Positions 1 through 64,000 of a stretch of 64,000 nt of DNA are shown here, piece after piece. This DNA comes from Candidatus Thermoflexus tengchongensis (GTDB taxonomy: Bacteria > Chloroflexota > Anaerolineae > Thermoflexales > Thermoflexaceae), in contig JAEVEX010000037.1 in NCBI GenBank assembly GCA_016842085.1, positions 62,001 through 126,000 on the forward strand. The letters run 5' to 3'. A program made the translations under genes and the position numbers. Numbering within the stretch: position 1 is the stretch's first letter; the number at the start of each line of letters is the position of its first letter. The notes under the pieces are model-generated. The model did no database searches. It was not told the origin of the DNA and worked only from the letters and a program-made list of their open reading frames with translations.

Positions 1-274
1 TTTTCTGAAGGCTGAAATCGGCGGGCGAAGCCGTCGCTGTCCCGGAAGACGCAGGCGTCGGGGTCTTCGTGGCTGTCGGGAAAGCGGTGGGCATATAGGT
101 CGCCGTGGGAGAGGGTGCCGGTGAGAATGTGGCCGTCGGAGCAGCGGTCGCCGTCTGAGTGGAGATGGGGACGACCGTGATCGGGGCGGGCGTCCATGGT
201 TGGGTCTTGCAGGCGGCGAGGAAGACCAGCGCCCACCATCCGATCCCCTTCATCCATCCTCGAAGCTTTCCCAT
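1..274 (-). CDS. Lipoprotein with Thr/Pro/Ala-rich linker (3' end outside window)
   Basis: Only the N-terminal 91 codons are inside the window. The start ATG at 274 follows a GGAGG ribosome site. A hydrophobic signal ends in the lipobox LAAC (Cys about residue 21), so the protein is probably a lipid-anchored extracytoplasmic protein. The lipobox is followed by a low-complexity stretch rich in Pro, Thr and Ala that resembles the linker of the next upstream gene (391-1089). The likely globular domain begins with residues ADFSLQK, matching AFDLAVQK in that gene, so the two look like tandem paralogues in one operon (117-nt gap). Function unknown. Confidence 0.75.
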   Translation of the reverse strand, partial: MGKLRGWMKGIGWWALVFLAACKTQPWTPAPITVVPISTQTATAAPTATFSPAPSPTATYMPTAFPTATKTPTPASSGTATASPADFSLQK

Positions 275-390
275 TGCTCCCTCCTTTCCTCTGGGGTCTC
301 TGCGAGATTCACCGTGGTCCTGCCGTTCAGGGCCACGGACGAGCTGCAAAGGGCGCTTTCATGCTCGTCCAGGCAGACAGGGGAAGCGGG

Positions 391-1089
391 CTATGGTGTT
401 ACGGTGACACAGGCGGTATTGTTTCCATTGTTTGTGTCGGAGTCCGGCGACTCCAGCGTCGCGCAGTTCTGAAAGGGTGAGCTGGAGCCGGAGGATCCGA
501 AGCTCACATTGAAAGAAAACAGAAAGCTGTTGCCGGGGTTCAGATTCACCGAAGGCCCCGGGCAGACCAGAGCGTCGACAGACATAAAGCAGAAGGACGG
601 GAAAGAGAGACTGGCGCCGGCCCCCTGCAGCGTGGACCATGGCGGGCTGGTCTGATCGACCACCGTGATCGGTCCGCTGTAGATCCCGGGGCCCAGGTTG
701 GTTACGGTGACAACAAAAAGACATGTCCCGGCGTTGCATGAAACCGATTTCTGCACGGCGAGGTCAAAGGCTCCGGAGGTCGAGGGGGTTGGCGTCTTCG
801 TGGCCGTGGGCGCCGGGGTGGGGGTATTCGTCGCCGTGGGGGCCGGGGTGGGTGTTTTCGTGGCCGTTGGAGCCGGCGTGGGTGTCTTCGTGGCCGTTGG
901 GATCGGAGTGGGGGTGTCCGTGGCGGTCGGCACCGGCGTGGGCGTCCTGGTTGCGGTCGGGATCATGGTGGGCGTCTGCGTGGCGATCGGGACGACCGTG
1001 ACGATGGGGATGGGGGCCGGCCTGCATGCGGTGATGGCCCCCACCAGCAAAAGCCCCAACCCATGGGGAAAGAGACGAACAGGGAACAC
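391..1089 (-). CDS. Lipoprotein, TPTPTAT-repeat linker plus DUF11-like domain
   Basis: 232 aa from a GTG start at 1089 preceded by GAGGAGG. The signal peptide ends in lipobox ITAC (Cys about 22). Residues 35-105 are a near-perfect tandem repeat of a Thr-Pro-Thr-Ala-Thr-type unit (at DNA level a repeat of about 30 bp), typical of Chloroflexota surface lipoproteins, where it acts as an extended cell-wall spacer. Residues 107-232 form one beta-rich domain beginning AFDLAVQKS and ending with a NNGNNTACVTV motif, which fits the DUF11/CARDB Ig-like family (inference). Cys residues in this domain may form disulfides. It is followed by the paralogue at 1-274. Confidence 0.75.
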   Translation of the reverse strand: MFPVRLFPHGLGLLLVGAITACRPAPIPIVTVVPIATQTPTMIPTATRTPTPVPTATDTPTPIPTATKTPTPAPTATKTPTPAPTATNTPTPAPTATKTPTPSTSGAFDLAVQKSVSCNAGTCLFVVTVTNLGPGIYSGPITVVDQTSPPWSTLQGAGASLSFPSFCFMSVDALVCPGPSVNLNPGNSFLFSFNVSFGSSGSSSPFQNCATLESPDSDTNNGNNTACVTVTP

Positions 1090-1553
1090 AGGTTCCTCCT
1101 CAAGTTGAGTATGGGAAAGCAGGCTCCGGGTTGCCCGGGAGGAAGCCCGAGGAAGACCCGCGCGCGGGATCTCGGGATGGGAGATGCCCGGGTGGGGCGA
1201 TCCGGGGTAGAGAAGTCAGGCCCCGTTTCGGATCCCTTCAACCCCGACCATCCGAATAGAGCCCTCCGGGATTCGAGGAGTTCAAATCCAGGCTCACGGG
1301 GATCCGATGATCCGCCGCGATTTCCGGAAGCTCCCGCAGCGTCTCCTGCCGCTCGAATAGAGCGTAGAGTATACCGTCCATCCGGGCAGAGAGGTTATGT
1401 CGGCCTCTCCGGCGGATGGTTCCTGCCTTCTGGTTGCGCTGATCTTCTCAATGGTTATGCATGGTCTTCCTGATGCTCCTGCTCCTCCCGATGGGGCTTC
1501 CCAGCGATGACGCTCCAATCATGAGACGTCGGAATCCCGGAGGATCTTACATG
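1090..1553. other. Intergenic stretch, 464 bp
   Basis: It lies between the sigma-factor gene (ends 1554) and the lipoprotein gene (starts 1089), both on the minus strand. Open frames here have no ribosome site and no recognisable protein. I see no tRNA, no strong terminator and no clear promoter. It probably holds the leader of the lipoprotein pair. Confidence 0.5.
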
Positions 1554-2861
1554 CTATCGGCAACGCACCCGGAGGGTGTGTCGCTCCCCAGGGCGCAGGG
1601 AGATGGTATGGGGCCCAGGGGGCAAATCGGCGCCATCCCATTCGGCCGCCGTCAGGCCTTCGATAGGGAGATCGAAGACCAGTCCATAGGCCCCCACCCG
1701 GATCCCGCCCTCCAGGCGCTGGAGGGCAAGCGTGACCGGAGGCAGGCGGGCGATCTCCGTCGTTCCCGTTTCGATCCTGACGGGCACCTCCAGGTTGGGC
1801 AGGATCCGGAGCAGGCGGACGACGGGCGGGGGGCTCACCAGCGGGGGGCAATTCCGGTTCTCCACCTGCACTTCGGCGGATCCAGATCCCACGATCCAGA
1901 GCCCGAGGGCGGCGGCCGCCAGGCCCAGCATCACCGCGCTTGTCAGGAGCGCGACCCCCAGGCCCTTAAGCACACCTACCCCGGCCGCGCCCGCCGCTCC
2001 TGCGGCGATCCCGCCCACCGCCAGAGATCGCACCGCCTGGCTCAGGCGCTCCCGGACCTGCCGGGCACGCTCCGGAGAAGGGGGAAGCATCGCCATCCCG
2101 CCCAGCCATTCCGCCGCCGAGAGATACCGCCGTCGCGTTTCCCGGCATGTCGCACAACCCTCCAGATGCCGTCGGAGGACCCGGCGCATGTCCGGTGTGA
2201 GGACGGGAGGCGGTGTTCCCGGCCCGCCCGTCATCGCTGCCAGGGTCGGGCAGGCCCTCCGACCCACTCGAAGGAGGATCCATGCCGTCAGGGCTTCCTC
2301 AAGATGATCGCGGGCCCGGCTCAGGCGGGTGTGGATCGCTCCGGTCGACCGGCCGAAGACCGCAGCCAGTTCCGAGGGGGCCAGTCCATGGCGCAGATGC
2401 AGATCCAGCAGGAGGGCTTCCTCCCCGGGGAGGGCTCGCAATGCCTCCTGGAGGATCGCCATCTGCTCCCGTCGGAGAACCTCCTGTTCGGCCGCTTCGG
2501 CGGTTGCTCCGGGCTCCGGCTCCTCGGCGCCTTCCCCCTCCCCTCCGGCCCATTGGACGTGGCGGCGGGATCGTCGGAGGACGTCATAGATCGCTCGCCG
2601 GGCGATCGTGTAGAGATAAGCGCGGAAATGGCGAGGGGGCTGACGGGGACGGCCTTCCAGGAACTTCAGGAACGTCTCCTGGGCCACGTCCAGGGCCATA
2701 TCCGGATCCCCCAGCATGCGACAGGCCAGATCATAGACACGAGGGAAATAGCGCTCGTAAAGCCAGGCGAAGGCCTCCGGATCGCCCTGGAGCATGCGGG
2801 CGGCGATGGCCTCCTCGGATGGTTCCGAAGAGAAGACGAAGCGATCGGGGGGGCTTTCCAT
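1554..2861 (-). CDS. ECF-type sigma-70 factor fused to zinc finger, TM segment and C-terminal domain
   Basis: 435 aa. I chose the ATG at 2861 because GGGAGGAG lies directly upstream; an upstream ATG at 2897 lacks this. Residues 15-90 form sigma region 2 (ARMLQGDPEAFAWLYERY, then DVAQETFLKF). Residues 125-190 form sigma region 4, with the HTH LAPSELAAVFGRSTGAIHTRLSRAR. A zf-HC2/ZAS-like H-x3-C-x2-C motif (HLEGCATC) follows at about 245. A hydrophobic segment lies at about 305-335 (GVALLTSAVMLGLAAAALGLWIV), then a roughly 100-aa C-terminal domain predicted outside the membrane. ECF sigma factors redirect RNA polymerase. A ZAS and membrane segment in the same chain suggests a self-contained sigma/anti-sigma sensor (inference). 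Last gene of the minus-strand block below the riboflavin transporter. Confidence 0.85.
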   Translation of the reverse strand: MESPPDRFVFSSEPSEEAIAARMLQGDPEAFAWLYERYFPRVYDLACRMLGDPDMALDVAQETFLKFLEGRPRQPPRHFRAYLYTIARRAIYDVLRRSRRHVQWAGGEGEGAEEPEPGATAEAAEQEVLRREQMAILQEALRALPGEEALLLDLHLRHGLAPSELAAVFGRSTGAIHTRLSRARDHLEEALTAWILLRVGRRACPTLAAMTGGPGTPPPVLTPDMRRVLRRHLEGCATCRETRRRYLSAAEWLGGMAMLPPSPERARQVRERLSQAVRSLAVGGIAAGAAGAAGVGVLKGLGVALLTSAVMLGLAAAALGLWIVGSGSAEVQVENRNCPPLVSPPPVVRLLRILPNLEVPVRIETGTTEIARLPPVTLALQRLEGGIRVGAYGLVFDLPIEGLTAAEWDGADLPPGPHTISLRPGERHTLRVRCR

Positions 2862-2947
2862 GGCTCTCCTCCCGGGGTTGACGCCGTTCGGCTTCAACCT
2901 GGAGAGACGGATGGTCTCCTTTTCCTCTTTGGGGAAATTCTACCGCA

Positions 2948-4099
2948 TCACGGCGAAGGAAGCTCCAGGATCCAGAGATGGCGATCTTCAGCGGAGACGA
3001 AAACGATGCGCTGGCCGTCCGGAGAGAGAGCCCAATCGCCGCCTGCGATACGGAACGGCAGCGTCACCGGATCCGTCAGTGGGCGGATGGCGCCGGAGGC
3101 GGCATCGACTTCCACCACCCGATGGCTCGGAGCGCCGGGTTCCAGGGGGATCACCAGCAGGACCCCCTCACGCCGCCAGCGATAGGCGCCGAAGACCGGA
3201 AGCCGCCTCGCGCCGGTGCCATCCTTCCGCACGACCCAGAGCCCGCTCTGCCCTGGATCCGCGGCGAACAGGTTCTGATAAGCGATCCAGCCTCCCTCCG
3301 GCGAGATCTGGGCTCCTCGCAACCGTTCCCCCTGTGCGATCCGCTGAAACGATCCGTCCGGATGATGCACCACCATCAGGAAGGGATCGCCCCCCGGCGC
3401 CTCCCGGCTGATCACCAGCACGTGCTCTCCATCGGGGAACCACCCGGCGAACCCGCCGCCGATCAGCCGGATCACCGGATGGGCCTCCTCGCCGTTCGCC
3501 CGGGCGATCCACAGGGTGCTCACCCGCCGCTCCAGGCTGGGGGCATTGCCTGCGCTCACCTCCCATGCGATCCATTCTCCATCCGGGGAGAACACCACTG
3601 CCCGACCCCCGGTGGGCGCGATCCAGCGCTCGCCGGTCTGGAGATCCTCGATCACCGTCTGCCCGGCCTCCGGATAGGCCACCCGGCGGAAATCCGGCGA
3701 GAAGACCCCGAGCCGCGTCATAACCCGGCGAGGCACCCCTCCGGATAGGGGGATCCCCCAGATGCCCGCCGGCTCCTCCGGATCCGGCCGATCGATCACC
3801 CAGACCTCCCGACCGTCCGGGGACCAGAACGGCTGGGTGCAGCATGCGTGGTCGGTGAGCCGCCAGAGACGCGGCGCGGGGGTCGGCGAGGGCGTGGGCG
3901 ATGCGGTCGGCTGGGCAGCGGGAGCAGACGTGGGGAGGACGGTCGGCCCCCTCATCCCGGGAGAGGGGGTTGAGCGGTTCCCTATGCAGCTCCAGCCCAG
4001 GATGCCCATCCCCAGGAGCAGCCCGAGCAGAGGGAAGCCCCCTGGCCGGGCAAACCCCTGACCAGCCCTGGAGGCAACAGGCCTCTGGATCTCGATCAT
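2948..4099 (-). CDS. TolB/PD40-type beta-propeller lipoprotein
   Basis: 383 aa from the ATG at 4099, which overlaps the stop of the M23 peptidase gene (ATGA) and has GGAGGG upstream. An N-terminal hydrophobic segment ends in ILGWSC, a slightly non-canonical lipobox, followed by a Pro/Thr/Ser linker. The rest contains repeated WD40-like PD40 motifs: FWSPDGREVWV, VFSPDFRRVAY, VFSPDGEWIAWE, QISPEGGWIAYQ, ALSPDGQRIVFV. These give a six-bladed TolB-like propeller on the outside of the membrane. Such propellers act as binding or scaffold proteins; the ligand cannot be told. The ATGA coupling ties it to the peptidase. Confidence 0.8.
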   Translation of the reverse strand: MIEIQRPVASRAGQGFARPGGFPLLGLLLGMGILGWSCIGNRSTPSPGMRGPTVLPTSAPAAQPTASPTPSPTPAPRLWRLTDHACCTQPFWSPDGREVWVIDRPDPEEPAGIWGIPLSGGVPRRVMTRLGVFSPDFRRVAYPEAGQTVIEDLQTGERWIAPTGGRAVVFSPDGEWIAWEVSAGNAPSLERRVSTLWIARANGEEAHPVIRLIGGGFAGWFPDGEHVLVISREAPGGDPFLMVVHHPDGSFQRIAQGERLRGAQISPEGGWIAYQNLFAADPGQSGLWVVRKDGTGARRLPVFGAYRWRREGVLLVIPLEPGAPSHRVVEVDAASGAIRPLTDPVTLPFRIAGGDWALSPDGQRIVFVSAEDRHLWILELPSP

Positions 4100-4887
4100 G
4101 GTTCCCTCCATTCCGGGGGCCATGGATCTGTGAAATCGTTCAACAGGGGTCCGCCGAAGACCACCTCCGGCTGGTCGTCCAGGAACTGCCAGCGATGGGG
4201 ATCCGCCAGATCGCGCTGGAAGCCCCGGCTGAACCCGCCGACCAGAGCCAGGGAATCCCAGTCCGCCTCGATCAGGAGCACCGGATTATATGCGCGGCGA
4301 TGGGCGGGAGCATCCCGGATCTCCAGATGCAGGTGCGGGCGGGAGCGGCAGGTCCCATCCGGATCTCCCACCTTCCCGATCACCTGACCGCGCCGCACCG
4401 GCTGGCCAGGGGAGAGGAGCGGTCGCTCCAGGAGATGGCCGTAGAAGGAGGCGTAGCCGTTGGGGTGGTCGATCATCAGGTTGTGGGGGGCGGCGCCGTG
4501 GAACAGCGCATCCACCTCGCTCACGATTCCATCGCCGATGGCCACCACCGGCGTCCCGCAATGCGCGGCGAAGTCGATCCCGAAGTGAAGCCCCTGGCCG
4601 GCCCGGTAGGTGGTGTTCCGCTGGCGGAAAGCCCCAATCGTATTGCCGTAGGGTTGAACCATCAACCATGTGTCCGGTCCGGGGGGCTCTGCGAAGGGCA
4701 ACCCGAAGGGCCGTTTCTCCGGAGCCGAATCGGTTTCCTGGAACAGATCGGGCGGAGACAGGGCAATGGCCGGAAAGGCACTCCTCGCGGATACGCTGGC
4801 AACGATCAGGATGCAGAGCCATAAGATCCACACCTTTCCCCATCGACTCCGGGAGCTTTCTTTTCGCACACCCATCGATTCGACCAT
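4096..4887 (-). CDS. M23-family metallopeptidase (LytM/peptidoglycan endopeptidase-like)
   Basis: 263 aa, start ATG at 4887 behind a good GAGGTGAT ribosome site. An N-terminal hydrophobic segment (about 18-37) is a signal peptide or anchor. The M23 domain spans about 95-205, with the zinc motif H-x3-D in GLHFGIDFAA, a middle segment DHPNGYASFYGHL, and HLHLEI supplying the other catalytic and zinc histidines, so it looks active. M23 enzymes cut peptidoglycan cross-bridges. A roughly 55-aa C-terminal tail is unassigned. It lies 45 bp after the transporter ATPase gene and is translationally coupled to the propeller lipoprotein downstream. Confidence 0.87.
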   Translation of the reverse strand: MVESMGVRKESSRSRWGKVWILWLCILIVASVSARSAFPAIALSPPDLFQETDSAPEKRPFGLPFAEPPGPDTWLMVQPYGNTIGAFRQRNTTYRAGQGLHFGIDFAAHCGTPVVAIGDGIVSEVDALFHGAAPHNLMIDHPNGYASFYGHLLERPLLSPGQPVRRGQVIGKVGDPDGTCRSRPHLHLEIRDAPAHRRAYNPVLLIEADWDSLALVGGFSRGFQRDLADPHRWQFLDDQPEVVFGGPLLNDFTDPWPPEWREP

Positions 4888-4932
4888 TCATCACCTCTCT
4901 GACCTTTCCTGCCGGATCTCCCCTCGGGGAGT

Positions 4933-5703
4933 TTACCCTCCTCCGTTCCCCAGGGCCTGCCGGATGGCCCAGACCGTCTGGAGGAAAGCGGGGTGAGACC
5001 AGCGGTCTGCGCCCCGGGGGCGGGGGAAGGGGATCTGGATCTCGGCGACAAGGGTGCCGGGCCGCGGGCTCATCACCAGGACGCGATCCGCCAGCCAGGC
5101 GGCTTCGTGAACATCGTGGGTGACCATGAGGACGGTTTTGCGCTCTCGTTCCCATAGCTCGACCAGCATCTCGTTCAGCCGCTCCCGGGTGATCGCATCC
5201 AGTGTGGCGAAGGGCTCGTCCAGGAGCAGGATCTCCGGGTCCGCGGCCAGGGCCCGGGCCAGGGCTACCCGCTGCTGCATGCCCCCGGAGAGCTCGCGGG
5301 GATAGGCATGTTCGAAACCCTGCAGGCCGACCTGCTCCAGGAGGGCCTGCGCTCGCCGGGCGGCCTCGGGCCCGGGCCGGCCGGCGAGCTCCAGCGGCAA
5401 TCGCACGTTCTCCAGCGCCGTCCGCCATGGCAATAGCGAATCCTTCTGGAACACGATCCCGATCCGCCGATCCGGCCCCCGGAGGGGTTGATCCCTCAGC
5501 CAGACCTCCCCCCGGGTGGGATGGAGCAGGCCGGCCAGAATACGCAGCAGGGTGGTCTTCCCGCATCCGGAAGGTCCCACCAGGCAGACGAACTCCCCCC
5601 GCCGCAGCGTCAGGGAGACCTCCCGCAGCGCCCAGACTTCCCTCCGCGCCGTGCGATAGCAGTGGGCGATGTGGCGCGCCATCAGGATCGGCCGATCGGT
5701 CAT
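4933..5703 (-). CDS. ABC transporter ATP-binding protein (riboflavin-type uptake system)
   Basis: 256 aa. The ATG at 5703 forms an ATGA overlap with the stop of the binding-protein gene, which decides the start. Walker A is GPSGCGKTTL, Q-loop FQKDSLLPW, signature LSGGMQQRVALARAL, Walker B ILLLDEPFATLD and H-loop VTHDVHEA. It belongs to the NitT/TauT/SsuB/ThiZ group of importer ATPases. It energises the permease (6751-7527) and binding protein (5700-6719). The FMN riboswitch at the head of the operon implies riboflavin or a related flavin precursor as substrate (inference). Confidence 0.9.
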   Translation of the reverse strand: MTDRPILMARHIAHCYRTARREVWALREVSLTLRRGEFVCLVGPSGCGKTTLLRILAGLLHPTRGEVWLRDQPLRGPDRRIGIVFQKDSLLPWRTALENVRLPLELAGRPGPEAARRAQALLEQVGLQGFEHAYPRELSGGMQQRVALARALAADPEILLLDEPFATLDAITRERLNEMLVELWERERKTVLMVTHDVHEAAWLADRVLVMSPRPGTLVAEIQIPFPRPRGADRWSHPAFLQTVWAIRQALGNGGG

Positions 5704-6719
5704 CGTCCTCGCTCCACCTGGGGCCAGAGCTCCTCCACGAAAGCATTGGTGAAGGCCGCCTGCAGATCCCCGGGCTCCTTGAGCTGGCCCATGCGCACCA
5801 GCACATCCGTCATCTGCTGCCAGGCGCGGAGATCCGAGCGGCCCGGCACCTCGGCCTGCCATAGCGGCAATGTCGCCTGCAGCACCTCCCACTGGGCCTG
5901 CTCGTTCTCGCCGCTCAGCCCCTCCACGTATTTCTTGCTGATCTCGAACGCCTCCTGGGGGTTCCGCATGGTATCCCGCAGGCCTCGCAGGAACGCCCGC
6001 AGGAACCGCCGCACCAGATCCGGTTGATCCCGGATCGTCCGTTCGTTCGTGATGATGCCGTTGCCCACCAGGGCTGCGTAATCCGCCACATCGATCACGT
6101 TCACGGCGAGGCCGGCCCGCCGCAGGACCAGCGGCTCGTTGTTGATGTAACCCACCGCTGCATCGACCCTCCCTTCCTTCACGGCCGCCACCTGGGTGAA
6201 GCCTCCCAGATCCACGGCTTCCACTTCTTCATCCCGGATCCCGGTGGCATAAAGCAGGGCTTTGAATCCCACATAGGAGGCGCCGAAGAAACCGGGAAGG
6301 CCCACCTTGCGACCTCGAAGATCCTGGGGGGTCCGGATCCCTTTATCCGCTATGGCGAACACCGCGATGGGATACCGCTGATACCACTGGGCGACCATCA
6401 CAACAGGTAGCCCCTGGGCCCGGGCGAGCGGCACCTGCTCGCCGCTCACCAGCGCGAAGGGCAGCTGCCCGGCCCCCACCAGCTGCACGCCGTTGGTTTC
6501 GAAGCTGTAATCGAAGGAAAGCTCGACCCCCTCCTGAGCGAAGTAGCCTTTCTCGACGGCCACGTAGAAGGGGGCGAACTGCACGTTGGCGATGTATCCC
6601 ATAGGCAACCGGATCGGAGTGGGAGTGGCCGGTGCGGATGGGCCGGTGAGCGCCTGACAGGCGGTCAGCGCCGTCAGCGCCACGAGGAGCAAAGCGGGAC
6701 GCAGCCGTGGATGAGGCAT
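5700..6719 (-). CDS. ribY: NMT1/THI5-like substrate-binding lipoprotein, RibY-type
   Basis: 339 aa with a lipobox signal (LTALTAC, Cys about 21) and a Pro/Thr-rich linker. The NMT1/THI5-type periplasmic-binding fold then begins (MGYIANVQFAPFYVAVEKGYF; later DLRGRKVGLPGFFGASYVG). Relatives bind pyrimidine thiamine precursors, sulfonates or riboflavin. RibY proteins described in Chloroflexi belong to this fold and are co-regulated with riboflavin biosynthesis by FMN riboswitches. Here the riboswitch upstream makes riboflavin the best guess. Followed by the ATPase gene with a 4-bp overlap. ThiY- or SsuA-like specificity is the alternative if one ignores the riboswitch. Confidence 0.85.
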   Translation of the reverse strand: MPHPRLRPALLLVALTALTACQALTGPSAPATPTPIRLPMGYIANVQFAPFYVAVEKGYFAQEGVELSFDYSFETNGVQLVGAGQLPFALVSGEQVPLARAQGLPVVMVAQWYQRYPIAVFAIADKGIRTPQDLRGRKVGLPGFFGASYVGFKALLYATGIRDEEVEAVDLGGFTQVAAVKEGRVDAAVGYINNEPLVLRRAGLAVNVIDVADYAALVGNGIITNERTIRDQPDLVRRFLRAFLRGLRDTMRNPQEAFEISKKYVEGLSGENEQAQWEVLQATLPLWQAEVPGRSDLRAWQQMTDVLVRMGQLKEPGDLQAAFTNAFVEELWPQVERGR

Positions 6720-6750
6720 TGTTCACCTCCGTGGATAAGGGTTTGCTTCG

Positions 6751-7527
6751 TTACCTCCGCGCCCAGCGATGTTCCAGGGCGGAGATCATCCCGTAAAGCA
6801 ACAGGGCCTGGGAGGCCAGGAGCAGGATCCCCCCGAACACCAGCGGGGTGTCGTAAAGCCCCTGTCCCTGCTTGATCAGAAACCCGATCCCCTGATCAGC
6901 GCTGATCAGCTCCCCCACGAACGCCCCGATCACCGAGAGGGTAGCGCCGATTTTCAGGCCCCCGAAAATCATCGGGAGGGCAGCCGGCCACTCCAGCTTC
7001 CAGAAGGTCTGCCACCGCGTGGCCTGCAGGCTGCGGAACAGCTCCCGCCATTCCGGGGGCACCTGACGGAAGCCGGCGATGGCGGCGATCAGGACCGGGA
7101 AGAAGGTGATCAGGGCGCTCACCAGGACCCGGGCCAGGAGCCCCGGACCGAACCAGATGATCAGGAGCGGAGCGATGGCGACGATGGGCACCGCCTGGGA
7201 GGCCACCAGATAGGGGGCCACCATCCGCTCAAACAGGCGCCAGTGGGCGAGGGGATAGGCCAGGATCAGGCCCACCGTTACCCCCAGGCCCAGCCCCAGC
7301 CCGACCTCGATAGCCGTCGCCCTCCAGTGGCGCCAGAGAGATCCCTCGGCCGCCAGCGCCCACATCCGGGCCGCTACCCGTTCGGGACCGGGCAGGATAA
7401 AGGGCGGGTAATCCCCCAGGCGGACCACCAGGCTCCACAACAGAACGAAGAGCAATGCCGCGCCCGCCCGAGGAAGCCAGATCCCCGCCCGAATCCGGGT
7501 GCTCCATCCGGTCGCCTTTCCATGCAT
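6751..7527 (-). CDS. ribX: ABC transporter permease, RibX-type
   Basis: 258 aa from the ATG at 7527, with GAGG nine bases upstream; longer in-frame starts would run into the terminator region and are rejected. About six hydrophobic segments are visible, starting AGAALLFVLLWSLVVRL. The binding-protein-dependent transport (BPD) EAA loop is in the region ELFRSLQATRWQTFWKLEWPAALP. It forms the membrane channel of the RibXY-type importer. It is the first gene of the operon, separated from the riboswitch by three terminator hairpins, so its expression should fall when FMN is plentiful. Confidence 0.87.
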   Translation of the reverse strand: MHGKATGWSTRIRAGIWLPRAGAALLFVLLWSLVVRLGDYPPFILPGPERVAARMWALAAEGSLWRHWRATAIEVGLGLGLGVTVGLILAYPLAHWRLFERMVAPYLVASQAVPIVAIAPLLIIWFGPGLLARVLVSALITFFPVLIAAIAGFRQVPPEWRELFRSLQATRWQTFWKLEWPAALPMIFGGLKIGATLSVIGAFVGELISADQGIGFLIKQGQGLYDTPLVFGGILLLASQALLLYGMISALEHRWARR

Positions 7528-7660
7528 CTCCGGTTTCCTCGAAATGAAATGGGGAAGGCTTTTGGGACCGGGCTGGCCGTCCGAGGCAACCGGTTCCAGC
7601 CCGCATTTGCGGAGAGGCCATCCCGCCTCCCGGAACTGGAGCCCAATGGCGCATGTCCTA

Positions 7661-7696
7661 ACAAAAAGCCCCGAGGATCCACAGACCCTCGGGGCA
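7661..7696 (-). terminator. Third (promoter-distal) intrinsic terminator of the FMN leader
   Basis: On the minus strand a perfect 9-bp stem (plus coordinates 7687-7695 with 7668-7676) is followed by a CTTTTTGTT tract. It is the last of three consecutive hairpins between the riboswitch and ribX. A further 9-bp hairpin without a good U tract lies at 7712-7737. Confidence 0.75.
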
Positions 7697-7802
7697 GGAA
7701 AACCCGCAGACGCCCGGAACGCCGCAAGTTCCGGGCTTCCTGGATCCCATGGCGCGAATGAAAGCACAGATCACGCCGTTCTGAACCTGGGCGCCTCGCC
7801 CC

Positions 7803-7840
7803 GGAAAGAAAAACCCCCGAAGGTCACAGACCTCCGGGGG
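7803..7840 (-). terminator. Second intrinsic terminator of the FMN leader
   Basis: A 12-bp GC-rich stem (7829-7840 with 7814-7825, one G-U pair) has a short loop. On the minus strand it runs directly into TTTTTCTTT. Confidence 0.8.
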
Positions 7841-7870
7841 CAGGGCAAATATCTTCCTTCACCGCGCATG

Positions 7871-7908
7871 GAACAACAAACCCGAAGGCATCGTCCATGC
7901 CTTCGGGG
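7871..7908 (-). terminator. First intrinsic terminator, next to FMN riboswitch
   Basis: A perfect 11-bp stem (7897-7907 with 7881-7891) with a 5-nt loop is followed on the minus strand by TTTGTTGTT. It lies about 35 nt after the riboswitch aptamer, the normal place for its expression platform. Confidence 0.8.
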
Positions 7909-7942
7909 CAGGTTCGCGCCATGCGCGGCGCGCCATGGGAAT

Positions 7943-8110
7943 GCCACCTGCTCCCATCCCGACTATACGGTCGGCCCCGGACTTTCACCGGTGTCCTGCC
8001 TCGGCCCAGTGGGCCTCGGCTCGCGGGCTGAGGAGGTGAGGGAAACTCCCTCCATCACCGCCGGTCGGGAATTGGCCGCCCGAAGGCGACCTCACCCTGC
8101 CCCGCAGGTC
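7943..8110 (-). promoter_or_regulatory. FMN riboswitch (RFN element)
   Basis: Read on the minus strand, the conserved blocks of the RFN element are all present in order: GGGGCAGGGTGA, AATTCCCGACCGGCGGTGAT, AGCCCGCGAGCC, CCGGTGAAAGTCCGGGGCCGAC, then GTATAGTCGGGATGGGAG. The closing P1 stem pairs ACCTGC at 8104-8109 with GCAGGT at the 3' end. This aptamer binds flavin mononucleotide and usually turns genes off when FMN is abundant. It precedes the ribX-ribY-ATPase operon and is followed by terminators, so control is by transcription termination. Confidence 0.95.
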
Positions 8111-8191
8111 GTGGTGATTCAGTTGTATGGCGCAGCGGATCCCTGGCTTCCTGGGCAGCGGGGCCAGAAGATCGCTGCGAGTCACTGCTTC

Positions 8192-8220
8192 ATGATAAAT
8201 AGCGGGATTTCGTCTGTCAA
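8192..8220 (-). promoter_or_regulatory. Promoter of the FMN-riboswitch transporter operon
   Basis: Minus strand: -35 TTGACA (8215-8220), 17-bp spacer, -10 TATCAT (8192-8197). It points into the riboswitch about 80 nt downstream. No terminator fits between the upstream gene end (8257) and this promoter, so read-through from the cox cluster is possible. Confidence 0.8.
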
Positions 8221-8256
8221 AAAGGCCTCGGGAGTTACACGGGGACTCAGCAAATC

Positions 8257-9279
8257 CTATCCCGGGGAGGAGCCGATCCATCGGGGCGCAGGACGTTCCT
8301 CGACATCCTCCAGCAGCCCCCCATGGCCCATGGATGCGATCTCCTCGCGGGTCAGGCGCAGCCCCGCCATCAGGCGGGGGATCACCCAGTCCACCACGTT
8401 CCGATGGCGGCTCCGCGCGCAGCCCGGCGCCCCCAGAATCGGGATTTCCCCATAATAAGCGATCAGCAGGAGGTTCCCGGGATCCACCGGTGCCCCGAAA
8501 GCTTCCACCTTTCCCCCGATGCGCCGGATCGCCCGGGGGGCGATGTCTTCTTCGTCCATAATCGCGGTCTCCCCGGCCAGAATCAGGAAGTCCGCCCCCT
8601 GACCCAGCGCGGCCTCCATCGCCCGGGCCAGCTCCGATTCCTCATAGCGCACCGTCTGCGTCCCCATCCATACGCCGCCGCAGGCGAGCACCCGTTCCTG
8701 AAGCGGGCCCTCGAAATCGGCGATCAGGCGAGGCCAGACGGCCGGATGCCCGGAGAGGATCAGGGCCACGCGGCGGGGCTGGAAAGGATAAACGCCCATC
8801 AGGGGACCGTTCTTCTGGAGCAGCGCCTCCGCCCGGGCGACGATCGCCTCAGGCAGCGCGAAAGGGATGATCTTCAGGCTGGCGACGATCTGGCGAGGGC
8901 GCACCACGCTTCCCCGGGCCAGGGTCGCCAGGGTGATCCCGGGCAGGCGGTTTAACTGCTCCAGCGGGGCGATTTCCACCAGGAACACCCCTGCCGCCTC
9001 CGCCAGGAAGTTCACCCGCCCCCCGGCCGCCGGCATTGGGCGCAGGCCCGGGCCCTCGCAGGACCGGGCGATGCGCCGGGCCGCTTCGTCCTCCCCCACG
9101 TCGCCGGGCTCCAGCTCGGCGACCACGACTTCCCGATAGCCCTCCGCTTTCAGCCGGGCCACGTCCTCCGGTGTGAGGCGCCGGCCTTTGCGGAACAGGC
9201 GGTTTCCCTGCGCATCGGCCAGGTTATGGGCCAGGATGCGCCCGACCGCTTCTTCCACCGGAACCGGACCGAATTTCAT
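8257..9279 (-). CDS. Molybdopterin-binding (MoeA/MoCF-like) protein
   Basis: 340 aa, start ATG at 9279 overlapping the XdhC gene stop (ATGA). The N-terminal part (GPVPVEEAVGRILAHN) looks like the MoeA/molybdopterin-binding entry region. The C-terminal half (about 165-310) matches a MoCF_biosynth/CinA-like fold, with LILAGETAIMDEEDIAPRAI and the Gly/Pro-rich IPILGAPGCARS. Proteins of this kind sit with molybdenum hydroxylase clusters and probably handle or modify the molybdenum cofactor for CoxL-type enzymes. The precise reaction is not known. Last gene of the cox block. Confidence 0.75.
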   Translation of the reverse strand: MKFGPVPVEEAVGRILAHNLADAQGNRLFRKGRRLTPEDVARLKAEGYREVVVAELEPGDVGEDEAARRIARSCEGPGLRPMPAAGGRVNFLAEAAGVFLVEIAPLEQLNRLPGITLATLARGSVVRPRQIVASLKIIPFALPEAIVARAEALLQKNGPLMGVYPFQPRRVALILSGHPAVWPRLIADFEGPLQERVLACGGVWMGTQTVRYEESELARAMEAALGQGADFLILAGETAIMDEEDIAPRAIRRIGGKVEAFGAPVDPGNLLLIAYYGEIPILGAPGCARSRHRNVVDWVIPRLMAGLRLTREEIASMGHGGLLEDVEERPAPRWIGSSPG

Positions 9280-10040
9280 AGCCGTGCCTCCTCGGGCACG
9301 GCCGCTCGCGCGGCCTGTCGCAGGCGGCTCTGCTCAGCCACGATCTCGGCCATAATGCTCAGGGCGATCTCCTCCGGCGTGCGCGCCCCGATGTCCAGGC
9401 CGATAGGAGCATGAAGGCGGGCGAGGACCTCCTCGGGGATCCCTTTGCGACGCAACCGCTCCAGGCGCCGGGCGCTGGTCTTGCGGCTTCCCAGAGCGCC
9501 CACGTAAAAGGCCGGGCTCTGCAGGGCGGCGATCACCGCTGGATCATCCAGTTTGGGATCATGGGTGAGGACGGCCACCGCCGTCTGAGGAGTGATCAGG
9601 TCCGGGAGGGCTTCATCCGGCCAGGCATGGATCAGGCGATCCACATGGGGGAAGCGCTCCGGCGTGGCGAAAGTGCGGCGCGGATCGACCAGATAAACCC
9701 GCCAGCTCAGGATCTTCGCGATGGAGGTCAGGGCAATGCCGATATGCGTGCCCCCCACAATGATCAGCCGGGGAGCGGGAACGTAGGTTTCAATGTAGAT
9801 CTCGATCTCCCCTTCCGGGGAGGGGAGAAGCACGGTTCCGGAATGGCCGATCGTCAGGTAACGATGCGCCAGCTCCCGGACCCGGCGATCCAGCTCCGGA
9901 TGCACGTTTCCCCAGCCATCGCCGTCCGGCTCGATGACCCATTTGGCCCCCAGCCACGCTTCCGGCCCCCGGATCACGGTGGCGAGGGCGATGGGCTCCT
10001 CCTTCCGGATGGCTTCCCGCACTCGCTCAAACCAGTTCAT
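9276..10040 (-). CDS. XdhC/CoxI-family molybdenum hydroxylase maturation protein
   Basis: 254 aa. The N-terminal XdhC_CoxI region starts EEPIALATVIRG. The C-terminal Rossmann-like domain starts PRLIIVGGTHIGIAL and contains YLVDPRRTFAT, AVLTHDPKLD and YVGALGSRKTSARR, the classic XdhC C-domain motifs. XdhC proteins bind the molybdenum cofactor and support its sulfuration or insertion into xanthine-dehydrogenase-like enzymes. The N-terminal domain lacks the GSVSGGCVE loop, which is instead carried by the separate small protein at 10115-10426, so the two together make a full XdhC set. Confidence 0.88.
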   Translation of the reverse strand: MNWFERVREAIRKEEPIALATVIRGPEAWLGAKWVIEPDGDGWGNVHPELDRRVRELAHRYLTIGHSGTVLLPSPEGEIEIYIETYVPAPRLIIVGGTHIGIALTSIAKILSWRVYLVDPRRTFATPERFPHVDRLIHAWPDEALPDLITPQTAVAVLTHDPKLDDPAVIAALQSPAFYVGALGSRKTSARRLERLRRKGIPEEVLARLHAPIGLDIGARTPEEIALSIMAEIVAEQSRLRQAARAAVPEEARL

Positions 10041-10114
10041 CCTGCCCCTCCCTCCGATCCCCCTCCGGTGAATGGGAGGAGAGATTCATCAACGAAGGTC
10101 CTTTTTGAAAGCCC

Positions 10115-10426
10115 TCAGGGCAGCGGTTCCACAAACACCTCGATGGTTCCCCCACAGGCCAGCCCCACATCCCAGGCCATCTCATCGCTGATGCCGAAAC
10201 GGACCAGGCGGGGGCGCCCGGTGCGCAGCACCTCCTGGGCGATCTCAAAGACCGCCCCTTCCACGCAGCCGCCGCTCACCGAGCCGGCCATCTCCCCCCC
10301 GGAGGAGACCGCCATCTTCGCCCCGACATCCCGGGGAGCAGATCCGATAACCTTCACCACGGTCGCCAGAGCGACCTGTTCTCCTCGCCCTTTCCATCGA
10401 TCGATCGCTTCCAGCACCTCTCGCAT
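10115..10426 (-). CDS. Stand-alone XdhC N-terminal-domain protein (CoxF/CoxI-like)
   Basis: 103 aa. Start ATG at 10426 with GGGAGG upstream; a longer frame reading up to 10894 is a shadow of the Uma2 gene. It carries the XdhC_CoxI motifs VALATVVKVIGSAPRD, then GGEMAGSVSGGCVEGAVFE, and ends with the Cys-containing ACGGTIEVFVEPLP. It is likely to work with the XdhC protein encoded 75 bp downstream in cofactor maturation of CoxL. Splitting into two polypeptides is common in Chloroflexota and Actinobacteria cox clusters. Confidence 0.85.
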   Translation of the reverse strand: MREVLEAIDRWKGRGEQVALATVVKVIGSAPRDVGAKMAVSSGGEMAGSVSGGCVEGAVFEIAQEVLRTGRPRLVRFGISDEMAWDVGLACGGTIEVFVEPLP

Positions 10427-10451
10427 GGAAAGCCTCCCGGTGATGACGGGA

Positions 10452-11021
10452 TCAGAAAGCGCCTTCGAACAGAGCGCGCACCGGATACCGGAATCCGGGG
10501 AGGACGTCGCCGCCGTCCAGCTCGTCGGACTCGTGGAGGAGGCGGAGGGTTCCGTCGGGCTGGAAGATGGTGACCGTGCGGCGGGCGGGGTCGACGACCC
10601 AGACCTGGCGGGTTCCGGCCTCCAGCCACTGGCTGACCTTGTAGAGGAGGTCGGCGTAGCGGTCGGTGGGGGAGAGGATCTCCACGGCCAGGTCGGGGGC
10701 TCCTTCGAAGAAGCCGGTGGGGAGGCCTTCGGGGGGGAGGCGCTCGGCGCGGATGAAGGCCACGTCGGCCGCCCGCACCGTGTCCGGATCCCGCCGCAAC
10801 ACAAACCCCACCTCGCCGGTAACCAGGATCCCTGCCGGATGTTCTCGCAAATACGATCCCAGGATCCAGGCGACCCGAGCCTCCGTGTAGCCATGACTCA
10901 ATCCGGTAGGGGGCATGGGGATCAGCCTCCCGTCGACGAGCTCGTAGCGTTCTGCCTCCCCCAGGGCCAGGAGGTCTTCTGCAGTCCACAGGCGCGGACG
11001 GATTTCGACCGGTGCCGTCAT
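10452..11021 (-). CDS. Uma2-family (DUF820) PD-(D/E)XK protein, copy 1
   Basis: 189 aa. Family signs are the opening WTAEDLLALGEAERYELVDGRL, the central DVAFI and DLAVEILSPTDR strands (D, then E in VEILSP) and VWVVDPARRTVTIF, which form the PD-(D/E)XK nuclease-like core. Uma2 genes are expanded in Cyanobacteria, Chloroflexota and Deinococcota; their job is not established. It lies within the cox cluster next to a second copy (11038-11598). Its C-terminal 106 codons are almost identical to that copy at DNA level while the N-terminal third is not, see the repeat entries. Confidence 0.85.
   Translation of the reverse strand: MTAPVEIRPRLWTAEDLLALGEAERYELVDGRLIPMPPTGLSHGYTEARVAWILGSYLREHPAGILVTGEVGFVLRRDPDTVRAADVAFIRAERLPPEGLPTGFFEGAPDLAVEILSPTDRYADLLYKVSQWLEAGTRQVWVVDPARRTVTIFQPDGTLRLLHESDELDGGDVLPGFRYPVRALFEGAF
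10501..10818. repeat. Near-identical block shared by the two Uma2 genes (copy 1)
   Basis: 318 bp matching 11081-11398 in direct orientation with two mismatches seen (10617/11197 and 10799/11379). Similarity drops sharply at both edges. Confidence 0.9.
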
Positions 11022-11037
11022 CGTTACGCTCCTTCCC

Positions 11038-11598
11038 TCATCCGGCGAAGAGATCCCGGATCAAGCAGCGAAAGCCAGGAAGGACGTCGCCGCCGTCCAG
11101 CTCGTCGGACTCGTGGAGGAGGCGGAGGGTTCCGTCGGGCTGGAAGATGGTGACCGTGCGGCGGGCGGGGTCGACGACCCAGACCTGGCGGGTTCCAGCC
11201 TCCAGCCACTGGCTGACCTTGTAGAGGAGGTCGGCGTAGCGGTCGGTGGGGGAGAGGATCTCCACGGCCAGGTCGGGGGCTCCTTCGAAGAAGCCGGTGG
11301 GGAGGCCTTCGGGGGGGAGGCGCTCGGCGCGGATGAAGGCCACGTCGGCCGCCCGCACCGTGTCCGGATCCCGCCGCAGCACAAACCCCACCTCGCCGAC
11401 CACCACCCGGCCCAGCCGCCGGGGATGGACGAAAGCCCGCAGGACCGTGGCCAGGGCGAGCTCGACGTCGCCGTGAAGAAGGCCGGTGGGGGTCATAGGG
11501 ATCAGCTTCCCCTCGATGAGCTCATAGCGTTCTTCCTCCCCCAGAGCGAAAAGCTCCTCCGCGGTCCACCGGCGTTCCGCTTCCCGTGGGATGGCCAT
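11038..11598 (-). CDS. Uma2-family (DUF820) PD-(D/E)XK protein, copy 2
   Basis: 186 aa, same family and motifs as copy 1 (RWTAEELFALGEEERYELIEGKL; DLAVEILSPTDRY; VWVVDPARR). It lies 21 bp before the VWA gene end and 16 bp upstream of copy 1. The first 65 residues are clearly diverged from copy 1 (GDVELALATVLRAFVHP against GYTEARVAWILGSYLRE), whereas residues from GEVGF to DVLPGF are nearly identical. This mosaic pattern points to recent gene conversion rather than recent duplication. Function unknown; possible restriction- or transposon-related nuclease. Confidence 0.85.
   Translation of the reverse strand: MAIPREAERRWTAEELFALGEEERYELIEGKLIPMTPTGLLHGDVELALATVLRAFVHPRRLGRVVVGEVGFVLRRDPDTVRAADVAFIRAERLPPEGLPTGFFEGAPDLAVEILSPTDRYADLLYKVSQWLEAGTRQVWVVDPARRTVTIFQPDGTLRLLHESDELDGGDVLPGFRCLIRDLFAG
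11081..11398. repeat. Near-identical block shared by the two Uma2 genes (copy 2)
   Basis: Partner of 10501-10818: 318 bp, two mismatches, direct orientation, 580 bp apart. Confidence 0.9.
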
Positions 11599-11619
11599 CT
11601 CTGCCTCCCGGGATCGAGG

Positions 11620-12837
11620 TCATTCCGGCTCCCCCTGCGGGATCCGTCGGGCCAGCCCGGAGCGACGGGCGGAGCGGCGAGCGGGCAGCTGTTCCAGGTG
11701 GGCGGCCAGCTGTTCCAGGCTGGCCAGGTTATGCACCGGCAGGAAGTCATCGATGTAGGGCAGGGCGGCCTGCATCCCCCGGGTCAGGGGCTGATATCCG
11801 GGAATCCCGAGCAGAGGGTTCAGCCAGATCAAACGATAACACGATTTCTGGAGCCTTTCCATTTCCCGCTGCAGGAGCTCCACATCCCCACGGTCCCACC
11901 CGTCGCTGATGATCATCACCACCGCGCCCCGGCCCAGCACCCGCCGCGCCCAGTCTCGATTGAACACATGAAGGCATTCCCCGATGCGGGTTCCCCCGGA
12001 CCAGTCCATCACCGTTTTGCCGACCTCCCGCAGGGCCTCGTCCAGATCGCGGTGGCGCAAACAGCGGGTGATGCGGGTGAGGCGGGTGCCGAAAACGAAA
12101 GTCTCCACGTGGCGCCGGGTGTGGCTCAGGGCGTGGAGGAAGTGGAGAAGCATCCGGGCGTAGCGCTCCATGGAGCCGCTAATATCACACAGCACCACCA
12201 GCGGCCGGGGCTTATGCTTGCGGGTGCGCCAGAGCAGTCGAACCCATTCCCCATAGTGGCGCATGCTCCGCCGCACCGTCCGCCGGAGATCCAGGTGCTC
12301 TCCCTTCGGGCCCGGGCGCAGCCGGCGCGTCTCCCGTTCGGAGATCCGCCAGCGCAGGCGGGCCATGAGGCGGCGGGCCAGCTGGATCTCCTCTTCCGAG
12401 AAGCGTTCGAATTGTTTGCGGCGCAGGAGCTCGATGGGGCTGTAGGTCATCGCCCGGTCTGCCAGGATCACCGGCGGGGCCTCGGGGTTGCCGGTGGGAG
12501 GCTCTCCGGATGGGGGGTGGCCTACCTCCGCTGGGCGGGGCCGGTTCTCCCGCCGCCGGATCGGCCCGGGGGCGGTGGAGAGGAGCCCCGGAGGCAGCTG
12601 CCCCCCCATCAGAGGGTTGCGCCAGAACCACTCGAAGATCCGATCGAAGATCTCCAGGTCCTCATGGCGGCAGATCAGGGTGCAGCGGGCCGCGTGATAA
12701 AAGGCCTCGCGATCGCCCAGGGGGATCCATTCCAGCGCCCGCACCAGGTTCATCATCTGGCCGGGGGTGATGGGAACCCCGGCCGCTCGCAGCGTGCGCC
12801 CGAAGCGGACGAGATGATCCAGCAGATGACCCGCCAT
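11620..12837 (-). CDS. coxE: VWA-domain protein, CoxE family
   Basis: 405 aa. The C-terminal half is a von Willebrand A domain with the MIDAS motif DISGSM (RPLVVLCDISGSMERYARML) and a later GGTRIGECL Thr and MIIISDGWDRGD-type Asp. The N-terminal half is the VWA_CoxE helical region with the ETRRLRPGPKGE segment. CoxE pairs with the MoxR-type ATPase CoxD (12865-13794), 27 bp upstream. In CO dehydrogenase biogenesis CoxD/CoxE help assemble the copper/sulfur site of CoxL. In form II systems such as this one they probably act as a general metal-site maturation pair. Confidence 0.88.
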   Translation of the reverse strand: MAGHLLDHLVRFGRTLRAAGVPITPGQMMNLVRALEWIPLGDREAFYHAARCTLICRHEDLEIFDRIFEWFWRNPLMGGQLPPGLLSTAPGPIRRRENRPRPAEVGHPPSGEPPTGNPEAPPVILADRAMTYSPIELLRRKQFERFSEEEIQLARRLMARLRWRISERETRRLRPGPKGEHLDLRRTVRRSMRHYGEWVRLLWRTRKHKPRPLVVLCDISGSMERYARMLLHFLHALSHTRRHVETFVFGTRLTRITRCLRHRDLDEALREVGKTVMDWSGGTRIGECLHVFNRDWARRVLGRGAVVMIISDGWDRGDVELLQREMERLQKSCYRLIWLNPLLGIPGYQPLTRGMQAALPYIDDFLPVHNLASLEQLAAHLEQLPARRSARRSGLARRIPQGEPE

Positions 12838-12864
12838 CTTGATCCCTGATGGAGGAAGACCCTC

Positions 12865-13794
12865 TCAATAGTTTCCTGAGGGCATTTCGGCCCGCAGGAG
12901 CGCCTTCGTCAGCAGATCCTGAGCGATCTCCCCGCGCACCTTGAGCACGTCGTCCTGGTATTTCAACAGCACCCCCAGCGTCTCATCGATCACCGCTGGA
13001 TCCAGCTCCGTCTGATCCAGAGCCAGCAGCGCCGCCGTCCAGTCCAGGGTCTCCGCCACCCCGGGCAGCTTATAAAGGTCCAGCCGTCGGAGCTCCTGCA
13101 CGAAGGCCACGATCTGACGCGTCAGACGCTCCGGGGCCTCCGGGATCCGGGCCCGCACGATCTGGACTTCCTTCTCGAAGGACGGATAATCGATCCAGAA
13201 ATAGAGGCAGCGCCGTTTGAGGGCGTCGTGGATCTCCCGCGTCCGGTTGGAGGTGATCACCACCACGGGCGGCTGCTCCGCCCGCACCGTCCCGATCTCG
13301 GGGATGGTGATCTGCCAGTCGGAGAGGAGCTCCAGGAGGAAGGCCTCGAACTCCTCGTCGGCCCGGTCCAGCTCATCGATGAGGAGCACCGGGGGGCGGC
13401 CGTTTTTGGCCTCCAGGGCCTGGAGGAGCGGGCGCTTGATCAGGAAGGCCGGGCTGAAGATCTGCTGGCGGATGCGGACCTCATCCCGTTCCCCGGAGGC
13501 CTCCAGCATCCGGATCTGGAGGATCTGGCGGGCATAATCCCATTCGTAGACCGCGCTGTGGACATCCAGCCCCTCGTAGCACTGGAGACGGATCAGCTCC
13601 GTCCGAAGCAGATCCGCCAGGACCTTGGCGACCTCGGTCTTGCCGACGCCAGGCTCGCCCTCCAGGAAGAGGGGACGGCCCAGGCGCAGGGCCAGGAAGA
13701 TCGCCGTGGCCAGCCCGCGATCGGCGATATAACGATGGACCTTCAAGGCCTCCATCACTTCATCGATGGAGCGGGGGAACACCGATGCCTCCAC
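12865..13794 (-). CDS. coxD: MoxR-type AAA+ ATPase, CoxD family
   Basis: 309 aa. Walker A GEPGVGKTEVAKVL at about 41-54, Walker B PVLLIDELDRADEEF, sensor ITSNRTREIHDALKRRC, and the MoxR-type C-terminal helical lid. MoxR ATPases work with VWA partners as chaperones for metal-enzyme maturation; the VWA gene follows directly. The gene starts about 300 bp after coxM, beyond a terminator-like hairpin, so it may be transcribed at a lower level or from its own promoter. Confidence 0.9.
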   Translation of the reverse strand: MEASVFPRSIDEVMEALKVHRYIADRGLATAIFLALRLGRPLFLEGEPGVGKTEVAKVLADLLRTELIRLQCYEGLDVHSAVYEWDYARQILQIRMLEASGERDEVRIRQQIFSPAFLIKRPLLQALEAKNGRPPVLLIDELDRADEEFEAFLLELLSDWQITIPEIGTVRAEQPPVVVITSNRTREIHDALKRRCLYFWIDYPSFEKEVQIVRARIPEAPERLTRQIVAFVQELRRLDLYKLPGVAETLDWTAALLALDQTELDPAVIDETLGVLLKYQDDVLKVRGEIAQDLLTKALLRAEMPSGNY

Positions 13795-14096
13795 AGATGA
13801 CAGGGATCGCTTGCCTCTCCCTCAGCGTTCCCGGGATGGGATCCGGAGGGTCCGCCACAGATTTTCTCTGCGTCGAAAATAATTTTAGCACGGGTCAGCG
13901 AAACCATCCCGGCTTCATGATCCGGATTGGGATCCGATGGCGGTTATGGGGTGGATTGTTCCCCCGGCCAAAAGCCCCGGGGGAAACCGGGTGTGGAACT
14001 TCTGGTGAGGAAAACAATCCGGGGGATGGGAGCGCCGATCGCGTCCCCCATCCCCCGGGGAATCCCCTCGCAATGGTCGGTGGATGATCGGGCGCT
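13795..14096. other. Intergenic, 302 bp, between coxM and coxD
   Basis: No gene seen. It holds the hairpin terminator at 14009-14058. The AT-richer stretch AAAATAATTTTAGC near 13880 could contribute to a minus-strand coxD promoter, but I cannot define a -35/-10 pair. Confidence 0.5.
14009..14058 (-). terminator. Terminator-like hairpin after coxM
   Basis: Perfect 12-bp stem (14047-14058 with 14019-14030) with a 16-nt loop; on the minus strand it runs into ATTGTTTTCC. It separates the coxGSLM structural genes from the maturation genes. Confidence 0.65.
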
Positions 14097-14957
14097 CTAC
14101 GCTGCCCGTCCGGCCGCCCGGAGCAGGGCCCGCCGGGTGAGGACGGCGCACAGATGGGCCCGGTAGGCGGCGGAGGCGAAGGGATCGCTCAGCAGGCCCT
14201 CCGGGCTGACCATGTTCTCTGTGGCTGCGCGCACGGTTGCCTCGTCCAGCCGCTGGCCGGCCAGCGCCTGCTCCACGTTCCTCGCCCGGAAGGCTTTGGG
14301 AGCCGCGCCGGTGATCCCGATCCGGGCCTCCCGGCAGACACCGTTTTCCACCCGGACCACCACGGCGACCCCGACCACGGCGTATCGGGAGGCCGGGTGC
14401 GGGAACTTCTCATAGGCCCAGCCAGTGCCTTTGCCCAGAACCGGCACGTGGACCTCCGTGAGGATCTCGCCGGGCTGGAGGGCCGTGGTCAGCATCCCCA
14501 CGAAGAAGTCATCGGCCGCGATCGTTCGCTCCCCGTTGGGGCCGACGGCCTTGATCGTTGCCCCCAGGGCCAGCATCGCCGCCGGGTAATCCGCCGCCGG
14601 GTCCGCGTGGGCGAGGCTCCCGCCGATGGTGCCCATGTTGCGCACCGGTGGGTCCCCGATGTGGGCCGCCACCTCCGGCAGGAGCGGACACCACTGCTTC
14701 AGCTCCTCCGAGAACTCCACCTCCCGATGGGTGGTCAACGCCCCGATGACCACCGTGCCATCGGTCCGCCGGATCCCTTTCAGCTCGGCCACACGCCCGA
14801 TGTCCACCAGCGCCGGCGGGTTCGCCAGGCGCAGCTTCATCAAGGGGATCAGGGAGTGCCCGCCGGCCAGCACTTTCGCCTCCGGATATTGCCGCAGGAG
14901 GTTCAGGGCCTCCTGCAGGGTGCTCGCCCGGTAGTATTCAAAGGACGCCGGATACAT
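14097..14957 (-). CDS. coxM: Molybdenum hydroxylase FAD-binding subunit (CoxM family)
   Basis: 286 aa from the ATG at 14957, chosen because GGAGGGG sits just upstream; the longer frame to 14984 has no such site. It starts FEYYRASTLQEALNLL. The FAD motifs AGGHSLIP (about 32-39) and TIGGSLAHADPAAD (about 112) match the family. The C-terminal CO_deh_flav domain includes ARIGITGAAPKAFRA. It passes electrons between the 2Fe-2S subunit and the external acceptor. Third structural gene after coxS and coxL, the order typical of form II clusters. Confidence 0.92.
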   Translation of the reverse strand: MYPASFEYYRASTLQEALNLLRQYPEAKVLAGGHSLIPLMKLRLANPPALVDIGRVAELKGIRRTDGTVVIGALTTHREVEFSEELKQWCPLLPEVAAHIGDPPVRNMGTIGGSLAHADPAADYPAAMLALGATIKAVGPNGERTIAADDFFVGMLTTALQPGEILTEVHVPVLGKGTGWAYEKFPHPASRYAVVGVAVVVRVENGVCREARIGITGAAPKAFRARNVEQALAGQRLDEATVRAATENMVSPEGLLSDPFASAAYRAHLCAVLTRRALLRAAGRAA

Positions 14958-15024
14958 CGTCCCCTCCTCTCCGATTCGGGTCATCAGATGGGGAGGGGCC
15001 TGAAAGCCCCTCCCCCGATGTGGC

Positions 15025-17379
15025 TCAGGCGGCGCGGGCGGCCTGGATGGCCCGCCAGATCTTCTCCGGGGTGAGCGGCATGTCGATGTGGCGGATCCCG
15101 AAGGGCGCCAGAGCGTCCATCACCGCGTTAACGGTCGCCGCCGTGGCGGCGATGGTTCCGGTCTCGCCGATGCCCTTCACCCCCAGCGGGTTGTGCGGGC
15201 ACGGCGTCACCGTATGATCGATCTCAAAGGCAGGCAGGTCATCGGCCCGCGGGAGCGCGTAGTCCAGCAGGGACGCTGAGAGGAGCTGCGCGTTTTCATC
15301 GTAGATCGCGCCCTCCAGCAGCGCCTGGCCGATCCCCTGGGCGATGCCGCCGTGGACCTGCCCCTCGGCGATCAGCGGGTTGATGATCCGCCCGGCGTCA
15401 TCCACCGCCACGTAACGCAGGATCTTCACCTTCCCGGTCTCCGGGTCCACCTCCACCACACAGATGTGGGTGCCGAAGGGGAAGGTGAAGTTCTTGGGAT
15501 CGTAGAAGGAAGAGGCCTCCAGCCCCGGCTCCAGGCCCGGCGGGTAGTTGTGGGCGAGATACGCCTGGAGGGCCACCTCCTGGAAGGTCTTGAAGCGATC
15601 GGGCACGCCCTTCACGTAGAACTTCCCGTCCTCGAAGACCACGTCCTCTTCAGCGGCCTCCAGGAGGTGCGCGGCGATCTTGCGGGCCTTCTCCTTGATC
15701 TTCTGGAGGCTCAGGACGATGGCGCTGCCGCCCACGGGGGCGCTGCGGCTGCCGTAAGTGCCCATCCCGAAGGGGACGCTCCCGGTATCTCCGTGGACGA
15801 TCTCCACATCCTCAATGGGGATGCCCAGCTCGTCGGCCACGATCTGGGCGAAGGCCGTCTCGTGGCCCTGGCCATGGGTGTGGGAGCCGGTGTAAACGGT
15901 CACCTTCCCGGTGGGGTGCACCCGGACCAGGGCGCTCTCCCAGAGGCCGGCCTGGGCGCCCAGGGAACCCACGACCTGAGAGGGGGCGATGCCGCAGGCC
16001 TCGATGTAGCAGGAGAAGCCGATGCCGATATAGCGGCCCTGCTTGCGGAGCTCCTCCTGTCGCCGGCGCAGTTCCTTATAGTTGATCGCCTCCAGCGCTT
16101 TGTTCAGGGCGCCCTCGTAGTTGCCGCTGTCATACTGAAGGGCCACCGGGGTCTGGTAGGGGAACTTGTCCGGCGGGATGAAGTTCTTCCGCCGGAACTC
16201 CGCGGGGTCCTCCCCCAGCTCCCGGGCCATCAGGTCCATCAGCCGCTCCACCACGTAGGTGGCCTCCGGCCGCCCGGCCCCCCGGTAGGCGTCCACCGGC
16301 GTGGTGTGGGTAAAGACCCCGGTCACCTCGCAGTAGATGGTGGGGATCTCATACTGGCCGGAAAGCAGGGTGCCATAGAGGTAAGTCGGGATCGCCGGGG
16401 CGAAGGTGGAAAGATAAGCGCCCAGGTTGGCGATGGTCTTCACCCGCATCCCCAGGATCTTCCCCTTTTCGTCCACCGCCAGCTCCGCTTCGGTGATGTG
16501 GTCGCGGCCGTGGGCGTCGCTCACAAAGCTCTCCCGCCGCCGCGCCGTCCACTTCACCGGCCGCCCCACCTGTTTGGCCGCCCAGGTGACGATGGTCTCC
16601 TCCGGATAGAGGAAGATCTTGCTGCCGAAGCCGCCGCCCACGTCGGGGGAGATCACCCGGAGCTTGTGCTCGGGGATGCCCAGGACGAAGGCGGCCATAA
16701 GCAGCCGATGGACGTGGGGGTTCTGGCTGGTGACCCAGAGGGTGTATTCATCGGTGGCCGGGTTATACTGGGCCATGGCTGCCCGGGGCTCGATGGCGTT
16801 GGGGATCAGACGCTGGTTGACCAGCTCGACTTTCACCGTTCGATGGGCCCGGCGGAAGGCCTCATCGGTCTTCTCCCGGTCGCCGATGGACCAGCGGAAG
16901 CAGACGTTGTCGGGAGCCTCGTCGTGGACCGCGGGGGCGCCGGGCTGGAGGGCTTTCGCTCCATCGGCTACCGCCGGGAGCGGCTCATACTCCACCTCCA
17001 CCAGCTCCGCCGCGTCCTCCGCCGTGTAACGATCCTGGGCGATCACCACCGCCACGATCTCCCCCACGTGGCGGACCTTATCCACGGCCATCGGGTAGTG
17101 AGGAGGCAGCTTCATCCCGGGGAGCAGCCAGCCGCAGGGGAGGGACTTCACCCCACTCTCCACCATGTCCTTTCCGGTGAACACCGCGATCACGCCGGGA
17201 TGCTGGAGCGCTTTCTCCTTATGGATGGCCTTGATCCGGGCGTGGGCGTGGGGGCTGCGCACCATCGCCGCGTAGACCAGGCCGGGAAGGGTGAGGTCAT
17301 CGACATAGGTGCCGCGCCCGGTGATGAAGCGCGGATCCTCCCGCCGTTTCATTGCCACACCGAAATAACGCGTCGCCAT
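15025..17379 (-). CDS. coxL: Molybdenum hydroxylase catalytic subunit, form II CoxL-like
   Basis: 784 aa; ATG at 17379 preceded by AAAGGAGG. It has the xanthine-oxidase/CoxL layout: N-terminal Ald_Xan_dh domain (GRGTYVDDLTLPGLVYAA), the Mo-cofactor domain with GGGFGSK, and GQGHETAFAQ for cofactor contact. The active-site loop reads AYRGAGRPE, the signature of form II enzymes; the AYXCSFR motif with copper-ligating Cys of true CO dehydrogenase is absent. The catalytic Glu lies in KGIGETGTIAA near the C terminus. So it is a molybdenum hydroxylase of the CODH family, whose substrate may be CO, an aldehyde or a heterocycle. Operon neighbours coxS, coxM and coxG fit. Confidence 0.92.
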   Translation of the reverse strand: MATRYFGVAMKRREDPRFITGRGTYVDDLTLPGLVYAAMVRSPHAHARIKAIHKEKALQHPGVIAVFTGKDMVESGVKSLPCGWLLPGMKLPPHYPMAVDKVRHVGEIVAVVIAQDRYTAEDAAELVEVEYEPLPAVADGAKALQPGAPAVHDEAPDNVCFRWSIGDREKTDEAFRRAHRTVKVELVNQRLIPNAIEPRAAMAQYNPATDEYTLWVTSQNPHVHRLLMAAFVLGIPEHKLRVISPDVGGGFGSKIFLYPEETIVTWAAKQVGRPVKWTARRRESFVSDAHGRDHITEAELAVDEKGKILGMRVKTIANLGAYLSTFAPAIPTYLYGTLLSGQYEIPTIYCEVTGVFTHTTPVDAYRGAGRPEATYVVERLMDLMARELGEDPAEFRRKNFIPPDKFPYQTPVALQYDSGNYEGALNKALEAINYKELRRRQEELRKQGRYIGIGFSCYIEACGIAPSQVVGSLGAQAGLWESALVRVHPTGKVTVYTGSHTHGQGHETAFAQIVADELGIPIEDVEIVHGDTGSVPFGMGTYGSRSAPVGGSAIVLSLQKIKEKARKIAAHLLEAAEEDVVFEDGKFYVKGVPDRFKTFQEVALQAYLAHNYPPGLEPGLEASSFYDPKNFTFPFGTHICVVEVDPETGKVKILRYVAVDDAGRIINPLIAEGQVHGGIAQGIGQALLEGAIYDENAQLLSASLLDYALPRADDLPAFEIDHTVTPCPHNPLGVKGIGETGTIAATAATVNAVMDALAPFGIRHIDMPLTPEKIWRAIQAARAA

Positions 17380-17426
17380 CGCCGCCTCCTTTCCGGCGTT
17401 CGGAGTCGGGGAACACGCGATTGAGC

Positions 17427-17903
17427 TCAGGCCTGGACGCGGAGCTTCTCCGCCGCGTAGCGCACGGCCCGGACGATGTTGTGGTAACCGGTGCAGCGGC
17501 AGTAATTGCCCTCCAGAGCGTGGCGGATCTCCTCATCGGTCGGGTTGGGGTTGCGCTGGAGGAGGTCGTAAGCGGCGAGGATCATCCCGGGGGTGCAGAA
17601 ACCGCACTGGAGGCCATGCATCTCCCAGAAGCCTTCCTGGAGCGGATGGAGCTGGCCGTTCCGCGCCAAGCCCTCGATGGTGGTGATCTGGGCTCCGTCC
17701 GCCTGCACCGCGAACACCGTGCACGACTTCACGGCCTTCCCATCCATCAGGACCACGCAGGCGCCGCACTGGCTGGTGTCACATCCCACGTGGGTCCCGG
17801 TCAGCCCCAGAACCTCCCGGAGGAAATGCACCAGGAGCATCCGGGGCTCCACCTCCCGCTGGTAAACCTGGCCGTTCACTGTAACCGTCACCGGAACTTT
17901 CAT
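17427..17903 (-). CDS. coxS: 2Fe-2S subunit of molybdenum hydroxylase (CoxS family)
   Basis: 158 aa from the ATG at 17903 with AGGAGGGG upstream; the upstream in-frame ATGs lack a site. The N-terminal plant-ferredoxin-type cluster motif is [21 protein letters not shown]. The C-terminal second cluster has CGFCTPGM and CRCTGYHNI. Both 2Fe-2S sites look complete. It carries electrons from the molybdenum site of CoxL to FAD in CoxM. coxL starts 48 bp downstream. Confidence 0.94.
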
Positions 17904-17986
17904 GGGCCCCTCCTGTTCGCAGAAGGTTCCTGCCATCGAACAGCTCCCGATGGGCCGGTGTCCATCGGGCGAAGACACGAAGGCGT

Positions 17987-18439
17987 TCAGAGGGAGGCCA
18001 GCTGGGCTTCCAGGTTCTTCAATCCCTGGTTCACCAGCATCTGGGCCGTGGGCTCCAGGAGCCGGGCACCCATGCTCATCAGCAGCCCGCTCACTTTGGC
18101 CTCGCCCTCGTAATGCATCACGGTCTCCCCATCGTCCGCGGTGAGATCGATGGTGCCGCTGGCATCCACCGTGCCTTGAGGCCCTTGAGCCTGGATCCGG
18201 ATACGGTAATGGTTCGGGGGGTCGATCTCCGAGAGGGTGATGCGGGCCTTATAGCGGCCGCTGATGGGCCCAATGCCCAGACGCATTTCCGCCTCGTAAA
18301 CGTTGTCCCCCACCGGCTCCAGACGCTCCACTCCCGGGAGCAGACGGGCGATCACCTGGGGATTCATCAGAGCCCCCCAGACGCGATCAATCACCGCCTT
18401 AAACCGATAGGATCCCTTCAGCTGCATTGGGGTGCTCAC
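17987..18439 (-). CDS. coxG: CoxG-family (SRPBCC) protein
   Basis: 150 aa from a GTG at 18439 (an in-frame ATG at 18427 is the alternative). It reads [28 protein letters not shown], the CoxG/SRPBCC START-like opening, with [21 protein letters not shown] later. It lacks the C-terminal membrane anchor of classical CoxG. CoxG proteins attach CO dehydrogenase to the membrane or pass electrons/lipid ligands in molybdenum hydroxylase systems. Here it is the first gene after the promoter, about 23 nt downstream of the predicted transcription start. Confidence 0.85.
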
Positions 18440-18468
18440 TCAGGGGCTGTTCCTTGAAGGCATTTCCG

Positions 18469-18498
18469 ATTATACTAACAGACCTTAATTCCTGTCAA
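18469..18498 (-). promoter_or_regulatory. Strong promoter of the cox cluster
   Basis: Minus strand: perfect -35 TTGACA (18493-18498), 18-bp spacer, perfect -10 TATAAT (18469-18474). Predicted start near 18462, leaving a very short leader before coxG. Confidence 0.88.
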
Positions 18499-18790
18499 GC
18501 CTCAAACTCTGGAGGACCCATTTTTGCACGAAGGAAACCGTTATTCGCTATGATCGAGAAATATATAACAAATTGGTGACATTTTGGACAAAGGGAAGGC
18601 GACTTGTGGAGGCCACTGGAGCGGCGACGCCGGTCGGGGCTGAAGGTCGGGGCGAAAGCCCCTCCTGTCGGTTTCCTGAAGGGTCGGGCGGAGGCAGCCG
18701 GCCACCCCGGTTGTTGGGGTGGATCCGCGCAGAGGGCAGCGGGGAAACCGCCCACTTCCGTTAATGGATCCCTTCCCAGGGGGCCTTCCG
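18499..18790. other. Divergent intergenic region with dispersed repeat
   Basis: The coxG-to-pepA gap (18440-18863) contains the two promoters and a copy of a dispersed repeat (18621-18671). No open frame here has a credible start or product. Confidence 0.5.
18621..18671. repeat. Dispersed intergenic repeat, copy 1
   Basis: The block GCGGCGAC, GTCGGGGCTGAAGG, TCGGGGCGAAAGCCCCTCC recurs at 60997-61038 in the same orientation with only small gaps. It contains the hairpin GGGGCGAAAGCCCC. Confidence 0.8.
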
Positions 18791-18819
18791 TGGACAGGGC
18801 ACGCGGATTATGCTATAAC
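18791..18819 (+). promoter_or_regulatory. Promoter of leucyl aminopeptidase gene
   Basis: -35 TGGACA (18791-18796), 17-bp spacer, -10 TATAAC (18814-18819), about 45 bp before the start codon. Confidence 0.7.
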
Positions 18820-18863
18820 GCCAGCGGTGGATTCCCAAGAAAGCCTTTCGGCGGGAGGACTTC

Positions 18864-20366
18864 ATGCGGATCGAAATCCGAATCGGCGCGATCCAGGAGG
18901 TCGAAGCGGATGCGGTGGTGGTGAACCTGCTGGAGGGCGTCACCACCCCCGGCGGGGCCACCGCGGCGGTCGATCGGGCGCTGGAGGGACGGATCTCCCG
19001 GGTGCTGGCCGCCGGGGATTTCCGGGGCCGCCTGGGCGAGACCATGGTTCTCTATACGGACGGTCGGATCCCGGCACCCCGGGTCATCCTGGTGGGGCTG
19101 GGACCGGAGGCTTCTTTTAATGCGGAGAAGGTTCGCCACGCCGCGGCGGCTGCTGCTCAGCGGGCCCGTGAGCTGAAGGTGCGACAGCTCGCCACCGTCG
19201 TCCATGGCGCCGGCCGCGGCGGTCTGTCCCCTGAAGAAGCGGCCCAGGCCACGGTCGAGGGCACATTGTTGGGCCTCTATACGTATCATCGGAAGAAGGA
19301 AAACGCCGACCGCCAGGGGCCGGAGGCCCTCCTCCTGGTGGAATTCGATGCCACCAAAGAGGCCGCCATCGCTGCCGGAGCCCGCCGCGGGGAGATCCTC
19401 GCCCGCTTCGTGAACCGGGTTCGAGATTGGGTGAACGAACCCGCATCCGATATGACCCCTCGACGTCTGGCCGAGGAGGTGAGCGGGCTGGCTCACGAGG
19501 TCGGCATCCGGGCCCAGATCCTGGATGAGCGGCAGATCGCGGCGCTGGGGATGGGCGCGTTGACCGCCGTTTCCCGGGGAAGTGAGGAGCCGCCTCGCTT
19601 CATCATCCTGGAATACGCCCCGGAGGGCCGCCTCGAGCGGCCAGTGGTCCTGGTAGGGAAGGGGATCACCTTCGATAGCGGGGGTCTGAATCTGAAAAGC
19701 GAAGAAGGGATGCTGACGATGAAAGGGGATATGGCCGGCGCCGCAGCCGTGCTGGGGGCTACCCTGGCCGCCGCCGCCCTCCAGCTCCCTGGCCCGGTGG
19801 TGGCCCTGGCGCCAGCCTGTGAGAACATGCCCTCCGGGAAGGCCTATAAGCCCGGGGATATCCTGCGCGCCCTCAACGGCAAGACCATCGAGATCGTCAA
19901 CACCGACGCGGAGGGCCGTCTGATCCTGGCGGATGCCCTGGCGTATGCGGCGCGCTACAACCCCCGCGCGGTCATCGATGTGGCGACCCTGACGGGGGCG
20001 GCGATCATCGCCCTGGGACAGGATGTGGCGGCCGCCCTCTTCTCGGATCACGACGAGCTGGCCGCAGCGTTGCTGCGGGCCGCGGAGGCGACCGGCGAGC
20101 GCCTGTGGCGCATGCCCCTGTGGGAAGACTATCTGGAGCGCATCCGGAGCGATGTGGCGGATGTGAAAAACAGCGGCGGCCGTTATGGCGGGCTGGGAAC
20201 CTCCGCGATGTTCCTCAAGCAGTTCGCCCCGGAGGGCGTCCCCTGGGCCCATCTGGATATCGCGCCGATGGATATGGCGGAAAAGGCGCGGGGATACGTG
20301 CCGAAGGGGGGGACCGGATACGGCGTGCGCCTGCTGGTGCGCTATCTGGAGGACCCGAAACCGTAA
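18864..20366 (+). CDS. pepA: Leucyl aminopeptidase (M17, PepA family)
   Basis: 500 aa, ATG behind GGGAGGAC. The N-terminal macro-like domain is followed by the M17 catalytic domain with the two-metal ligands and catalytic residues in place: VGKGITFDSGGLNLK (Lys, Asp), MKGDMAGAAAVL (Asp) and the family signature NTDAEGRLILADAL (Asp, Glu, Arg). It removes N-terminal residues from peptides in the cytoplasm, usually as a hexamer. Length matches the family. Monocistronic by appearance, own promoter upstream, hairpin downstream. Confidence 0.95.
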   Translation: MRIEIRIGAIQEVEADAVVVNLLEGVTTPGGATAAVDRALEGRISRVLAAGDFRGRLGETMVLYTDGRIPAPRVILVGLGPEASFNAEKVRHAAAAAAQRARELKVRQLATVVHGAGRGGLSPEEAAQATVEGTLLGLYTYHRKKENADRQGPEALLLVEFDATKEAAIAAGARRGEILARFVNRVRDWVNEPASDMTPRRLAEEVSGLAHEVGIRAQILDERQIAALGMGALTAVSRGSEEPPRFIILEYAPEGRLERPVVLVGKGITFDSGGLNLKSEEGMLTMKGDMAGAAAVLGATLAAAALQLPGPVVALAPACENMPSGKAYKPGDILRALNGKTIEIVNTDAEGRLILADALAYAARYNPRAVIDVATLTGAAIIALGQDVAAALFSDHDELAAALLRAAEATGERLWRMPLWEDYLERIRSDVADVKNSGGRYGGLGTSAMFLKQFAPEGVPWAHLDIAPMDMAEKARGYVPKGGTGYGVRLLVRYLEDPKP

Positions 20367-20437
20367 AGAGGATGAGCGACGACATCGCCGGCCTCACCCC
20401 TCCGCGGCGCGGAGGAAAGCATATTTTGAGCGGGTGG

Positions 20438-20464
20438 GTTGGGCGCGCCTCTGGCGCGCCCAAC
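20438..20464. terminator. Hairpin downstream of pepA
   Basis: Perfect 12-bp stem (20438-20449 with 20453-20464), 3-nt loop TCT, built from GTTGGGCGCGCC. No U tract follows, so termination is likely but not certain. Confidence 0.5.
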
Positions 20465-20548
20465 CGCTCCCGATAGGGCGCTCACGCCTTCGGCTGGAGC
20501 CTGCCAGACCACTTTTCAGATCCCTTCTCCGAGGAAAGACATCTCATA

Positions 20549-20577
20549 TTGACAGAGCCTTGATTTCGCTTTAATCT
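20549..20577 (+). promoter_or_regulatory. Promoter of GH57 gene
   Basis: -35 TTGACA (20549-20554), 17-bp spacer, -10 TAATCT (20572-20577), 44 bp before the start codon. Confidence 0.7.
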
Positions 20578-20620
20578 TTTCCAGGTAAAGCGCTTTAGCC
20601 ATCTTTTTGAGGGAATTCCT

Positions 20621-22768
20621 ATGGGGAAGATCTATCTGGCACTGGCCTTCCACAATCACCAGCCGGTTGGGAACTTTGACTGGGTCTTTGAGGAAGCGTA
20701 TCGTCGGGCGTATGAGCCCATGATCGCGGCGCTGGAGCGCCACCCGGGGGTCCGGGTTGCCCTGCACTACACCGGGCCGCTGCGGGACTGGTTGCGGGAG
20801 CACCGTCCGGAGTTCTTCCCCCGGATCCGGCGCCTGGTGGAGCGAGGCCAGGTGGAGATCATGGCCGGGGCCTATTACGAGCCGATCCTGGCGGTGATCC
20901 CGGATGAGGATCAGGATGGTCAGATCCGCAAGCATATCGAGGCGGTGCGGGAGGACTTCGGGACATCGCCGGTGGGCTTCTGGCTGGCGGAGCGGGTGTG
21001 GGAGCCACATCTGCCCCTCCCACTGGCGCGTGCCGGCCTTCAATACACCATTGTGGATGATACCCACTTCAAGTGGATCGGATTGACCGATGAGGATCTC
21101 TTCGGCTATTACGTGACCGAGGAGCTGGGATATCCCCTGAAGATCTTCGGCACCTCCAAGCATTTGCGATATACGATCCCCTGGGCCTCCGTCTCTGAGG
21201 TGATCGCCTGGCTGCGGGAGCAGGCGGAGCGGCCGTTGCCTCCCGGCGCCCCGCCCCGGGTGGCGGTGATGGGGGATGATGGGGAGAAGTTCGGCCTGTG
21301 GCCGGGGACGGATGTCCATTGCTGGGATCGAGGGTGGATGGAAGATTTCTTCACGGCCATTGAGGAAAACGCCGACTGGCTCATCCCGATCCCACCAGGC
21401 GAATACGCGACGCGCTTCCCTCCGCTCGGCCGGGTTTATCTTCCGACCGCCTCCTACGACGAGATGACCGAGTGGGCGCTGCCCCCCGAGGTCTCGGCGG
21501 AGCTGACCGATCTCAAGCATCGGCTGCAGGCGGAAGGTCGATGGGATCTCCTCCGGTTCATCCGGGGAGGGTTCTGGAGGGTCTTCCTGGCCAAATACCC
21601 GGAGGTCAACCAGATGCACAAAAAGATGCTCTGGGTCAGCCGGAAGGTCCACGCCCTCCCGGACCCGGTGCGGCGAGCGGAGGCCCTCGATCATGTGTGG
21701 GCGGGCCAGTGCAACTGTCCTTACTGGCATGGAGTGTTCGGCGGTATCTATCTGTTCCATATCCGCGAGGCGAACTACCAGCATCTGATCACGGCCGAGG
21801 CCATCGCCGATGAGGCGCGCTATGGGGAAGGGCCGTGGGCCTATGTGGAGCGCCTGGATTTCGATGGGGATACGCAGGAGGAGATCGTGATCGGGACGCC
21901 GGACCAGTGGCTCCTGATCAGCCCCCACCTGGGCGGTCAGATCCTGGAATGGGATCGTCGGGATGCGGCGCTGAACCTGCTGAATGGGATGACCCGGCAT
22001 CGGGAGGGTTACCACCGGGTGCTCCAGGAGGCGGCGGCCCGGGGGGAGGTCGTGCTGGCCGGCCAGGAAGGCCGCCTGGAAAGCATTCATACCCATCGGG
22101 TGCGGGTGAAGGAGCCGGGCCTGGAAGAACGGTTGATCGTGGACTGGTATCGGCGGACCGGGTTGATCGATCATCTGATGGCTCCGGATACCGCTCTGGA
22201 GGCCTTCTACCGGGCTCGGTATGCGGAATGGGGAGATTTCATCAATCAGCCTTACACCCTGATCGCCCTGCAGACAGAGCCCTCTGTCTGTGTGGTCCTC
22301 CGCCGCGATGGCCATCTGTGGGATCCCGAAGGCCCGAAGCCTGTGCGCCTGGAAAAGACGATAGAGGTGCTCCCGGATCAGCCGATCCTCCGGGTCTTCT
22401 ATCGTCTGACGCCCATGGGGCTCTCGCCTATCCATGCCCGGTTCGGCGTCGAGGTGAACTGGGGCATGTCTGGAGGCGACAGCGAGAAAGCCTACACGGT
22501 GTGGCCGGACGGGGAGCTGCGCTCCTTTGCTACGCTGGAGGAGCTTCCCGAATCCGAGGAGCTGGCCATTGTCCACGAATGGTGGGGGCGGGTGGTAATG
22601 CGTCTCAGCCGGCCGGCCGCCTGGTGGCAATTTCCGGTGGAGGCGATCTCGAACTCGGAGGCCGGTTTCGAGCGGGTCTACGAGGGAACCAGCCTGACGG
22701 CCCACTGGCTCCTCCGCCTGGATCCGGGGGAGACATGGGAGGTGACGATGGAATTTGAGCTGGCGTAA
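20621..22768 (+). CDS. GH57 glycoside hydrolase, 4-alpha-glucanotransferase/alpha-amylase type
   Basis: 715 aa; ATG after GAGGGAATTCC. GH57 conserved regions are recognisable: HNHQPVG near the N terminus, GAYYEPIL, WLAERVWEP (the Glu is the expected nucleophile, about 126-130), GDDGEKFGLWPG (the Asp is the expected acid/base, about 220) and LPTASYDEM. The C-terminal 350 residues match the DUF1925/DUF1926-type beta-sandwich domains of 4-alpha-glucanotransferases (TLGT-like). Such enzymes transfer or hydrolyse maltodextrin segments of starch or glycogen and are typical of thermophiles. No signal peptide, so it acts in the cytoplasm on storage glucan or imported oligosaccharides. Confidence 0.92.
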   Translation: MGKIYLALAFHNHQPVGNFDWVFEEAYRRAYEPMIAALERHPGVRVALHYTGPLRDWLREHRPEFFPRIRRLVERGQVEIMAGAYYEPILAVIPDEDQDGQIRKHIEAVREDFGTSPVGFWLAERVWEPHLPLPLARAGLQYTIVDDTHFKWIGLTDEDLFGYYVTEELGYPLKIFGTSKHLRYTIPWASVSEVIAWLREQAERPLPPGAPPRVAVMGDDGEKFGLWPGTDVHCWDRGWMEDFFTAIEENADWLIPIPPGEYATRFPPLGRVYLPTASYDEMTEWALPPEVSAELTDLKHRLQAEGRWDLLRFIRGGFWRVFLAKYPEVNQMHKKMLWVSRKVHALPDPVRRAEALDHVWAGQCNCPYWHGVFGGIYLFHIREANYQHLITAEAIADEARYGEGPWAYVERLDFDGDTQEEIVIGTPDQWLLISPHLGGQILEWDRRDAALNLLNGMTRHREGYHRVLQEAAARGEVVLAGQEGRLESIHTHRVRVKEPGLEERLIVDWYRRTGLIDHLMAPDTALEAFYRARYAEWGDFINQPYTLIALQTEPSVCVVLRRDGHLWDPEGPKPVRLEKTIEVLPDQPILRVFYRLTPMGLSPIHARFGVEVNWGMSGGDSEKAYTVWPDGELRSFATLEELPESEELAIVHEWWGRVVMRLSRPAAWWQFPVEAISNSEAGFERVYEGTSLTAHWLLRLDPGETWEVTMEFELA

Positions 22769-23146
22769 CGCGTGCCCTCCCTTTCCGCAGCGCTCCGGAT
22801 TGCGGAAAAGGGGGGCATCTCCGCTGGAGATAAAGCTCCACCTGGCTCCTATCCGGGAGGTGGGATCGCCGCTTCCCTCCACAGGGTCCTCTGGGCCACG
22901 GGGAGGGGGAAGACGTCCCACCGGTCTCTCCGAAACCCCCGCTGGAATTCCCCACCCGCGCGGGTAGGGACGGGCCGGTCGTTATGACCCCATCGGAAAG
23001 GGTTTCGAGACCGGCCGTCATGGTTAAACGAGGTTACTTAATTTAGGGGCTCTCTTGAAAATTTCTTGATTAACCCCCTTCTATTGACAGCGCGTTTCGG
23101 AGATGATTACAGTGATGGATGTCACATCTCGCTCTGGAGGGAACCG
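22769..23146. other. Intergenic with two inverted repeats and promoter of the phn-type operon
   Basis: No coding region with a ribosome site. A hairpin at 22774-22816 (16-bp stem with two G-U/mismatched pairs, loop 11) lies directly after the GH57 gene and could end its transcript. A second inverted repeat pairs GGGCCGGTC near 22972-22980 with GACCGGCC near 23009-23016. A promoter-like TTGACA at 23084-23089 with a poor -10 (TTACAG, 23107-23112) lies 35 bp before the phnD start. Confidence 0.55.
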
Positions 23147-24142
23147 ATGCGTCTTTCCCTGTATCGGTTGCTGGTGCTCGGGGCGTTGCTGGGGCTCGGC
23201 GCAGCGTGTGCGCCGCAGCGGACACCGTCCACGCGGCTGGTGATCGCGGTGCAGCCCACCCTCACGGCCGCGGAGGTTCAGGAGAAAGCCCGGCCGCTGG
23301 AGCAGTATCTGGAGCAGCGCCTGGGGCCGGGGGTGGATGTGGAGCTCTATGTCCCGCTCAGCCAGGCCGGAGTGGTGGAGGCGCTGCGCTTCGGCCAGGC
23401 CCACGTGGCCTTCATGGGGCCCTTCGCGGGGCTCCTGGCCGTGGAACGGGCGAACGCCCAGGTCGTCCTGGCGGAAGTTCGGGAGGTCATCCATGATGCC
23501 CAGAAGACGGAGGCCACTTACTATTACTCCTACTGGGTGGTTCCGAAGAACAGCCCGTATACTTCCCTAACGGATCTGAAAGGCAAGCGGGCCTGTTTCC
23601 CCAGCACGATCTCCACCTCGGGCTACATCGGGCCGATGGCCCGGCTGATCGAGCTGGGGTTGTTGCCGGAGCCTCCGGAAGGGCAGGAAGTGGATCCCAA
23701 AGCCTTCTTCGGCCAGGTGCTCTTCGCGGGCGGCTACGGCCCGTGCTGGGAGGCCCTGAAGGCCGGCCAGGTGGATGTCACGGTGATCGCCGGCGACGTG
23801 CCGGAAACGCTCTATCGGGAGGTTCTGGCGAACACGCGGGTGCTCGAACGGCAGGGGCCGCTGCCTTCCCATGTGGTGGTGGTGAGCCCGGCCCTTCAGG
23901 AGCCGCTGCGTTCGAAGGTGATCGAGGCCCTCATGGGCCTGGGCGCGCCGGAATACCGGAGCCTGATGCGCCAGTTCATCTCCGGGATCTTCGTGGGCTT
24001 CCAGAGGACGGACGCTCGGACCCACCTGGGCGCGCTGCAGGCGTATCTGCGGCGTACCCACATCGCCTTCTCGGAGCGCGTCGAGATCGGCAAGGGTGGG
24101 GGAGGCGAGGAGGAGGAAGAGGAACAGACGCCTCGACCGTGA
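23147..24142 (+). CDS. phnD: PhnD-family phosphate/phosphite/phosphonate-binding lipoprotein
   Basis: 331 aa from the ATG at 23147 with CTGGAGGG upstream; the ORF extends to an earlier ATG at 23066 that I reject. Signal peptide with lipobox-like GLGAAC (Cys about 21). The PhnD/TauT-like binding fold starts TRLVIAVQPTLTAAEVQEKARPL, with VALL-type FMGPFAGLLAVERAN and FPSTISTSGYIGPMARLIE, close to the conserved S-T-S-G loop that holds the phosphonate oxyanion in PhnD/PtxB. The C-terminal tail is unusually acidic (run of Gly then Glu). First gene of the phnD-phnC-phnE importer; the ligand may be phosphonate, phosphite or another oxyanion. Confidence 0.87.
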   Translation: MRLSLYRLLVLGALLGLGAACAPQRTPSTRLVIAVQPTLTAAEVQEKARPLEQYLEQRLGPGVDVELYVPLSQAGVVEALRFGQAHVAFMGPFAGLLAVERANAQVVLAEVREVIHDAQKTEATYYYSYWVVPKNSPYTSLTDLKGKRACFPSTISTSGYIGPMARLIELGLLPEPPEGQEVDPKAFFGQVLFAGGYGPCWEALKAGQVDVTVIAGDVPETLYREVLANTRVLERQGPLPSHVVVVSPALQEPLRSKVIEALMGLGAPEYRSLMRQFISGIFVGFQRTDARTHLGALQAYLRRTHIAFSERVEIGKGGGGEEEEEEQTPRP

Positions 24143-24188
24143 GGGCAGACTCCCATTCGATCTGGAGAATCAGGACGAGGTGACGCCG

Positions 24189-24977
24189 ATGACGCAATCC
24201 TTTCCATCCCTGCGCCGGGCCGTGTTCCTGGCCTCTGAAGAGATCGCGGTGGCGGTGGAAGACCTCTGGTTTGCTTACCGGGAGGGGAAGTGGATCCTGC
24301 ATGGGGTGAACCTCCAGGTCCCGGCGGGTGGGTTCTGGGCGATTATGGGGCCCTCGGGCGCGGGCAAGACCACCCTCATGCGGATCCTGGCCGGGCTGCT
24401 TCCGTTCCCGCGGGGTCAGGTTTTCCTCCTGGGGCATCCGTTGCAGGGGAAGCCGGAGCCGGGGTTGCGCCGGATCATTGGCTATATCCCGCAGCAGCTG
24501 GGGCTGGTGCGGGGCCTGACGGCGCTGGAGAACGTGCTCCTCGGGTCCCTGGCCCGCCATCCCGGGTGGCGGACGGCCCTGGGTTTTTTCCCTCGCGCGG
24601 AGATCGAGCGGGCCATGGAATTGCTCGAGCTGCTGGACCTGGCGGATAAGGCTGGTGAGAAAGTGTTCCGTTTGAGCGGCGGGGAACGCCAGCGGGTCGC
24701 CATCGCCCGCACGCTGATGCAGGATCCCCAGCTCATTCTGGCGGATGAATTCGTCTCCGACCTGGATCTTCCTCGGGCGGCCCAGGTGCTGGCTTTTGTT
24801 CATCGCCTGGCCCGGGAAAGGGGCCTGACCGTGATCCTGAACCTCCACGAACTTCAGCTGGTTCAGGAGTTCGCGGATCACGTGGTGATCCTGAAGGAGG
24901 GCCAGGTGGTTTTCGAAAGCCCGGCCCTGGATCTGTCCTGGCCGTTGTTCCGGGAGATTATGGAGGGAAAGCGTTGA
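24189..24977 (+). CDS. phnC: PhnC-type ABC transporter ATPase
   Basis: 262 aa from the ATG at 24189 (GAGGT upstream); a longer frame overlapping phnD from 24096 is rejected. Walker A GPSGAGKTTLMRIL, Q-loop YIPQQLGLVRGLTALENVL (typical of PhnC), signature LSGGERQRVAIARTL, Walker B LILADEFVSDLD. It drives uptake through the permease encoded one base downstream. The N-terminal roughly 22 residues before the nucleotide-binding domain are not typical. Confidence 0.9.
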   Translation: MTQSFPSLRRAVFLASEEIAVAVEDLWFAYREGKWILHGVNLQVPAGGFWAIMGPSGAGKTTLMRILAGLLPFPRGQVFLLGHPLQGKPEPGLRRIIGYIPQQLGLVRGLTALENVLLGSLARHPGWRTALGFFPRAEIERAMELLELLDLADKAGEKVFRLSGGERQRVAIARTLMQDPQLILADEFVSDLDLPRAAQVLAFVHRLARERGLTVILNLHELQLVQEFADHVVILKEGQVVFESPALDLSWPLFREIMEGKR

Positions 24978-24978
24978 G

Positions 24979-25791
24979 ATGAGCGCGAAGCGCCTGGACG
25001 TTCATGGGACCCTGCGAGACATGGAATGGCGTCGGTGGCGGGAGCTGGGGTTCAGCCTGGGGCTGGTGGCCCTGCTGGCCGGGTTGTTGAACGGGATGGG
25101 GTTTTTCGAGGCGGGGCGTTTGATCCAGGGGGGGGTCAATCTGGCCCGCTTCGCTCGGGAGATGTTCCCGCCGGATGTCCGGATTCTGCCCACGATCGCC
25201 GGGGCCCTCGTGGAAACCCTGCAGATGGCGTTCGCCGGGACTCTGCTGGGGTTCCTCCTTTCGTTCCCTCTGGGCGTGCTGGGATCCCGCGCTCTGTTCC
25301 CGGCGGGGGTGGTGGCGGTGGTTCGCTTCCTGGTCGCGGCCCTTCGAACCGTGCCCTCGCTGCTGTGGGCCGTGCTGATGGTCATTGTGGTGGGCCTGGG
25401 TCCTCTGGCGGGAACCCTGGCCCTGGCCTTTTACACCGTGGGTTATCTGGCCAAGCTCTACGCGGAGCTTTTCGAAGCCATCGATCCGGAGATCCTGGAG
25501 GCCATGCGGGGGGTGGGGGCGAAGCGCCGCCATCTGATCCGCTTCGTCCTCTGGCCGGAGAGCGCCAACGTCATCCTCAGCCAGCTGCTGTTTATGCTGG
25601 AATATAACGTGCGGGCCTCTACGGTCCTGGGCCTGGTGGGCGCCGGGGGCATTGGATTTTACATGCAGGCCTATCTGGGCACGATGGCTTACTCCCGCCT
25701 GACCACCGTGCTCCTGGCGGTGCTTCTCCTGGTAATCGGCATGGATGCGCTGAGCGCCTGGATTCGACGTCGCTATCTGCTCCAGCCCTGA
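24979..25791 (+). CDS. phnE: PhnE-type ABC transporter permease
   Basis: 270 aa, start ATG one base after the phnC stop codon. Hydrophobic segments are visible at about 18-38, 75-95, 100-125, 125-150, 205-225 and 235-255. The EAA loop region reads EAMRGVGAKRRHLIRFVLWPES, as in PhnE. It forms the pore of the importer. A strong hairpin follows at 25803. Confidence 0.9.
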   Translation: MSAKRLDVHGTLRDMEWRRWRELGFSLGLVALLAGLLNGMGFFEAGRLIQGGVNLARFAREMFPPDVRILPTIAGALVETLQMAFAGTLLGFLLSFPLGVLGSRALFPAGVVAVVRFLVAALRTVPSLLWAVLMVIVVGLGPLAGTLALAFYTVGYLAKLYAELFEAIDPEILEAMRGVGAKRRHLIRFVLWPESANVILSQLLFMLEYNVRASTVLGLVGAGGIGFYMQAYLGTMAYSRLTTVLLAVLLLVIGMDALSAWIRRRYLLQP

Positions 25792-25802
25792 GGGGGGGGT
25801 GA

Positions 25803-25843
25803 GGGGGTGGGGCGGCGAAGCCGCCCCACCCCCTTCGCTTTCC
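25803..25843 (+). terminator. Terminator of the phnDCE operon
   Basis: Perfect 14-bp GC stem (25803-25816 with 25820-25833), GAA loop, followed by TTCGCTTTCC. Confidence 0.75.
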
Positions 25844-26244
25844 TGAGGCCTCCCCTCCGAACCCCCTCGAATGGGTCACACGATCGGGCAACAAAGCCAG
25901 AACATCGCCCTTTTACTCCAGATCGTTCGGCATGATCCTAATGAGTGCGCCCGTATTCTTATCCATCCAGGGAATGGAAGGCTGCCGAGGGCGGTCCTCA
26001 ATTCCCGAAGGATGGGGAAAGGATCATCCACCCCTCAAGGATCCAGATGGCCTGTATCCTGAACTCATCATTGGACCAGGCAAGAGTGACCCGAAGGTTC
26101 CCTTTCTCTCTTTGATGGAGCATCAATCCCCCAAAGCAAAACCTCCTTTAGGGTATACTCACCGACTATCCTGTATAAACGCGAGGCAAGGACGCCAGCG
26201 GCGATGAGGGAAATTTTTTATGCCATCGCGAAGCTGCCGCGGTG

Positions 26245-26376
26245 ATGATCCCTACCCGTTTTGATCGTTTCGTCATCCATGTGCCCCGTCTGCATATCCT
26301 CAAGCGGGCGATTCGATCAGGACAGCAAAAGAGCCGGAAAAGGAGGGTAGCCTCAGCGTTTGTTGGGGGAGAGTAG
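26245..26376 (+). pseudogene. Possible remnant of a VOC/glyoxalase-like gene
   Basis: A 43-codon frame reads RFDRFVIHVPRL near its start, which resembles the first strand of VOC (glyoxalase/dioxygenase) proteins, commonly FDHFVIHVPDL. It then loses similarity and stops. No ribosome site. If real, it is a decayed N-terminal fragment; chance resemblance is possible. Confidence 0.25.
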
Positions 26377-26393
26377 GATGCTCGCGACTTGAT

Positions 26394-26422
26394 TTGACTC
26401 GTTTTGAATTTCGCGATATAGT
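26394..26422 (+). promoter_or_regulatory. Promoter upstream of winged-helix gene
   Basis: -35 TTGACT (26394-26399), exactly 17 bp, -10 TATAGT (26417-26422). Confidence 0.65.
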
Positions 26423-26697
26423 TTATTCGCCAGGCTTTGAACGAACCGGGATTGCTCTTTTATTCCATCTTCCTGTCGCTACAATGGTATTGAGGGCTGG
26501 ATCCCGGGTAATCCTGCGAAGCCTGGAGGGGGCGGTCTTTTCGAGTGGAAGGCAGGAAGGGCAAGGAAGGCGCTCCATTCCATAGAGGCAGCTGGTCTTT
26601 TCCCGCGGGCTTTTGGGAAAAGGCCATCCGCCTGCCCGAGTGGGAGCCTGGCAACGTAAGTCGTCTAAGTCTTATCTCTGAAACAGGAGGTTCTTCC

Positions 26698-27102
26698 ATG
26701 AAAGAGATTCTGGAAAGTCGAATCAGCCTGCTTCGCTCTCAGCTGGCCGATGTGGAGCAACGGCGGGAGTATATCCAGGCCCAGCTGCGGTTGCTGGAGG
26801 ACATCGCGGAGCTCATCGAGAAATATCCCGCGCTGGGCGAGGGCCTGATCGGTTTATTCCGACAGACCACGATGCCCCGGCGTCGCCGCACCCGGGAGCT
26901 GGTGAACACCCTTGTCGAAGTGTTGAAGGCGGCACCCCAGGGCATGGAGCTCGAGGAGATCCGCCGGGCGCTGCTGGATCGGGGGCTTCAGGTTCCGGGG
27001 AAGGATCCGCAGATGCAGCGGGCCCGCTTAACCCTGATCTTCCGCAAGAACCAGGATCTGTTCCAGCGGGTCCGACGGGGGGTTTACCGGTTGAAAGTGT
27101 AA
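26698..27102 (+). CDS. Small coiled-coil plus winged-helix protein
   Basis: 134 aa from the ATG at 26698, which has AGGAGGTTCTTCC upstream. Residues 1-45 are a heptad-rich helix (ESRISLLRSQLADVEQRREYIQAQLRLLE), probably a dimerising coiled coil. Residues 65-134 look like a winged helix: RELVNTLVEVLKAAPQGMELEEIRRALLDRG as helices, then the wing ending FQRVRRGVYRLKV. This end (R-x-G-x-Y-x-L) is shared with HARE-HTH-type and other DNA-binding domains. A DNA-binding or regulatory role is inferred. It stands alone with its own promoter and a hairpin at 27129-27159. Confidence 0.7.
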   Translation: MKEILESRISLLRSQLADVEQRREYIQAQLRLLEDIAELIEKYPALGEGLIGLFRQTTMPRRRRTRELVNTLVEVLKAAPQGMELEEIRRALLDRGLQVPGKDPQMQRARLTLIFRKNQDLFQRVRRGVYRLKV

Positions 27103-27128
27103 TGCCGTCGCCATTGGGGGATTTTCGG

Positions 27129-27159
27129 GGTTGGGAGCCGCCGAAGGCGGCTCCCAACC
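27129..27159. terminator. Hairpin between convergent genes
   Basis: Perfect 14-bp stem (27129-27142 with 27146-27159), GAA loop. It lies between the plus-strand winged-helix gene and the minus-strand gene at 27235, so it may serve both directions; no U tract. Confidence 0.5.
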
Positions 27160-27234
27160 CCCGGATAATGAGGGAGAGGCCTCCTCTCCCATCCGGGATC
27201 CGGGTTCTCCGGATCCTGACGTCATAGCGGGCAG

Positions 27235-27741
27235 TTATCGCATGCGGCGTTTTGGCTGGCGTTCCGTCCGGCTGGTGAAGGCCCGGATTTCCTCTCGCAA
27301 CGCCCCCCGCAGCAACTGCCGCTCGATTCCCTCCAGGGGAAGCTCCGACAGATCGGAGGCCTGAAGCAAGCGCTCTCCGGTGGTCAGAAGGAAGGTGAAC
27401 CGGTGCCAGCGGCGGCTGGCCACGGGCCGGGGGAGCGGCTGTATAGGGCCCAGCTGCAACAGGTAATACAGCGCCTCCGCCCGGGGATGATCCGGCTCCT
27501 CCGGGAACAGATCGCGACGGCGAACCAGCTCATAGCCTCTTAAGGGCGCATAGTGACGGATGGACCAGCGCTCGGGGCCGAAGGCAGCCGTGTAGTAGAA
27601 GGCAACGAAGTCCACGAAAGGGGCCAGCGGCGGGGCGTGACGAAGCGGGATGCGATACGCCCGGGTCTCCTGGATCCATCGCCAGTCCCGCGGGCTGCGC
27701 ACTACCGCAACCAGCACGATGGCCTCCGGGAAAAGTTCCAT
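27235..27741 (-). CDS. Conserved hypothetical protein, possible EVE/PUA-like fold
   Basis: 168 aa; ATG at 27741 with GAGG seven bases upstream. It opens with AIVLVAVVRSPRDWRWIQETRAYRIPLRHAPP, followed by FVAFYYTAAFG, IRHYAPLRGYELVRRRDLFP and HRFTFLLTTGERLLQA. The sequence of short strands with Y-x-I-P-x-x-x-A-P and F-x-x-x-Y-x-x-x-x-F reminds me of PUA/EVE-like proteins seen next to nucleases or helicases (recollection, unverified). No membrane segment, Lys/Arg-rich tail. Stand-alone between the winged-helix gene and the nucleoside transporter. Function unknown. Confidence 0.6.
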   Translation of the reverse strand: MELFPEAIVLVAVVRSPRDWRWIQETRAYRIPLRHAPPLAPFVDFVAFYYTAAFGPERWSIRHYAPLRGYELVRRRDLFPEEPDHPRAEALYYLLQLGPIQPLPRPVASRRWHRFTFLLTTGERLLQASDLSELPLEGIERQLLRGALREEIRAFTSRTERQPKRRMR

Positions 27742-27821
27742 AGATCGGCCTCTAAGGGCGCGAATGCTGGCTTCGAGCGCAGGGCTCTGCGAATTCGGTT
27801 CATGAAAATGATAGACAGCAG

Positions 27822-27869
27822 CCTTTGGGATCGCGGGGGATTTTAAGGCTTCCCAGGCGATCCCAAAGG
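27822..27869. repeat. 13-bp inverted repeat near the end of the nucleoside transporter operon
   Basis: Arms CCTTTGGGATCGC (27822-27834) and GCGATCCCAAAGG (27857-27869) enclose a 22-nt loop, 70 bp after the last permease gene. On the plus strand it is followed by a pyrimidine-rich tract; on the minus strand there is no U tract. Confidence 0.55.
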
Positions 27870-27938
27870 ATGTCCTCTCTTTTCTTTATGGCCCTCAGGC
27901 CATGGGGATGAGGAGCCCTGCGGCGTGGAATCCCGCTC

Positions 27939-28934
27939 TTATTCTTCCTCGAAGACAGTTCCCAGCGCAGCGGGTGGGGAAACCTGGAGGCTGTGGAGAA
28001 CCCGGAGGGCGAAGCGGCGGCTGGACTCGGGAAGGCGGGAGAGGGCGGTCTGGACCCACTCGGTGTTGCCCAGGTTGGTCAGCAACAGGGCGAAAATCAT
28101 CAGCGGGAATGGTGCCACATTGAGAACCTGGGAAGGGATCCCCGGGAGGCGGGGTTGAAGAACTAGGCTGAGCCACTGGAGCAGAGCGAATAACAGCGCT
28201 CCGAAAGCCCCGCGTACCGGGTGCCATCCTCCAAAGATCGTAATGGCCAGCACGATCCACCCGATCCCATCGATGCCGGAGATCGGCCCCTGCCATCCCC
28301 CCTTGAGATCCAGGGTGTAAGCGGCCCCGGCGAACCCCACCAGCGCTCCCCCCAGGACGGTGTATCCATAGCGCACCCGGGTCACCGGGACCCCCCGCAC
28401 GAACGCGGCGGGAGGGCGCTCGCCCACACCGCGGAGCACCAGGCCGGGCCGGGTCCGGAAAATCCACACCCAGGCCAGCGCCACGGTGATCAGGCTGATA
28501 TAAACCACCGGGCTTTGCTGGAACAGCAGAGGTCCGAGAACAGGGAGATCCTTCAGAACCGGGATCGGGAGCGCGCCCACGCGGGGACCGGGCATGCCCA
28601 TGAAGGGATTCCCCAGGAAATATGCCAGATCCCGACCCAGGAGGGCCAGCACCAGCCCGACCGCCACCTGGGATTGGCGGAGGGTCAGGCTGGCGAAGGC
28701 GACCACCAGGGCCATCAGGGCGCCGATGACGACGCCGGCGAAGAATCCCAGCTCCAGGCTTCCCGTTCGCACAGCGACCGCAAAGCCGGCCATGGCGGCC
28801 AGCAGCATCGCCCCGTTGACCGAAAGATTCACCACCCCCGCCCGCTCTGAAAAGGTCTCACCGATCACGGCGATCAGGAGGGGTGCGGCGGCGGCCAGAA
28901 CCCCAGCCAGACCGAAGATCCACTCAGGCGTCAT
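27939..28934 (-). CDS. BMP-type nucleoside ABC transporter permease (YufQ-like)
   Basis: 331 aa, overlapping the previous permease gene by 11 bp. BPD_transp_2-type permease: many hydrophobic helices (LAAAAPLLIAVIGETFSERAGVVNLSVNGAMLLAAM is the family signature around residues 12-47). It ends with a charged cytoplasmic tail. Partner of the permease at 28924-30009, the double-ATPase at 30050-31513 and the BMP-family lipoprotein at 31663-32958. The system should import nucleosides or purine-like compounds. Confidence 0.88.
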   Translation of the reverse strand: MTPEWIFGLAGVLAAAAPLLIAVIGETFSERAGVVNLSVNGAMLLAAMAGFAVAVRTGSLELGFFAGVVIGALMALVVAFASLTLRQSQVAVGLVLALLGRDLAYFLGNPFMGMPGPRVGALPIPVLKDLPVLGPLLFQQSPVVYISLITVALAWVWIFRTRPGLVLRGVGERPPAAFVRGVPVTRVRYGYTVLGGALVGFAGAAYTLDLKGGWQGPISGIDGIGWIVLAITIFGGWHPVRGAFGALLFALLQWLSLVLQPRLPGIPSQVLNVAPFPLMIFALLLTNLGNTEWVQTALSRLPESSRRFALRVLHSLQVSPPAALGTVFEEE

Positions 28935-30009
28935 CCCCTTGCTCCGTTACGGGTTTGGATCGCCAGCGAGCTCGTGCTCCCTGCATCAGCAACACGAAGA
29001 GCACCAGCGCGCCCTGCATCACCCCGGAAAGGGTGGAATCCAGCTTCAGGGTGATCGGGAGCTGGATGCTGCCGATGTTCAGGGCGGCGAAGAAGAAAGC
29101 GACCGGGACGGACCATGAAACGCGGTAATTGGCCAGCATGGCCACCAGCAGCCCCAGGTAGCCGTAGCCGCTGGAGATCGGAGGGATCAGCCGATGATAG
29201 ACAGCGGTGACCTGGATGGCGCCGGCCAGCCCGGCCATCGCCCCGCACCCCAGCAGAGCCAGGAGCAGATAGCGGGCGGTCGGCACCCCCAGCCGATGCG
29301 CCGCCCGGATATTCTTTCCGATCGCTTTCAACCGGAGCCCGAAATAGGTGTTGCGCAGCAGCACATAAACCAGCGCGACGCTCAGGAGGGCCAGCAGCAA
29401 CGCCCATGGACTTAACCGGAGGCCGGGAAATACCGGCAGCCACAGGTGTTCCGGGAAAGGCTCCGTGCCGCTCATGGAGCCGATCCCGGGCCGCTTCCAG
29501 GGGCCGAAGATCAACCACAGGATCATCGTGGTGGCCACGAAGTTCAACCCCAGTCCGCCGAAGATCTCATGGACGCCCCCGTAGATCTTCAGCAGGCCCA
29601 CGAGGCTGGCCCAGGCGGCGCCGCCGACCATCCCGGCGGCCATGGCGAGGATCAGGATCAGCGAGGGTGGGAGGCTGGTCTCCTGCAGGGCCCGCATCAG
29701 CCCGGTGGCGGCGATGGCCCCCAGCACGATCTGCCCCTCCACGCCGATGTTCCACAATCCGGCCGTGAAGGTGAGCAGCAGGCCGGAGGTCACCAGCATC
29801 AGCGGCACCCAGGCCACCAGGATATCGGTGGCGCGCTTCAGGGAGCCGAAGGCGCCCTCCAGCACCTGGCGATAGGCTTCTATGGGGGGAGCGCCGGCCA
29901 TTAACAGCACCAGCGTGGTGAACAGCAAAGCCATCAAAATCGAGAGGCCTTGGAAGCCGAACTCCACCCATCGAGAAGGACGAGCGCGAGGGAGAAGGAC
30001 TTCTTTCAT
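28924..30009 (-). CDS. BMP-type nucleoside ABC transporter permease (YufP-like)
   Basis: 361 aa; start ATG at 30009. BPD_transp_2 family: about eight to ten TM helices, signature LLLTFTAGLWNIGVEGQIVLGAIAATGLM at about 75-103. It forms the heterodimeric channel with the product of 27939-28934, whose gene it overlaps by 11 bp. The ATPase gene ends 40 bp upstream. Confidence 0.88.
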   Translation of the reverse strand: MKEVLLPRARPSRWVEFGFQGLSILMALLFTTLVLLMAGAPPIEAYRQVLEGAFGSLKRATDILVAWVPLMLVTSGLLLTFTAGLWNIGVEGQIVLGAIAATGLMRALQETSLPPSLILILAMAAGMVGGAAWASLVGLLKIYGGVHEIFGGLGLNFVATTMILWLIFGPWKRPGIGSMSGTEPFPEHLWLPVFPGLRLSPWALLLALLSVALVYVLLRNTYFGLRLKAIGKNIRAAHRLGVPTARYLLLALLGCGAMAGLAGAIQVTAVYHRLIPPISSGYGYLGLLVAMLANYRVSWSVPVAFFFAALNIGSIQLPITLKLDSTLSGVMQGALVLFVLLMQGARARWRSKPVTEQGDDA

Positions 30010-30049
30010 CGCGTTCGCTTACCCCATCGGTTGATGAATTTGTTATGCG

Positions 30050-31513
30050 TCACCATCCGCGCCCGGCGATCATATGCCCGAGCCGATCCAGCGTCAGCTC
30101 TTCGGCGGCGATCGGTTCCGAGATCCGACCGCTGAAGAACACGATGATCCGATCGCAATACTGCAGGAGCTCCTGAAGATCAGAAGAGATCACCATCAGG
30201 GCCGCTCCTTCCTGCGCCCGTTCCTTCAGCCGTCGCCAGACCCACATACTGGATTCCACATCCAGCCCGCGCGTGGGATGCTCCAGCAGCAGCAGATGGG
30301 CGGGCGTTCGGATCAGCGCCAGCAGCGTCCGCTGCTGATTCCCTCCAGAAAGGGCTTCGACAACGGTCTCCGGCTTCCCGCGGATATTGAAATCCCGGAT
30401 CCGGCGCTGAGCCTCCGCACGGGCCTGTTCCCAGTCGATCAGATAGCGCCCGTTCGGATATACCAGCTGGAAGTGCTCGGTCAGCGTGAGGCCGGGGATC
30501 AGGCCTTCTTCCAGGCGATTGGCGGGCACGAAGAGCACACCGGCTTCAAGGAAGGCATGATAGGGCTTTCCGGTGAGATCCTTTCCCCGGACCCGGATGG
30601 AGCCCTCCCAGGGGCGGACGAGGCCGGCGCACGCCCGCATGAACAGCTGCTGGCCGCTCCCCTCCATACCGGCCAGCCCGATGATTTCCCCGGATCGCAC
30701 GATCAGATTCGCCCGGCTCAGCCGGAGCCGGTGATCGCCCACCACCAGATTCTGGATCTCCAGAACCGGTTCGCCGGGAGGGACGGGCTGTCGTTCCGGC
30801 ATCGGAAGGGGGCGGCCGAACATCATCTCGATCAGACGCTGGGGAGAATAGGGGGGTGTGGCCTCCCCCGCCAGATGGCCCTGGCGCAATACTGTGACCC
30901 GGTGGCAGAGCTCTTCCACCTCCTCCAGTTTATGGGTCACAAAGATGATCGTCTTCCCCTCTCCGGCCAGGCGACGCAGGGTCTCGAAAAGCCGGACTTT
31001 TTGAGGGGCGCTGATGCCCGTGGTGGGCTCATCCAGGATCAGGACCCGCACCCCTCGCCAGAGGAGGCGGAGCAACTCCAGCTGCTGTCGTTCCCCCACC
31101 GTCAGGCGATCCACCCGGGCATCCGGATCCAGATCGAAACCGAACTGGCGGGCCAGCTCCTGCAGCGCCCGTCGGGCCCCCCGGCGATCCAGCCAGAATC
31201 CGCCTTCGTGGCCCATCATGAAGTTATCCAGAACCGACATGGCCGGGAAGTCCATGGGATCCTGATGGAGCATCCCGATCCCATGTCGAAGGCCCTCCGC
31301 TGGGGAGGTGAAACGAACGGGCCTACCATCCAGAAAGATCTCCCCACGATCGGGCCGCAGGTAACCGGAGAGGATCTTCATCAATGTCGTCTTGCCCGCC
31401 CCATTCTCCCCGAGAAGGCCATGGATGGTGCCCGCTTCAACCGTGAGGCTCACATCCTGAAGGGCCCGCACGGGGCCGAAGGATTTGGAGATATGGCGCA
31501 TTTCTACTTTCAT
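30050..31513 (-). CDS. Nucleoside ABC transporter ATPase with two nucleotide-binding domains (YufO-like)
   Basis: 487 aa. First domain: Walker A GENGAGKTTLMKIL, signature LTVGERQQLELL, Walker B LILDEPTTGIS. Second domain: degenerate Walker A GMEGSGQQLFMRA, signature ALSGGNQQRTLL, Walker B-like LLLLEHPTRGLDV with His in place of the usual Glu-Pro context. One weak and one functional site is normal for sugar/nucleoside (RbsA/MglA/YufO) ATPases. It starts about 90 bp after a terminator hairpin that follows the binding-protein gene. Confidence 0.9.
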   Translation of the reverse strand: MKVEMRHISKSFGPVRALQDVSLTVEAGTIHGLLGENGAGKTTLMKILSGYLRPDRGEIFLDGRPVRFTSPAEGLRHGIGMLHQDPMDFPAMSVLDNFMMGHEGGFWLDRRGARRALQELARQFGFDLDPDARVDRLTVGERQQLELLRLLWRGVRVLILDEPTTGISAPQKVRLFETLRRLAGEGKTIIFVTHKLEEVEELCHRVTVLRQGHLAGEATPPYSPQRLIEMMFGRPLPMPERQPVPPGEPVLEIQNLVVGDHRLRLSRANLIVRSGEIIGLAGMEGSGQQLFMRACAGLVRPWEGSIRVRGKDLTGKPYHAFLEAGVLFVPANRLEEGLIPGLTLTEHFQLVYPNGRYLIDWEQARAEAQRRIRDFNIRGKPETVVEALSGGNQQRTLLALIRTPAHLLLLEHPTRGLDVESSMWVWRRLKERAQEGAALMVISSDLQELLQYCDRIIVFFSGRISEPIAAEELTLDRLGHMIAGRGW

Positions 31514-31603
31514 GGTGCCTGGTCCGGTTATGCGTTCAGAATCAGAGTGATCCGGATTTCCGGAGAAGCCAATGGGAAAAAGGCGTCGCAGGCCGGACGA
31601 GTA

Positions 31604-31632
31604 GAAAAAGGGGGCGGCTGGGGACCGCCCCC
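31604..31632 (-). terminator. Intra-operon terminator after the binding-protein gene
   Basis: 8-bp GC stem (31625-31632 with 31610-31617), 7-nt loop, minus-strand tail TTTTTCTAC. It lies between the BMP lipoprotein gene and the ATPase gene of the same transporter, suggesting partial termination that gives more binding protein than membrane complex. Confidence 0.75.
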
Positions 31633-31662
31633 TTCAAGCCGGAATTTGAGCAGATCTCCTGT

Positions 31663-32958
31663 CTACTTGGTCGGCACGCTCTGGCCTTCCATCCCCTCCA
31701 GCAGTTGCGGGAGATACCAGATTTGCTGCGGCGTGGCGACCTTTCCTTCCTCCACGTAGAGCGTGCCATCCTGGAGCCGGATCGGCCCCTTCCAGAGCTG
31801 AATCGAGCCGTCCCCCAGGCCCTTGATGAACTCATCCAGCCGGGCGGAGGCCTCCGGGCTCAGCGCCTTCCCCTTCACGAAGCCGACGTGGCTCGTATCC
31901 GGATTGTTGATGTCCTTCCAGTCCGGCCCCACCCAATCCCAGGACGGTTTCCAGGTGCCTTCCAGGACGGCCTTGATGTGGGCCAGGTAGGACGGACCCC
32001 AGTTGAAGTAAGGCACTCCCAGGCAGACATCCGGGGCTTCCTCACAGGCGCCGATGTAATCGTAAGGGATCGCCCAGACCTTCTTGCCCGCCTGGGTGGC
32101 CTTGGCGGCTTCCCGCAGGGCCTCCGTGGTGTCGATGCCGGAGATGATCACATCGTAGCCGGAGTTGATGAAATCCTGGGCCACCTGGGTGGGATCCGCG
32201 GTCACGCCAGGGATATGGAACCAGAAGCCGATCCAGGTCACCTTGAACTTCAAATCGGCGGCCGGCTTGTTCAGATACTTCTCCCAGCAATACTTCGCCC
32301 CCAGGTAGGCCGAGGCGGCCAGACGTCGGGTCTCATCGTTGATCAGCGGCCCCAGATAGCCGATCTTGCCGGTCTGGGTGGTCAGGGCCGCCGCGCATCC
32401 GGCGATCATCTTGCCGTATTCCATCTGGCCCATCACATTGGCCAGGTTGGGGATGCCCTTGTAATTCTTCCCCTCCTTCCAGGCATCATCCCCCGAGGCG
32501 TGGATCACCACGATGTCCGGATGGGCCCGGGCGAATTTGATGGCCTCGTCCTTGTGGTCATCGGAGTTGAAGATGATCACCTTCGCGCCCTGGGCGACCA
32601 GCTCCTCCGCCAGCTGGGAGGCGGTGGTCCCCGGACGGTCCGCCGGGTTCACCTTATCGATATACAGCATCTTCGCGCCGGGAAGCTTTTTCTCCACATA
32701 TTTGCCTGCCTCATAATGGGCCTGGCTCCAGCCTCGATCGTTGTAGGGGCCCACCAGAAGCATTCCGAAGATGATGCCTTTGGGCGCGGCGGTGGGGGTG
32801 GGCTGGGCTGGAGCGGCGGTGGGGGTGGGTTGCGGAGCGGCAGGGGCGGTGGCGGTCGCAGGGGCAGGCGTGGCAGCAGGCTGGGCGCACGCCGCCAGGG
32901 CCAGCGCGACGCTCAGGAAGAGACTCGCGATGATCCATCGATACCGGTGAGGAACCAT
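31663..32958 (-). CDS. BMP/Med-family substrate-binding lipoprotein (nucleoside importer)
   Basis: 431 aa. ATG at 32958 behind GGGAGGAGAAG. Signal with lipobox ALAAC (Cys about 24), then an Ala/Pro/Thr linker. The BMP (PnrA/Med-like) fold begins KGIIFGMLLVGPYNDRGWSQAHYEAGKYV and contains ELVAQGAKVIIFNSDDHKDEAIKFA and GPLINDETRRLAASAYLGAKY. Such proteins bind purine nucleosides. The C-terminal GPIRLQDGTLYVEEGKVAT is also typical. First gene of the operon with its own promoter at 32991. Confidence 0.9.
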   Translation of the reverse strand: MVPHRYRWIIASLFLSVALALAACAQPAATPAPATATAPAAPQPTPTAAPAQPTPTAAPKGIIFGMLLVGPYNDRGWSQAHYEAGKYVEKKLPGAKMLYIDKVNPADRPGTTASQLAEELVAQGAKVIIFNSDDHKDEAIKFARAHPDIVVIHASGDDAWKEGKNYKGIPNLANVMGQMEYGKMIAGCAAALTTQTGKIGYLGPLINDETRRLAASAYLGAKYCWEKYLNKPAADLKFKVTWIGFWFHIPGVTADPTQVAQDFINSGYDVIISGIDTTEALREAAKATQAGKKVWAIPYDYIGACEEAPDVCLGVPYFNWGPSYLAHIKAVLEGTWKPSWDWVGPDWKDINNPDTSHVGFVKGKALSPEASARLDEFIKGLGDGSIQLWKGPIRLQDGTLYVEEGKVATPQQIWYLPQLLEGMEGQSVPTK

Positions 32959-32990
32959 CTTCTCCTCCCGCGGTGGGGATCTTGTCTCCT

Positions 32991-33019
32991 ATTTTATGCG
33001 TCGGAATCTGACCGCGCAA
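32991..33019 (-). promoter_or_regulatory. Promoter of the nucleoside transporter operon
   Basis: Minus strand: -35 TTGCGC (33014-33019), 17-bp spacer, -10 TAAAAT (32991-32996), about 30 bp before the start codon. Confidence 0.65.
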
Positions 33020-33046
33020 CCTCTTTCTATCCCCGCTCCACAGGTT

Positions 33047-33604
33047 CTAACGAACCCGGGGAATCGTGATGCCCTGCTGGTTCTGATACCGACCGCCTTT
33101 ATCTTTATACGACCGCTCGCATACCTCATCGGCTTCGAAGAAAAGGACCTGGGCGATCCCCTCGTAAGCATAGATCTTCGCAGGTAGCGGCGTGGTGTTG
33201 CTGATCTCCAGGGTGAGGTATCCCTCCCATTCCGGCTCCAGAGGGGTGACGTTCACAATGATCCCGCACCGGGCATAGGTGGACTTCCCCACGCAGACGA
33301 CCAGGACGTTGCGGGGGATGCGGAAGTATTCCACACTCCGGGCCAGGGCGAAGGAATTCGGGGGGATCACACAGACATCGCCCCGCACATCCACAAAGGA
33401 GCGGGGATCGAAATTCTTCGGATCCACGATGGTGCTGTAGACATCTGTGAACACCTTGAACTCATCCGCGACGCGGATGTCATAGCCGTAAGAGGAAAGG
33501 CCGTAGGAGATCACGCCGGGCCGCACCTGGGACTCTTCGAAAGGCTCGATCATCCGATGCTTGAGGGCCATCTCACGGATCCAGCGGTCGGATTTCAGAC
33601 CCAT
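33047..33604 (-). CDS. dcd: dCTP deaminase
   Basis: 185 aa from the ATG at 33604 (GGTGAGGGAG upstream); an earlier ATG at 33646 would add an atypical N terminus and is rejected. It converts dCTP to dUTP for thymidylate synthesis. Trimeric dUTPase-like fold with the family motifs [35 protein letters not shown], and the catalytic Glu region [32 protein letters not shown]. The C-terminal [15 protein letters not shown] matches Dcd. It lies just upstream of the nucleoside importer, a sensible pyrimidine/purine grouping. Confidence 0.95.
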
Positions 33605-33639
33605 TTTCTCCCTCACCTCCGGTTGGGATGAAGAGTATG

Positions 33640-33672
33640 GAAACACAAAGCGGCGGCTGAAGGCCGCCGCTC
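33640..33672 (-). terminator. Terminator between the PH-domain gene and dcd
   Basis: Perfect 9-bp stem (33664-33672 with 33650-33658), 5-nt loop, minus-strand tail TTTGTGTTTCC. It ends the NfeD/regulator/PH-domain transcript or isolates dcd. Confidence 0.65.
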
Positions 33673-33844
33673 ATGATCCCGTGATGCGGTTGCGAGCTCG
33701 TTCGGATATTTCCACCCCGATCCCTTTGGGCTACAGAGAGGGATTGCCTGCTCTTCCCAAAGCATAAGGAGCTTTTGGGGCCGGCCTGCCTCTAAAACAT
33801 ATGTTTCGGACGAAGGACGTCCTGTTTGAGAAGGGCGTATAGTG

Positions 33845-34732
33845 TTATCGCATGATTTGAAGGAGAGCTCCGAAGAGCAGGATCTGGACCAGGAGCCCTA
33901 TCACCCACAGGCCATAGGCTGCCGGTCGCTCCTGCTCGTGGAGCAGGCTTCCCAGGGCCGCATTCACCATCCAGGTCAGCGCGCCCAGCAGGGGCAGGCG
34001 TGTCAGATGGGCAGCCGGGCTGAACAGCGCTTCGGCGGATCCTTCGAGCTGCACCCAGGCCGGCAGGCGGGGGAATTGCCCGCAGAACCAGAGCCACATC
34101 CCCCACAGGGTGATGCCCCCCAGGAGCATCAAGGCCCATGCCTTCCGATCTCCCCAGAGCGCCCGCTGACGCCATCCGGGGAAGATGGTCGTCTGTTGCA
34201 GGCGCTGGGTGGGCCCCATCGCGGCTCGTTCGGCGAAAGCTTCCAGAAAACGCTGAGGGTGAGTGGGGGAGATCGCATAGATGGCGGCTTCTGTGATCAC
34301 CCAGAGCTGTTGAGGGAGATCCTCGGTGGCGAAGAAGAGGACGGGCCGGTTTTCCTCCACGGCCCACGCATGGCCTGCATAGAGGCCCGGCCAGCGCACG
34401 CCCCGCCACCTTCGGATCGCCTTCCGGCTGGTCGGGCCCGGGCGCAGCTCCCGGATGGCGTGGGTCGGGATCACATGGACGGCCGGCCACCATGTGATCG
34501 TCAATCCGTTGCGATCCAGATAATACCGGGCGGATTGTAGCCCCCGCAGGGCATAGCCCACCCCGAGGGCACCTATCAGCGCCAGGGTGGCCACGGTGGA
34601 GGCCAGCGCGATCCATGGCGAAGGCGGACGGGTTACAGTGAAAACACCTCCCGCTATCGCGATCAGGCTGAACATCCCGAGCCATGCGCAACCGATCCAT
34701 AATCCCCGCCGTCGATCCGGCTGCTCCGTCAT
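33845..34732 (-). CDS. Membrane protein with bacterial PH-like domain
   Basis: 295 aa; ATG overlaps the regulator stop (ATGA). Two hydrophobic helices at about 13-33 and 40-62. A soluble middle region then follows (SARYYLDRNGLTITWWPAVHVIPTHAIRELRPG), which matches the DUF/bacterial PH-domain pattern for proteins such as YdbS-like ones, and two to three helices at the C terminus (AWALMLLGGITLWGMWLWF; AAYGLWVIGLLVQILLFGALL). It may sense or respond to envelope state together with the coupled regulator. Exact function unknown. Confidence 0.65.
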   Translation of the reverse strand: MTEQPDRRRGLWIGCAWLGMFSLIAIAGGVFTVTRPPSPWIALASTVATLALIGALGVGYALRGLQSARYYLDRNGLTITWWPAVHVIPTHAIRELRPGPTSRKAIRRWRGVRWPGLYAGHAWAVEENRPVLFFATEDLPQQLWVITEAAIYAISPTHPQRFLEAFAERAAMGPTQRLQQTTIFPGWRQRALWGDRKAWALMLLGGITLWGMWLWFCGQFPRLPAWVQLEGSAEALFSPAAHLTRLPLLGALTWMVNAALGSLLHEQERPAAYGLWVIGLLVQILLFGALLQIMR

Positions 34733-35388
34733 CCTTCCTCCTCCGGCGAGGTCAGCATATAACCGAAGCCGCGCACGGAGACCAGAACCTCGCCCCGCTC
34801 CGGATCCAGCCCCAGGCGCTTACGGATCTGCCGGATATGAACCTTCAACAGCTCGCGAGCTTCCGGATCGTCGGCCTCGATCCCCCAGACCTCGCGCACC
34901 AGGTCCGCGTGGGAGACCACCTGGCCCGCCCGTCGGGCCAGGACCGTCAGGATTTTGAACTGAAGGGGGGGGAGCTGCACGGGCTGGCCGCGCCAGATCA
35001 CCTGCTTGCGACCGTGATCGATGACCAGGGAACCCACCCGCATGACCTCCCCTCCGGTCCAGGTCTGAAACGCCTGCACCGCTCGGGCCAGCCGATCCCA
35101 GACCGGATCCCGATCCACGCTTTCCACCGGGCAGATCAGCGGGAGGGGGGAGCAACCTCGAAGGGCGCTGAACAATCCGCGGCCGTTGCGTTCCAGCCAC
35201 TCCCGATCCGCTACGATGATGTCGGGGATGGCCCGTGTCAGCAGCGCGAGGACCCCACGCAGATCGGGGGCATAGTGAGCCGCGTGCCCGGCCTGCACAG
35301 CGCCCCGGACCAATCGCTCCCCTGTCTCCAGGTCGGGATGGATGATCAGCACTCGCAGGCGATCCGTTCCGTTTTCAAGACGGATCAT
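34729..35388 (-). CDS. OmpR/PhoB-like regulator with degenerate receiver
   Basis: 219 aa. C-terminal Trans_reg_C winged helix (about 118-212): MRVGSLVIDHGRKQVIWRGQPVQLPPLQFKIL, the recognition helix region LLKVHIRQIRKRLG and the hairpin RGFGYML. The N-terminal receiver-like domain has IIHPD where an acidic pair is usual, DIIVADREW at the phospho-Asp position, and I see no switch Thr/Lys pair, so it may not be phosphorylated. No histidine kinase gene adjoins it; instead it is coupled by a 4-bp overlap to a PH-domain membrane protein. Confidence 0.82.
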   Translation of the reverse strand: MIRLENGTDRLRVLIIHPDLETGERLVRGAVQAGHAAHYAPDLRGVLALLTRAIPDIIVADREWLERNGRGLFSALRGCSPLPLICPVESVDRDPVWDRLARAVQAFQTWTGGEVMRVGSLVIDHGRKQVIWRGQPVQLPPLQFKILTVLARRAGQVVSHADLVREVWGIEADDPEARELLKVHIRQIRKRLGLDPERGEVLVSVRGFGYMLTSPEEEG

Positions 35389-35405
35389 CGCTGGTATTCT
35401 CTACC

Positions 35406-36761
35406 TCACGCTACAGGTTCATGATGTTCGGAAGAAGTTGCGGCAGTCGGCGAGCCCGGCGATGGCATCCACTTCCGCACCCGCAATCGAAGGCCTTCCA
35501 CTCCCACAACCTGAACAGGAGTGCCGGCCGCTATCATACCCGCTTCGCTCTCCGCTGTCCACAATTCGCCGGCCACGTGCACCATTCCGATGGGATTGAG
35601 ATCGGTGCGGGCCTCCCCCAGGCGCCCAATCAGGGCCTCCACGCCCATCACACTGGGCCGCCGTTGCGCCTGAAGCGCCTTCGCCACAATGAATCCAAAG
35701 AAGCCCGCCATCGCCAGTCCGGTGCCGCCGGCGACCCACGGGGAAAGCGGCGGGAAAGGCGAACGGGCCACCGGGGCGAACAATACCAGTGCGCCGGCGA
35801 TGAAGGTGGCAGTCCCCACGGCCGTTAAGGCCCCATGGGTTGGGGCTTTGACGTCCAGGATGAACAAAACGATGGCGACCGCGATCAGGAGCAACCCCAG
35901 CCAGTTGACCGGCAGCACGCCGATGCCGTAAGCGGCCAGCAACAGGCACACCACGCCGATGAACCCCGCGACCCATCCGCCGGGATTGGAGAGTTCGATC
36001 AGGATGGCCTGCACGCCGATGGCCAGGAGGATCAGGGCGATGTTCGGGTCCACCAGGCGATGGAGGATTTCCTCCACGATGTTCATCGGAAGCGGGACGA
36101 TAACGGCGCCCAGGGTGCGGAGCGTGCGCGGCTGGCCCTGGACCAGGATCGTCCGACCATCCAGCTGGCGGAGCAGATCCTCCGGGTTCTCCGCGATCCC
36201 ATCGATCAACCCGGCCGTCAGGGCTTCCCGGGCGCTCACCGCCTTCGCGGATTCTACCGCCGCTTCAGCCAGCTGCACCGCATCGGGCCCCCGTCGTTCG
36301 GCCAGGCTGCGGACCTGGGCCTTGAGGATCTCCTTGACCTTCTGGCTGAGGGTCTCCGGAAGATCCTCCCCCTGACCCCCTACCGGGGAGGCGGCCCCGA
36401 TGGCCGTCTCCGGTGCCATCCAGGCCAGATGCCCGGCCAGCGTCACCATGGTTCCGGCGGATCCCGCGATCGCCCCGCGCGGGGCTACGTAGACGATCAC
36501 GGGGACCGGGCTTTCGCGGATCATCGAGACCAGCCGCAGGGTGAGGTTGACCTCTCCCCCCGGCGTGTTCAGCTGCAGGATGATGGCCTCCGCTCCCTGA
36601 TCCTGAGCGGTCTGGATCCCCCGTCGCAGGTAATCGGCCACGACCGGGGTCAGGGCGCCTTCGACTCGCAACCACAGCACCCGCCGGGCCGATGTCTCCT
36701 GAGCCCAGCCTCCCCATGCCACCAGCCATACCATCCAGCCCAACCAGAGAAGCCGACGCAT
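35406..36761 (-). CDS. nfeD: NfeD-family membrane-bound serine protease
   Basis: 451 aa from the ATG at 36761 (AAGGGGTGCC upstream). Signal peptide (MRRLLWLGWMVWLVAWGG), then a ClpP/crotonase-like protease domain (about 30-215). The expected nucleophile is in GAIAGSAGTMVT and the Lys in ESAKAVSAREALTAGLIDG. After it come four or five TM helices (about 235-365) and a C-terminal OB-fold NfeD domain (IGRLGEARTDLNPIGMVHVAGELW). Long NfeD proteins usually sit beside a stomatin-like gene; none is seen here. It cleaves membrane proteins such as stomatin in relatives. Promoter not defined. Confidence 0.92.
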   Translation of the reverse strand: MRRLLWLGWMVWLVAWGGWAQETSARRVLWLRVEGALTPVVADYLRRGIQTAQDQGAEAIILQLNTPGGEVNLTLRLVSMIRESPVPVIVYVAPRGAIAGSAGTMVTLAGHLAWMAPETAIGAASPVGGQGEDLPETLSQKVKEILKAQVRSLAERRGPDAVQLAEAAVESAKAVSAREALTAGLIDGIAENPEDLLRQLDGRTILVQGQPRTLRTLGAVIVPLPMNIVEEILHRLVDPNIALILLAIGVQAILIELSNPGGWVAGFIGVVCLLLAAYGIGVLPVNWLGLLLIAVAIVLFILDVKAPTHGALTAVGTATFIAGALVLFAPVARSPFPPLSPWVAGGTGLAMAGFFGFIVAKALQAQRRPSVMGVEALIGRLGEARTDLNPIGMVHVAGELWTAESEAGMIAAGTPVQVVGVEGLRLRVRKWMPSPGSPTAATSSEHHEPVA

Positions 36762-37168
36762 AGGCACCCCTTTTCCACTCTTCACACAGAGCAAGCGTTA
36801 GGATGGAATTCCATCACCCATGGCTCATTCTATCTCTTTTTAATCTTCACGCATATGTCTGCCCGGAAGTCCCGCCGATTTCTGAGGCCGGCATGGCCTA
36901 AAGGCCTTCACGGGAGAAGCAAGCTGCGCAACCCCCTATGCGATAAAGCAGGAGGGTGGAAAAGCCCTGCGCTGGCCCCAGGGCTTTTCCTGAGAGATAG
37001 GGGGTGTCCCCCCATCTTCTCCCTCCACCGCCTGTCTGGATGGGTAAGATCTTCGAAAAGCCCTGGCGCTGGCCTTGAAAGCTCTTGCTCAGGCAAGAGA
37101 AATCTATTACGATAGGAACTCAAACAGGCCCCACATCGGGGCGGATCTCCTTCTCTGGAGCGCTCAGG
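36762..37168. other. Divergent intergenic, 407 bp
   Basis: It separates nfeD (minus) from the Xaa-Pro peptidase gene (plus). It holds a perfect 12-bp hairpin at 36958-36990 whose partial copy (GAAAAGCCCTGGCGCTGGCC) recurs at about 37054-37073, and a possible promoter for the downstream gene at 37085-37113 (TTGCTC, 17 bp, TACGAT). Confidence 0.55.
36958..36990. terminator. Symmetric hairpin in the divergent intergenic region
   Basis: Arms GGAAAAGCCCTG (36958-36969) and CAGGGCTTTTCC (36979-36990) with a 9-nt loop. The T-rich end of the stem on both strands gives a bidirectional terminator shape, though no gene ends here. Confidence 0.45.
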
Positions 37169-38263
37169 ATGAACACCCGGCATCGAGAGCGAGTGGAAAG
37201 GGTGCGCCGGCGCATGGCCGAAGAGAACCTTGAGGCTGTCTTCATCACCTATCTTCCGAACGTCCGCTACCTCTCCGGTTTCACCGGCTCCGCCGCCGTT
37301 CTCTGCATCACACCGCGCCAGGCCTGGATCCTGACAGATTTCCGTTACTGGGAACAGGCTGCCCGTCAGGCGCCGGATTTCACCCTTTACCGTCTTCCCA
37401 GCCGCCGCTTCGTGGAGGTTCTCCCGGAATTCCTGAAAGAGATCGGCTCGCCCCGCCGTGTGGCCTTCGAGAGCGCTCATCTCACCGTAGACCAGTGGAT
37501 GTCCTGGAAGGAGGCCACGCCGGATGTGGAATGGGTTCCTGTTAAGGACTGGATCGAGGCGATGCGTGCCGTTAAAGACGAAGAGGAACTGGCTCGCATC
37601 CGGGAAGCCGCTCGCATCGCCGATGCGACCATGGCCTATCTTCGTCGCCGCCTGCGACCGGGCATGACGGAACGAGAGGCGGCCTGGCTGGCGGAGCAGT
37701 ATCTGCGCACCCATGGCGGGGACGATGTGGCCTTCGATGTGATCGTCGCCTCCGGCCCGAACGCCGCCATGGCGCACCATCACCCGGATGATCGCCGGCT
37801 GAAGGTCGGGGAGCCGATCATTGTGGACCTCGGGGCGCGGGTGGATAGCTATCATTCCGATATCACCCGCACCTTTGTTCTGGGCCGCATGCCCCGGCGT
37901 TTCCGGGAGCTTTACGCGATCGTCCTGTGGGCTCAGGAGACTGCGATCCGGAATATGCGGGCCGGGATGCCCGGCAAGGAGATCGATGCGCTGGCTCGCG
38001 CGGTGATCGAGGAGGCGGGCTACAAGGATGCTTTCGGCCATGGCCTGGGCCATGGGGTTGGCCTGGAGATCCATGAGAAACCTTCCGCTGGCCCTATCGC
38101 GGAGGATCCCATCCCGGCCGGCGCGGTCCTGACGGTGGAGCCCGGGATTTACATCAGTGGATGGGGTGGCATCCGCATCGAGGATATGGTGGTGATCGAT
38201 ACCGATGGCGTGCGCGAAGTCCTGACCCGCGCCTCGCGGGACCCACTGATCCCGGTGCGGTGA
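37169..38263 (+). CDS. M24 Xaa-Pro aminopeptidase (aminopeptidase P family)
   Basis: 364 aa from the ATG at 37169 (CTGGAG upstream). N-terminal creatinase-like domain (LEAVFITYLPNVRYLSGFTGS), C-terminal pita-bread fold with all five metal ligands visible: IVDLGARVDSYHSDITR (two Asp), HGLGHGVGLEIHE (His), LTVEPGIYI (Glu) and IRIEDMVVI (Glu). It removes N-terminal residues before proline; cytoplasmic. Length is typical for bacterial PepQ/PepP-like enzymes. Confidence 0.93.
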   Translation: MNTRHRERVERVRRRMAEENLEAVFITYLPNVRYLSGFTGSAAVLCITPRQAWILTDFRYWEQAARQAPDFTLYRLPSRRFVEVLPEFLKEIGSPRRVAFESAHLTVDQWMSWKEATPDVEWVPVKDWIEAMRAVKDEEELARIREAARIADATMAYLRRRLRPGMTEREAAWLAEQYLRTHGGDDVAFDVIVASGPNAAMAHHHPDDRRLKVGEPIIVDLGARVDSYHSDITRTFVLGRMPRRFRELYAIVLWAQETAIRNMRAGMPGKEIDALARAVIEEAGYKDAFGHGLGHGVGLEIHEKPSAGPIAEDPIPAGAVLTVEPGIYISGWGGIRIEDMVVIDTDGVREVLTRASRDPLIPVR

Positions 38264-38308
38264 TCCCGGCTGGCATGATAAGGATCAAACCCGGAATGTG
38301 GGCTGGCA

Positions 38309-38329
38309 GGCAGGCGCGTTTCGCCTGCC
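38309..38329 (+). terminator. Short hairpin after Xaa-Pro peptidase gene
   Basis: 8-bp stem GGCAGGCG/CGCCTGCC with 5-nt loop followed by TTAT; weak terminator candidate. Confidence 0.4.
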
Positions 38330-38374
38330 TTATCGGGCGATGGCTGCCCTCGAGAATCCGGAAGGAGGTCTGCC

Positions 38375-39415
38375 GTGAAAACGATCCTGCAAGCCCTCGG
38401 GATCCTGCTCAGACCTTACCGTCAGGTCCTGCTGATCGGAGCCGTAGCCTTCCTGATCGGGCTGGCCGGCGGCCTGATTTACGGCTGGTATATCGCTCCG
38501 GTGGAATGGACGGACGCCGCGCCGGTGGATCTGCGGGTCGACTACCGGGCGAACTACCTGCGCCTGCTGGCCGACGCCGTCCGGGCCGGGTTCCTGCGCC
38601 CGGAGGACAGTGTGAGCTGGCTGGGCCAGCGATGGCATCCCCGGGACGCGGCCGGGGAGATCCGGCGCCTGGCGCAGCAGGAGGCCGATATCGCCCGCCG
38701 AGGTGCGATGGAGCGGCTGGCGGAAGTTTGGGAGCAGGCCCCTGTGCCGCCCGCGCCCGCCCGCGGAGGGGGTATTCCGGTCCCCTGCCTGATCGGACTG
38801 GCCGGCCTGGCGCTGGTGGGCATCGGCGCCTTCTGGCTCCTGCGTCGTCCCGCCCCAAGGGCCGCCCCCCGACGTCCGGTTCCCGCTACGGCTCCTGCCG
38901 GCCCATCGGTTGCCCCCACGGCCCTGGAGCGACCTGGCCCTGGGGAAGCCTATCCGGAAACCTGGGAGCCGCCCCTTTCCCAGCATCAGGTGACCTATAA
39001 GCTGGGGGATGATCATTTCGATCTCTCCTTCCCCATCGAGCTGCCCAATGGGGAGTTCCTGGGGGAATATGGAGTGGGCATCTCAGAGACCATCGGGGTT
39101 GGAGATCCGGCCAAGGTCACGGCCTTCGAGGTCTGGCTGTTTGACAAGAACGATATCAAAACAGTGACCAAAGTGCTGGCCAGCGAATATGCGTATCGAG
39201 ATACCGGGCTCCAGGCACGGTTGCGCCAGAAGGGGGATCTGGTGCTGGCCACCCCCGGCGCGATCATCGAAGTCGAGACGCGAGATCTGCGGCTGCAAGC
39301 CCGGGTGGTTGAGATGGAATACGGCACCGGAGCGCTGCCACCGAACAGCTTCTTCGCCCGCCTCACCCTGGATCTGGCTGCCTGGCGTAAGGAGGAGGGA
39401 ACCTCTACGCCGTGA
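38375..39415 (+). CDS. Uncharacterised two-TM protein with C-terminal beta-rich domain
   Basis: 346 aa from a GTG at 38375 with GGAGGTCTGCC upstream. One TM helix at about 18-38, a helical region with LRLLADAVRAGFLRPEDSVSWLGQRW, a second TM at about 132-150 (LIGLAGLALVGIGAFWLL), a Pro/Ala/Arg-rich linker, and a domain from about 205 to the end (YKLGDDHFDLSFPIELPNGEFLGEYGVGISE, KVTAFEVWLFDKNDIKTVTKVLASEYAY). That last domain seems shared in Anaerolineae-type genomes, but I do not recognise a named family. Possibly a membrane scaffold; function unknown. Confidence 0.7.
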   Translation: MKTILQALGILLRPYRQVLLIGAVAFLIGLAGGLIYGWYIAPVEWTDAAPVDLRVDYRANYLRLLADAVRAGFLRPEDSVSWLGQRWHPRDAAGEIRRLAQQEADIARRGAMERLAEVWEQAPVPPAPARGGGIPVPCLIGLAGLALVGIGAFWLLRRPAPRAAPRRPVPATAPAGPSVAPTALERPGPGEAYPETWEPPLSQHQVTYKLGDDHFDLSFPIELPNGEFLGEYGVGISETIGVGDPAKVTAFEVWLFDKNDIKTVTKVLASEYAYRDTGLQARLRQKGDLVLATPGAIIEVETRDLRLQARVVEMEYGTGALPPNSFFARLTLDLAAWRKEEGTSTP

Positions 39416-39586
39416 ACGCTATGACCGGATCATCCAGACCGGCGCAATCCAGCTTCCATCCGAGGGGCGGGATATACCTGGGGGGGGAGGCGTGTGGGGC
39501 ACCGAAGCTCCCCTGCACGGCCCCCAAAAGCCTCTACGGAGGAAGCAGCCGTGTAACTCGTTCACCCTATCCGGAAGGAGCGACCC

Positions 39587-39802
39587 ATGTTCCCGAGCGA
39601 TCCTGAAGACGAGTTTATGATGGAAACCCTGGCGGAAACGGAGCACTTCACCCTCTGGCGCAGCACCGGGGATGACGGCCAGTCCCTCTTCCACCTCGAG
39701 CTGGGCAACGTCTCCATTCACCTGACCGAGGAGGAATGGGAGGAGCTGGTGGAGCTGGTGGACCAGGCGGTGGACGCGCTGGAGAGCGGCGGTGTCGGCT
39801 AA
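39587..39802 (+). CDS. Small acidic conserved-looking protein
   Basis: 71 aa, ATG with GGAG upstream. Very acidic, with two strands (EHFTLWRSTGDDGQSLFHLELGNVSIHL) and one long helix (EEEWEELVELVDQAVDAL). No membrane segment and no recognised family; it could be a small regulatory or binding protein. It sits between the two-TM protein and the dehydrogenase gene. Confidence 0.55.
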   Translation: MFPSDPEDEFMMETLAETEHFTLWRSTGDDGQSLFHLELGNVSIHLTEEEWEELVELVDQAVDALESGGVG

Positions 39803-39905
39803 ATGGGGGCGGTGGGGGCTGCGGTCGTCCCGTTATTCTCCATCCCGTTGTGCAGCAAGGCGGCATGACAAAAAGGTGTAAACCCGCAGAAAACGGAGGC
39901 CTCCC

Positions 39906-40892
39906 ATGGCGAAACCCAAAGTTTACATCACGCGACGGATCCCGGAACGGGCCTTCGAGATCCTGCGCGAGCACGCGGAGCTGAAGGTATGGGACAGTGA
40001 CCTGCCGGTTCCCCGGGAGGTTCTGCTGCGGGAAGTGGCCGATGCGGACGGTCTGCTCTGCCTGCTGACGGAGAAGGTGAACGCCGAGCTGCTGGATGCA
40101 GCGCCCCGCCTGAAGGTCGTCAGCAACATGGCCGTGGGTTTCGATAACATCGATGTGGCAGAATGCACCCGACGGGGGATCCCCGTGGGGAACACGCCGG
40201 GGGTCCTGACGGAGGCCACCGCGGATCTCACATGGGCCCTGCTGCTGGCCGCCGCCCGACGGATCAAGGAGGCCGTCGACTACGTGCGGGAGGGGCGCTG
40301 GGTCACCTGGGGCCCGCTGCTTCTGCTGGGGCAGGATGTCTACGGGGCTACGATCGGGATCATCGGCATGGGGCGGATCGGGACGGCGGTGGCCCGCCGG
40401 GCGAAAGGATTCAACATGCGCATCCTGTATCACGACGTGCGCCGGAACGAGGCGGCGGAATCGGAGCTGGGCGCGACGTTTGTTGATCTGGACACCCTTT
40501 TCCGGGAGAGCGATTTCATCACCATCCATACGGATCTGAACCCCACGACCTACCGCCTGATCAACCGGGAAGCCTTCGCCAAAATGAAGCCCACCGCTGT
40601 CCTGATCAACGCCGCCCGCGGCCCCATTGTGGACACGGAAGCGCTCTACGAGGCCTTGAAGGAGGGGCGCATCTTCGCCGCCGCTCTGGATGTCACCGAT
40701 CCAGAGCCGCTTCCGGCGGACCATCCGCTCCTCCAGCTGCCGAATTGCATCGTGGTCCCCCATATCGGCAGCGCGACGGTGACCACCCGGAATCGTATGG
40801 CGGAGCTGGCGGCTCTCAACGTCCTGGCTGGCCTGCGGGGTGAGCGGCTTCCCCATTGTGTGAACCCGGAGGTCTACGAACGACCGCGATAG
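39906..40892 (+). CDS. D-2-hydroxyacid dehydrogenase (glyoxylate/hydroxypyruvate reductase type)
   Basis: 328 aa. NAD(P) motif [16 protein letters not shown] at about 153. Catalytic Arg in [14 protein letters not shown], Glu in DVTDPEPLP and His in VVPHIGSAT. The sequence [18 protein letters not shown] at the start matches the GyaR/D-glycerate dehydrogenase branch. It reduces glyoxylate or hydroxypyruvate; exact substrate not fixed. ATG after GGAGGCCTCCC. Confidence 0.92.
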
Positions 40893-41190
40893 AACGGTAA
40901 AACGCCCTGGGGGACGCGATCGGCAATCCCTAAGGTGGGGGGCTTTCGCCCCGACAGCCGACAGCTGGAGGCTTGACTTTGCCGCTGCGAGAGCCCATGG
41001 AACGCCGGGGGCCGGGAGGAGGGCTTCTGGGGGGCTGGTGAGGTGCCACAAGGGATGCCTGTGCCCACGGGCACGCCGCGGCCGTGGAGCGGAAAATCGG
41101 GCTGGGGGCTTTCGTCTCCAGCCCAATCCTGTGTCCAGCAGACTGGCTTTGCCTCGTTGCGCACGGCTCCGTCAGCCACTGACGCTATCG
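40893..41190. other. Intergenic region before the cassette-like element
   Basis: No gene. It includes a hairpin-rich segment (GGGGGCTTTCGCCCCGAC around 40943) and, near 41130-41190, sequence only loosely similar to the region just upstream of the second 150-bp repeat. It ends in ATCG|TTAG, the same 8-mer that closes the repeat. Confidence 0.5.
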
Positions 41191-41340
41191 TTAGCGAGCC
41201 TAAGAGGTTATATTGGCCGGAAGGAAGGCCCAAAGCCTGGCGCGGGCTTTTCGGGGTGCGGCTTCGGCGGGGCGGTCTCGCTAACCCGCGCTTTCACCGG
41301 ATAGCGCCTTCGGCGCTGCAGGTGAAGCGCAGATCGTTAG
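41191..41340 (+). repeat. 150-bp repeat A with attC-like site
   Basis: Direct repeat of 43505-43654 with the same length and six mismatches seen. Its 3' 60 nt fold like an integron attC site: CTAAC (41281-41285) pairs with GTTAG (41336-41340); an unpaired spacer follows; GCGCTTTCACC (41288-41298) pairs with GGTGAAGCGC (41321-41330) leaving one extrahelical T; GCGCC/GGCGC (41304-41308, 41312-41316) makes the tip. The octamer ATCGTTAG flanks the repeat on both sides (41187-41194, 41333-41340), as if it were itself an ORF-less unit. Confidence 0.75.
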
Positions 41341-41413
41341 TTGGGGGTACATGGTGATGTCCATACGCGGACAAATCAGGAAGGTCTAAAATTCCAGACG
41401 AAAGAAAGCACAT

Positions 41414-42559
41414 ATGATTGTTCGAACAATAAATCCAGTCCAAATTTTAGAAGCCCACCAGCATGGTATTTGGACGCTTTGTTTATCTGCTGATCACCAT
41501 CTGATTTCCGGAGGAGGGGATGGGCTGCTTAAATTATGGAAATTTGACGTTCAAACCGAGAAGCTCGTTTTGCTCTCATCAGCATCAACACCCCATACCG
41601 GAATACTCGTCGTTCAAAAGACGAAATACGGGAAATTGGTTTCAGTCGGTCATCACGGGGGGATTTGTGTTTGGAACATCGAGCATGAAAAAGGACTGCT
41701 AAGGTTACACCAAAATTTAGGCATGGAGACTGAATATTGGGAGTACAATGATCGAATTTTGGAAACTCAGACTGGTCACTTGATTACCTGGATATATCTC
41801 GGAGCACTTCCTCCTATCGTATGGGAATGGTCGAGTGAGGAAGGTTCTTACCGACTCAAACAAGAACTACCCATGAATCACGTTTCTGTTCTCGTAGAAG
41901 ACCTCTATGGTAATCTCTTCTCTGGAGATCGTGATGGGAAAATCACATGGTGGTGGAAAGACATTACCATGCAATTCTGGACTGCGGGTCAGACCTTACA
42001 AGCTCACAAAGGCGCCGTCCGTGCTATGACCTGGACAAGGGAAGGATATCTGCTTTCGGGTGGCGATGACTGCCTTATTAAATACTGGCAACCAAACATG
42101 GATTTTAAATCGCTTGTTTTGATGGATATCCTGGAGGGCCATTCGAGTCCAATTTTCCATATCATGGAAACAAAAGCGGGCGAAATCGTTTCCAACGATC
42201 ATGGAGTTCGTATTCTTGCTTTCCGATACCGACGTAAGCCCGAATTTCGGGTATGGCGTAAAAAACCGGAGGGCATTCGGTTTGTCCAGAATCAGATGGG
42301 CTTTGTACGAGGATATCTGCCCCCCGACCTTCTGATTATAGATGAGATGGAAGGGAGTCTAACTTTATGGAAGCGCCAGCAAGAAAACTATGTACGGTAT
42401 GCCATAATGAAAAATGGCCACCGGGATCTTATAGTTTGTTTTGAGGTTTTGTCAGACGGGTATTTAGCCACCGGGGGGCTGGATGGACGGCTGGTTCTTT
42501 GGGATATTCGCTCTTTCTTAGCGAATGAAATAAATGAGGTGCAGCATGAATCGTATTAA
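41414..42559 (+). CDS. WD40-repeat beta-propeller protein in cassette
   Basis: 381 aa; ATG at 41414, ribosome site weak (GAAAGAAAG). Six or seven WD-like blades: HQHGIWTLCLSADHHLISGGGDGLLKLWKF, GKLVSVGHHGGICVWNI, GNLFSGDRDGKITWWWKD, AHKGAVRAMTWTREGYLLSGGDDCLIKYW, GHSSPIFHIME, and finally LSDGYLATGGLDGRLVLWDI. No signal peptide, so cytoplasmic. Such propellers mediate protein contacts. Composition differs strongly from the rest of the window, indicating horizontal origin. It overlaps the next gene by 14 bp, so the two products are probably made together. Confidence 0.85.
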   Translation: MIVRTINPVQILEAHQHGIWTLCLSADHHLISGGGDGLLKLWKFDVQTEKLVLLSSASTPHTGILVVQKTKYGKLVSVGHHGGICVWNIEHEKGLLRLHQNLGMETEYWEYNDRILETQTGHLITWIYLGALPPIVWEWSSEEGSYRLKQELPMNHVSVLVEDLYGNLFSGDRDGKITWWWKDITMQFWTAGQTLQAHKGAVRAMTWTREGYLLSGGDDCLIKYWQPNMDFKSLVLMDILEGHSSPIFHIMETKAGEIVSNDHGVRILAFRYRRKPEFRVWRKKPEGIRFVQNQMGFVRGYLPPDLLIIDEMEGSLTLWKRQQENYVRYAIMKNGHRDLIVCFEVLSDGYLATGGLDGRLVLWDIRSFLANEINEVQHESY

Positions 42560-43373
42560 CCGTCGTGATTTTCTCAAGTGGGCAGGAGTAGCCACGGGTG
42601 GCCTGGCGATTTCTTCTGTTCCCGGGCTCCGTTCGTCAAACCTCTTGGGAGCGACGGAGGAGCCTGAGTTTAAGTTTCTGGTTACCCCTGAAGGAGTCGT
42701 GGAAGTTCTTACAAAAACAGGACTCAGTTTAGGGACATTTTCGCTGGATGCACTGTCGAAACCGAAGGTGCCCATTAGCTTACTGGATGCAGGCAAGGAG
42801 AATGTGAATAGAACGTCTGCCGATATTTCCCGTCTTGTGCTTGGGCTGCCTGAGCCATTGATTCCACTTGCCCTGCATCCGTTGACTGCTTTTCAATCCT
42901 TGGAGTCGGGTTACCATTTAGACATCCTCGTTATTCCGAACACCAAGCTCGGACAAACTATCACAGAAGTCGCCCCTAACCGGGTGGAACCTGATTGGGA
43001 TTTCAAGACCCGCATTGGTCCCTATTTCATCCGTGTTAGCATCGAGAAACACTTCCTGGGCAGTTGTATCCGGCGTGATGTTTGGCATGCGGGTGCCTTG
43101 GTCCGAGATGTTCCGTCAAACACCATGCTTTTTGATTTACATATTGCTTCTTGGTGGGAGGGATGGCGCCCTTGTTTTGCTGTCTATGAAAGCAAGACGC
43201 GCTTCTGTTGGAATACATGCCAGTATCCAACATGGGATGCAATTGTGGCTATTGTCTATGCCGCAATTGCAGCGGGAATTGTCTGGTGGTTGGCTTGGCC
43301 TGTAGCTGGTGCCATCGCAACTGGAGCGGTGGGAGCGCTCACTGTGATTCCGGGTGTGCCACCTCCTCCGTAA
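42546..43373 (+). CDS. Tat-exported protein of unknown function in cassette
   Basis: 275 aa from the ATG at 42546 (GAGGTGCAGC upstream), inside the end of the WD40 gene. The N terminus has a twin-arginine signal, NRRDFLKWAGVATGG, then a hydrophobic stretch, so it is exported folded. The middle (about 40-220) is unrecognised, with several Cys (SCIRRD; RPCF; RFCWNTCQYP). The C terminus is a hydrophobic Ala/Gly/Val/Ile-rich segment (IVAIVYAAIAAGIVWWLAW, about 232-265) ending in IPGVPPPP, either a membrane anchor or a helix-hairpin. Function unknown; coupling suggests it acts with the WD40 protein. Confidence 0.8.
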   Translation: MNRINRRDFLKWAGVATGGLAISSVPGLRSSNLLGATEEPEFKFLVTPEGVVEVLTKTGLSLGTFSLDALSKPKVPISLLDAGKENVNRTSADISRLVLGLPEPLIPLALHPLTAFQSLESGYHLDILVIPNTKLGQTITEVAPNRVEPDWDFKTRIGPYFIRVSIEKHFLGSCIRRDVWHAGALVRDVPSNTMLFDLHIASWWEGWRPCFAVYESKTRFCWNTCQYPTWDAIVAIVYAAIAAGIVWWLAWPVAGAIATGAVGALTVIPGVPPPP

Positions 43374-43504
43374 GCCTCGATACTATGCCTTTCCTTGCTT
43401 TGGAACAAGTCCTCGCCTAACCCCTCGCTGCGGCGGACTGCTCCCTTCGGCGGGCTTTGTTTCGCTATGCCTGTCTTTGGCTGCAGCAATTGAGCTCGGC
43501 ACCA

Positions 43505-43654
43505 TTAGCGAGCCCAAGAGGTTATATTGGCCGGAAGAAAGGTCCGAGGCCTGGCGCGGGCTTTTCGGGATGCGGCTTCGGCGGGGCGGTCTCGCTAACC
43601 CGCGCTTTCACCGGATAGCGCCTTCGGCGCTGCAGGTGAAGCGCAGATCGTTAG
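43505..43654 (+). repeat. 150-bp repeat B with attC-like site
   Basis: Partner of 41191-41340, offset exactly 2314 bp. The attC-like core is 43594-43655, where GCTAAC pairs with GTTAGC (6 bp) and the inner stem and extrahelical T are identical to repeat A. It lies 131 bp after the Tat-protein stop codon, as an attC site should in a cassette. Upstream it contains TTAGCGAG (43505-43512) that can pair with CTCGCTAA (43591-43598), an alternative fold. Confidence 0.75.
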
Positions 43655-43655
43655 C

Positions 43656-43989
43656 CGCAAGATGCCCGAACCTTGAAAAGGAGCTTGAACGCTGGGGCTG
43701 ATAGGCGGTATCGCCTGGCGTGGGGTTGTTGCCTGAGAAGGCCTCTTGCAGGTGGTGGACGGGATGGCCAGGGTGCCTTGCTTGGCGAGTCCACCCGCGG
43801 TTGGCCCGGGCCGGATTGCTGGCTTTGAGGGTGGTTTGCCTGGCTTAGGAGACGTGAGGCGTAGTCCGCCCGGCTGGGAAGGGGAGCTGGCGGTGCGAGG
43901 TGTCCGATGCCGGGCGGATTTCCGCTCCGTGGGGCGGGCTGGCAGGTAGGCCAGGGTCACGTGCCTGTCTCCCGCTCCCAGAGTGCTGC
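43656..43989. other. Non-coding stretch after the cassette
   Basis: GC-rich again. No gene with a ribosome site and no further GTTAG/CTAAC attC-like pair. A small hairpin AGGCGGTATCGCCT lies near 43705. It may be decayed cassette-array DNA, but I cannot show this. Confidence 0.4.
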
Positions 43990-44018
43990 TTGACAAGTTT
44001 CTGGAAGTCGCTTATGAT
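43990..44018 (+). promoter_or_regulatory. Promoter of the arginine operon leader
   Basis: Perfect -35 TTGACA (43990-43995), 17-bp spacer, -10 TATGAT (44013-44018). Predicted start near 44025. Confidence 0.85.
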
Positions 44019-44024
44019 TGATCC

Positions 44025-44207
44025 CAAACCATGGGGGATCAGGTGAGGATGTTGAACGGTATCGCCCGCTTCCCACGTATCCGTCGTCCAGAGGCCCTGC
44101 CGGGCATCGGGTCCGGCGCGGGGAGGCGGGTGATTGACCGTTAATGCCTGACGGTCACGCGGTGAGTTCCAACCCCCCGGGCTCCGATGCCCGGGGGGTT
44201 TTGTTTT
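44025..44207 (+). promoter_or_regulatory. Structured leader with attenuator upstream of argC
   Basis: About 183 nt from the predicted start to the end of an intrinsic terminator. A long rod is possible: AACGGT (44054-44059) with ACCGTT (44137-44142), CGCCCGC with GCGGGTG, and TCCC with GGGGA, enclosing a GGCCC-to-GGGTC hairpin. TGACCGT (44133-44139) can instead pair with ACGGTCA (44151-44157), which would break the rod base. The apical CCGGGCATCGG (44100-44110) is perfectly complementary to CCGATGCCCGG (44184-44194) inside the terminator, an obvious antiterminator pairing. I recognise no T-box or known riboswitch consensus. Confidence 0.65.
44173..44207 (+). terminator. Intrinsic terminator in the arg leader
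   Basis: Perfect 10-bp stem CCCCCCGGGC/GCCCGGGGGG (44173-44182, 44189-44198), 6-nt loop, tail TTTTGTTTT. It stands 250 bp before argC. Confidence 0.9.
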
Positions 44208-44340
44208 CATGAAGCTTTGCGCCATAGGGCCTCGAAGGGGGGGGTGGTGCCGCTCCCGGGAACCCATCCGCGGCGATGTCCGATTCAGGACTGCGGAAGC
44301 GGCCAGGGGCCCATGCACGCCACAAGGCGAAAAGCCAGAG

Positions 44341-44376
44341 TGGCGTGGGGCAACTGCTCGCAGTTGCCCCACGCCA
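44341..44376. repeat. 16-bp perfect hairpin in the argC leader; GGGCAAC family
   Basis: TGGCGTGGGGCAACTG (44341-44356) pairs with its complement (44361-44376), 4-nt loop CTCG. The core GGGCAACTG...GTTGCCC recurs as a hairpin at 56308-56335. No U tract. Confidence 0.7.
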
Positions 44377-44458
44377 AAAGGAGAATGGTGCAGGCCTGGC
44401 GGACCGCGTCACATCGGCAAGGGCGTAAGTCCTGCTCGTTTTCTCTGGAGGGATGGCG

Positions 44459-45472
44459 ATGATTCGCGTGGGGATCTATGGAGTGAGTGGATACGCCGGG
44501 TTTGAGGTCTTCCGGCTGTTACGGCGGCATCCGGCGGTGGAGATCGTCTTCGCGGCTTCCGAGAGCGGGGCAGGGGGCTCCCTGGCCCAGCTGTTCCCCG
44601 TGACCGAGGATTTCCCGATCGTGGGCTTTGCTGAGGCTCCGCTGGATCAGGTGGATGTGGTGTTCCTGGCGCTGCCCCACGGCGTCTCCGCCCCTCTCGC
44701 CCGCCGGGCCCTCGCCGCAGGGATTCGTGTGATTGACCTCTCCGCGGACTTCCGGCTGAAGGATCCGGTGATCTATGCCCGCTGGTATAAGGAGGAGCAT
44801 CAGGCTCCGGATCTCCTGGGGGAGGCCGTTTACGGCCTGACGGAGTGGAACCGTCCGGCGATTCGCTCCGCTCGTTTGATCGCCAACCCCGGCTGCTACC
44901 CTACGGCCACCCTGCTGGCCCTGCTCCCGCTCGCCCGGATGAGCGCGATCGGCCCGGGCCCGATCATCGTGGATGCGAAATCGGGGGTCTCGGGGGCAGG
45001 GCGTAAACCTTCCCTGACGACGCATTTCGTGGAAGTGGACGAGAATCTTTCCCCCTACAACATCGGCCGGGCTCACCGGCACCTGCCGGAGATCGAGCAG
45101 ATGCTTCACGCCTTCAACGGCGCCCTGGGCCCGCTGGTGTTCTCCCCCCAATTGCTTCCGGTGGCCCGGGGGATCCTGGCTACGATTTATGTTCCCTTAG
45201 CCCCCGGATGGACCGCGGGAATGGTTCGGGATCTGCTGGTGGAGTCCTACGGCGGGGAGCCCTTTGTGAAGGTGCTGCCGCCAGGGGTCCTGGCGACGCT
45301 GCGCCACAGCGTGGGCACCAATCTCTGTGTGCTCTCCGTGACAGATGTGCCGGAGGCGGGCCTGGTTATTCTCACCGCTTCCATTGACAACCTGATCAAA
45401 GGCGCTGCCGGGCAGGCGGTGCAGAACCTCAATGTGATGTTCGGCCTGGAGGAGACGGCCGGATTGCAATGA
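44459..45472 (+). CDS. argC: N-acetyl-gamma-glutamyl-phosphate reductase
   Basis: About 337 aa. GGAGGG touches an ATG at 44453, so the ATG at 44459 has the better spacing and is my choice. It reduces N-acetylglutamyl phosphate to the semialdehyde, step 3 of arginine synthesis. NAD(P) motif VGIYGVSGYAGFEVF; active-site Cys in NPGCYPTAT; the family segment VDAKSGVSGAGRKPS; later LPEIEQML. First gene of argC-argB-argD-argA-argG; expression is probably set by the attenuator upstream. Deinococcus/Thermus-type LysY is a relative, but no lysW-like gene is nearby. Confidence 0.95.
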   Translation: MIRVGIYGVSGYAGFEVFRLLRRHPAVEIVFAASESGAGGSLAQLFPVTEDFPIVGFAEAPLDQVDVVFLALPHGVSAPLARRALAAGIRVIDLSADFRLKDPVIYARWYKEEHQAPDLLGEAVYGLTEWNRPAIRSARLIANPGCYPTATLLALLPLARMSAIGPGPIIVDAKSGVSGAGRKPSLTTHFVEVDENLSPYNIGRAHRHLPEIEQMLHAFNGALGPLVFSPQLLPVARGILATIYVPLAPGWTAGMVRDLLVESYGGEPFVKVLPPGVLATLRHSVGTNLCVLSVTDVPEAGLVILTASIDNLIKGAAGQAVQNLNVMFGLEETAGLQ

Positions 45473-45519
45473 GGGAACACGCCTGAGGTTTTCTGAACTC
45501 TCTGCGGGGAAGAGGCGCC

Positions 45520-46248
45520 ATGCGGGTGATCAAGATCGGAGGCCATGAGCTGGATCAACCGGCGTTCCTGGAGGGTTTCATCGCTGCTCTGAAGGAGCTC
45601 TCGCCGCCGCCCATCCTGGTCCATGGCGGCGGGAAGGCGGTCAGCGCATGGCAGCAGCGAATCGGCCTCACCCCCCGGTATGTCGACGGATTGCGGGTGA
45701 CGGATGATGAAACCCTGGAGCTGGCCGTGATGACGCTGGCCGGGCTGACCAACAAAACCCTGGTGGCGGCCCTCGCGCGGGCGGGTCTGCCGGCTCTGGG
45801 GCTGTGCGGGGTCGATCTGGGCCTGGTGCGCGTGCGCCCGGTGCCCCATCTGGGATGGGTCGGGATGCCGGTAGCGGTGGATGCGGGGCGCCTCCGGCGC
45901 TGGATCGCGGAGGGGCTCCTCCCGGTGATCGCTCCGATCGGGCTGGGGCCGGAAGGGCTCTATAACGTGAACGCCGATCAGATGGCCGCAGCGGTCGCCG
46001 CAGCGCTTCCCGCCGATGAGCTCGTTCTCCTCACCGATGTGCCGGGGGTTCGGGTAGGCGACTCGATACGGTCTTTGCTCTATGCCGGGGAGGTCGAGGC
46101 CCTCATTGCCGCGGGAGTCATCCGCGACGGCATGATCCCCAAAGTCCGCTCTGCGCTGGAGGCCCTGGCAGCCGGGGTGCGTCGCGCGCGGATCACCAAC
46201 CTGGCGGGCCTTCGAGAGGGAGGCACCGAGATCCTGCAGGAGGGATAA
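45520..46248 (+). CDS. argB: Acetylglutamate kinase
   Basis: 242 aa. It phosphorylates N-acetylglutamate, step 2 of arginine synthesis. Amino-acid-kinase fold: VIKIGGHELD at the start, LVHGGGKAVSAWQQR, GLRVTDDETLEL, the NVNADQMAAAVAAAL segment, LLTDVPGV, and GGMIPK-like RDGMIPKVRSALEAL. The short N terminus (no Arg-sensing helix) implies an arginine-insensitive enzyme, typical where a short acetylglutamate synthase is the control point. argD follows after 4 bp. LysZ-type activity on a LysW carrier is an alternative with no supporting neighbour. Confidence 0.92.
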   Translation: MRVIKIGGHELDQPAFLEGFIAALKELSPPPILVHGGGKAVSAWQQRIGLTPRYVDGLRVTDDETLELAVMTLAGLTNKTLVAALARAGLPALGLCGVDLGLVRVRPVPHLGWVGMPVAVDAGRLRRWIAEGLLPVIAPIGLGPEGLYNVNADQMAAAVAAALPADELVLLTDVPGVRVGDSIRSLLYAGEVEALIAAGVIRDGMIPKVRSALEALAAGVRRARITNLAGLREGGTEILQEG

Positions 46249-46252
46249 GCGC

Positions 46253-47443
46253 ATGGATGCAGAGGCGCTGGTGGCGCTTGCGGAACGGGTGCTGGCGCCG
46301 ACCTATCGGCGGCCGCCCATCGTCTTCACCCACGGCGAGGGTGTGTATGTCTACGACGTGGCTGGCCGGCGGTATCTGGATTTCGTGGCCGGGATCGCGG
46401 TGTGCGCGCTGGGTCACGCAGATCCCGGGGTGGGGCAGGTGATGGCCGAACAGGCCCGACGGCTGGTCCATCTCAGCAATCTCTACCACACCGAGCCCCA
46501 TCTGCGCCTGGCGGAGGCCCTGGTCGCTCACAGCTTTGCCGACCGGGTCTTCTTCTGCAACTCCGGCACCGAAGCCGTAGAAGCGGCTCTCAAGTTTGCC
46601 CGGAAGTTCGCTCGAACGCATTTCGATGACCGCAAGATCGGTTTTGTTGCCTTCACCCACAGCTTCCACGGCCGCACGATGGGCGCCCTCTCGGTCACCG
46701 AGAAGCCTGCCTACCGCGAACCCTTCGCCCCTCTGATCCCCGGCGTGACCTTTATCCCCTTTAACGATGTGGAGGCGGCACAGACGGCGATCACGTCAGA
46801 AACCTGCGCCGTGATCGTGGAGCCGATCCAGGGGGAAGGGGGCGTGCATATCGCCTCGCCGGAGTTCCTGCGGGCCTTGCGGGCCCGGTGCGATGAAACC
46901 GGAGCGCTGCTGATTTTCGATGAAGTGCAGTGCGGTCTGGGGCGCACGGGGACGCTGTGGGCCTATGAGGCGTATGGAGTGGAGCCGGATTTGCTGACGG
47001 TGGCCAAGCCCCTGGCGAACGGTCTGCCCATCGGTGCTGTGCTGATGAAGGAAAAGGTAGCGGCTGTCCTGCAGCCGGGGGACCACGGCAGCACCTTCGC
47101 CGGCGGGCCGCTGGTGAGCGCGGTGGCCCTTCATGTCTTCGAGCGCCTGCGCGATCCGGCTTTCCTGGCCCACGTGCGAGCGGTCGGCGCCTATCTGATG
47201 GAACGCCTGCATGCGGCGGAGCTCCCGGGCGTGAAGGAAATCCGGGGCCGGGGCTTGATCGTGGGGATCGAGATCGAAGGAGACGCGCGGGCCGTCACGA
47301 TGGCTGCGCTGGAGCGGGGGTTGCTCCTCACGACGGCCGGCGACCATGTCGTGCGGATGGTTCCTCCGCTGATCGTCGAGCGATCCCACATCGATGAGGC
47401 CGTCGCGGTCCTCCAGGAGGCGATGGCGGCTTGCAGGGGATAG
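46253..47443 (+). CDS. argD: Acetylornithine aminotransferase
   Basis: 396 aa; its ribosome site (AGGAGGG) overlaps the argB end. Class III PLP aminotransferase converting N-acetylglutamate semialdehyde to N-acetylornithine. CNSGTEAVEAALKFARK binds the cofactor phosphate, IFDEVQCGLGRTG holds the Asp, and the Schiff-base Lys is in LTVAKPLANGLPIGAV. THSFHGRTMGALSVT is typical of ArgD. Order and spacing fit the arg operon. Confidence 0.95.
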   Translation: MDAEALVALAERVLAPTYRRPPIVFTHGEGVYVYDVAGRRYLDFVAGIAVCALGHADPGVGQVMAEQARRLVHLSNLYHTEPHLRLAEALVAHSFADRVFFCNSGTEAVEAALKFARKFARTHFDDRKIGFVAFTHSFHGRTMGALSVTEKPAYREPFAPLIPGVTFIPFNDVEAAQTAITSETCAVIVEPIQGEGGVHIASPEFLRALRARCDETGALLIFDEVQCGLGRTGTLWAYEAYGVEPDLLTVAKPLANGLPIGAVLMKEKVAAVLQPGDHGSTFAGGPLVSAVALHVFERLRDPAFLAHVRAVGAYLMERLHAAELPGVKEIRGRGLIVGIEIEGDARAVTMAALERGLLLTTAGDHVVRMVPPLIVERSHIDEAVAVLQEAMAACRG

Positions 47444-47459
47444 CGTGGCCTTCAAGTTG

Positions 47460-47504
47460 CTTTTCCCTCCTCCCTGCTCCCCCGGGGGAGTCGTGAAAAG
47501 GGAG
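47460..47504. repeat. Nested hairpin between argD and the acetyltransferase gene
   Basis: A 14-bp palindrome CTCCCCCGGGGGAG (47477-47490) lies inside arms CTTTTCCC and GAAAAGGGAG. It may tune read-through or RNA stability in the arg operon. Confidence 0.5.
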
Positions 47505-47595
47505 CGGGGGGAAGCCGGTGATGTTCATAACGCGGATGCGCTTTCTGAACCTGTTCCACCTGCAAAGCGAGAGCCGGGAAAGGAGGGGAAACCCG

Positions 47596-48051
47596 ATGCG
47601 AATCCGGCCTGCCCATCCGGAAGATATCCCGATCCTCTACGCGCTGGTGAACGCTTACGCCCAGCGGGGATGGCTTCTCCCACGGAGCGCGGAGGAGATC
47701 GCGGCCACGCTCCCGGACTGGGTGGTGGCGGAAGCGGGGGGCCGGATCGTGGGCTGCGGTTCGCTGGTGTGGATGTCCCCCACCCTGGTGGAGATCCGTT
47801 CTCTGGCCGTGGATGAAGCCTATCAGGGCAATGGGGTGGGGGGAGCCCTTGTGCGGGCGCTGGTGGAGCGGGCGCGATCCGCCGGCGCGCACACCGTGTT
47901 CGCCCTCACCCGGGCGGTTCCCTTCTTCGAGCGTCTCGGCTTCGCCGTCGCCGAGCGCGACCGCTTCCCGGAGAAGGTGTGGCGGGATTGCATGCGTTGT
48001 CCACTCCGGGAACGCTGCGATGAGGTCGCGGTGATGCTTCAGGTGGAGTGA
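47596..48051 (+). CDS. argA: Short N-acetylglutamate synthase (GNAT family)
   Basis: 151 aa from the ATG at 47596 behind AAAGGAGGGG; the longer frame from 47518 is rejected. GNAT fold: MRIRPAHPEDIPILYALVNAYA, acetyl-CoA loop VDEAYQGNGVGGALVRALVERA, and the hallmark tail FPEKVWRDCMRCPLRERCDEVAVML with four Cys, shared by the stand-alone short ArgA group. It acetylates glutamate, the first step of arginine synthesis. Presence of argA and absence of argJ here suggest the linear route. Located between argD and argG, 41 bp before argG. Confidence 0.88.
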   Translation: MRIRPAHPEDIPILYALVNAYAQRGWLLPRSAEEIAATLPDWVVAEAGGRIVGCGSLVWMSPTLVEIRSLAVDEAYQGNGVGGALVRALVERARSAGAHTVFALTRAVPFFERLGFAVAERDRFPEKVWRDCMRCPLRERCDEVAVMLQVE

Positions 48052-48092
48052 ACGGGAATTACGCCTGAAGTCCTCATTCCAGGAGGTGAAAG

Positions 48093-49325
48093 ATGGTGCG
48101 CAAGGTGGTTCTGGCGTATTCCGGCGGTCTGGACACCTCCACCATTATCCCGTGGTTGCGGGAGACCTATGGGTGCGAGGTGATCGCCTTCTGTGCGGAT
48201 ATCGGCCAGGGGGCGGAGGAAATGAAAGGGGTCGAGGAGCGGGCCTATGCCGGTGGGGCTTCGAAAGTGATCATCCGTGACCTGCGGGAGGAGTTCCTGC
48301 GGGATTACGTGCTGCCCACTGTGCAGGCTGGCGCGGTCTACGAGGGCAAATATCTGCTGGGAACCGCGATGGCGCGTCCCCTGATCGCCAAGCACCAGGT
48401 GGAGATCGCCCTCCAGGAAGGGGCCGATGCGGTGGCCCATGGGGCGACCGGGAAGGGGAACGACCAGGTTCGCTTCGAGCTGGCCTATCAGGCCCTGGCG
48501 CCCCATCTGCGGGTGATCGCCCCGTGGCGGGAGTGGTCGATCACCTCCCGCCGCGAGGCTTACGAATACGCCCGGGCTCACGGCGTCCCCATCGAATGGA
48601 GCAGCAGTCGCTACAGCCGTGATCGCAACATCTGGCATGTCTCCCATGAGGGCGGACCGCTGGAGGATCCCGATTGGGAGCCTGAGGACGATGTCTATCT
48701 GTGGACCGTGGATCCTGCGAAGGCGCCGGAGGTTCCAGAGACCATCACCCTGGCGTTCGAGCAGGGGGTCCCCGTCGCGCTGAACGGCCAGTCGATGGGG
48801 CTGGTTCCCCTGATGGAAGCCCTCAATGCGCTGGGCGCGAAGCACGGCATCGGGCGGGTGGATCTGGTGGAGAACCGGCTGGTGGGGATGAAGTCCCGTG
48901 GGGTCTACGAGACGCCAGGGGGAACCATCCTGGTGGAAGCGCTGCGGGCGCTGGAGACGCTGTGTCTGGATCGCGAGACCATGCATTTCAAGCAGGGCCT
49001 GGCGCTGCGGTATGCGGAGCTGGTCTATTACGGCTGGTGGTTCAGCCCCCTGCGGGAGGCGATGGATGCCTTCGTGAGGACGGTCATGCGCCATGTCACC
49101 GGAGAGGTGCGGCTCAAGCTGTATAAGGGGAACGTCTTCGTGGTAGGCCGGCGCTCGCCTTATAGCCTTTATCGGGAGGATATCGTCTCTTTCGATACCG
49201 TGGGAGCTTACGATCACAAAGATGCAGCCGGCTTCATCCGGCTGTTCGGGCTGCCCCTGAAGGTCCACGGCCTGATCAGCCGGGGCCTGCGCGGGGAACC
49301 CCGTGCCCCCGAGGAACGAGATTAA
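48093..49325 (+). CDS. argG: Argininosuccinate synthase
   Basis: 410 aa; ATG with AGGAGGTGAAAG upstream. It joins citrulline and aspartate with ATP. PP-loop VLAYSGGLDTSTIIPWL at the N terminus, HGATGKGNDQVRFEL, EYARAHGVPI and the substrate segment LVENRLVGMKSRGVYETPGG. Length is normal. Last gene of the arg operon in the window; argH, argF and carbamoyl-phosphate genes are elsewhere. Confidence 0.97.
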   Translation: MVRKVVLAYSGGLDTSTIIPWLRETYGCEVIAFCADIGQGAEEMKGVEERAYAGGASKVIIRDLREEFLRDYVLPTVQAGAVYEGKYLLGTAMARPLIAKHQVEIALQEGADAVAHGATGKGNDQVRFELAYQALAPHLRVIAPWREWSITSRREAYEYARAHGVPIEWSSSRYSRDRNIWHVSHEGGPLEDPDWEPEDDVYLWTVDPAKAPEVPETITLAFEQGVPVALNGQSMGLVPLMEALNALGAKHGIGRVDLVENRLVGMKSRGVYETPGGTILVEALRALETLCLDRETMHFKQGLALRYAELVYYGWWFSPLREAMDAFVRTVMRHVTGEVRLKLYKGNVFVVGRRSPYSLYREDIVSFDTVGAYDHKDAAGFIRLFGLPLKVHGLISRGLRGEPRAPEERD

Positions 49326-49417
49326 TACGATCGCTCCTCCCCGTAAGCCGTGAGAGGGGTAGGGCCTGGGGGCCGCTGAAGGGGGCTCCCGGGCCCATGG
49401 AGCGGTTCTCCTGAAGG

Positions 49418-50650
49418 CTAATACAGAAACGCCTCCAGGGCGTAAGGAGCGACCCGGGGACCTTCGCCGTCTGCACGCCGCAGACCTGCGCGGATGGCCT
49501 GGGCCTGGGCCACGCGCTCCGCCGGGGAGAGTGAGCGGATCCCCAGCGCCTCCGCCTGGGCTCGATAAGGTGTGCCCGGGATTTCCACGAAGTCCGAGAG
49601 ATACACCAGATCTCCCCGGCCCAGGGGCATGGCCTGGAGGACGGCCAGGGTGTCCTCGACGTGGCCTGGGGCAAAGCGATCCCCACCGACTCCGATCATC
49701 ACGATCACACCTACCTGAAGGCCCGCCGCCTTCAGGCGCCGCACGGTCTCAATCATCTGTTCGGCCGTGGCCGGCTTTCGAAGGAACGTGAGCAGCGGCT
49801 CATGCCCGCTCTCCAGGCCGATATAAACCCGGCGCAGGCCGAGCGCGCGCAACTGTTCGTAATCCGCAACGGTTTTCTTCAACCCGGTGAAGCCGTCCAG
49901 GAAGGCGTAAATCCCGGCGAACCCATCCCCCTCCCGGTCCGCCCGGACCGGGAAAATCCGCCTCAATCGATCCAGGAGGGCCATCAAGCGCGGCATGGGG
50001 ATCGCCAGCGCGTTGGCGCTGCCCAGGAAGATCGTTCGTCGCATCCATAGCCCATCGCCGAAGAACTCCCGGATCGCCTTCAGATGGGCCTCAAAGTCCT
50101 CCGGCGATCGAACCCGAAAGGGAAGGCTCCGGTAGAAGCCGCAGAAGATGCAGGTGTTGAACGGGCATCCGATCGTGGCCTGGACCACTAACGAAAGATA
50201 TTGATCCGGCGGGAGGATCCCGATCGGCGCGTAAACTTCCGCAAATCGCCGGGCATCTGCCTCCAGGGCCTGGAAATCCATCCGGGAAGCCCGCCGGAGG
50301 GTCGAGAGGGCCTCCTGCCATATTTGCTCATCAGCGGGAGGGGTGATCCATCGGAACGAGCCCCGGGAAAGAAGGCGCTCGAGAGCTTGAAGCTGGCCGG
50401 CGAGCCGGTCTTCCAGCCGCCGGATTTCCTCCCGCTCCAGCCACCAGCGTCGGACCCCATCCGGAGTCGTCCGGATCGCCTGGACGCGGTTATCCAGCCC
50501 CCGGCGATAGGTGATCTCCCCGAGGGTCGCGCTCCAGAGCCGGCCAGCCCGGTCATAAGCGAGGACCTCCCGTCCATAAAGATGGAGGGAGAGGGCGCCC
50601 CGCTGCAGGTTCAGCGTAATCGGCCCTTCCGCTGTTTCCAGACGCATCAT
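49418..50650 (-). CDS. Radical SAM protein with CX4CX2C motif
   Basis: 410 aa. The 4Fe-4S motif is TIGCPFNTCIFCGFY, a CX4CX2C variant seen in one large group of uncharacterised radical SAM proteins instead of the usual CX3CX2C. Later FLGSANALAIP, LDGFTGLKK, LGLRRVYIGLESG and the GVIVMIGVGGDRF strand fit a Coproporphyrinogen-III-oxidase-like (Elp3/MiaB superfamily) TIM barrel. The N-terminal 150 residues are a separate helical region (LEREEIRRLEDRLAGQLQALERLL). Substrate unknown. First of a minus-strand group read from the other side of argG (convergent). Confidence 0.85.
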   Translation of the reverse strand: MMRLETAEGPITLNLQRGALSLHLYGREVLAYDRAGRLWSATLGEITYRRGLDNRVQAIRTTPDGVRRWWLEREEIRRLEDRLAGQLQALERLLSRGSFRWITPPADEQIWQEALSTLRRASRMDFQALEADARRFAEVYAPIGILPPDQYLSLVVQATIGCPFNTCIFCGFYRSLPFRVRSPEDFEAHLKAIREFFGDGLWMRRTIFLGSANALAIPMPRLMALLDRLRRIFPVRADREGDGFAGIYAFLDGFTGLKKTVADYEQLRALGLRRVYIGLESGHEPLLTFLRKPATAEQMIETVRRLKAAGLQVGVIVMIGVGGDRFAPGHVEDTLAVLQAMPLGRGDLVYLSDFVEIPGTPYRAQAEALGIRSLSPAERVAQAQAIRAGLRRADGEGPRVAPYALEAFLY

Positions 50651-50748
50651 GGTGCTTCCCGGTTTCGCCGCTCAGGCGGCGGGGTGATCGGGCGGGCAGA
50701 TTTGCTGCCCACCTCACTTCCCCCTACCTTCCATAATACAGCTCCTGC

Positions 50749-51750
50749 TTACGCAGGATGCGGCACCCGTGCCATCAGGATCTCTTCCGAATCATCCCTT
50801 TGTGCGACGGCGAGGAAGCCCGGCAGCGGGCCGATATCCCGATAACCCCGATCTCCGGGCGCCAGATCCGCATCCCGTGCGATGAGCGCGGATTGCCCGT
50901 AAAAGGCCAGATCGAAGAGAGCCCCCGTCATCATGGGATTGAGGGCATAAACGAAGCGTCCCTCCCGAACCGTCGCCGCCCAGGCCCCTCGAAGCCAGTC
51001 CGCCTGCTGCTCCGGCGTCCAGGGCCCCGGGTTGGCGGAAGGCTGGACCAGGATCTCGGCCCCCAGGTGGGCCAGCCGTTCCCGCACCGGGGATTCCGGC
51101 GCGAAGGCGTCCAGGCAGATCGCGATCCCCACCCGGCCGGCTTCCGTCGGGAACACCTGGATTTCCTCCAGGGATCCGGCGGTTAAATCCAGGCCCTGCG
51201 GGCCTTCCAGATCGATCTGCGCGACTTTCCGCTGAAGGCCGATCAGGGACCCGTCTGGCCCGAAGAGCGCGGCGGTGTTATAGACAGCGGGTCCCCGAGG
51301 GCGCAGGGTCTCCAGCCGGGATCCGGAGGCATAGGGGATAGCGGCCAGCGGAGCGGAACCTGCGACCAGAACCACGCGATATTTTCGGGCGAGGGTGGAG
51401 AACGTGCTCAGATAAAGCGGAACCAGTCGCGGCTGGATGGCCAGCAGCAGGGCGCGGGGCCAGCTCACCCGATAGCGGAGCCGACGGTAGAGGGCAGGGA
51501 GGAACTGCTGGCGCAGCGCGAAGGCCATGGTCTTCGCCATCGTGGGCTGATTTCGAAGCCCTGGAGGGAGAACCGCCAGCGCAGCCAGCAGCCCCACATC
51601 CTCCGGGAAGGCCACCAGCGCCGGCTCCCGTGGATCCAGCCGCTCGGCGGCCCGGGCCATCAATCCATCCATGCGGGCAATGAAAGCCGCAGGGGAAGAT
51701 CCATCCTGAGGAGACCAGCGCATCTGGATGGCGATCAGCTGGATCATCAT
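50749..51750 (-). CDS. Carbon-nitrogen hydrolase (nitrilase superfamily)
   Basis: 333 aa. The catalytic triad is readable: Glu in LVAFPEDVGLL, Lys in LQRKVAQIDLEG and Cys in VGIAICLDAFAPE. The spacing fits nitrilase/amidase enzymes. An internal insertion (MAFALRQQFLPALYRRLRYRVSWPRALLLAI, about 85-125) with hydrophobic residues is unusual and could contact the membrane. It would hydrolyse an amide or nitrile; the substrate is unknown. 17 bp separate it from nadD upstream. Confidence 0.85.
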   Translation of the reverse strand: MMIQLIAIQMRWSPQDGSSPAAFIARMDGLMARAAERLDPREPALVAFPEDVGLLAALAVLPPGLRNQPTMAKTMAFALRQQFLPALYRRLRYRVSWPRALLLAIQPRLVPLYLSTFSTLARKYRVVLVAGSAPLAAIPYASGSRLETLRPRGPAVYNTAALFGPDGSLIGLQRKVAQIDLEGPQGLDLTAGSLEEIQVFPTEAGRVGIAICLDAFAPESPVRERLAHLGAEILVQPSANPGPWTPEQQADWLRGAWAATVREGRFVYALNPMMTGALFDLAFYGQSALIARDADLAPGDRGYRDIGPLPGFLAVAQRDDSEEILMARVPHPA

Positions 51751-51767
51751 TGGGATCCGGAGTGGGC

Positions 51768-52394
51768 TCAGAGTTTCTCTGGCGAGATGGCAGCGGCGTT
51801 GCGATACAGGCCGTGGGTGTAGATATAGGTCTCCACTTCCGGAGGGACCAGATACCGGATCGAGCCGCCGCTTTTCACACGCCGTCGCAGATCATGGGAA
51901 GCGATATCCAGGAACGGCGCGTCCAGCCAGATCAGCCGTTTGCTGATCCCCGGCAACGCCTGTTCCAGAAGGGGCATGTGAACCACATATCCGGGCCGGG
52001 GCATCACCGCCAGCCAGGTCATCTGGATCAGGCGGTGAGGCTCCCGCCACCGGGGGAGATCCACCAGCGAATCGGATCCCATCAGAAAAAAGAATTCCGC
52101 TTCCGGATAGGCCGTCCGCAGATGGACCAGCAGGTCGACGGTGTAATGGGGGCCCGGGCGATCGATGTCGGCCCGGGAGATCTCGAAAAACGGATTGCTC
52201 GCGATGGCCAGCGCCAGCATGTTCAGGCGGTGCTCAATCGGCGTGACCTCCGTAGCGGGCTTGTGCGGAGGTTGCGCCGCCGGGATAAACAGCACCCGAT
52301 CCAGACCCAGCTGGATCCGGGCCTGTTCGGCCAGCACCAGATGACCGTAATGGGGTGGATCGAAGGTTCCTCCCAGGAGGCCGAGGCGGTTCAT
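51768..52394 (-). CDS. nadD: Nicotinate-nucleotide adenylyltransferase
   Basis: 208 aa. Transfers AMP to nicotinate mononucleotide in NAD synthesis. Nucleotidyltransferase motif GGTFDPPHYGHLVLAEQ at the N terminus, FLMGSDSLVDLPRW, and the C-terminal SHDLRRRVKSGGSIRYLVPPEVETYIYTHGLY; the usual ISST-x-I-R is here IASHDLRR, a mild variant. It follows obg (28 bp), the widespread obg-nadD arrangement. Confidence 0.94.
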   Translation of the reverse strand: MNRLGLLGGTFDPPHYGHLVLAEQARIQLGLDRVLFIPAAQPPHKPATEVTPIEHRLNMLALAIASNPFFEISRADIDRPGPHYTVDLLVHLRTAYPEAEFFFLMGSDSLVDLPRWREPHRLIQMTWLAVMPRPGYVVHMPLLEQALPGISKRLIWLDAPFLDIASHDLRRRVKSGGSIRYLVPPEVETYIYTHGLYRNAAAISPEKL

Positions 52395-52421
52395 TCGAAA
52401 CGCTCCGGATATGATAGGGCC

Positions 52422-53738
<1,317 letters not shown>

Positions 53739-53856
53739 TTAGCGCGATCGTTCTGGAGGAGGGATGCCTGCGAATAGGATGCGAATGGGTGGCAGGGGGA
53801 TAGGTCAAGAGGCCGGATGGCGGCGCCGCGGAAAATCCCGGGGGGTCAGAGATTTT

Positions 53857-53885
53857 TTGACCGCGGCATGGGCTTGCAGTATGCT
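53857..53885 (+). promoter_or_regulatory. Promoter of PEP-synthase-like gene
   Basis: -35 TTGACC (53857-53862), 17-bp spacer, -10 TATGCT (53880-53885), 34 bp before the start codon. Confidence 0.6.
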
Positions 53886-53919
53886 CAGGATCCAGAACCC
53901 CTCCGATGGGTGAAGGCGG

Positions 53920-56256
53920 ATGGATGGCGAGCACGGATATCCCTGGCATCTGCCGCCGGCGCTGGCCCTGCACCTGGAGATCCTCCGCTACCCGATCCTG
54001 GCCCGCCGGATTCGGGAGCGGATGCGCCAGGAGCTGTTCGCCCGCGGCATTATCACCCCCGAGGCCTTCGAGGCGGAGGTCCGGGAGAAGGCCCTGATCT
54101 CCCAGCGCCTCGAAGGGCTCACGGATCCCTTCGGCCAGGAATCGGCGGAGGAGTGGGAGGAGCGGCTGGCCCAGATCCGGGACCAGCTGACGGAGTTCTA
54201 TTTCGCCTACAACCTCCCTCACAGCCTGTTCGTGGAGATCGTCCGCTCGGTGCTCGAAGAGCGGGTGCCAGGGCATCGCCCGGTGCTCACATTCAACCCG
54301 GAGCTGGCCCCGGTGGAGGCGCTCTTTGCCCAGGCGGAGGTTTACGAGGCCGCGCCCCCCGAGCAACGCAAAGCGGTCCTTCCCCATCTCAAAGAGATCC
54401 GCGTCGTCCTCATCAAGAGCATCATCAGCGATCAGCTGGCCTTCGTGGGGATCGCTCGCGAACACTTTACCTCAGCGGACCTGCGGGCGATCTACGAGCG
54501 GCGGATCGGGCAGGGGAAGATCGGCGGCAAGGCAGCGGGGATGATGCTGGCCTGGCGGGTTCTCCAGACGCCGGATCCCGAGGATCCCTTCCCGCTGGTC
54601 GAGCGGGTGGGCATCCCCGAATCCTGGTTCATCGGGGCCGATGTCTTCTACGAGTTCATGGAACGAAACGGGTTGCTCCCTTATCTGAATCAGAAATACA
54701 AGTCTGAGGAAGAGATCCGCGCGGAGTTCCCGGAGGTGCAGCACGCCTTCCTGGAAGGGCGATTCCCGGCCTGGTTCGTCCAGCAGCTGCGGGAGCTGCT
54801 CCGGGAGGTCGGCCGGCATCCCCTCATCGTGCGCTCCTCCAGTCTCCTGGAGGACAACTTCGGGGCTTCTTTCGCTGGCAAATATGAGAGCCATTTCTGC
54901 CCCAACCAGGGATCCCTCGAGGAGAACCTGGAGACGCTGTTGACGGCCATCAAGCGGGTCTACGCCAGCGTCTTCCATCCCGATCCCCTGATCTATCGGC
55001 GGCACGTCGGGCTGGTGGATTACGACGAGCGGATGGCGATCCTCCTCCAGAAGGTGGAAGGGGTTCGCTACGGCCGCTACTTCTTCCCGCCGATCGCCGG
55101 GGTGGCGTACTCCCGGAATCCTTTCCGCTGGAGCCCACGGATCCGGCGGGAGGATGGTTTCGTGCGGATGGTGATCGGGCTGGGCACCCGTGCGGTGGAG
55201 CGGGTGGCCCACGATTACCCCCGCATGGTCGCCCTCAGCCATCCGGGCCTGCGCCCGGAGAAGGATCCCCAGGCCATCGCCCGTTATGCCCAGCACTTCA
55301 TCGATGTTATCGACCTGGAGGAGAACGCTTTCCGCACGATGCCGATCCACGAGGTGCTGGAGGCGGATTACCCCGGCCTGGCCTACCTGGCCCTGGTCCA
55401 TAAGGGAGATTATCTCCAGCCCCTGATCGGCCGCAACGTCGATCCCCGCTCCCTGGTGATCACCTTCGATCGCCTCCTCCAGGAGACCGATTTCGCACCC
55501 CTGATGCGGGCGGTGTTGCGCAAACTGGAACGCTACTACGGCCGGCCTGTCGATGTGGAGTTCGCGGTCCTCCTGGAGGGCGGGCGGCCACCCCGGCCCA
55601 TGCTCCGGCTCCTGCAATGCCGGCCGCAGACCGACCGCGAGCAGGCGGCCAGCCCCCGGATCCCACGGGATATCCCCGCAGAGGACATCCTGTTCACCTC
55701 TCACCACATGGTGCCTCACGGGGCGGTGTATAACATCCGGTATGTCATCTACGTGGACCCCATCGCCTACACCCGCATCCCGGAGCTGAGCGCACGGCTG
55801 GAGATCGCCCGGATCATCGGGCGGTTGAACCGGCGTCTGGCGGGGGAGCGTTTCATCCTGGTCGGGCCCGGCCGGTGGGGCAGCGTGAACCCTTATCTTG
55901 GGGTGAAAGTCGGCTACGCCGACATCTACAACGCCCGGGCCCTGGTGGAGATCGGGCTGCGGGGCGCCCAGGGATCTCCCGAGCTTTCCTATGGAACCCA
56001 TTTCTTCCGCGATCTGATCGAGGCCCAGATCTATCCTCTGGCCATCATCCCGGACGACGAGCGGGCCATCTTCCGGGCCGATTTCTTCCTTCAGGCACCC
56101 AACTGCCTGACCGCCCTGTTGCCGGAGGAAGCCCCTTACGCCTCCTGTGTGAAGGTCATCGATGTTCCCGGGGCAACGGGCGGCCGATACCTTCACCTGG
56201 TGATGGATGGCGATCACGAGGAGGCGATGGCCTATCTGGGGCCGGAGCGGAGGTAG
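53920..56256 (+). CDS. PEP/pyruvate-binding-domain protein (PPDK N-domain-like), no phosphohistidine domain
   Basis: 778 aa; ATG at 53920 with a weak GAAGGCGG site. Residues about 200-600 hold a PPDK_N/PEP-synthase ATP-grasp domain: GKIGGKAAGMMLAWRVL, PLIVRSSSLLEDNFGASFAGKYESH (the Arg-Ser-Ser loop), MAILLQKVEGVRYGRYFFPPIAGVAYSRNPF and VDVEFAVLL ending RLLQCRPQT. The N-terminal 190 residues are helical. The C-terminal 150 residues (FILVGPGRWGSVNPYLGVKVGYADIYNARALVEI, GSPELSYGTHFFRDL) form a separate conserved domain. The swivelling His domain and PEP-binding barrel of true PPDK are missing, so it is unlikely to make PEP. Role unknown; perhaps phosphotransfer to another protein. Confidence 0.75.
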   Translation: MDGEHGYPWHLPPALALHLEILRYPILARRIRERMRQELFARGIITPEAFEAEVREKALISQRLEGLTDPFGQESAEEWEERLAQIRDQLTEFYFAYNLPHSLFVEIVRSVLEERVPGHRPVLTFNPELAPVEALFAQAEVYEAAPPEQRKAVLPHLKEIRVVLIKSIISDQLAFVGIAREHFTSADLRAIYERRIGQGKIGGKAAGMMLAWRVLQTPDPEDPFPLVERVGIPESWFIGADVFYEFMERNGLLPYLNQKYKSEEEIRAEFPEVQHAFLEGRFPAWFVQQLRELLREVGRHPLIVRSSSLLEDNFGASFAGKYESHFCPNQGSLEENLETLLTAIKRVYASVFHPDPLIYRRHVGLVDYDERMAILLQKVEGVRYGRYFFPPIAGVAYSRNPFRWSPRIRREDGFVRMVIGLGTRAVERVAHDYPRMVALSHPGLRPEKDPQAIARYAQHFIDVIDLEENAFRTMPIHEVLEADYPGLAYLALVHKGDYLQPLIGRNVDPRSLVITFDRLLQETDFAPLMRAVLRKLERYYGRPVDVEFAVLLEGGRPPRPMLRLLQCRPQTDREQAASPRIPRDIPAEDILFTSHHMVPHGAVYNIRYVIYVDPIAYTRIPELSARLEIARIIGRLNRRLAGERFILVGPGRWGSVNPYLGVKVGYADIYNARALVEIGLRGAQGSPELSYGTHFFRDLIEAQIYPLAIIPDDERAIFRADFFLQAPNCLTALLPEEAPYASCVKVIDVPGATGGRYLHLVMDGDHEEAMAYLGPERR

Positions 56257-56307
56257 CCCGATCGCGTTGCCGCCTGTTCATACTACAGCCGCATCTGGCC
56301 TTCAGCT

Positions 56308-56335
56308 GCAGGGCAACTGCTTGCCGTTGCCCTGC
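56308..56335. repeat. GGGCAAC-type hairpin, second copy
   Basis: Perfect 10-bp stem GCAGGGCAAC/GTTGCCCTGC (56308-56317, 56326-56335), 8-nt loop. Same core as the hairpin at 44341-44376; here it lies after the PPDK-like gene. Confidence 0.65.
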
Positions 56336-56397
56336 GAAGCACGAGGAGGCTCCGCTCAACGATCTGCGGTTGTCGTGTTAAAGGAAGGAGGCATCCC

Positions 56398-57465
56398 ATG
56401 GGATTTATCGTTCTTCAGCGCGGTGGAGACCTCCACATCATCCCGGAAAGCGCCTTCCCGCAGGAGTGGACGGAGGAAAAGCTGCACGGCGTCCTCGAGA
56501 GGGAGCCCCGATTCATCGCGGTGGAGCAGGAGGGGGAACCGCGGCCGACGGTTGTCGTCGCCAGCAAGCTCAGGCTCCCCAGCGGCGATGAGGCGGATTT
56601 GCTGTTGCTCGACAGTGAGGGGATGTTCACCCTGTGCGAATTGAAAAGGGGCGACATCACCCGCAAGACCGTCGGGCAGATCCTGGACTATGCGGCTCAG
56701 CTGGCGGAGATGCCTGTGGAGGAACTGTGGGAGAGCATCGAGCAGGCCCGGCAAAGGTTGCAGGAGCAGATCCAGTCATCCGATGAGGAGTGGGATGAGG
56801 AATCGCTGGCAGATGAGGCGCTCAGCGCCAATCTGCAACGTCCTCGCCTGGTCCTGGTGGGCTGGCGGATCGAAGACGATGCCCTGCGGATCGCTCGATG
56901 GCTTCAGCGACACGGCGTGCGGATGGACTGTTACGCGTTCAGCTACTTTCGCTATCAGGATCTCGAGGTCTTTATGCCGCGGAATTTAATGCCCGTGGAA
57001 GCGGGGGAAGGGGAGACCGGACCACAGGGCGTCCAACCGGGCGCTGACCATCGGCGAATCCGGTTCTGGGCGGATATGCTGCAGCGGTTGGGGGATCGGA
57101 TCCCTCATCGTCGGAATCCGACGACCCAAGGGGATTTTGATTTTAATACCGGGATAAGAGGTCTACAGGTATCCTGGAGGATTGGGCGATCCCGGTTGCG
57201 GGTCGTGCTGATCGTTTCCAAAGAAGAACATGGCGGGCGGGCGGGGAAGCTGCAAGAGTTTGTGCGCGACATCGAACAGGAAACGGGCGAACCATGGGAG
57301 CTCCGCGAAACCCCAAAGCGCTTCTACATTGAGGCGGTGCGGGATACAGGCGGCAGCGCCTGGGAGGCCCCGGAGGAAGTGCGGAACTGGGCCGTTGAAA
57401 CCCTGGTCCGGTTGTATGAGATGGCGACGCGCCGCTTTCGGGAGTGGATGGCAGCGGAGGAGTAA
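56398..57465 (+). CDS. PD-(D/E)XK nuclease-like protein with DUF4268-type C domain
   Basis: 355 aa; ATG after AAGGAGGCATCCC. Residues 30-110 hold the nuclease-like core: FIAVEQEGEPRPTVVVASKL (first Glu), then EADLLLLDSEGMFTLCELKRGDITRKTVGQILDYAAQL with the D...E-x-K signature (Asp in EADLL, CELKRG). A helical linker follows (ESIEQARQRLQEQIQ). From about 215 on, HRRIRFWADMLQRLGDRIPH, FDFNTGIRGLQVSWRI and LRVVLIVSKEE match DUF4268. Such proteins are found as solitary nuclease-like factors or in defence loci; I cannot assign a target. Followed by tgt. Confidence 0.78.
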   Translation: MGFIVLQRGGDLHIIPESAFPQEWTEEKLHGVLEREPRFIAVEQEGEPRPTVVVASKLRLPSGDEADLLLLDSEGMFTLCELKRGDITRKTVGQILDYAAQLAEMPVEELWESIEQARQRLQEQIQSSDEEWDEESLADEALSANLQRPRLVLVGWRIEDDALRIARWLQRHGVRMDCYAFSYFRYQDLEVFMPRNLMPVEAGEGETGPQGVQPGADHRRIRFWADMLQRLGDRIPHRRNPTTQGDFDFNTGIRGLQVSWRIGRSRLRVVLIVSKEEHGGRAGKLQEFVRDIEQETGEPWELRETPKRFYIEAVRDTGGSAWEAPEEVRNWAVETLVRLYEMATRRFREWMAAEE

Positions 57466-57531
57466 GGCGGCGGGGGCTTTCAGCGCCCCCATGGGCTTCG
57501 ATGGAGATCGCCAGGCTGGAGGAAGCGGGGT

Positions 57532-58674
57532 ATGTCTCAGGAGGGCTTCCGGTTCGTGGTGCTGGCCCGCGATGGGCGGGCGCGGGCGGGGTTTCTGGAT
57601 ACGCCCCATGGGCGCATCCCCACCCCCTGTTTCGCCCCGGTGGGCACCCAGGGGGCGGTGAAGACCGTGCCCGCATGGGACCTCGAAGCTCTGGGTGCCC
57701 GCCTGATCCTGGCGAACACCTATCACCTGTATCTGCGGCCCGGCGATGAGCGGATCGCCCGCCTGGGCGGGCTCCACCGCTTTATGGGCTGGAACGGGCC
57801 CATCCTCACCGACAGCGGCGGCTTCCAGATCTTCAGCCTCCAGGGGCTGCGGGAGGTGGACGATGATGGCGTCACCTTCCGCTCCCACCTGGACGGATCC
57901 CTCCATCGGTTCACCCCGGAGAAAGCCATCCGTATCCAGGAGAACCTGGGGGCGGATCTGATCATGTGTCTCGATGAATGCCCCCCGCCCATGGATTACG
58001 ATTACAACGTGAAGGCCCTGGAGCGGACCCATCGCTGGGCGGAGCGCTGCCGGGCTGCCCACACGCGAAGGGACCAGGCCCTCTTCGGCATTGTGCAGGG
58101 CGGGGTCTTCGAGGATCTGCGGACCCGGAGCGCGCGCTTCCTGGTCGACCTGGATTTCCCCGGCTACGCCATCGGGGGCCTGTCGGTTGGCGAGCCGAAG
58201 CCTCTGACCTACCGCACGCTGGAGCTCATGGACGCCCTGCTTCCTGAGGAGAAACCCCGGTATCTCATGGGCGTGGGGACCCTGGTGGATTTTGTGGAAG
58301 CGGTGGCGCGAGGGGTGGACCTCTTCGATTGCGTGATGCCCACGCGGGTGGCCCGGCATGGGACAGCGATCACGCGGGATGGGCGTCTGAACCTGCGGAA
58401 CGCCATCTATGCGGAGGATCCCCGGCCGATCGATGAGGCGTGCGGATGTCCCACCTGCAGGCGGTTCTCCCGCGCCTATCTGCGGCACCTGTTCAATGTG
58501 GGGGAACCTCTGGCGATGTATCTGACCACGCTGCATAACCTGTATACGATGTTCCGGTTTATGGAAGAAATGCGCCAGGCGATCCTGGAAGGACGCTTTG
58601 CGGACTTCCGGGCCGCCGTGCTGGAGACCCAGGTCGCCCTCCCGATGGACCCGGAGCCTGGGGCGGAAGGCTAA
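57532..58674 (+). CDS. tgt: tRNA-guanine transglycosylase
   Basis: 380 aa; ATG with GGAGGAAGCGGGGT upstream. Exchanges guanine for preQ1 at the wobble base of GUN-anticodon tRNAs. Nucleophile/acid Asp residues in LTDSGGFQIFSL and DLFDCVMPTR, GGLSVGEPK loop for substrate, and zinc ligands CGCPTC plus a later His (RHLFN, TLHN). Full length. The ruv/queA neighbours often seen with tgt are absent here. Confidence 0.96.
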   Translation: MSQEGFRFVVLARDGRARAGFLDTPHGRIPTPCFAPVGTQGAVKTVPAWDLEALGARLILANTYHLYLRPGDERIARLGGLHRFMGWNGPILTDSGGFQIFSLQGLREVDDDGVTFRSHLDGSLHRFTPEKAIRIQENLGADLIMCLDECPPPMDYDYNVKALERTHRWAERCRAAHTRRDQALFGIVQGGVFEDLRTRSARFLVDLDFPGYAIGGLSVGEPKPLTYRTLELMDALLPEEKPRYLMGVGTLVDFVEAVARGVDLFDCVMPTRVARHGTAITRDGRLNLRNAIYAEDPRPIDEACGCPTCRRFSRAYLRHLFNVGEPLAMYLTTLHNLYTMFRFMEEMRQAILEGRFADFRAAVLETQVALPMDPEPGAEG

Positions 58675-58706
58675 GAAGGGTGGGGTGTGGGAGAGCTCCG
58701 CCGTTT

Positions 58707-58742
58707 GGGGCCGTGAGGGCGCCTTCGGCGCTCCACGGCCCC
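58707..58742. terminator. Hairpin between convergent tgt and coiled-coil gene
   Basis: A long GC stem (GGGGCCGTG..GGCGCC with GGCGC..CCACGGCCCC, one bulge) and TTC loop. It may end both genes; no U tract. Confidence 0.5.
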
Positions 58743-58779
58743 GAGAGCCCCAGGAGGACGCCAGCCGCATAACGCTTTG

Positions 58780-59118
58780 TTAATTCAGGGAAAGCAAAGG
58801 CATGGCCCCTCGCGCGAGATCCCACCAGAGGTTGTGGGTCAGGATCTGTCGAAGAAGCGCTTCGCTCTCCTCGTGGCGTCGCTGCAGTGCTTCTATCGCC
58901 GCCTCCAGCTGGGCCATTCGTTCCTCCAGTCGGCGGCGTGCTGCCTCCAGCTCTGCCATTCGCTCCTCCAGCATCTGGAGGCGCAGAGCGGAGACCAGCA
59001 TCCAGCGGCGGATCGCTCGAAACGCCCCGATGAGGGTTTCCGCATCGATCGACTCCGGATCGGATTCCAGACGGCGGAAGAAGGCTTCCAGATCTCCCAG
59101 ATCCTTATCCTGCGCCAT
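58780..59118 (-). CDS. Small coiled-coil protein
   Basis: 112 aa from the ATG at 59118 with GGAGGTGTCCG upstream; the longer frame to 59166 is rejected. It begins DLGDLEAFFRRLESDPESIDAETLIGAFRAIRRWM. Then come near-perfect heptads with repeated LEERMAELEAARRRLEERMAQLEAAIEALQRR, a dimeric coiled coil. No TM segment. Function unknown; such proteins often travel with Uma2-type genes in Chloroflexota and Cyanobacteria (inference). Confidence 0.6.
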   Translation of the reverse strand: MAQDKDLGDLEAFFRRLESDPESIDAETLIGAFRAIRRWMLVSALRLQMLEERMAELEAARRRLEERMAQLEAAIEALQRRHEESEALLRQILTHNLWWDLARGAMPLLSLN

Positions 59119-59458
59119 ACGGACACCTCCAGCTCGGGTTCGGAGCTTGCGCCGCTGGACTTCCATGCGGGGTCCGGAGGATCTTCCCCCTCCTCCCGGC
59201 CCGAAGGGCTACAGGGAGAAGTGAAAACCATGTCTGGGGAGCGGGCGAGTCGCCGAAGGCAACCTGCCCGACTCCCCAAACGTAAAGGGGGGCTATCCCG
59301 CCTCCCGGGAATGGGAACCCAGCTGCGCAAGTCCTATGATATATTAACTCGACGATCTCCGGGAGCTGAGCGGGCTCCTTTTGGCATCCTCCTCAGCCCC
59401 AGAGGTCCCTGGGAAGACCCGTTGCGTAACTTCTTAACCCAATGGGGGAGGATACCGG
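59119..59458. other. Divergent intergenic, 340 bp
   Basis: A hairpin at 59235-59278 (TGGGGAG-CGGGC with GCCCG-ACTCCCCA, one bulge) and an AT-rich patch TATGATATATTAAC at about 59336-59349 that may supply a -10 for npdG. No gene. Confidence 0.45.
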
Positions 59459-60127
59459 ATGGATCCCCGTCCACGCATCGCGGTTCTGGGAGGGACCGGC
59501 AAAGAGGGCTCCGGGCTGGCGCTCCGCTGGGCCCGGGCGGGTTTCCCGGTGGCGATCGGCTCTCGGGACCCAGAGCGGGCCCGCCATACCGCAGAGCGCC
59601 TGCGGGCGCTGATCCCTGTTGCGGAGCTCATCGGCCTCTCGAATGCCGATGCGGCCGCCTGGGGCGAGGTCGTGGTGGTCGCCGTTCCCTACGAAGGCCA
59701 TGCGTCGATCCTTCAGAGCCTTCGAGATCTCCTGGCCCGCAAGCTGATCATCGATGTGGTTGTGCCGCTGGATCCGGGCAATCCCCGTCGTTACGCCCCA
59801 CCACCCGATGGATCTGCCACCGCCGAAGCCCAGCGGATCCTGGGTCCCGAAACTCCGGTGGTGGGGGCGTTCCATAATATCTCCCATCTCCACCTGCATG
59901 ATCTGGATGAGATCCCCGATTGCGATGTGCTGGTGGTGGGGGATCATCGGGAGGCCAAGGCTCGGGTCATCGCCCTCGCCGAAGCTATCGGGTTCACCGC
60001 TTATGACGCGGGTCCTCTGGCGAACGCGCCCATCATCGAAGGGCTCACCGCCGTGCTGATCGGACTCAACATCCGCTATAAAGGGCGGGGCGCAGGGATT
60101 CGGATCACCGGGATTTCAAAGAAGTAG
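59459..60127 (+). CDS. npdG: NADPH-dependent F420 reductase
   Basis: 222 aa. Rossmann NADP motif IAVLGGTGKEGSGLALRWARAG and the segments IGSRDPERA, VVVAVPYEGH, DVVVPLDPGNP, VGAFHNISHLHL and DAGPLANAPIIEGLTAVLIGLNIRYK match F420H2:NADP oxidoreductase. It exchanges hydride between NADPH and coenzyme F420 in the cytoplasm. cofE lies 83 bp downstream, which supports the F420 assignment. ATG after GGGGGAGGATACCG. Confidence 0.92.
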   Translation: MDPRPRIAVLGGTGKEGSGLALRWARAGFPVAIGSRDPERARHTAERLRALIPVAELIGLSNADAAAWGEVVVVAVPYEGHASILQSLRDLLARKLIIDVVVPLDPGNPRRYAPPPDGSATAEAQRILGPETPVVGAFHNISHLHLHDLDEIPDCDVLVVGDHREAKARVIALAEAIGFTAYDAGPLANAPIIEGLTAVLIGLNIRYKGRGAGIRITGISKK

Positions 60128-60210
60128 GAGCCGCGCAGCGGGCCTCTTCCTGGGGCTTTTGAAATCAGAAAGGTTGTCCCAGCCTACAAATTCAGAAGAG
60201 CCGGGTCGAA

Positions 60211-60969
60211 ATGCAGCCGATCACCCTGTTTCCACTCGAAGGGCTGCCCATCATCCGTCCCGGGGATGATCTGGTCGCTCTGCTGGCGGAGGCATTGCGC
60301 CGCTGGGGAGGGCCGCAGGCGGGGGATGTGCTGGTGGTGGCTCAGAAGATCGTCTCGAAAGCCGAGGGTCGTTTTGTCCGCCTTTCCGATGTGACCCCCT
60401 CCGCTCGCGCCCTCGAGCTGGCCCGCATCACGGGCAAGGATCCCCGCCTGCTGGAGGTCATTCTCTGGGACACCGCCGAGGTGCTCCGGGCGCGGCCGGG
60501 ATTGATCATCGTCGAACATCGCCTGGGGTTCATCTGCGCCAACGCCGGCGTGGATCGCTCGAACGTAGCTCCTGAAGGGGAGGAGATCGTGCTTCGCCTC
60601 CCGGAGGATCCGGATGGTTCCGCCCGGCGGATCCGGGAGGGGATCCGACAGCGGTTCGGCGTGGATCTCGGTGTGGTGATCGCGGATAGCCATGGCCGGG
60701 CGCACCGAAAGGGGGTGATCGGGGTGGCCATCGGGGTCAGCGGCCTCCCGGCGCTGGAAGACTGGCGAGGGCGTCCGGATCTCTTCGGCTATATCCTGCA
60801 GCACACCGAAGTCGCGCTGGGGGATCTGCTGGCCTCGGCCGCGACCCTGTTGCTGGGCCAGGCCGCTGAGGGCATCCCCGCCGTGCTGATCCGGGGCCTT
60901 TCCTTCACCCCCCGGGAAAGCTCCGCCCGGGAGCTGGTGCGGGAGCGAGCGTATGATCTGTTTCGCTAA
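60211..60969 (+). CDS. cofE: Coenzyme F420-0:L-glutamate ligase
   Basis: 252 aa. Adds gamma-linked glutamate to F420-0 using GTP. Family motifs: FPLEGLPIIRPGDDL, GDVLVVAQKIVSKAEGRFV, LVE-type LIIVEHRLGFICANAGVDRSNV, DSHGRAHRKGVIGVAIGVSGLPAL. It lacks the FMN-dependent C-terminal extension found in actinobacterial FbiB, so length (about 250) matches CofE alone. Other F420 genes (cofC, cofD, cofG/H) are not in the window. Confidence 0.94.
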   Translation: MQPITLFPLEGLPIIRPGDDLVALLAEALRRWGGPQAGDVLVVAQKIVSKAEGRFVRLSDVTPSARALELARITGKDPRLLEVILWDTAEVLRARPGLIIVEHRLGFICANAGVDRSNVAPEGEEIVLRLPEDPDGSARRIREGIRQRFGVDLGVVIADSHGRAHRKGVIGVAIGVSGLPALEDWRGRPDLFGYILQHTEVALGDLLASAATLLLGQAAEGIPAVLIRGLSFTPRESSARELVRERAYDLFR

Positions 60970-60996
60970 CATGAGCCACCTGTAGGAGCCGCTTGA

Positions 60997-61038
60997 GCGG
61001 CGACCGTCGGGGCTGAAGGTCGGGGCGAAAGCCCCTCC
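60997..61038. repeat. Dispersed intergenic repeat, copy 2
   Basis: Matches 18621-18671 in direct orientation (GTCGGGGCTGAAGGTCGGGG, then CGAAAGCCCCTCC). Preceded here by TGTAGGAGCCGC, which also appears shortened at about 60125. Confidence 0.8.
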
Positions 61039-61121
61039 GACCGCCTGGAGGACCCGTTCGGGTGATTGGGGCTGGAACGCGAACCGGGGAGCAGAACCCA
61101 ATCCGCGGAGGAGCGAAGGCG

Positions 61122-62273
61122 ATGGTTCTATCAGGGATCCGCGTTCTGGATCTCACCCGGTTGCTGCCGGGACCTTTCGCCACGCAGTGGCTGGTGGCGA
61201 TGGGCGCAGAGGTCATCCGCGTGGAGCCGCCGAACGGAGGTGACTGGCTTCGAGAGATGCCCCCCTTTGTGGAGGGGATGGGCGCATGGTTTACCGCGGT
61301 GAATCGCGGCAAGAAGAGCGTGGCCATCGACCTCAAGCACCCAGAGGGTCGTGAGCTCTTCCTCCGCCTGGTTCAATCGGCCGATGTGGTGGTGGAGGGC
61401 TTTCGACCGGGGGTGATGGCCCGGCTGGGCCTGGCTCCTGAGCTCCTCCTGAACCGGCAGCCCCGCCTGATCTATGCTTCCCTCACAGGCTACGGATCCG
61501 GAAGCAGCTGGCGGGAACGGGCTGGCCATGATCTGAACTATCTCGCCCTGGCTGGCTTTCTGGGGCTCAATGGACCGCGGGAGGGACCTCCGATGCCGCC
61601 GGCGGTGCCGGTCGCTGATTTCGGAGGGGCGATGGCGCTGGTGATCGCCGTGCTGGCCGGCCTCTTCTATCGCGAGCGGACTGGCCGGGGGGTCATCCTG
61701 GACGCATCGATCTTTGAGGTCGTGGTGACCTGGATGCAACCCTTCTGGCTGGCCCATCGGGCAGGGCTCCCGGCGGCCCGGGAGGGGATGCCCCTCAACG
61801 GCGCTCTTCCCTGTTACCGGGTATACGTCACGGCGGATGGGGGGGCAATGGCGCTGGCGGCCCTGGAGCCGGCCTTCTGGCGGTCTTTCTGCGAAGCGGT
61901 TGGACATCCGGAGTGGATCCCCCGTGCCTTCGATCCCACGCTGATCCCGGAGGTGGCCGCGCTGTTTCGGAGCCGGGACCGGAGGGAATGGGAAGCGCTC
62001 CGGGAGACGATCGATGCCTGCCTGGAACCGGTGCTGGAGCCGGCGGAAGCCATCCCGTCGCTGGCCCACCTCGCCCCGGCGTTCCAGGACGGACATCCCT
62101 GCCTGCCGTTCACCCTGGATGGCGAACGGCTTACGACGATGGGCCCTGCTCCTCGCCTGGGGGAACACACAATGGAGGTTCTGAAGGGCATCGGAGTCGA
62201 AGCCATGGATCTGGAGGGCCTGGCGCGCCGGGGCATCATCCGGGCGGAGGGCGTTGATGGAGGCTCATGGTGA
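61122..62273 (+). CDS. Class III CoA-transferase (CaiB/BaiF family)
   Basis: 383 aa from the ATG at 61122 (GGAGGAGCGAAGG upstream). VLDLTRLLPGPFATQWLVAMGAEVIRVE at the start, KSVAIDLKHPEGRELFLRL, DVVVEGFRPGVMARLGL and GSSWRERAGHDLNYLALAGFLG, in which the Asp is the catalytic residue. It moves CoA between an acyl-CoA and a carboxylic acid; substrate not predictable. No partner acyl-CoA genes adjoin. Confidence 0.92.
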   Translation: MVLSGIRVLDLTRLLPGPFATQWLVAMGAEVIRVEPPNGGDWLREMPPFVEGMGAWFTAVNRGKKSVAIDLKHPEGRELFLRLVQSADVVVEGFRPGVMARLGLAPELLLNRQPRLIYASLTGYGSGSSWRERAGHDLNYLALAGFLGLNGPREGPPMPPAVPVADFGGAMALVIAVLAGLFYRERTGRGVILDASIFEVVVTWMQPFWLAHRAGLPAAREGMPLNGALPCYRVYVTADGGAMALAALEPAFWRSFCEAVGHPEWIPRAFDPTLIPEVAALFRSRDRREWEALRETIDACLEPVLEPAEAIPSLAHLAPAFQDGHPCLPFTLDGERLTTMGPAPRLGEHTMEVLKGIGVEAMDLEGLARRGIIRAEGVDGGSW

Positions 62274-62308
62274 TTCCAGTGGAAATTACATCATGGACCC
62301 CATGCGGG

Positions 62309-62354
62309 CTTTTGGGGCGGGGCCGACCCGCTTTCGGCGGCCCCGCCCCAAAAA
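62309..62354. terminator. 17-bp hairpin after the CoA-transferase gene
   Basis: CTTTTGGGGCGGGGCCG (62309-62325) pairs with CGGCCCCGCCCCAAAAG (62338-62354), loop 12. It lies between convergent genes. T and A runs sit inside the stem rather than after it, so it may work in both directions as an extended terminator. Confidence 0.6.
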
Positions 62355-62443
62355 GCGTAGGGGAGGCTCCATGTTCCATCTTCCCGATCGAAGCCCGACG
62401 GCGCAGGTCCTATCCTGAGAAGCGGGCCCTGCCGGGCAAGGCG

Positions 62444-63718
62444 CTATTCCTCACCGATCAGCTCTAATTCCGAGAACATCACGGAATAGCTGTGGCCGGA
62501 AGCATAAATCCGCAGACGGGTGAGAGTGGCGGGGGGCGCCCCGATGCCTCGCAGCGATTCCATGAGGTTCCCCGAATCAAAGGTATACCATTCTCCGAGG
62601 GGAACTCGAACATGGACGTTATAAGGAGGCGGGCAGACCTGAGGGAGGCAGCTTTCCGGCGTTTGTGGGCTCACCTCGCCGATAGCATAAAACCCCTGCA
62701 GCCACTGACGATCGTTGCCGTTGATGTCTTTATATTCGAGGCGGATCATCAGGGGGCACTCGGTCCCCACCACCCCGCATACCGCGACGTCCTGAAAGAG
62801 GATCTTCAGGGTGATGTGCAGTTGAAGCGACCGGAAATCTCGCACGTCCTGGTTGAGGAGGAGGAAAACCCCGGTCTGGGCGTGATCGAATCCGGAGCGC
62901 GAGATCGTCAGCACGCGGCGGCCCGCTTCCGAAGCCTGGGCCACTGTCCCCAGGCTCTCGCCGGGTTGCTTGACAAACCGGAAGATGGCCCACTGGCCGG
63001 GTGGAACCGGCTCCTCCACATTCCGCTCCGGCAGCGGCGCCCGGAAGAGGTCCGGCAGCAAATTCCGCCCCGCTCCCAGCGGTCCCTCCACCCGGCCATC
63101 CAGCCCGATCCGCGCTCGCTGATCGCTCTTCAGGGTTCGAATCCCGGACGAATTTCCCACCCGGGTCTCGCCGGAACGCACGGTGAAATCCGTCCGATCA
63201 TTCTGGACCTCCACCGCCAGCACCCCGGAGAGCACTTCCGCCTGTCCATGGGGGGTCTGGATCACGAGCTCGAGGGCTCGCCGGCCTTCGAGGCGGATGA
63301 CCCGGATCCGGCCGGCGCGGACATAGAGGGTGATGCGCGCCGGCTCCGGGCTGATCCCGAACCGGGGGTAGCGGGCGTATCGGACTTCCACCTGGGTGTT
63401 GGGATAGATCTGGACCGCTGCGAGATCCTGGGGCGTGGAAAACAGCGGTTCGGAGAAGATCACCAGGCCCTGGGATTGAGCATCCGTGATCAGAAGATCG
63501 CCTTCCGTCAGCCGGGAATAAGGAGCACCCGGGGTGATCGCCACCGGCTCTCTCTCCGGATGCTCCAGACGGAGGATCCCGGACAGGGCGGATACCCGGG
63601 CCGGCGTGCCGATATGGGAGGTGCGAAGGTAGGTCAGGGCCTGCCATGGGATCAGGATGCTGAGTCCCACGCACGTGGCGAAGGACAGCAGGAGGGTGAT
63701 CCAGGCCAGGCGCTGCAC
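62444..63718 (-). CDS. FecR-like membrane-anchored protein
   Basis: 424 aa from a GTG at 63718, seven bases after the acylphosphatase stop and preceded by TGAGG; longer frames overlap acyP and are rejected. A TM helix at about 5-30 (LAWITLLLSFATCVGLSILIPWQAL). Residues 60-210 show the FecR-like pattern (APYSRLTEGDLLITDAQSQGLVIF, ITLYVRAGRIRVIRLEGRRALELVIQTPHGQAEVLSGVLAVEV). A second beta-rich domain at about 240-424 resembles carbohydrate- or ligand-binding sandwiches. Extracytoplasmic sensor or structural role inferred; the usual ECF sigma partner is not adjacent. Confidence 0.7.
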   Translation of the reverse strand: MQRLAWITLLLSFATCVGLSILIPWQALTYLRTSHIGTPARVSALSGILRLEHPEREPVAITPGAPYSRLTEGDLLITDAQSQGLVIFSEPLFSTPQDLAAVQIYPNTQVEVRYARYPRFGISPEPARITLYVRAGRIRVIRLEGRRALELVIQTPHGQAEVLSGVLAVEVQNDRTDFTVRSGETRVGNSSGIRTLKSDQRARIGLDGRVEGPLGAGRNLLPDLFRAPLPERNVEEPVPPGQWAIFRFVKQPGESLGTVAQASEAGRRVLTISRSGFDHAQTGVFLLLNQDVRDFRSLQLHITLKILFQDVAVCGVVGTECPLMIRLEYKDINGNDRQWLQGFYAIGEVSPQTPESCLPQVCPPPYNVHVRVPLGEWYTFDSGNLMESLRGIGAPPATLTRLRIYASGHSYSVMFSELELIGEE

Positions 63719-63725
63719 CTGCGCC

Positions 63726-64000
63726 TCAGTCCACCTCGTAGCGGATACGAAATCCCCGGAATTCACCGGTCGGCCTCTCCCAGTAGGTTTCCACATAATC
63801 CACGCGGGCCGCTGGCGGGCCCTGCTGAAGGAAGGCCAGGAGGGCTTCCACTGCCGATCGTGGCCCTTCCGCCACTACCTCCACCGTTCCATCCGAGCGA
63901 TTGGCCACCCAGCCGCTCAGCCCAAGGGCCTCCGCCCGCAATCGGGTGTAATATCGGAAATTCACGCCCTGGACAATTCCATGCACAATGGCGTGAAGCC
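63726..64000 (-). CDS. acyP: Acylphosphatase (5' end outside window)
   Basis: The reading frame is open to the window edge: [26 protein letters not shown], so the gene starts just beyond 64000; an internal GTG at 63986 is unlikely as the start. Catalytic Arg in GVNFRYY and Asn in [14 protein letters not shown] are in place. It hydrolyses carboxyl-phosphate bonds such as acetyl phosphate. The C terminus is GFRIRYEVD. The FecR-like gene follows directly. Confidence 0.93.

Follow-up and report, generated by a model that had tools for sequence, protein, structure and literature searches.

Integron attC sites and a probable integrase-less cassette cluster in Candidatus Thermoflexus tengchongensis, with two copies of a gene-less cassette around a two-gene cassette

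In a 64,000-nucleotide stretch of the Candidatus Thermoflexus tengchongensis genome (the window), two near-identical direct repeats flank a pair of AT-rich genes, which raises the question of whether the repeats are recombination sites (attC) of an integron, a bacterial system that captures genes, and what kind of element they delimit. A first-pass annotation made from the letters alone had proposed attC architecture for both, and its account of them was exact: repeat A (41191-41340) and repeat B (43505-43654) are 150 nt each, in direct orientation and 96% identical, with six mismatches that all lie within the first 66 nt. These are the only two copies in the 3.89-Mb genome, and a 22-nt stretch of the repeat body had zero exact matches in the genome and viral collections. 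Each repeat ends in a palindrome with the anatomy already described, namely outer arms CTAAC/GTTAG, an unpaired spacer, an inner stem (GCGCTTTCACC versus GGTGAAGCGC) with one extra base, and a GCGCC/GGCGC tip.

For a model-based assessment of the palindromes, we built two covariance models. The Chloroflexota model (R1) was trained on 28 attC sites, all from Chloroflexota genomes other than that of the window; its sites came from a phylum-wide search with the repeat, which returned related palindromes in those genomes, the best of which aligned over the last 60 nt, and from a structure scan of contigs, which contributed many of them. Arms were aligned, and variable tips were trimmed from the longer sites. 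In this alignment 84% of cells are paired, versus 30-39% with the partner slid, and 87 two-sided changes were counted against 38 expected by shuffling, a strong signal of compensatory change. The class 1 model (R2) was made solely from 13 class 1 integron attC sites of plasmid records and is independent of the repeat; its sites were taken from intergenic sequence, and the site after blaIMP-13 was excluded for its incomplete R' box. Both models matched at the ends of the two repeats:

41279..41342, + strand: attC A; R1 52.7 bits, E 3.6e-11; R2 15.9 bits, E 0.076; bottom-strand fold z -3.9
43593..43656, + strand: attC B; R1 55.9 bits, E 5.6e-12; R2 18.1 bits, E 0.02; bottom-strand fold z -4.1

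These are the top two R1 matches in the window, with scores that are not fully independent of the repeat, some training sites having first been found by similarity to it. With R2, at E values up to 10, they are the only two places found in the 64 kb, both of them weak. Both sites align to the model over their full length, with R'' and R' cores ending in AAC and GTT, an imperfect hairpin, a spacer and L boxes, and their extrahelical bases, all in the 5' arm of the top strand, occupy the two positions seen in the attC family. None of 200 dinucleotide shuffles folded as well as either bottom strand, and only this part of the repeat stands out, the entire 150 nt giving z of about -1.5 and no clear excess over shuffles. 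In other genomes, sites of the R1 family form same-strand arrays near integron integrase genes (intI), and several of the related palindromes have TIGR02249 (integron integrase family) matches nearby; intI thus accompanies homologous arrays in relatives, where the first-pass annotation had advised looking for it. On the evidence of the two models, both repeats carry genuine integron attC recombination sites, as that annotation had supposed, and the covariance-model check that it had recommended came out positive for both using models built in this analysis. Class 1 attC sites share the strand asymmetry and the distance between R'' and the extrahelical bases, whereas the L boxes and spacer differ and the class 1 model scores weakly.

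Comparison of the repeat edges with the expected crossover point revealed that the repeats are more than carriers of attC, as which they had been described. Both copies begin exactly at the G/TTAG crossover point, and the block between and including them divides as follows:

41191..41336, + strand: gene-less 146-bp cassette, copy A; TTAGCGAG...attC...G, beginning directly after the G of GTTAGCG
41337..43504, + strand: two-gene cassette, 2168 bp, bounded by core sites; 48% G+C against 64% in the window
43505..43650, + strand: gene-less 146-bp cassette, copy B; 96% identical to copy A, with an identical attC part (58 nt)

Excision turns a cassette into a circle in which the R'' box comes to face the cassette's own start. 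In copy A the R'' flank CTCGCTAAC is the exact 9-nt complement of the cassette's own start GTTAGCGAG, a feature overlooked in the earlier reading. Across the window's + strand, 41191 and 43505 are the sole occurrences of TTAGCGAG, and its complement appears at just the two R'' boxes. R'' agrees with the start of its own cassette at 9 of 10 positions in copy A (versus 6 of 10 for the downstream R'), at 8 of 10 in copy B and at 7 of 10 in the two-gene cassette. A control array from another genome (G166) behaved in the same way, with the ten R''-end bases matching the own start at a mean of 9.6 of 10 versus 7.6 for the downstream R'; the effect was less clear in another array, L045 (7.5 versus 6.0). 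Because the 150-bp repeat starts at a core site and its R'' complements its own start, it is, as its sequence is laid out, a complete gene-less 146-bp cassette followed by the TTAG of the next. The main reservation held against the attC reading, that the R boxes depart from the usual consensus, is also resolved, since the pairing partner of R'' is its own cassette's start, in the window and in the control array alike. The span 41337-43650, previously proposed as one gene cassette, does contain a gene cassette, but it comprises the two-gene cassette 41337-43504 plus gene-less copy B.

The two genes of the larger cassette overlap slightly:

41414..42559, + strand: WD40-repeat protein gene, 381 aa; Pfam WD40 above cut-off
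42546..43373, + strand: Tat-signal protein gene, about 275 aa; TAT_signal above cut-off; overlaps the end of the WD40 gene

Searches of the cargo proteins against PHROGs and NCBIfam returned the Tat signal only. Of 84,980 species genomes scanned with the Tat protein, one yielded a relative, on CAKZJX010000044.1, a contig (G096:C44, locus L088) from an uncultured Anaerolineae bacterium; the contig also carries a TIGR02249 gene over cut-off. There, homologues of the WD40 protein (55% identity) and the Tat protein (66%) are encoded by adjacent genes divergent from the integrase gene. Because this pair is bounded by GTTAGCCGGAAAGG and by an attC with an R'' flank complementary to these 14 bases, and lies beside the integrase gene, we conclude from its boundaries that it is a cassette in an integrase-bearing array. 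The homologous unit beside intI bears out the earlier suggestion that the two genes of the window form a gene cassette. Among 400 genomes drawn from the phylum, the Tat protein occurred in three, the window's own included, and one more was found in another sample. At L089:1-2848 (G457:C9), a Tat-protein relative (38-39%) is flanked by two direct repeats of some 660 bp, 94-99% identical; R1 found no attC there, and the next gene encodes a 167-aa protein. At L131:1228-2781 (G267:C146), the neighbour that follows another relative (36%) is a protein of 154 aa, which resembles the G457 neighbour by eye. Since these neighbours look alike, the Tat protein there has a different partner than WD40.

R1 also pointed to an attC candidate before repeat B that had been missed previously, and to a much weaker one before copy A:

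43415..43510, + strand: decayed attC of the two-gene cassette; R1 22.8 bits, E 0.0015 (window); R' = ATTAGCG
41121..41196, + strand: possible attC remnant (weak); R1 with filters off 7.9 bits, E 0.62 in 4.7 kb

The first ends at the start of repeat B and has an R1 E value of 0.086 genome-wide. Its 5' arm matches attC 5' arms of this and other genomes at 26-27 of 31 positions, versus 20 for the next-best place in the window, while its fold is lost (z +1.3 versus shuffles). With R1 filters off its score was far lower than by default, which is probably due to the hit-length limits of that mode for so long a site, and the site was judged by the default R1 score and direct comparison of the arm. 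As the 5' arm is the best in the window while the fold is lost and the core reads ATTAG, we read 43415-43510 as a decayed attC belonging to the two-gene cassette. The weaker candidate folds no better than shuffles and terminates at the GTTAGCG core preceding cassette A; it is a possible attC remnant, its support being mainly its expected position.

At the level of the chromosome, all of these elements lie within one insertion:

40893..43988, + strand: lineage-specific inserted block, from the 2-hydroxyacid dehydrogenase gene (ends 40892) to the argC promoter (about 43989)

The block is absent from four congeners, where only a short variable spacer separates the dehydrogenase gene from the argC promoter and leader; the window locus is about 3 kb longer. 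Because the spacer between the genes lacks conservation, the ends of the block can be placed only approximately. Its outer parts (40893-41190 and 43651-43988) gave no clear attC, the block showed no mobile-element gene, and an Rfam scan of the block gave no family above gathering scores. Beyond the block, argC (44453) is preceded by a promoter, TTGACA-17-TATGAT at 43990-44018, and by a region (44049-44205) holding MLNGIARFPRIRRPEALPGIGSGAGRRVIDR, an ORF of 31 codons with many arginine codons, followed by a strong terminator hairpin at 44171-44200. This upstream promoter and leader region is kept in the four congeners, and by its layout it looks like an arginine attenuation leader.

In the window's own genome, R1 detected 12 attC sites at E <=0.01, several of them solitary on other contigs, and the only TIGR02249 match over cut-off lies on contig C15, where it is interrupted by an internal stop and a shifted frame and appears to lack residues in the middle. 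No intact intI was found in the assembly, and no TIGR02249 match was listed on contig C48. The broken gene on C15 is followed on the expected strand by several attC sites, with a two-gene pair among the intervening ORFs; this locus (L083:9557-13089, G000:C15) is a remnant integron in which the broken intI is followed by + strand attC sites with small ORFs. A genome-wide search for intI and further attC sites, as suggested beforehand, thus yielded a broken intI and more sites. Single attC sites occur elsewhere in the genome at L121, L122, L123, L124, L125 and L127, with L121/L122 and L125/L127 forming near-duplicate locus pairs; the site at L123 lies directly before an AbrB-like/VapC-like pair and that at L124 before a DUF433-like gene (names by eye).

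We therefore consider the block to be a CALIN, a cluster of attC sites lacking an integrase, in which a small integron cassette array is stranded in the chromosome, and we put the probability of this reading at roughly 0.94. At least two clustered attC sites with no adjoining intI define such a cluster, and the block has this arrangement; an intI and attI adjoining the array, as in a complete integron, were not found here. As in published CALINs (PMC9024848), at least two attC sites lie 2.3 kb apart on the same strand with cassettes between them and no adjoining intI; the differences are that this is a small array in a little-studied Chloroflexota genus with one of its three attC sites decayed, identified with models built here. 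Composite transposition, with short transposable repeats (MITE or IS ends) flanking a passenger, would also account for equal-length direct repeats around a foreign AT-rich two-gene unit missing from relatives. Against it, the edges of the repeat coincide with the attC crossover point, its palindrome belongs to an intI-associated family, the repeat occurs only twice in the genome, its 22-nt body stretch lacks exact matches in the collections, and the cargo elsewhere carries a different attC beside intI; we rejected this explanation as highly improbable on the crossover edges, the two copies and the palindrome family. Still less credence can be given to the repeats being ordinary terminators or structured RNA elements at gene ends. 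Both are strong GC-rich hairpins, and one lies downstream of genes, but the terminator-like sites found include neither palindrome, no Rfam family fits, and two models match attC at what are cassette boundaries; on the models, the boundary position and the terminator search, this reading was rejected too. None of the outcomes named in advance as telling against attC (no covariance match, an ordinary dispersed repeat, or the gene pair at a fixed place in relatives without repeats) was observed.

Given attC sites, the manner of arrival is a narrower matter, and published routes to a CALIN comprise off-target insertion, intI loss and rearrangement (PMC8618304). Movement of the cluster into this locus as a finished piece, by ordinary recombination or another mobile element, is a substantial though minority possibility: the genome's intI is broken and on another contig, the outer parts of the block show no clear attC, and rearrangement is one of those three routes (PMC8618304). 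Against it, no mobile-element gene was seen in the block, and the scattered single attC sites of this genome fit off-target insertion by IntI. In the CALIN reading, the array would run from the possible attC remnant through gene-less copy A and the two-gene cassette with its decayed attC to gene-less copy B. IntI would have inserted each cassette, recombining folded bottom-strand attC at G/TTAG, and we infer that the array was built by IntI in this way. With the inner attC decayed, excision would pair attC A with attC B, and an active IntI could then release 41337-43650 in a single circle of 2314 bp. Expression of the two genes may be aided by copy A. It is a speculative idea that the gene-less cassette acts as a mobile cap, with copy B, beside the decayed attC, having restored a working attC to the genes; as an equally tentative part of that idea, copy A would give the partner site or a promoter, and the fused cassette would stay mobilisable.

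For integrons in this phylum, a 2008 survey that counted nearly a third of its intI genes as pseudogenes had already reported intI in Chloroflexi (PMC2426708). Chloroflexota also figures among the phyla listed as having integrons (PMC8618304, PMC9668308), and cassettes with no gene or with two ORFs have been described before (PMC8618304, PMC11014356). The first-pass annotation had called this a phylum where integrons are poorly described, which is right in that they are thinly described but overlooks these earlier reports (PMC2426708, PMC8618304). Integrons, CALINs and gene-less cassettes being already known, the block is a well-preserved further example, from a phylum that has received little study. 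Its attC family, strand order and TIGR02249 intI are like those of chromosomal integrons in Chloroflexota (G166, G238, G325 and CAKZJX010000044.1), except that intI here survives only as a pseudogene on another contig. What is unusual is the arrangement, two copies of one gene-less cassette around a gene cassette with a decayed site. Like gene-less cassettes of Vibrio superintegrons (PMC11014356), copy A is short, has no recognisable gene and lies in sense orientation upstream of a gene cassette, whereas here two near-identical copies bracket a single gene cassette. The Vibrio cassettes drive expression, and their promoters are not reliably predicted in silico (PMC11014356); no sigma-70-like site was seen in the gene-less cassette of the window. 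Integron cassettes are thereby documented in a genus of the class Anaerolineae, and one two-gene cassette is seen in both an intI-bearing array and an integrase-less cluster of different genomes. The locus also allows a clean test of whether gene-less cassettes keep their neighbours mobile after the neighbours' own attC has decayed.

The window contains other repeats besides those of the block. Two 300-bp direct repeats, 95% identical and 580 bp apart, lie at 10466-11345, and arrays of 30-bp repeat units at 24-994 probably encode a low-complexity stretch.

What the first reader, a model, noticed from the sequence alone, without database searches (positions are those of the whole stretch)
43990..44458. 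Candidate new attenuator or riboswitch controlling arginine biosynthesis
A consensus promoter (TTGACA-17-TATGAT) starts a roughly 183-nt leader that ends in a very strong intrinsic terminator 250 bp before argC. The leader can fold into a long rod whose base (AACGGT/ACCGTT) competes with TGACCGT/ACGGTCA. Its apical CCGGGCATCGG (44100-44110) is an 11-nt perfect complement of CCGATGCCCGG (44184-44194) in the terminator. Mutually exclusive pairings of this kind are the signature of transcription attenuation. I see no T-box sequence, no leader peptide with Arg codons and no known aptamer consensus.
Basis: partly seen in the sequence, partly recalled or inferred. Interest (0 to 1): 0.82.

Follow-up and report, generated by a model that had tools for sequence, protein, structure and literature searches.

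The report
Arginine-sensing ribosome-stalling attenuator before argC
The stretch before the arginine-biosynthesis genes encodes a tiny arginine-rich peptide whose slow translation when arginine is short most likely stops a transcription terminator from forming, a trp-operon-like switch for arginine that recurs widely in this group of bacteria.

Summary
The promoter, the strong terminator 252 bp before argC and the 11-nt complement are real. Modelled on nascent RNA, a ribosome waiting at the four invariant Arg codons yields the antiterminator (44100-44110 with 44184-44194) in 8 of 8; a ribosome further along (codons 16-27) yields the terminator in 8 of 8. This is classical ribosome-mediated attenuation, not a riboswitch. 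The leader sequence is confined to the genus, but the architecture (Arg-rich ORF, competing hairpins, terminator) recurs before argC across the class: terminators in 86 of 98 upstream regions, against 12 of 98 on the reverse strand and 0 of 23 before an argC paralogue. Own leader and terminator pair better than cross-family combinations (p 2e-6). ArgR is absent from 199 of 199 class genomes searched. One family outside the class shows the same layout. Nine full-text searches of an open-access library found no published arginine-operon attenuator of this kind. No expression data were available: the response to arginine is inferred.

The parts
43990..44018 (+). sigma-70-type promoter, TTGACA-17-TATGAT; start of transcription expected near 44025
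   Evidence: consensus scan, 11 of 12; both hexamers kept in 8 of 8 genus leaders
44041..44048 (+). Shine-Dalgarno-like AGGTGAGG before the leader ORF
   Evidence: sequence; purine-rich stretch in most of the 8 relatives, different in G003/G004
44049..44144 (+). leader ORF, 31 codons, MLNGIARFPRIRRPEALPGIGSGAGRRVIDR, 7 Arg
   Evidence: open with the same length and stop position in 8 of 8; ATG in 7 of 8, ACG followed by TTG in G002
44067..44087 (+). control codons: Arg at 44067-44069, 44076-44078, 44082-44084, 44085-44087 within RFPRIRR
   Evidence: RFPRIRR invariant in 8 of 8
44055..44142 (+). rod (1:2-type hairpin) that holds 44100-44110 when no ribosome is stalled
   Evidence: fold of the single sequence and consensus of 8, 3 pairs with two-sided changes over rod and terminator
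44100..44110 (+). antiterminator strand CCGGGCATCGG (with 44111-44125 taking up the terminator 5' arm in the model)
   Evidence: 11-nt complement; fold of 44100-44200; pairing kept in 97.7% of 86 cells
44184..44194 (+). antiterminator partner CCGATGCCCGG in the terminator loop and 3' arm
44171..44207 (+). intrinsic terminator (stem 44171-44200) and T-rich tail
   Evidence: kept in 8 of 8 genus leaders
44453..45472 (+). argC, N-acetyl-gamma-glutamyl-phosphate reductase, first gene of the controlled operon
   Evidence: TIGR01850, over cut-off
45520..46248 (+). argB, acetylglutamate kinase
   Evidence: TIGR00761, over cut-off
46253..47443 (+). argD-type transaminase
   Evidence: TIGR00707, over cut-off
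47518..48051 (+). N-acetyltransferase, possibly the acetylglutamate synthase step (the role is inference)
   Evidence: NF005840, over cut-off
48093..49325 (+). argG, argininosuccinate synthase
   Evidence: TIGR00032 and NF001770, over cut-off

Best explanation
A ribosome-mediated transcription attenuator of the arg operon. RNA polymerase starts near 44025 and a ribosome starts the 31-codon leader ORF. When charged tRNA-Arg is plentiful the ribosome passes RFPRIRR, 44100-44110 is masked by the ribosome or taken back into the rod, the terminator folds and transcription stops about 250 bp before argC. When charged tRNA-Arg is scarce the ribosome waits at one of four Arg codons (44067-44087), which opens the rod and frees 44100-44125; this strand pairs with the terminator's loop and 3' arm (in the model also its 5' arm), and polymerase reads into argC-argB-argD-acetyltransferase-argG. 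Shown by sequence and computation: the ORF and its conservation, mutually exclusive pairings, dependence on stall position, recurrence across the class. Inferred: that the ORF is translated, that arginine supply is the signal, and that argC transcription responds.
For: ORF with RFPRIRR invariant in 8 of 8 readable genus leaders, directly upstream of argC in 8 of 8 (the ninth genome's argC is cut by a contig end). Stall modelling: antiterminator at Arg codons 7, 10, 12, 13 in 8 of 8 nascent transcripts, terminator at codons 16-27 in 8 of 8; 0 of 200 spacer shuffles reproduce this. Complement 11 nt, 1 of 1000 shuffles. Leader dS 0.15-0.36 against argC dS 0.63-0.90 between distant pairs among the 5 of 8 genomes compared, i.e. 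silent sites are held by RNA. Class: Arg-rich ATG ORFs 41 of 98 against 9 of 98 on the reverse strand, terminators 86 of 98 against 12 of 98, paralogue control 0 of 23 for both; matched against cross-family leader:terminator pairing p 2e-6; nascent P(terminator) median 0.38 at Arg stall against 0.87 at the stop codon, 78 leaders, p 2e-8. No ArgR in 199 of 199 class genomes.
Against: No expression, ribosome-profiling or termination data. No pair of the genus antiterminator has two-sided changes and G007 breaks two of its pairs. At equilibrium on full-length RNA G005 never leaves the terminator, and across the class only 8 of 75 leaders with a stable terminator drop to 0.3 or less at an Arg stall; the case rests on nascent-RNA folding. 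With a ribosome on the last few codons or the stop, the nascent genus model again favours the antiterminator, so termination with arginine present must depend on ribosome transit or release. Pairwise dN is not below dS for distant pairs, so selection on the peptide sequence itself is not shown. In G002 the ATG is ACG (TTG follows).
Confidence: 0.88

Rival explanations
1. A metabolite-binding riboswitch (arginine, ornithine or similar) with the rod as aptamer and the terminator as expression platform.
For: Strongly folded, conserved leader and a mutually exclusive terminator.
Against: The conserved part is an ORF of constant length with invariant Arg codons. Across families the leader sequence changes completely while Arg codons and leader:terminator complementarity stay; an aptamer would keep its binding core. 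No Rfam match.
Confidence: 0.04
2. An arrest-peptide sensor, in which free arginine acts on the nascent leader peptide in the exit tunnel (as recalled for the fungal arginine attenuator peptide).
For: The genus peptide is well conserved beyond the Arg codons (LPGIGSGAG).
Against: Outside the genus the peptides share little but Arg runs and a PD..SG ending whose codons are the pairing strands; nothing suggests selection on the peptide itself.
Confidence: 0.04
3. Translation of the leader acts through Rho or mRNA decay rather than this intrinsic terminator.
For: Such Arg-codon leaders exist, e.g. orf34-speF (PMC6386406, passages).
Against: A strong intrinsic terminator is conserved in 8 of 8 and found in 86 of 98 class regions.
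Confidence: 0.02
4. An independent small RNA (for instance a 6S-like RNA) that happens to lie before argC.
For: Own promoter and terminator, rod-like fold, about 183 nt.
Against: 6S candidates lie elsewhere in 8 of 9 genus genomes (only 1 of 9 over the Rfam cut-off); the leader is next to argC in 8 of 8; Arg-rich ORF and terminator-antiterminator competition would be unexplained.
Confidence: 0.02

Closest known systems
Ribosome-mediated amino-acid attenuators (trp, his, leu, thr, ilv, phe operon leaders)
   Same: Short ORF with control codons for the product amino acid, alternative hairpins, intrinsic terminator before the biosynthetic operon.
   Different: Arginine instead of the described amino acids; a Chloroflexota genus and class. 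PMC3766115 (passages) lists His, Leu, Thr, Trp in Rfam plus Ile/Val and Phe, and places them mainly in gamma-proteobacteria. In the genus the antiterminator takes the terminator loop and 3' arm, not only the 5' arm.
orf34-speF leader of Salmonella
   Same: Leader ORF with two consecutive Arg codons senses arginine by ribosome pausing (PMC6386406, passages).
   Different: Works through Rho, RNase G and RBS access on an ornithine decarboxylase operon, not through an intrinsic terminator on arginine biosynthesis.
rbfL of Staphylococcus aureus
   Same: Leader peptide senses arginine limitation at Arg codons (PMC13009471, passages).
   Different: Acts on translation initiation of rbf, lowering expression when arginine is scarce; no attenuator.
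ArgR/AhrC repressor and arginine T-box control
   Same: Control of arginine genes by arginine or tRNA-Arg.
   Different: ArgR C-terminal domain in 0 of 199 class genomes. T-boxes occur in the genus (6-7 matches in each of 9 genomes), but no listed match lies at argC.
Fungal arginine attenuator peptide
   Same: Upstream ORF linked to arginine (recalled, not looked up).
   Different: Senses free arginine through the nascent peptide and acts on translation (recalled); here the peptide sequence is not conserved across families.

Membership tests
Ribosome-mediated transcription attenuator | short leader ORF with clustered codons for the operon's product amino acid | tested here: met
   7 Arg of 31 codons; RFPRIRR invariant in 8 of 8
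Ribosome-mediated transcription attenuator | intrinsic terminator between leader ORF and first gene | tested here: met
   44171-44200; kept in 8 of 8
Ribosome-mediated transcription attenuator | antiterminator that excludes the terminator and depends on where the ribosome stands | tested here: met
   modelled only: 8 of 8 nascent, 7 of 8 at equilibrium; 0 of 200 shuffles
Ribosome-mediated transcription attenuator | ribosome at the stop codon allows termination | tested here: inconclusive
   class median P(terminator) 0.87 at the stop; in the genus the nascent model favours the antiterminator near the stop
Ribosome-mediated transcription attenuator | leader is translated and read-through rises when the amino acid is scarce | not testable with these tools
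   needs RNA and ribosome data
Riboswitch (metabolite aptamer) | match to a known aptamer family | tested here: not met
   no match at gathering score
Riboswitch (metabolite aptamer) | conserved aptamer core across distant homologues | tested here: not met
   genus leader model found in 8 of 199 class genomes, all of the genus
T-box | RF00230 match at argC | tested here: not met
   none in the window at gathering score; none of the listed genus matches lies at argC
6S RNA | RF00013 match at this locus | tested here: not met

The most novel reading that the evidence does not exclude
An arginine-specific attenuator is the standard control of the arg operon in much of this class, and in part of at least one other class of the phylum, standing in for the missing ArgR. 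Its codons do double duty: Arg codons sense tRNA charge, and the following 'PD..SG' codons (CCRGAC / GTCYGG) are the switching RNA strands that pair with each other or with the terminator.
Probability: 0.7. Interest if true: 0.68.

Novelty: new member of a known kind. Interest (0 to 1): 0.62.

Why it matters
Ribosome-mediated attenuation has been described for few amino acids and mostly in proteobacteria. A class-wide arginine version in bacteria without ArgR would extend the kind to a new amino acid and phylum, explain how these organisms control arg genes, give an RNA family that can be annotated, and provide a natural series for studying how coding strands and antiterminator strands evolve together.

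Tried and rejected
Known RNA families: none. 6S RNA: lies elsewhere. T-box: present in the genus, not at argC. ArgR: absent. TGACCGT/ACGGTCA competition: in 4 of 8 relatives only. dN/dS as evidence of selection on the peptide: not supportive (the script picked up the argC genes of only 5 of the 8 genomes). Covariation of the antiterminator within the genus: no change on both sides. Full-length equilibrium stall test across the class: mostly negative, 8 of 75; I then ran the nascent version, a change made after seeing the negative result, although the nascent form had already been used for the genus. The 78 class leaders were chosen out of 98 regions for Arg density next to a terminator, so their Arg content is not independent evidence; searches do not use that choice. 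A covariance model of the genus leader found nothing beyond the genus. At the level of families and with all three start codons the Arg-ORF test was weak: 19 of 30 families forward, 15 of 30 reverse. L043, a Lachnospiraceae record with one match to the 20-base pattern, was not examined and is taken as chance.

Full report
What is there. The window lies in an assembly of the Thermoflexus group: five relatives' contigs agree in length with records titled Thermoflexus (4) or Chloroflexota bacterium (1). A near-consensus promoter (43990-44018), a strong terminator (44171-44200) and argC (44453-45472, followed by argB, argD, an N-acetyltransferase and argG) stand in order. The leader folds into a rod (z -4.50 with the terminator, -2.99 without). 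No Rfam family matches.

The leader holds an ORF from ATG 44049 to TAA 44144: MLNGIARFPRIRRPEALPGIGSGAGRRVIDR, 7 Arg in 31. Blastn found the leader in 8 of 9 genus genomes, each time directly before argC; in the ninth, argC itself is cut by the contig end. In 8 of 8 the ORF has 31 codons, the same stop position and no internal indel, while indels occur before and after it. RFPRIRR is invariant; its Arg codons differ only synonymously (CGC/CGT). The later RR pair is lost in 3 of 8.

How it switches. 44100-44110 complements 44184-44194 over 11 nt, reached by 1 of 1000 shuffles. The helix is paired in 97.7% of 86 cells across 8 genomes against at most 54.7% when slid, though without two-sided changes. 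I folded each leader with a ribosome footprint (18 nt upstream to 14 nt downstream of the A-site codon) at every codon. On nascent transcripts, Arg codons 7, 10, 12 and 13 give the antiterminator in 8 of 8; codons 16-27 give the terminator in 8 of 8; no ribosome gives the terminator in 7 of 8 (G001 ambiguous). On full-length RNA at equilibrium 7 of 8 still switch at Arg 10; G005 does not. With 44088-44170 shuffled, 0 of 200 controls behave the same. Freed 44100-44200 folds as one antiterminator that takes up both terminator arms. A weakness: with a ribosome on the last few codons the nascent model again favours the antiterminator, so termination with arginine present must rest on ribosome transit or release.

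Beyond the genus. ArgC matches were found in 162 of 199 class genomes. I took 102 upstream regions outside the genus (22 loci, 80 fetched); 98 had at least 330 nt. ATG ORFs with at least 4 Arg in 8 residues lie in 41 of 98, on the reverse strand in 9 of 98, in shuffles 5.4 on average; terminators lie in 86 of 98 against 12 of 98. Upstream of the argC paralogue, in 23 genomes that hold both genes, both counts are 0 (24 were chosen and one was too short; 8 single-hit genomes were kept apart, and one of these, G090, had a terminator and an ORF with 4 Arg). Many leaders read ...RSPRSPRR..PD..SG-stop. The codons explain this: CCRGAC ('PD') and GTCYGG ('SG') can pair with each other, and GTCYGG with CCRGAC in the terminator. 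CCRGAC is in 34 of 77 terminator 5' arms plus loops (shuffled 2.0), GTCYGG in 53 of 77 leaders (shuffled 6.7), both in 30 of 77. Other families use other but matching strands, for example GTGTGTC with GACACAC and GAGGTCA with TGACCTC. Own leader:terminator duplexes average -16.3 kcal/mol against -13.5 for cross-family combinations (77 regions, p 2e-6; 28 families, p 6e-5); the family medians lie in the best 5% in 10 of 28 and are unremarkable in others such as f14, f29, f31, f36 and f38. Nascent P(terminator) over 78 leaders: median 0.38 at Arg stall, 0.87 at the stop codon (p 2e-8), and below shuffled spacers (p 5e-7). At equilibrium on full-length RNA only 8 of 75 drop to 0.3 or less.

Outside the class, I read the 22 loci of other classes among the 30 loci. 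Family f74 (6 of 6 loci) has leaders such as MKKQMLTNLFSPALRLRRPRTNEVRWACAVCAA, with a detected terminator in 4 of 6; GAGGTTCG implied by NEVR and CGAACCTC in three of these terminators can pair (my reading). Family f100 (2 of 2) has Arg-rich ORFs and no terminator detected by the scan. f59 (3), f79 (1) and f103 (1) showed nothing convincing, and f64 (9) only scattered Arg-containing ORFs without terminators. The element is therefore not phylum-wide.

Regulator context. The ArgR C-terminal domain is in 0 of 199 class genomes and in 8 of 14 control genomes. T-boxes occur in the genus, none listed at argC. In leader windows with at least 4 Arg in 8, CGT (0.38) and AGG (0.16) are commoner, and CGG (0.03) rarer, than in 22 argC genes (0.09, 0.03, 0.24); this fits stalling on slow codons but may also reflect RNA structure.

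Literature. Nine full-text searches of an open-access library listed no arginine-operon transcription attenuator in bacteria and no attenuator study in this class. PMC1262725 (passages) reports no conserved RNA structure before arginine operons in Actinobacteria. PMC3766115 (passages) and PMC9413887 (passages) treat other amino acids; PMC8632094 (passages) gives a cysteine-codon attenuator. PMC8129789 (passages), on Thermoflexus metabolism, has no mention of attenuation and says that de novo arginine synthesis did not appear possible for want of single genes, so the operon may serve only part of the pathway there. PMC2965389, PMC9239276 and PMC12880543 (term look-ups) add nothing on the question. 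Subscription papers were not searchable, so earlier description is not excluded.

Verdict. The leader works like a ribosome-mediated attenuator and meets every sequence-level feature of that kind that I could test except the stop-codon behaviour, which is inconclusive. New are the amino acid, the phylum and the breadth. The physiological response is inferred.

Noticed in passing
44340-44378: A near-perfect palindrome (GGGGCAACTGC-NN-GCAGTTGCCCC core) between terminator and argC; the core occurs at 63 places in this genome with up to 2 mismatches against 0 for the reversed pattern: a dispersed repeat, not part of the attenuator.
   Followed up: partly
41191-41340 and 43505-43654: A 150-nt direct repeat, 96% identical, flanking two genes (41414-42559 and 42534-43373) that match no NCBIfam family: perhaps a mobile or recently inserted segment.
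   Followed up: no
7942-8113 (minus strand): FMN riboswitch, 74.5 bits, above the Rfam gathering score.
   Followed up: no
G000:C57:90670-91680 and relatives: A second ArgC-like gene, 40-42% identical to argC, in 7 of 9 genus genomes, probably of a LysW-type pathway (recalled); it lacks the leader and terminator layout.
   Followed up: partly
G000:C15:44913-45105 and relatives (L021-L028): 6S RNA candidates in 8 of 9 genus genomes score mostly below the Rfam cut-off (1 of 9 above): divergent 6S RNAs that Rfam would miss.
   Followed up: no
L160-L164, L167 (family f74, another class): Arg-rich leaders before argC (..LRLRRPRTNEVRW..) with terminators whose CGAACCTC can pair with the leader: the same architecture outside the class.
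   Followed up: partly
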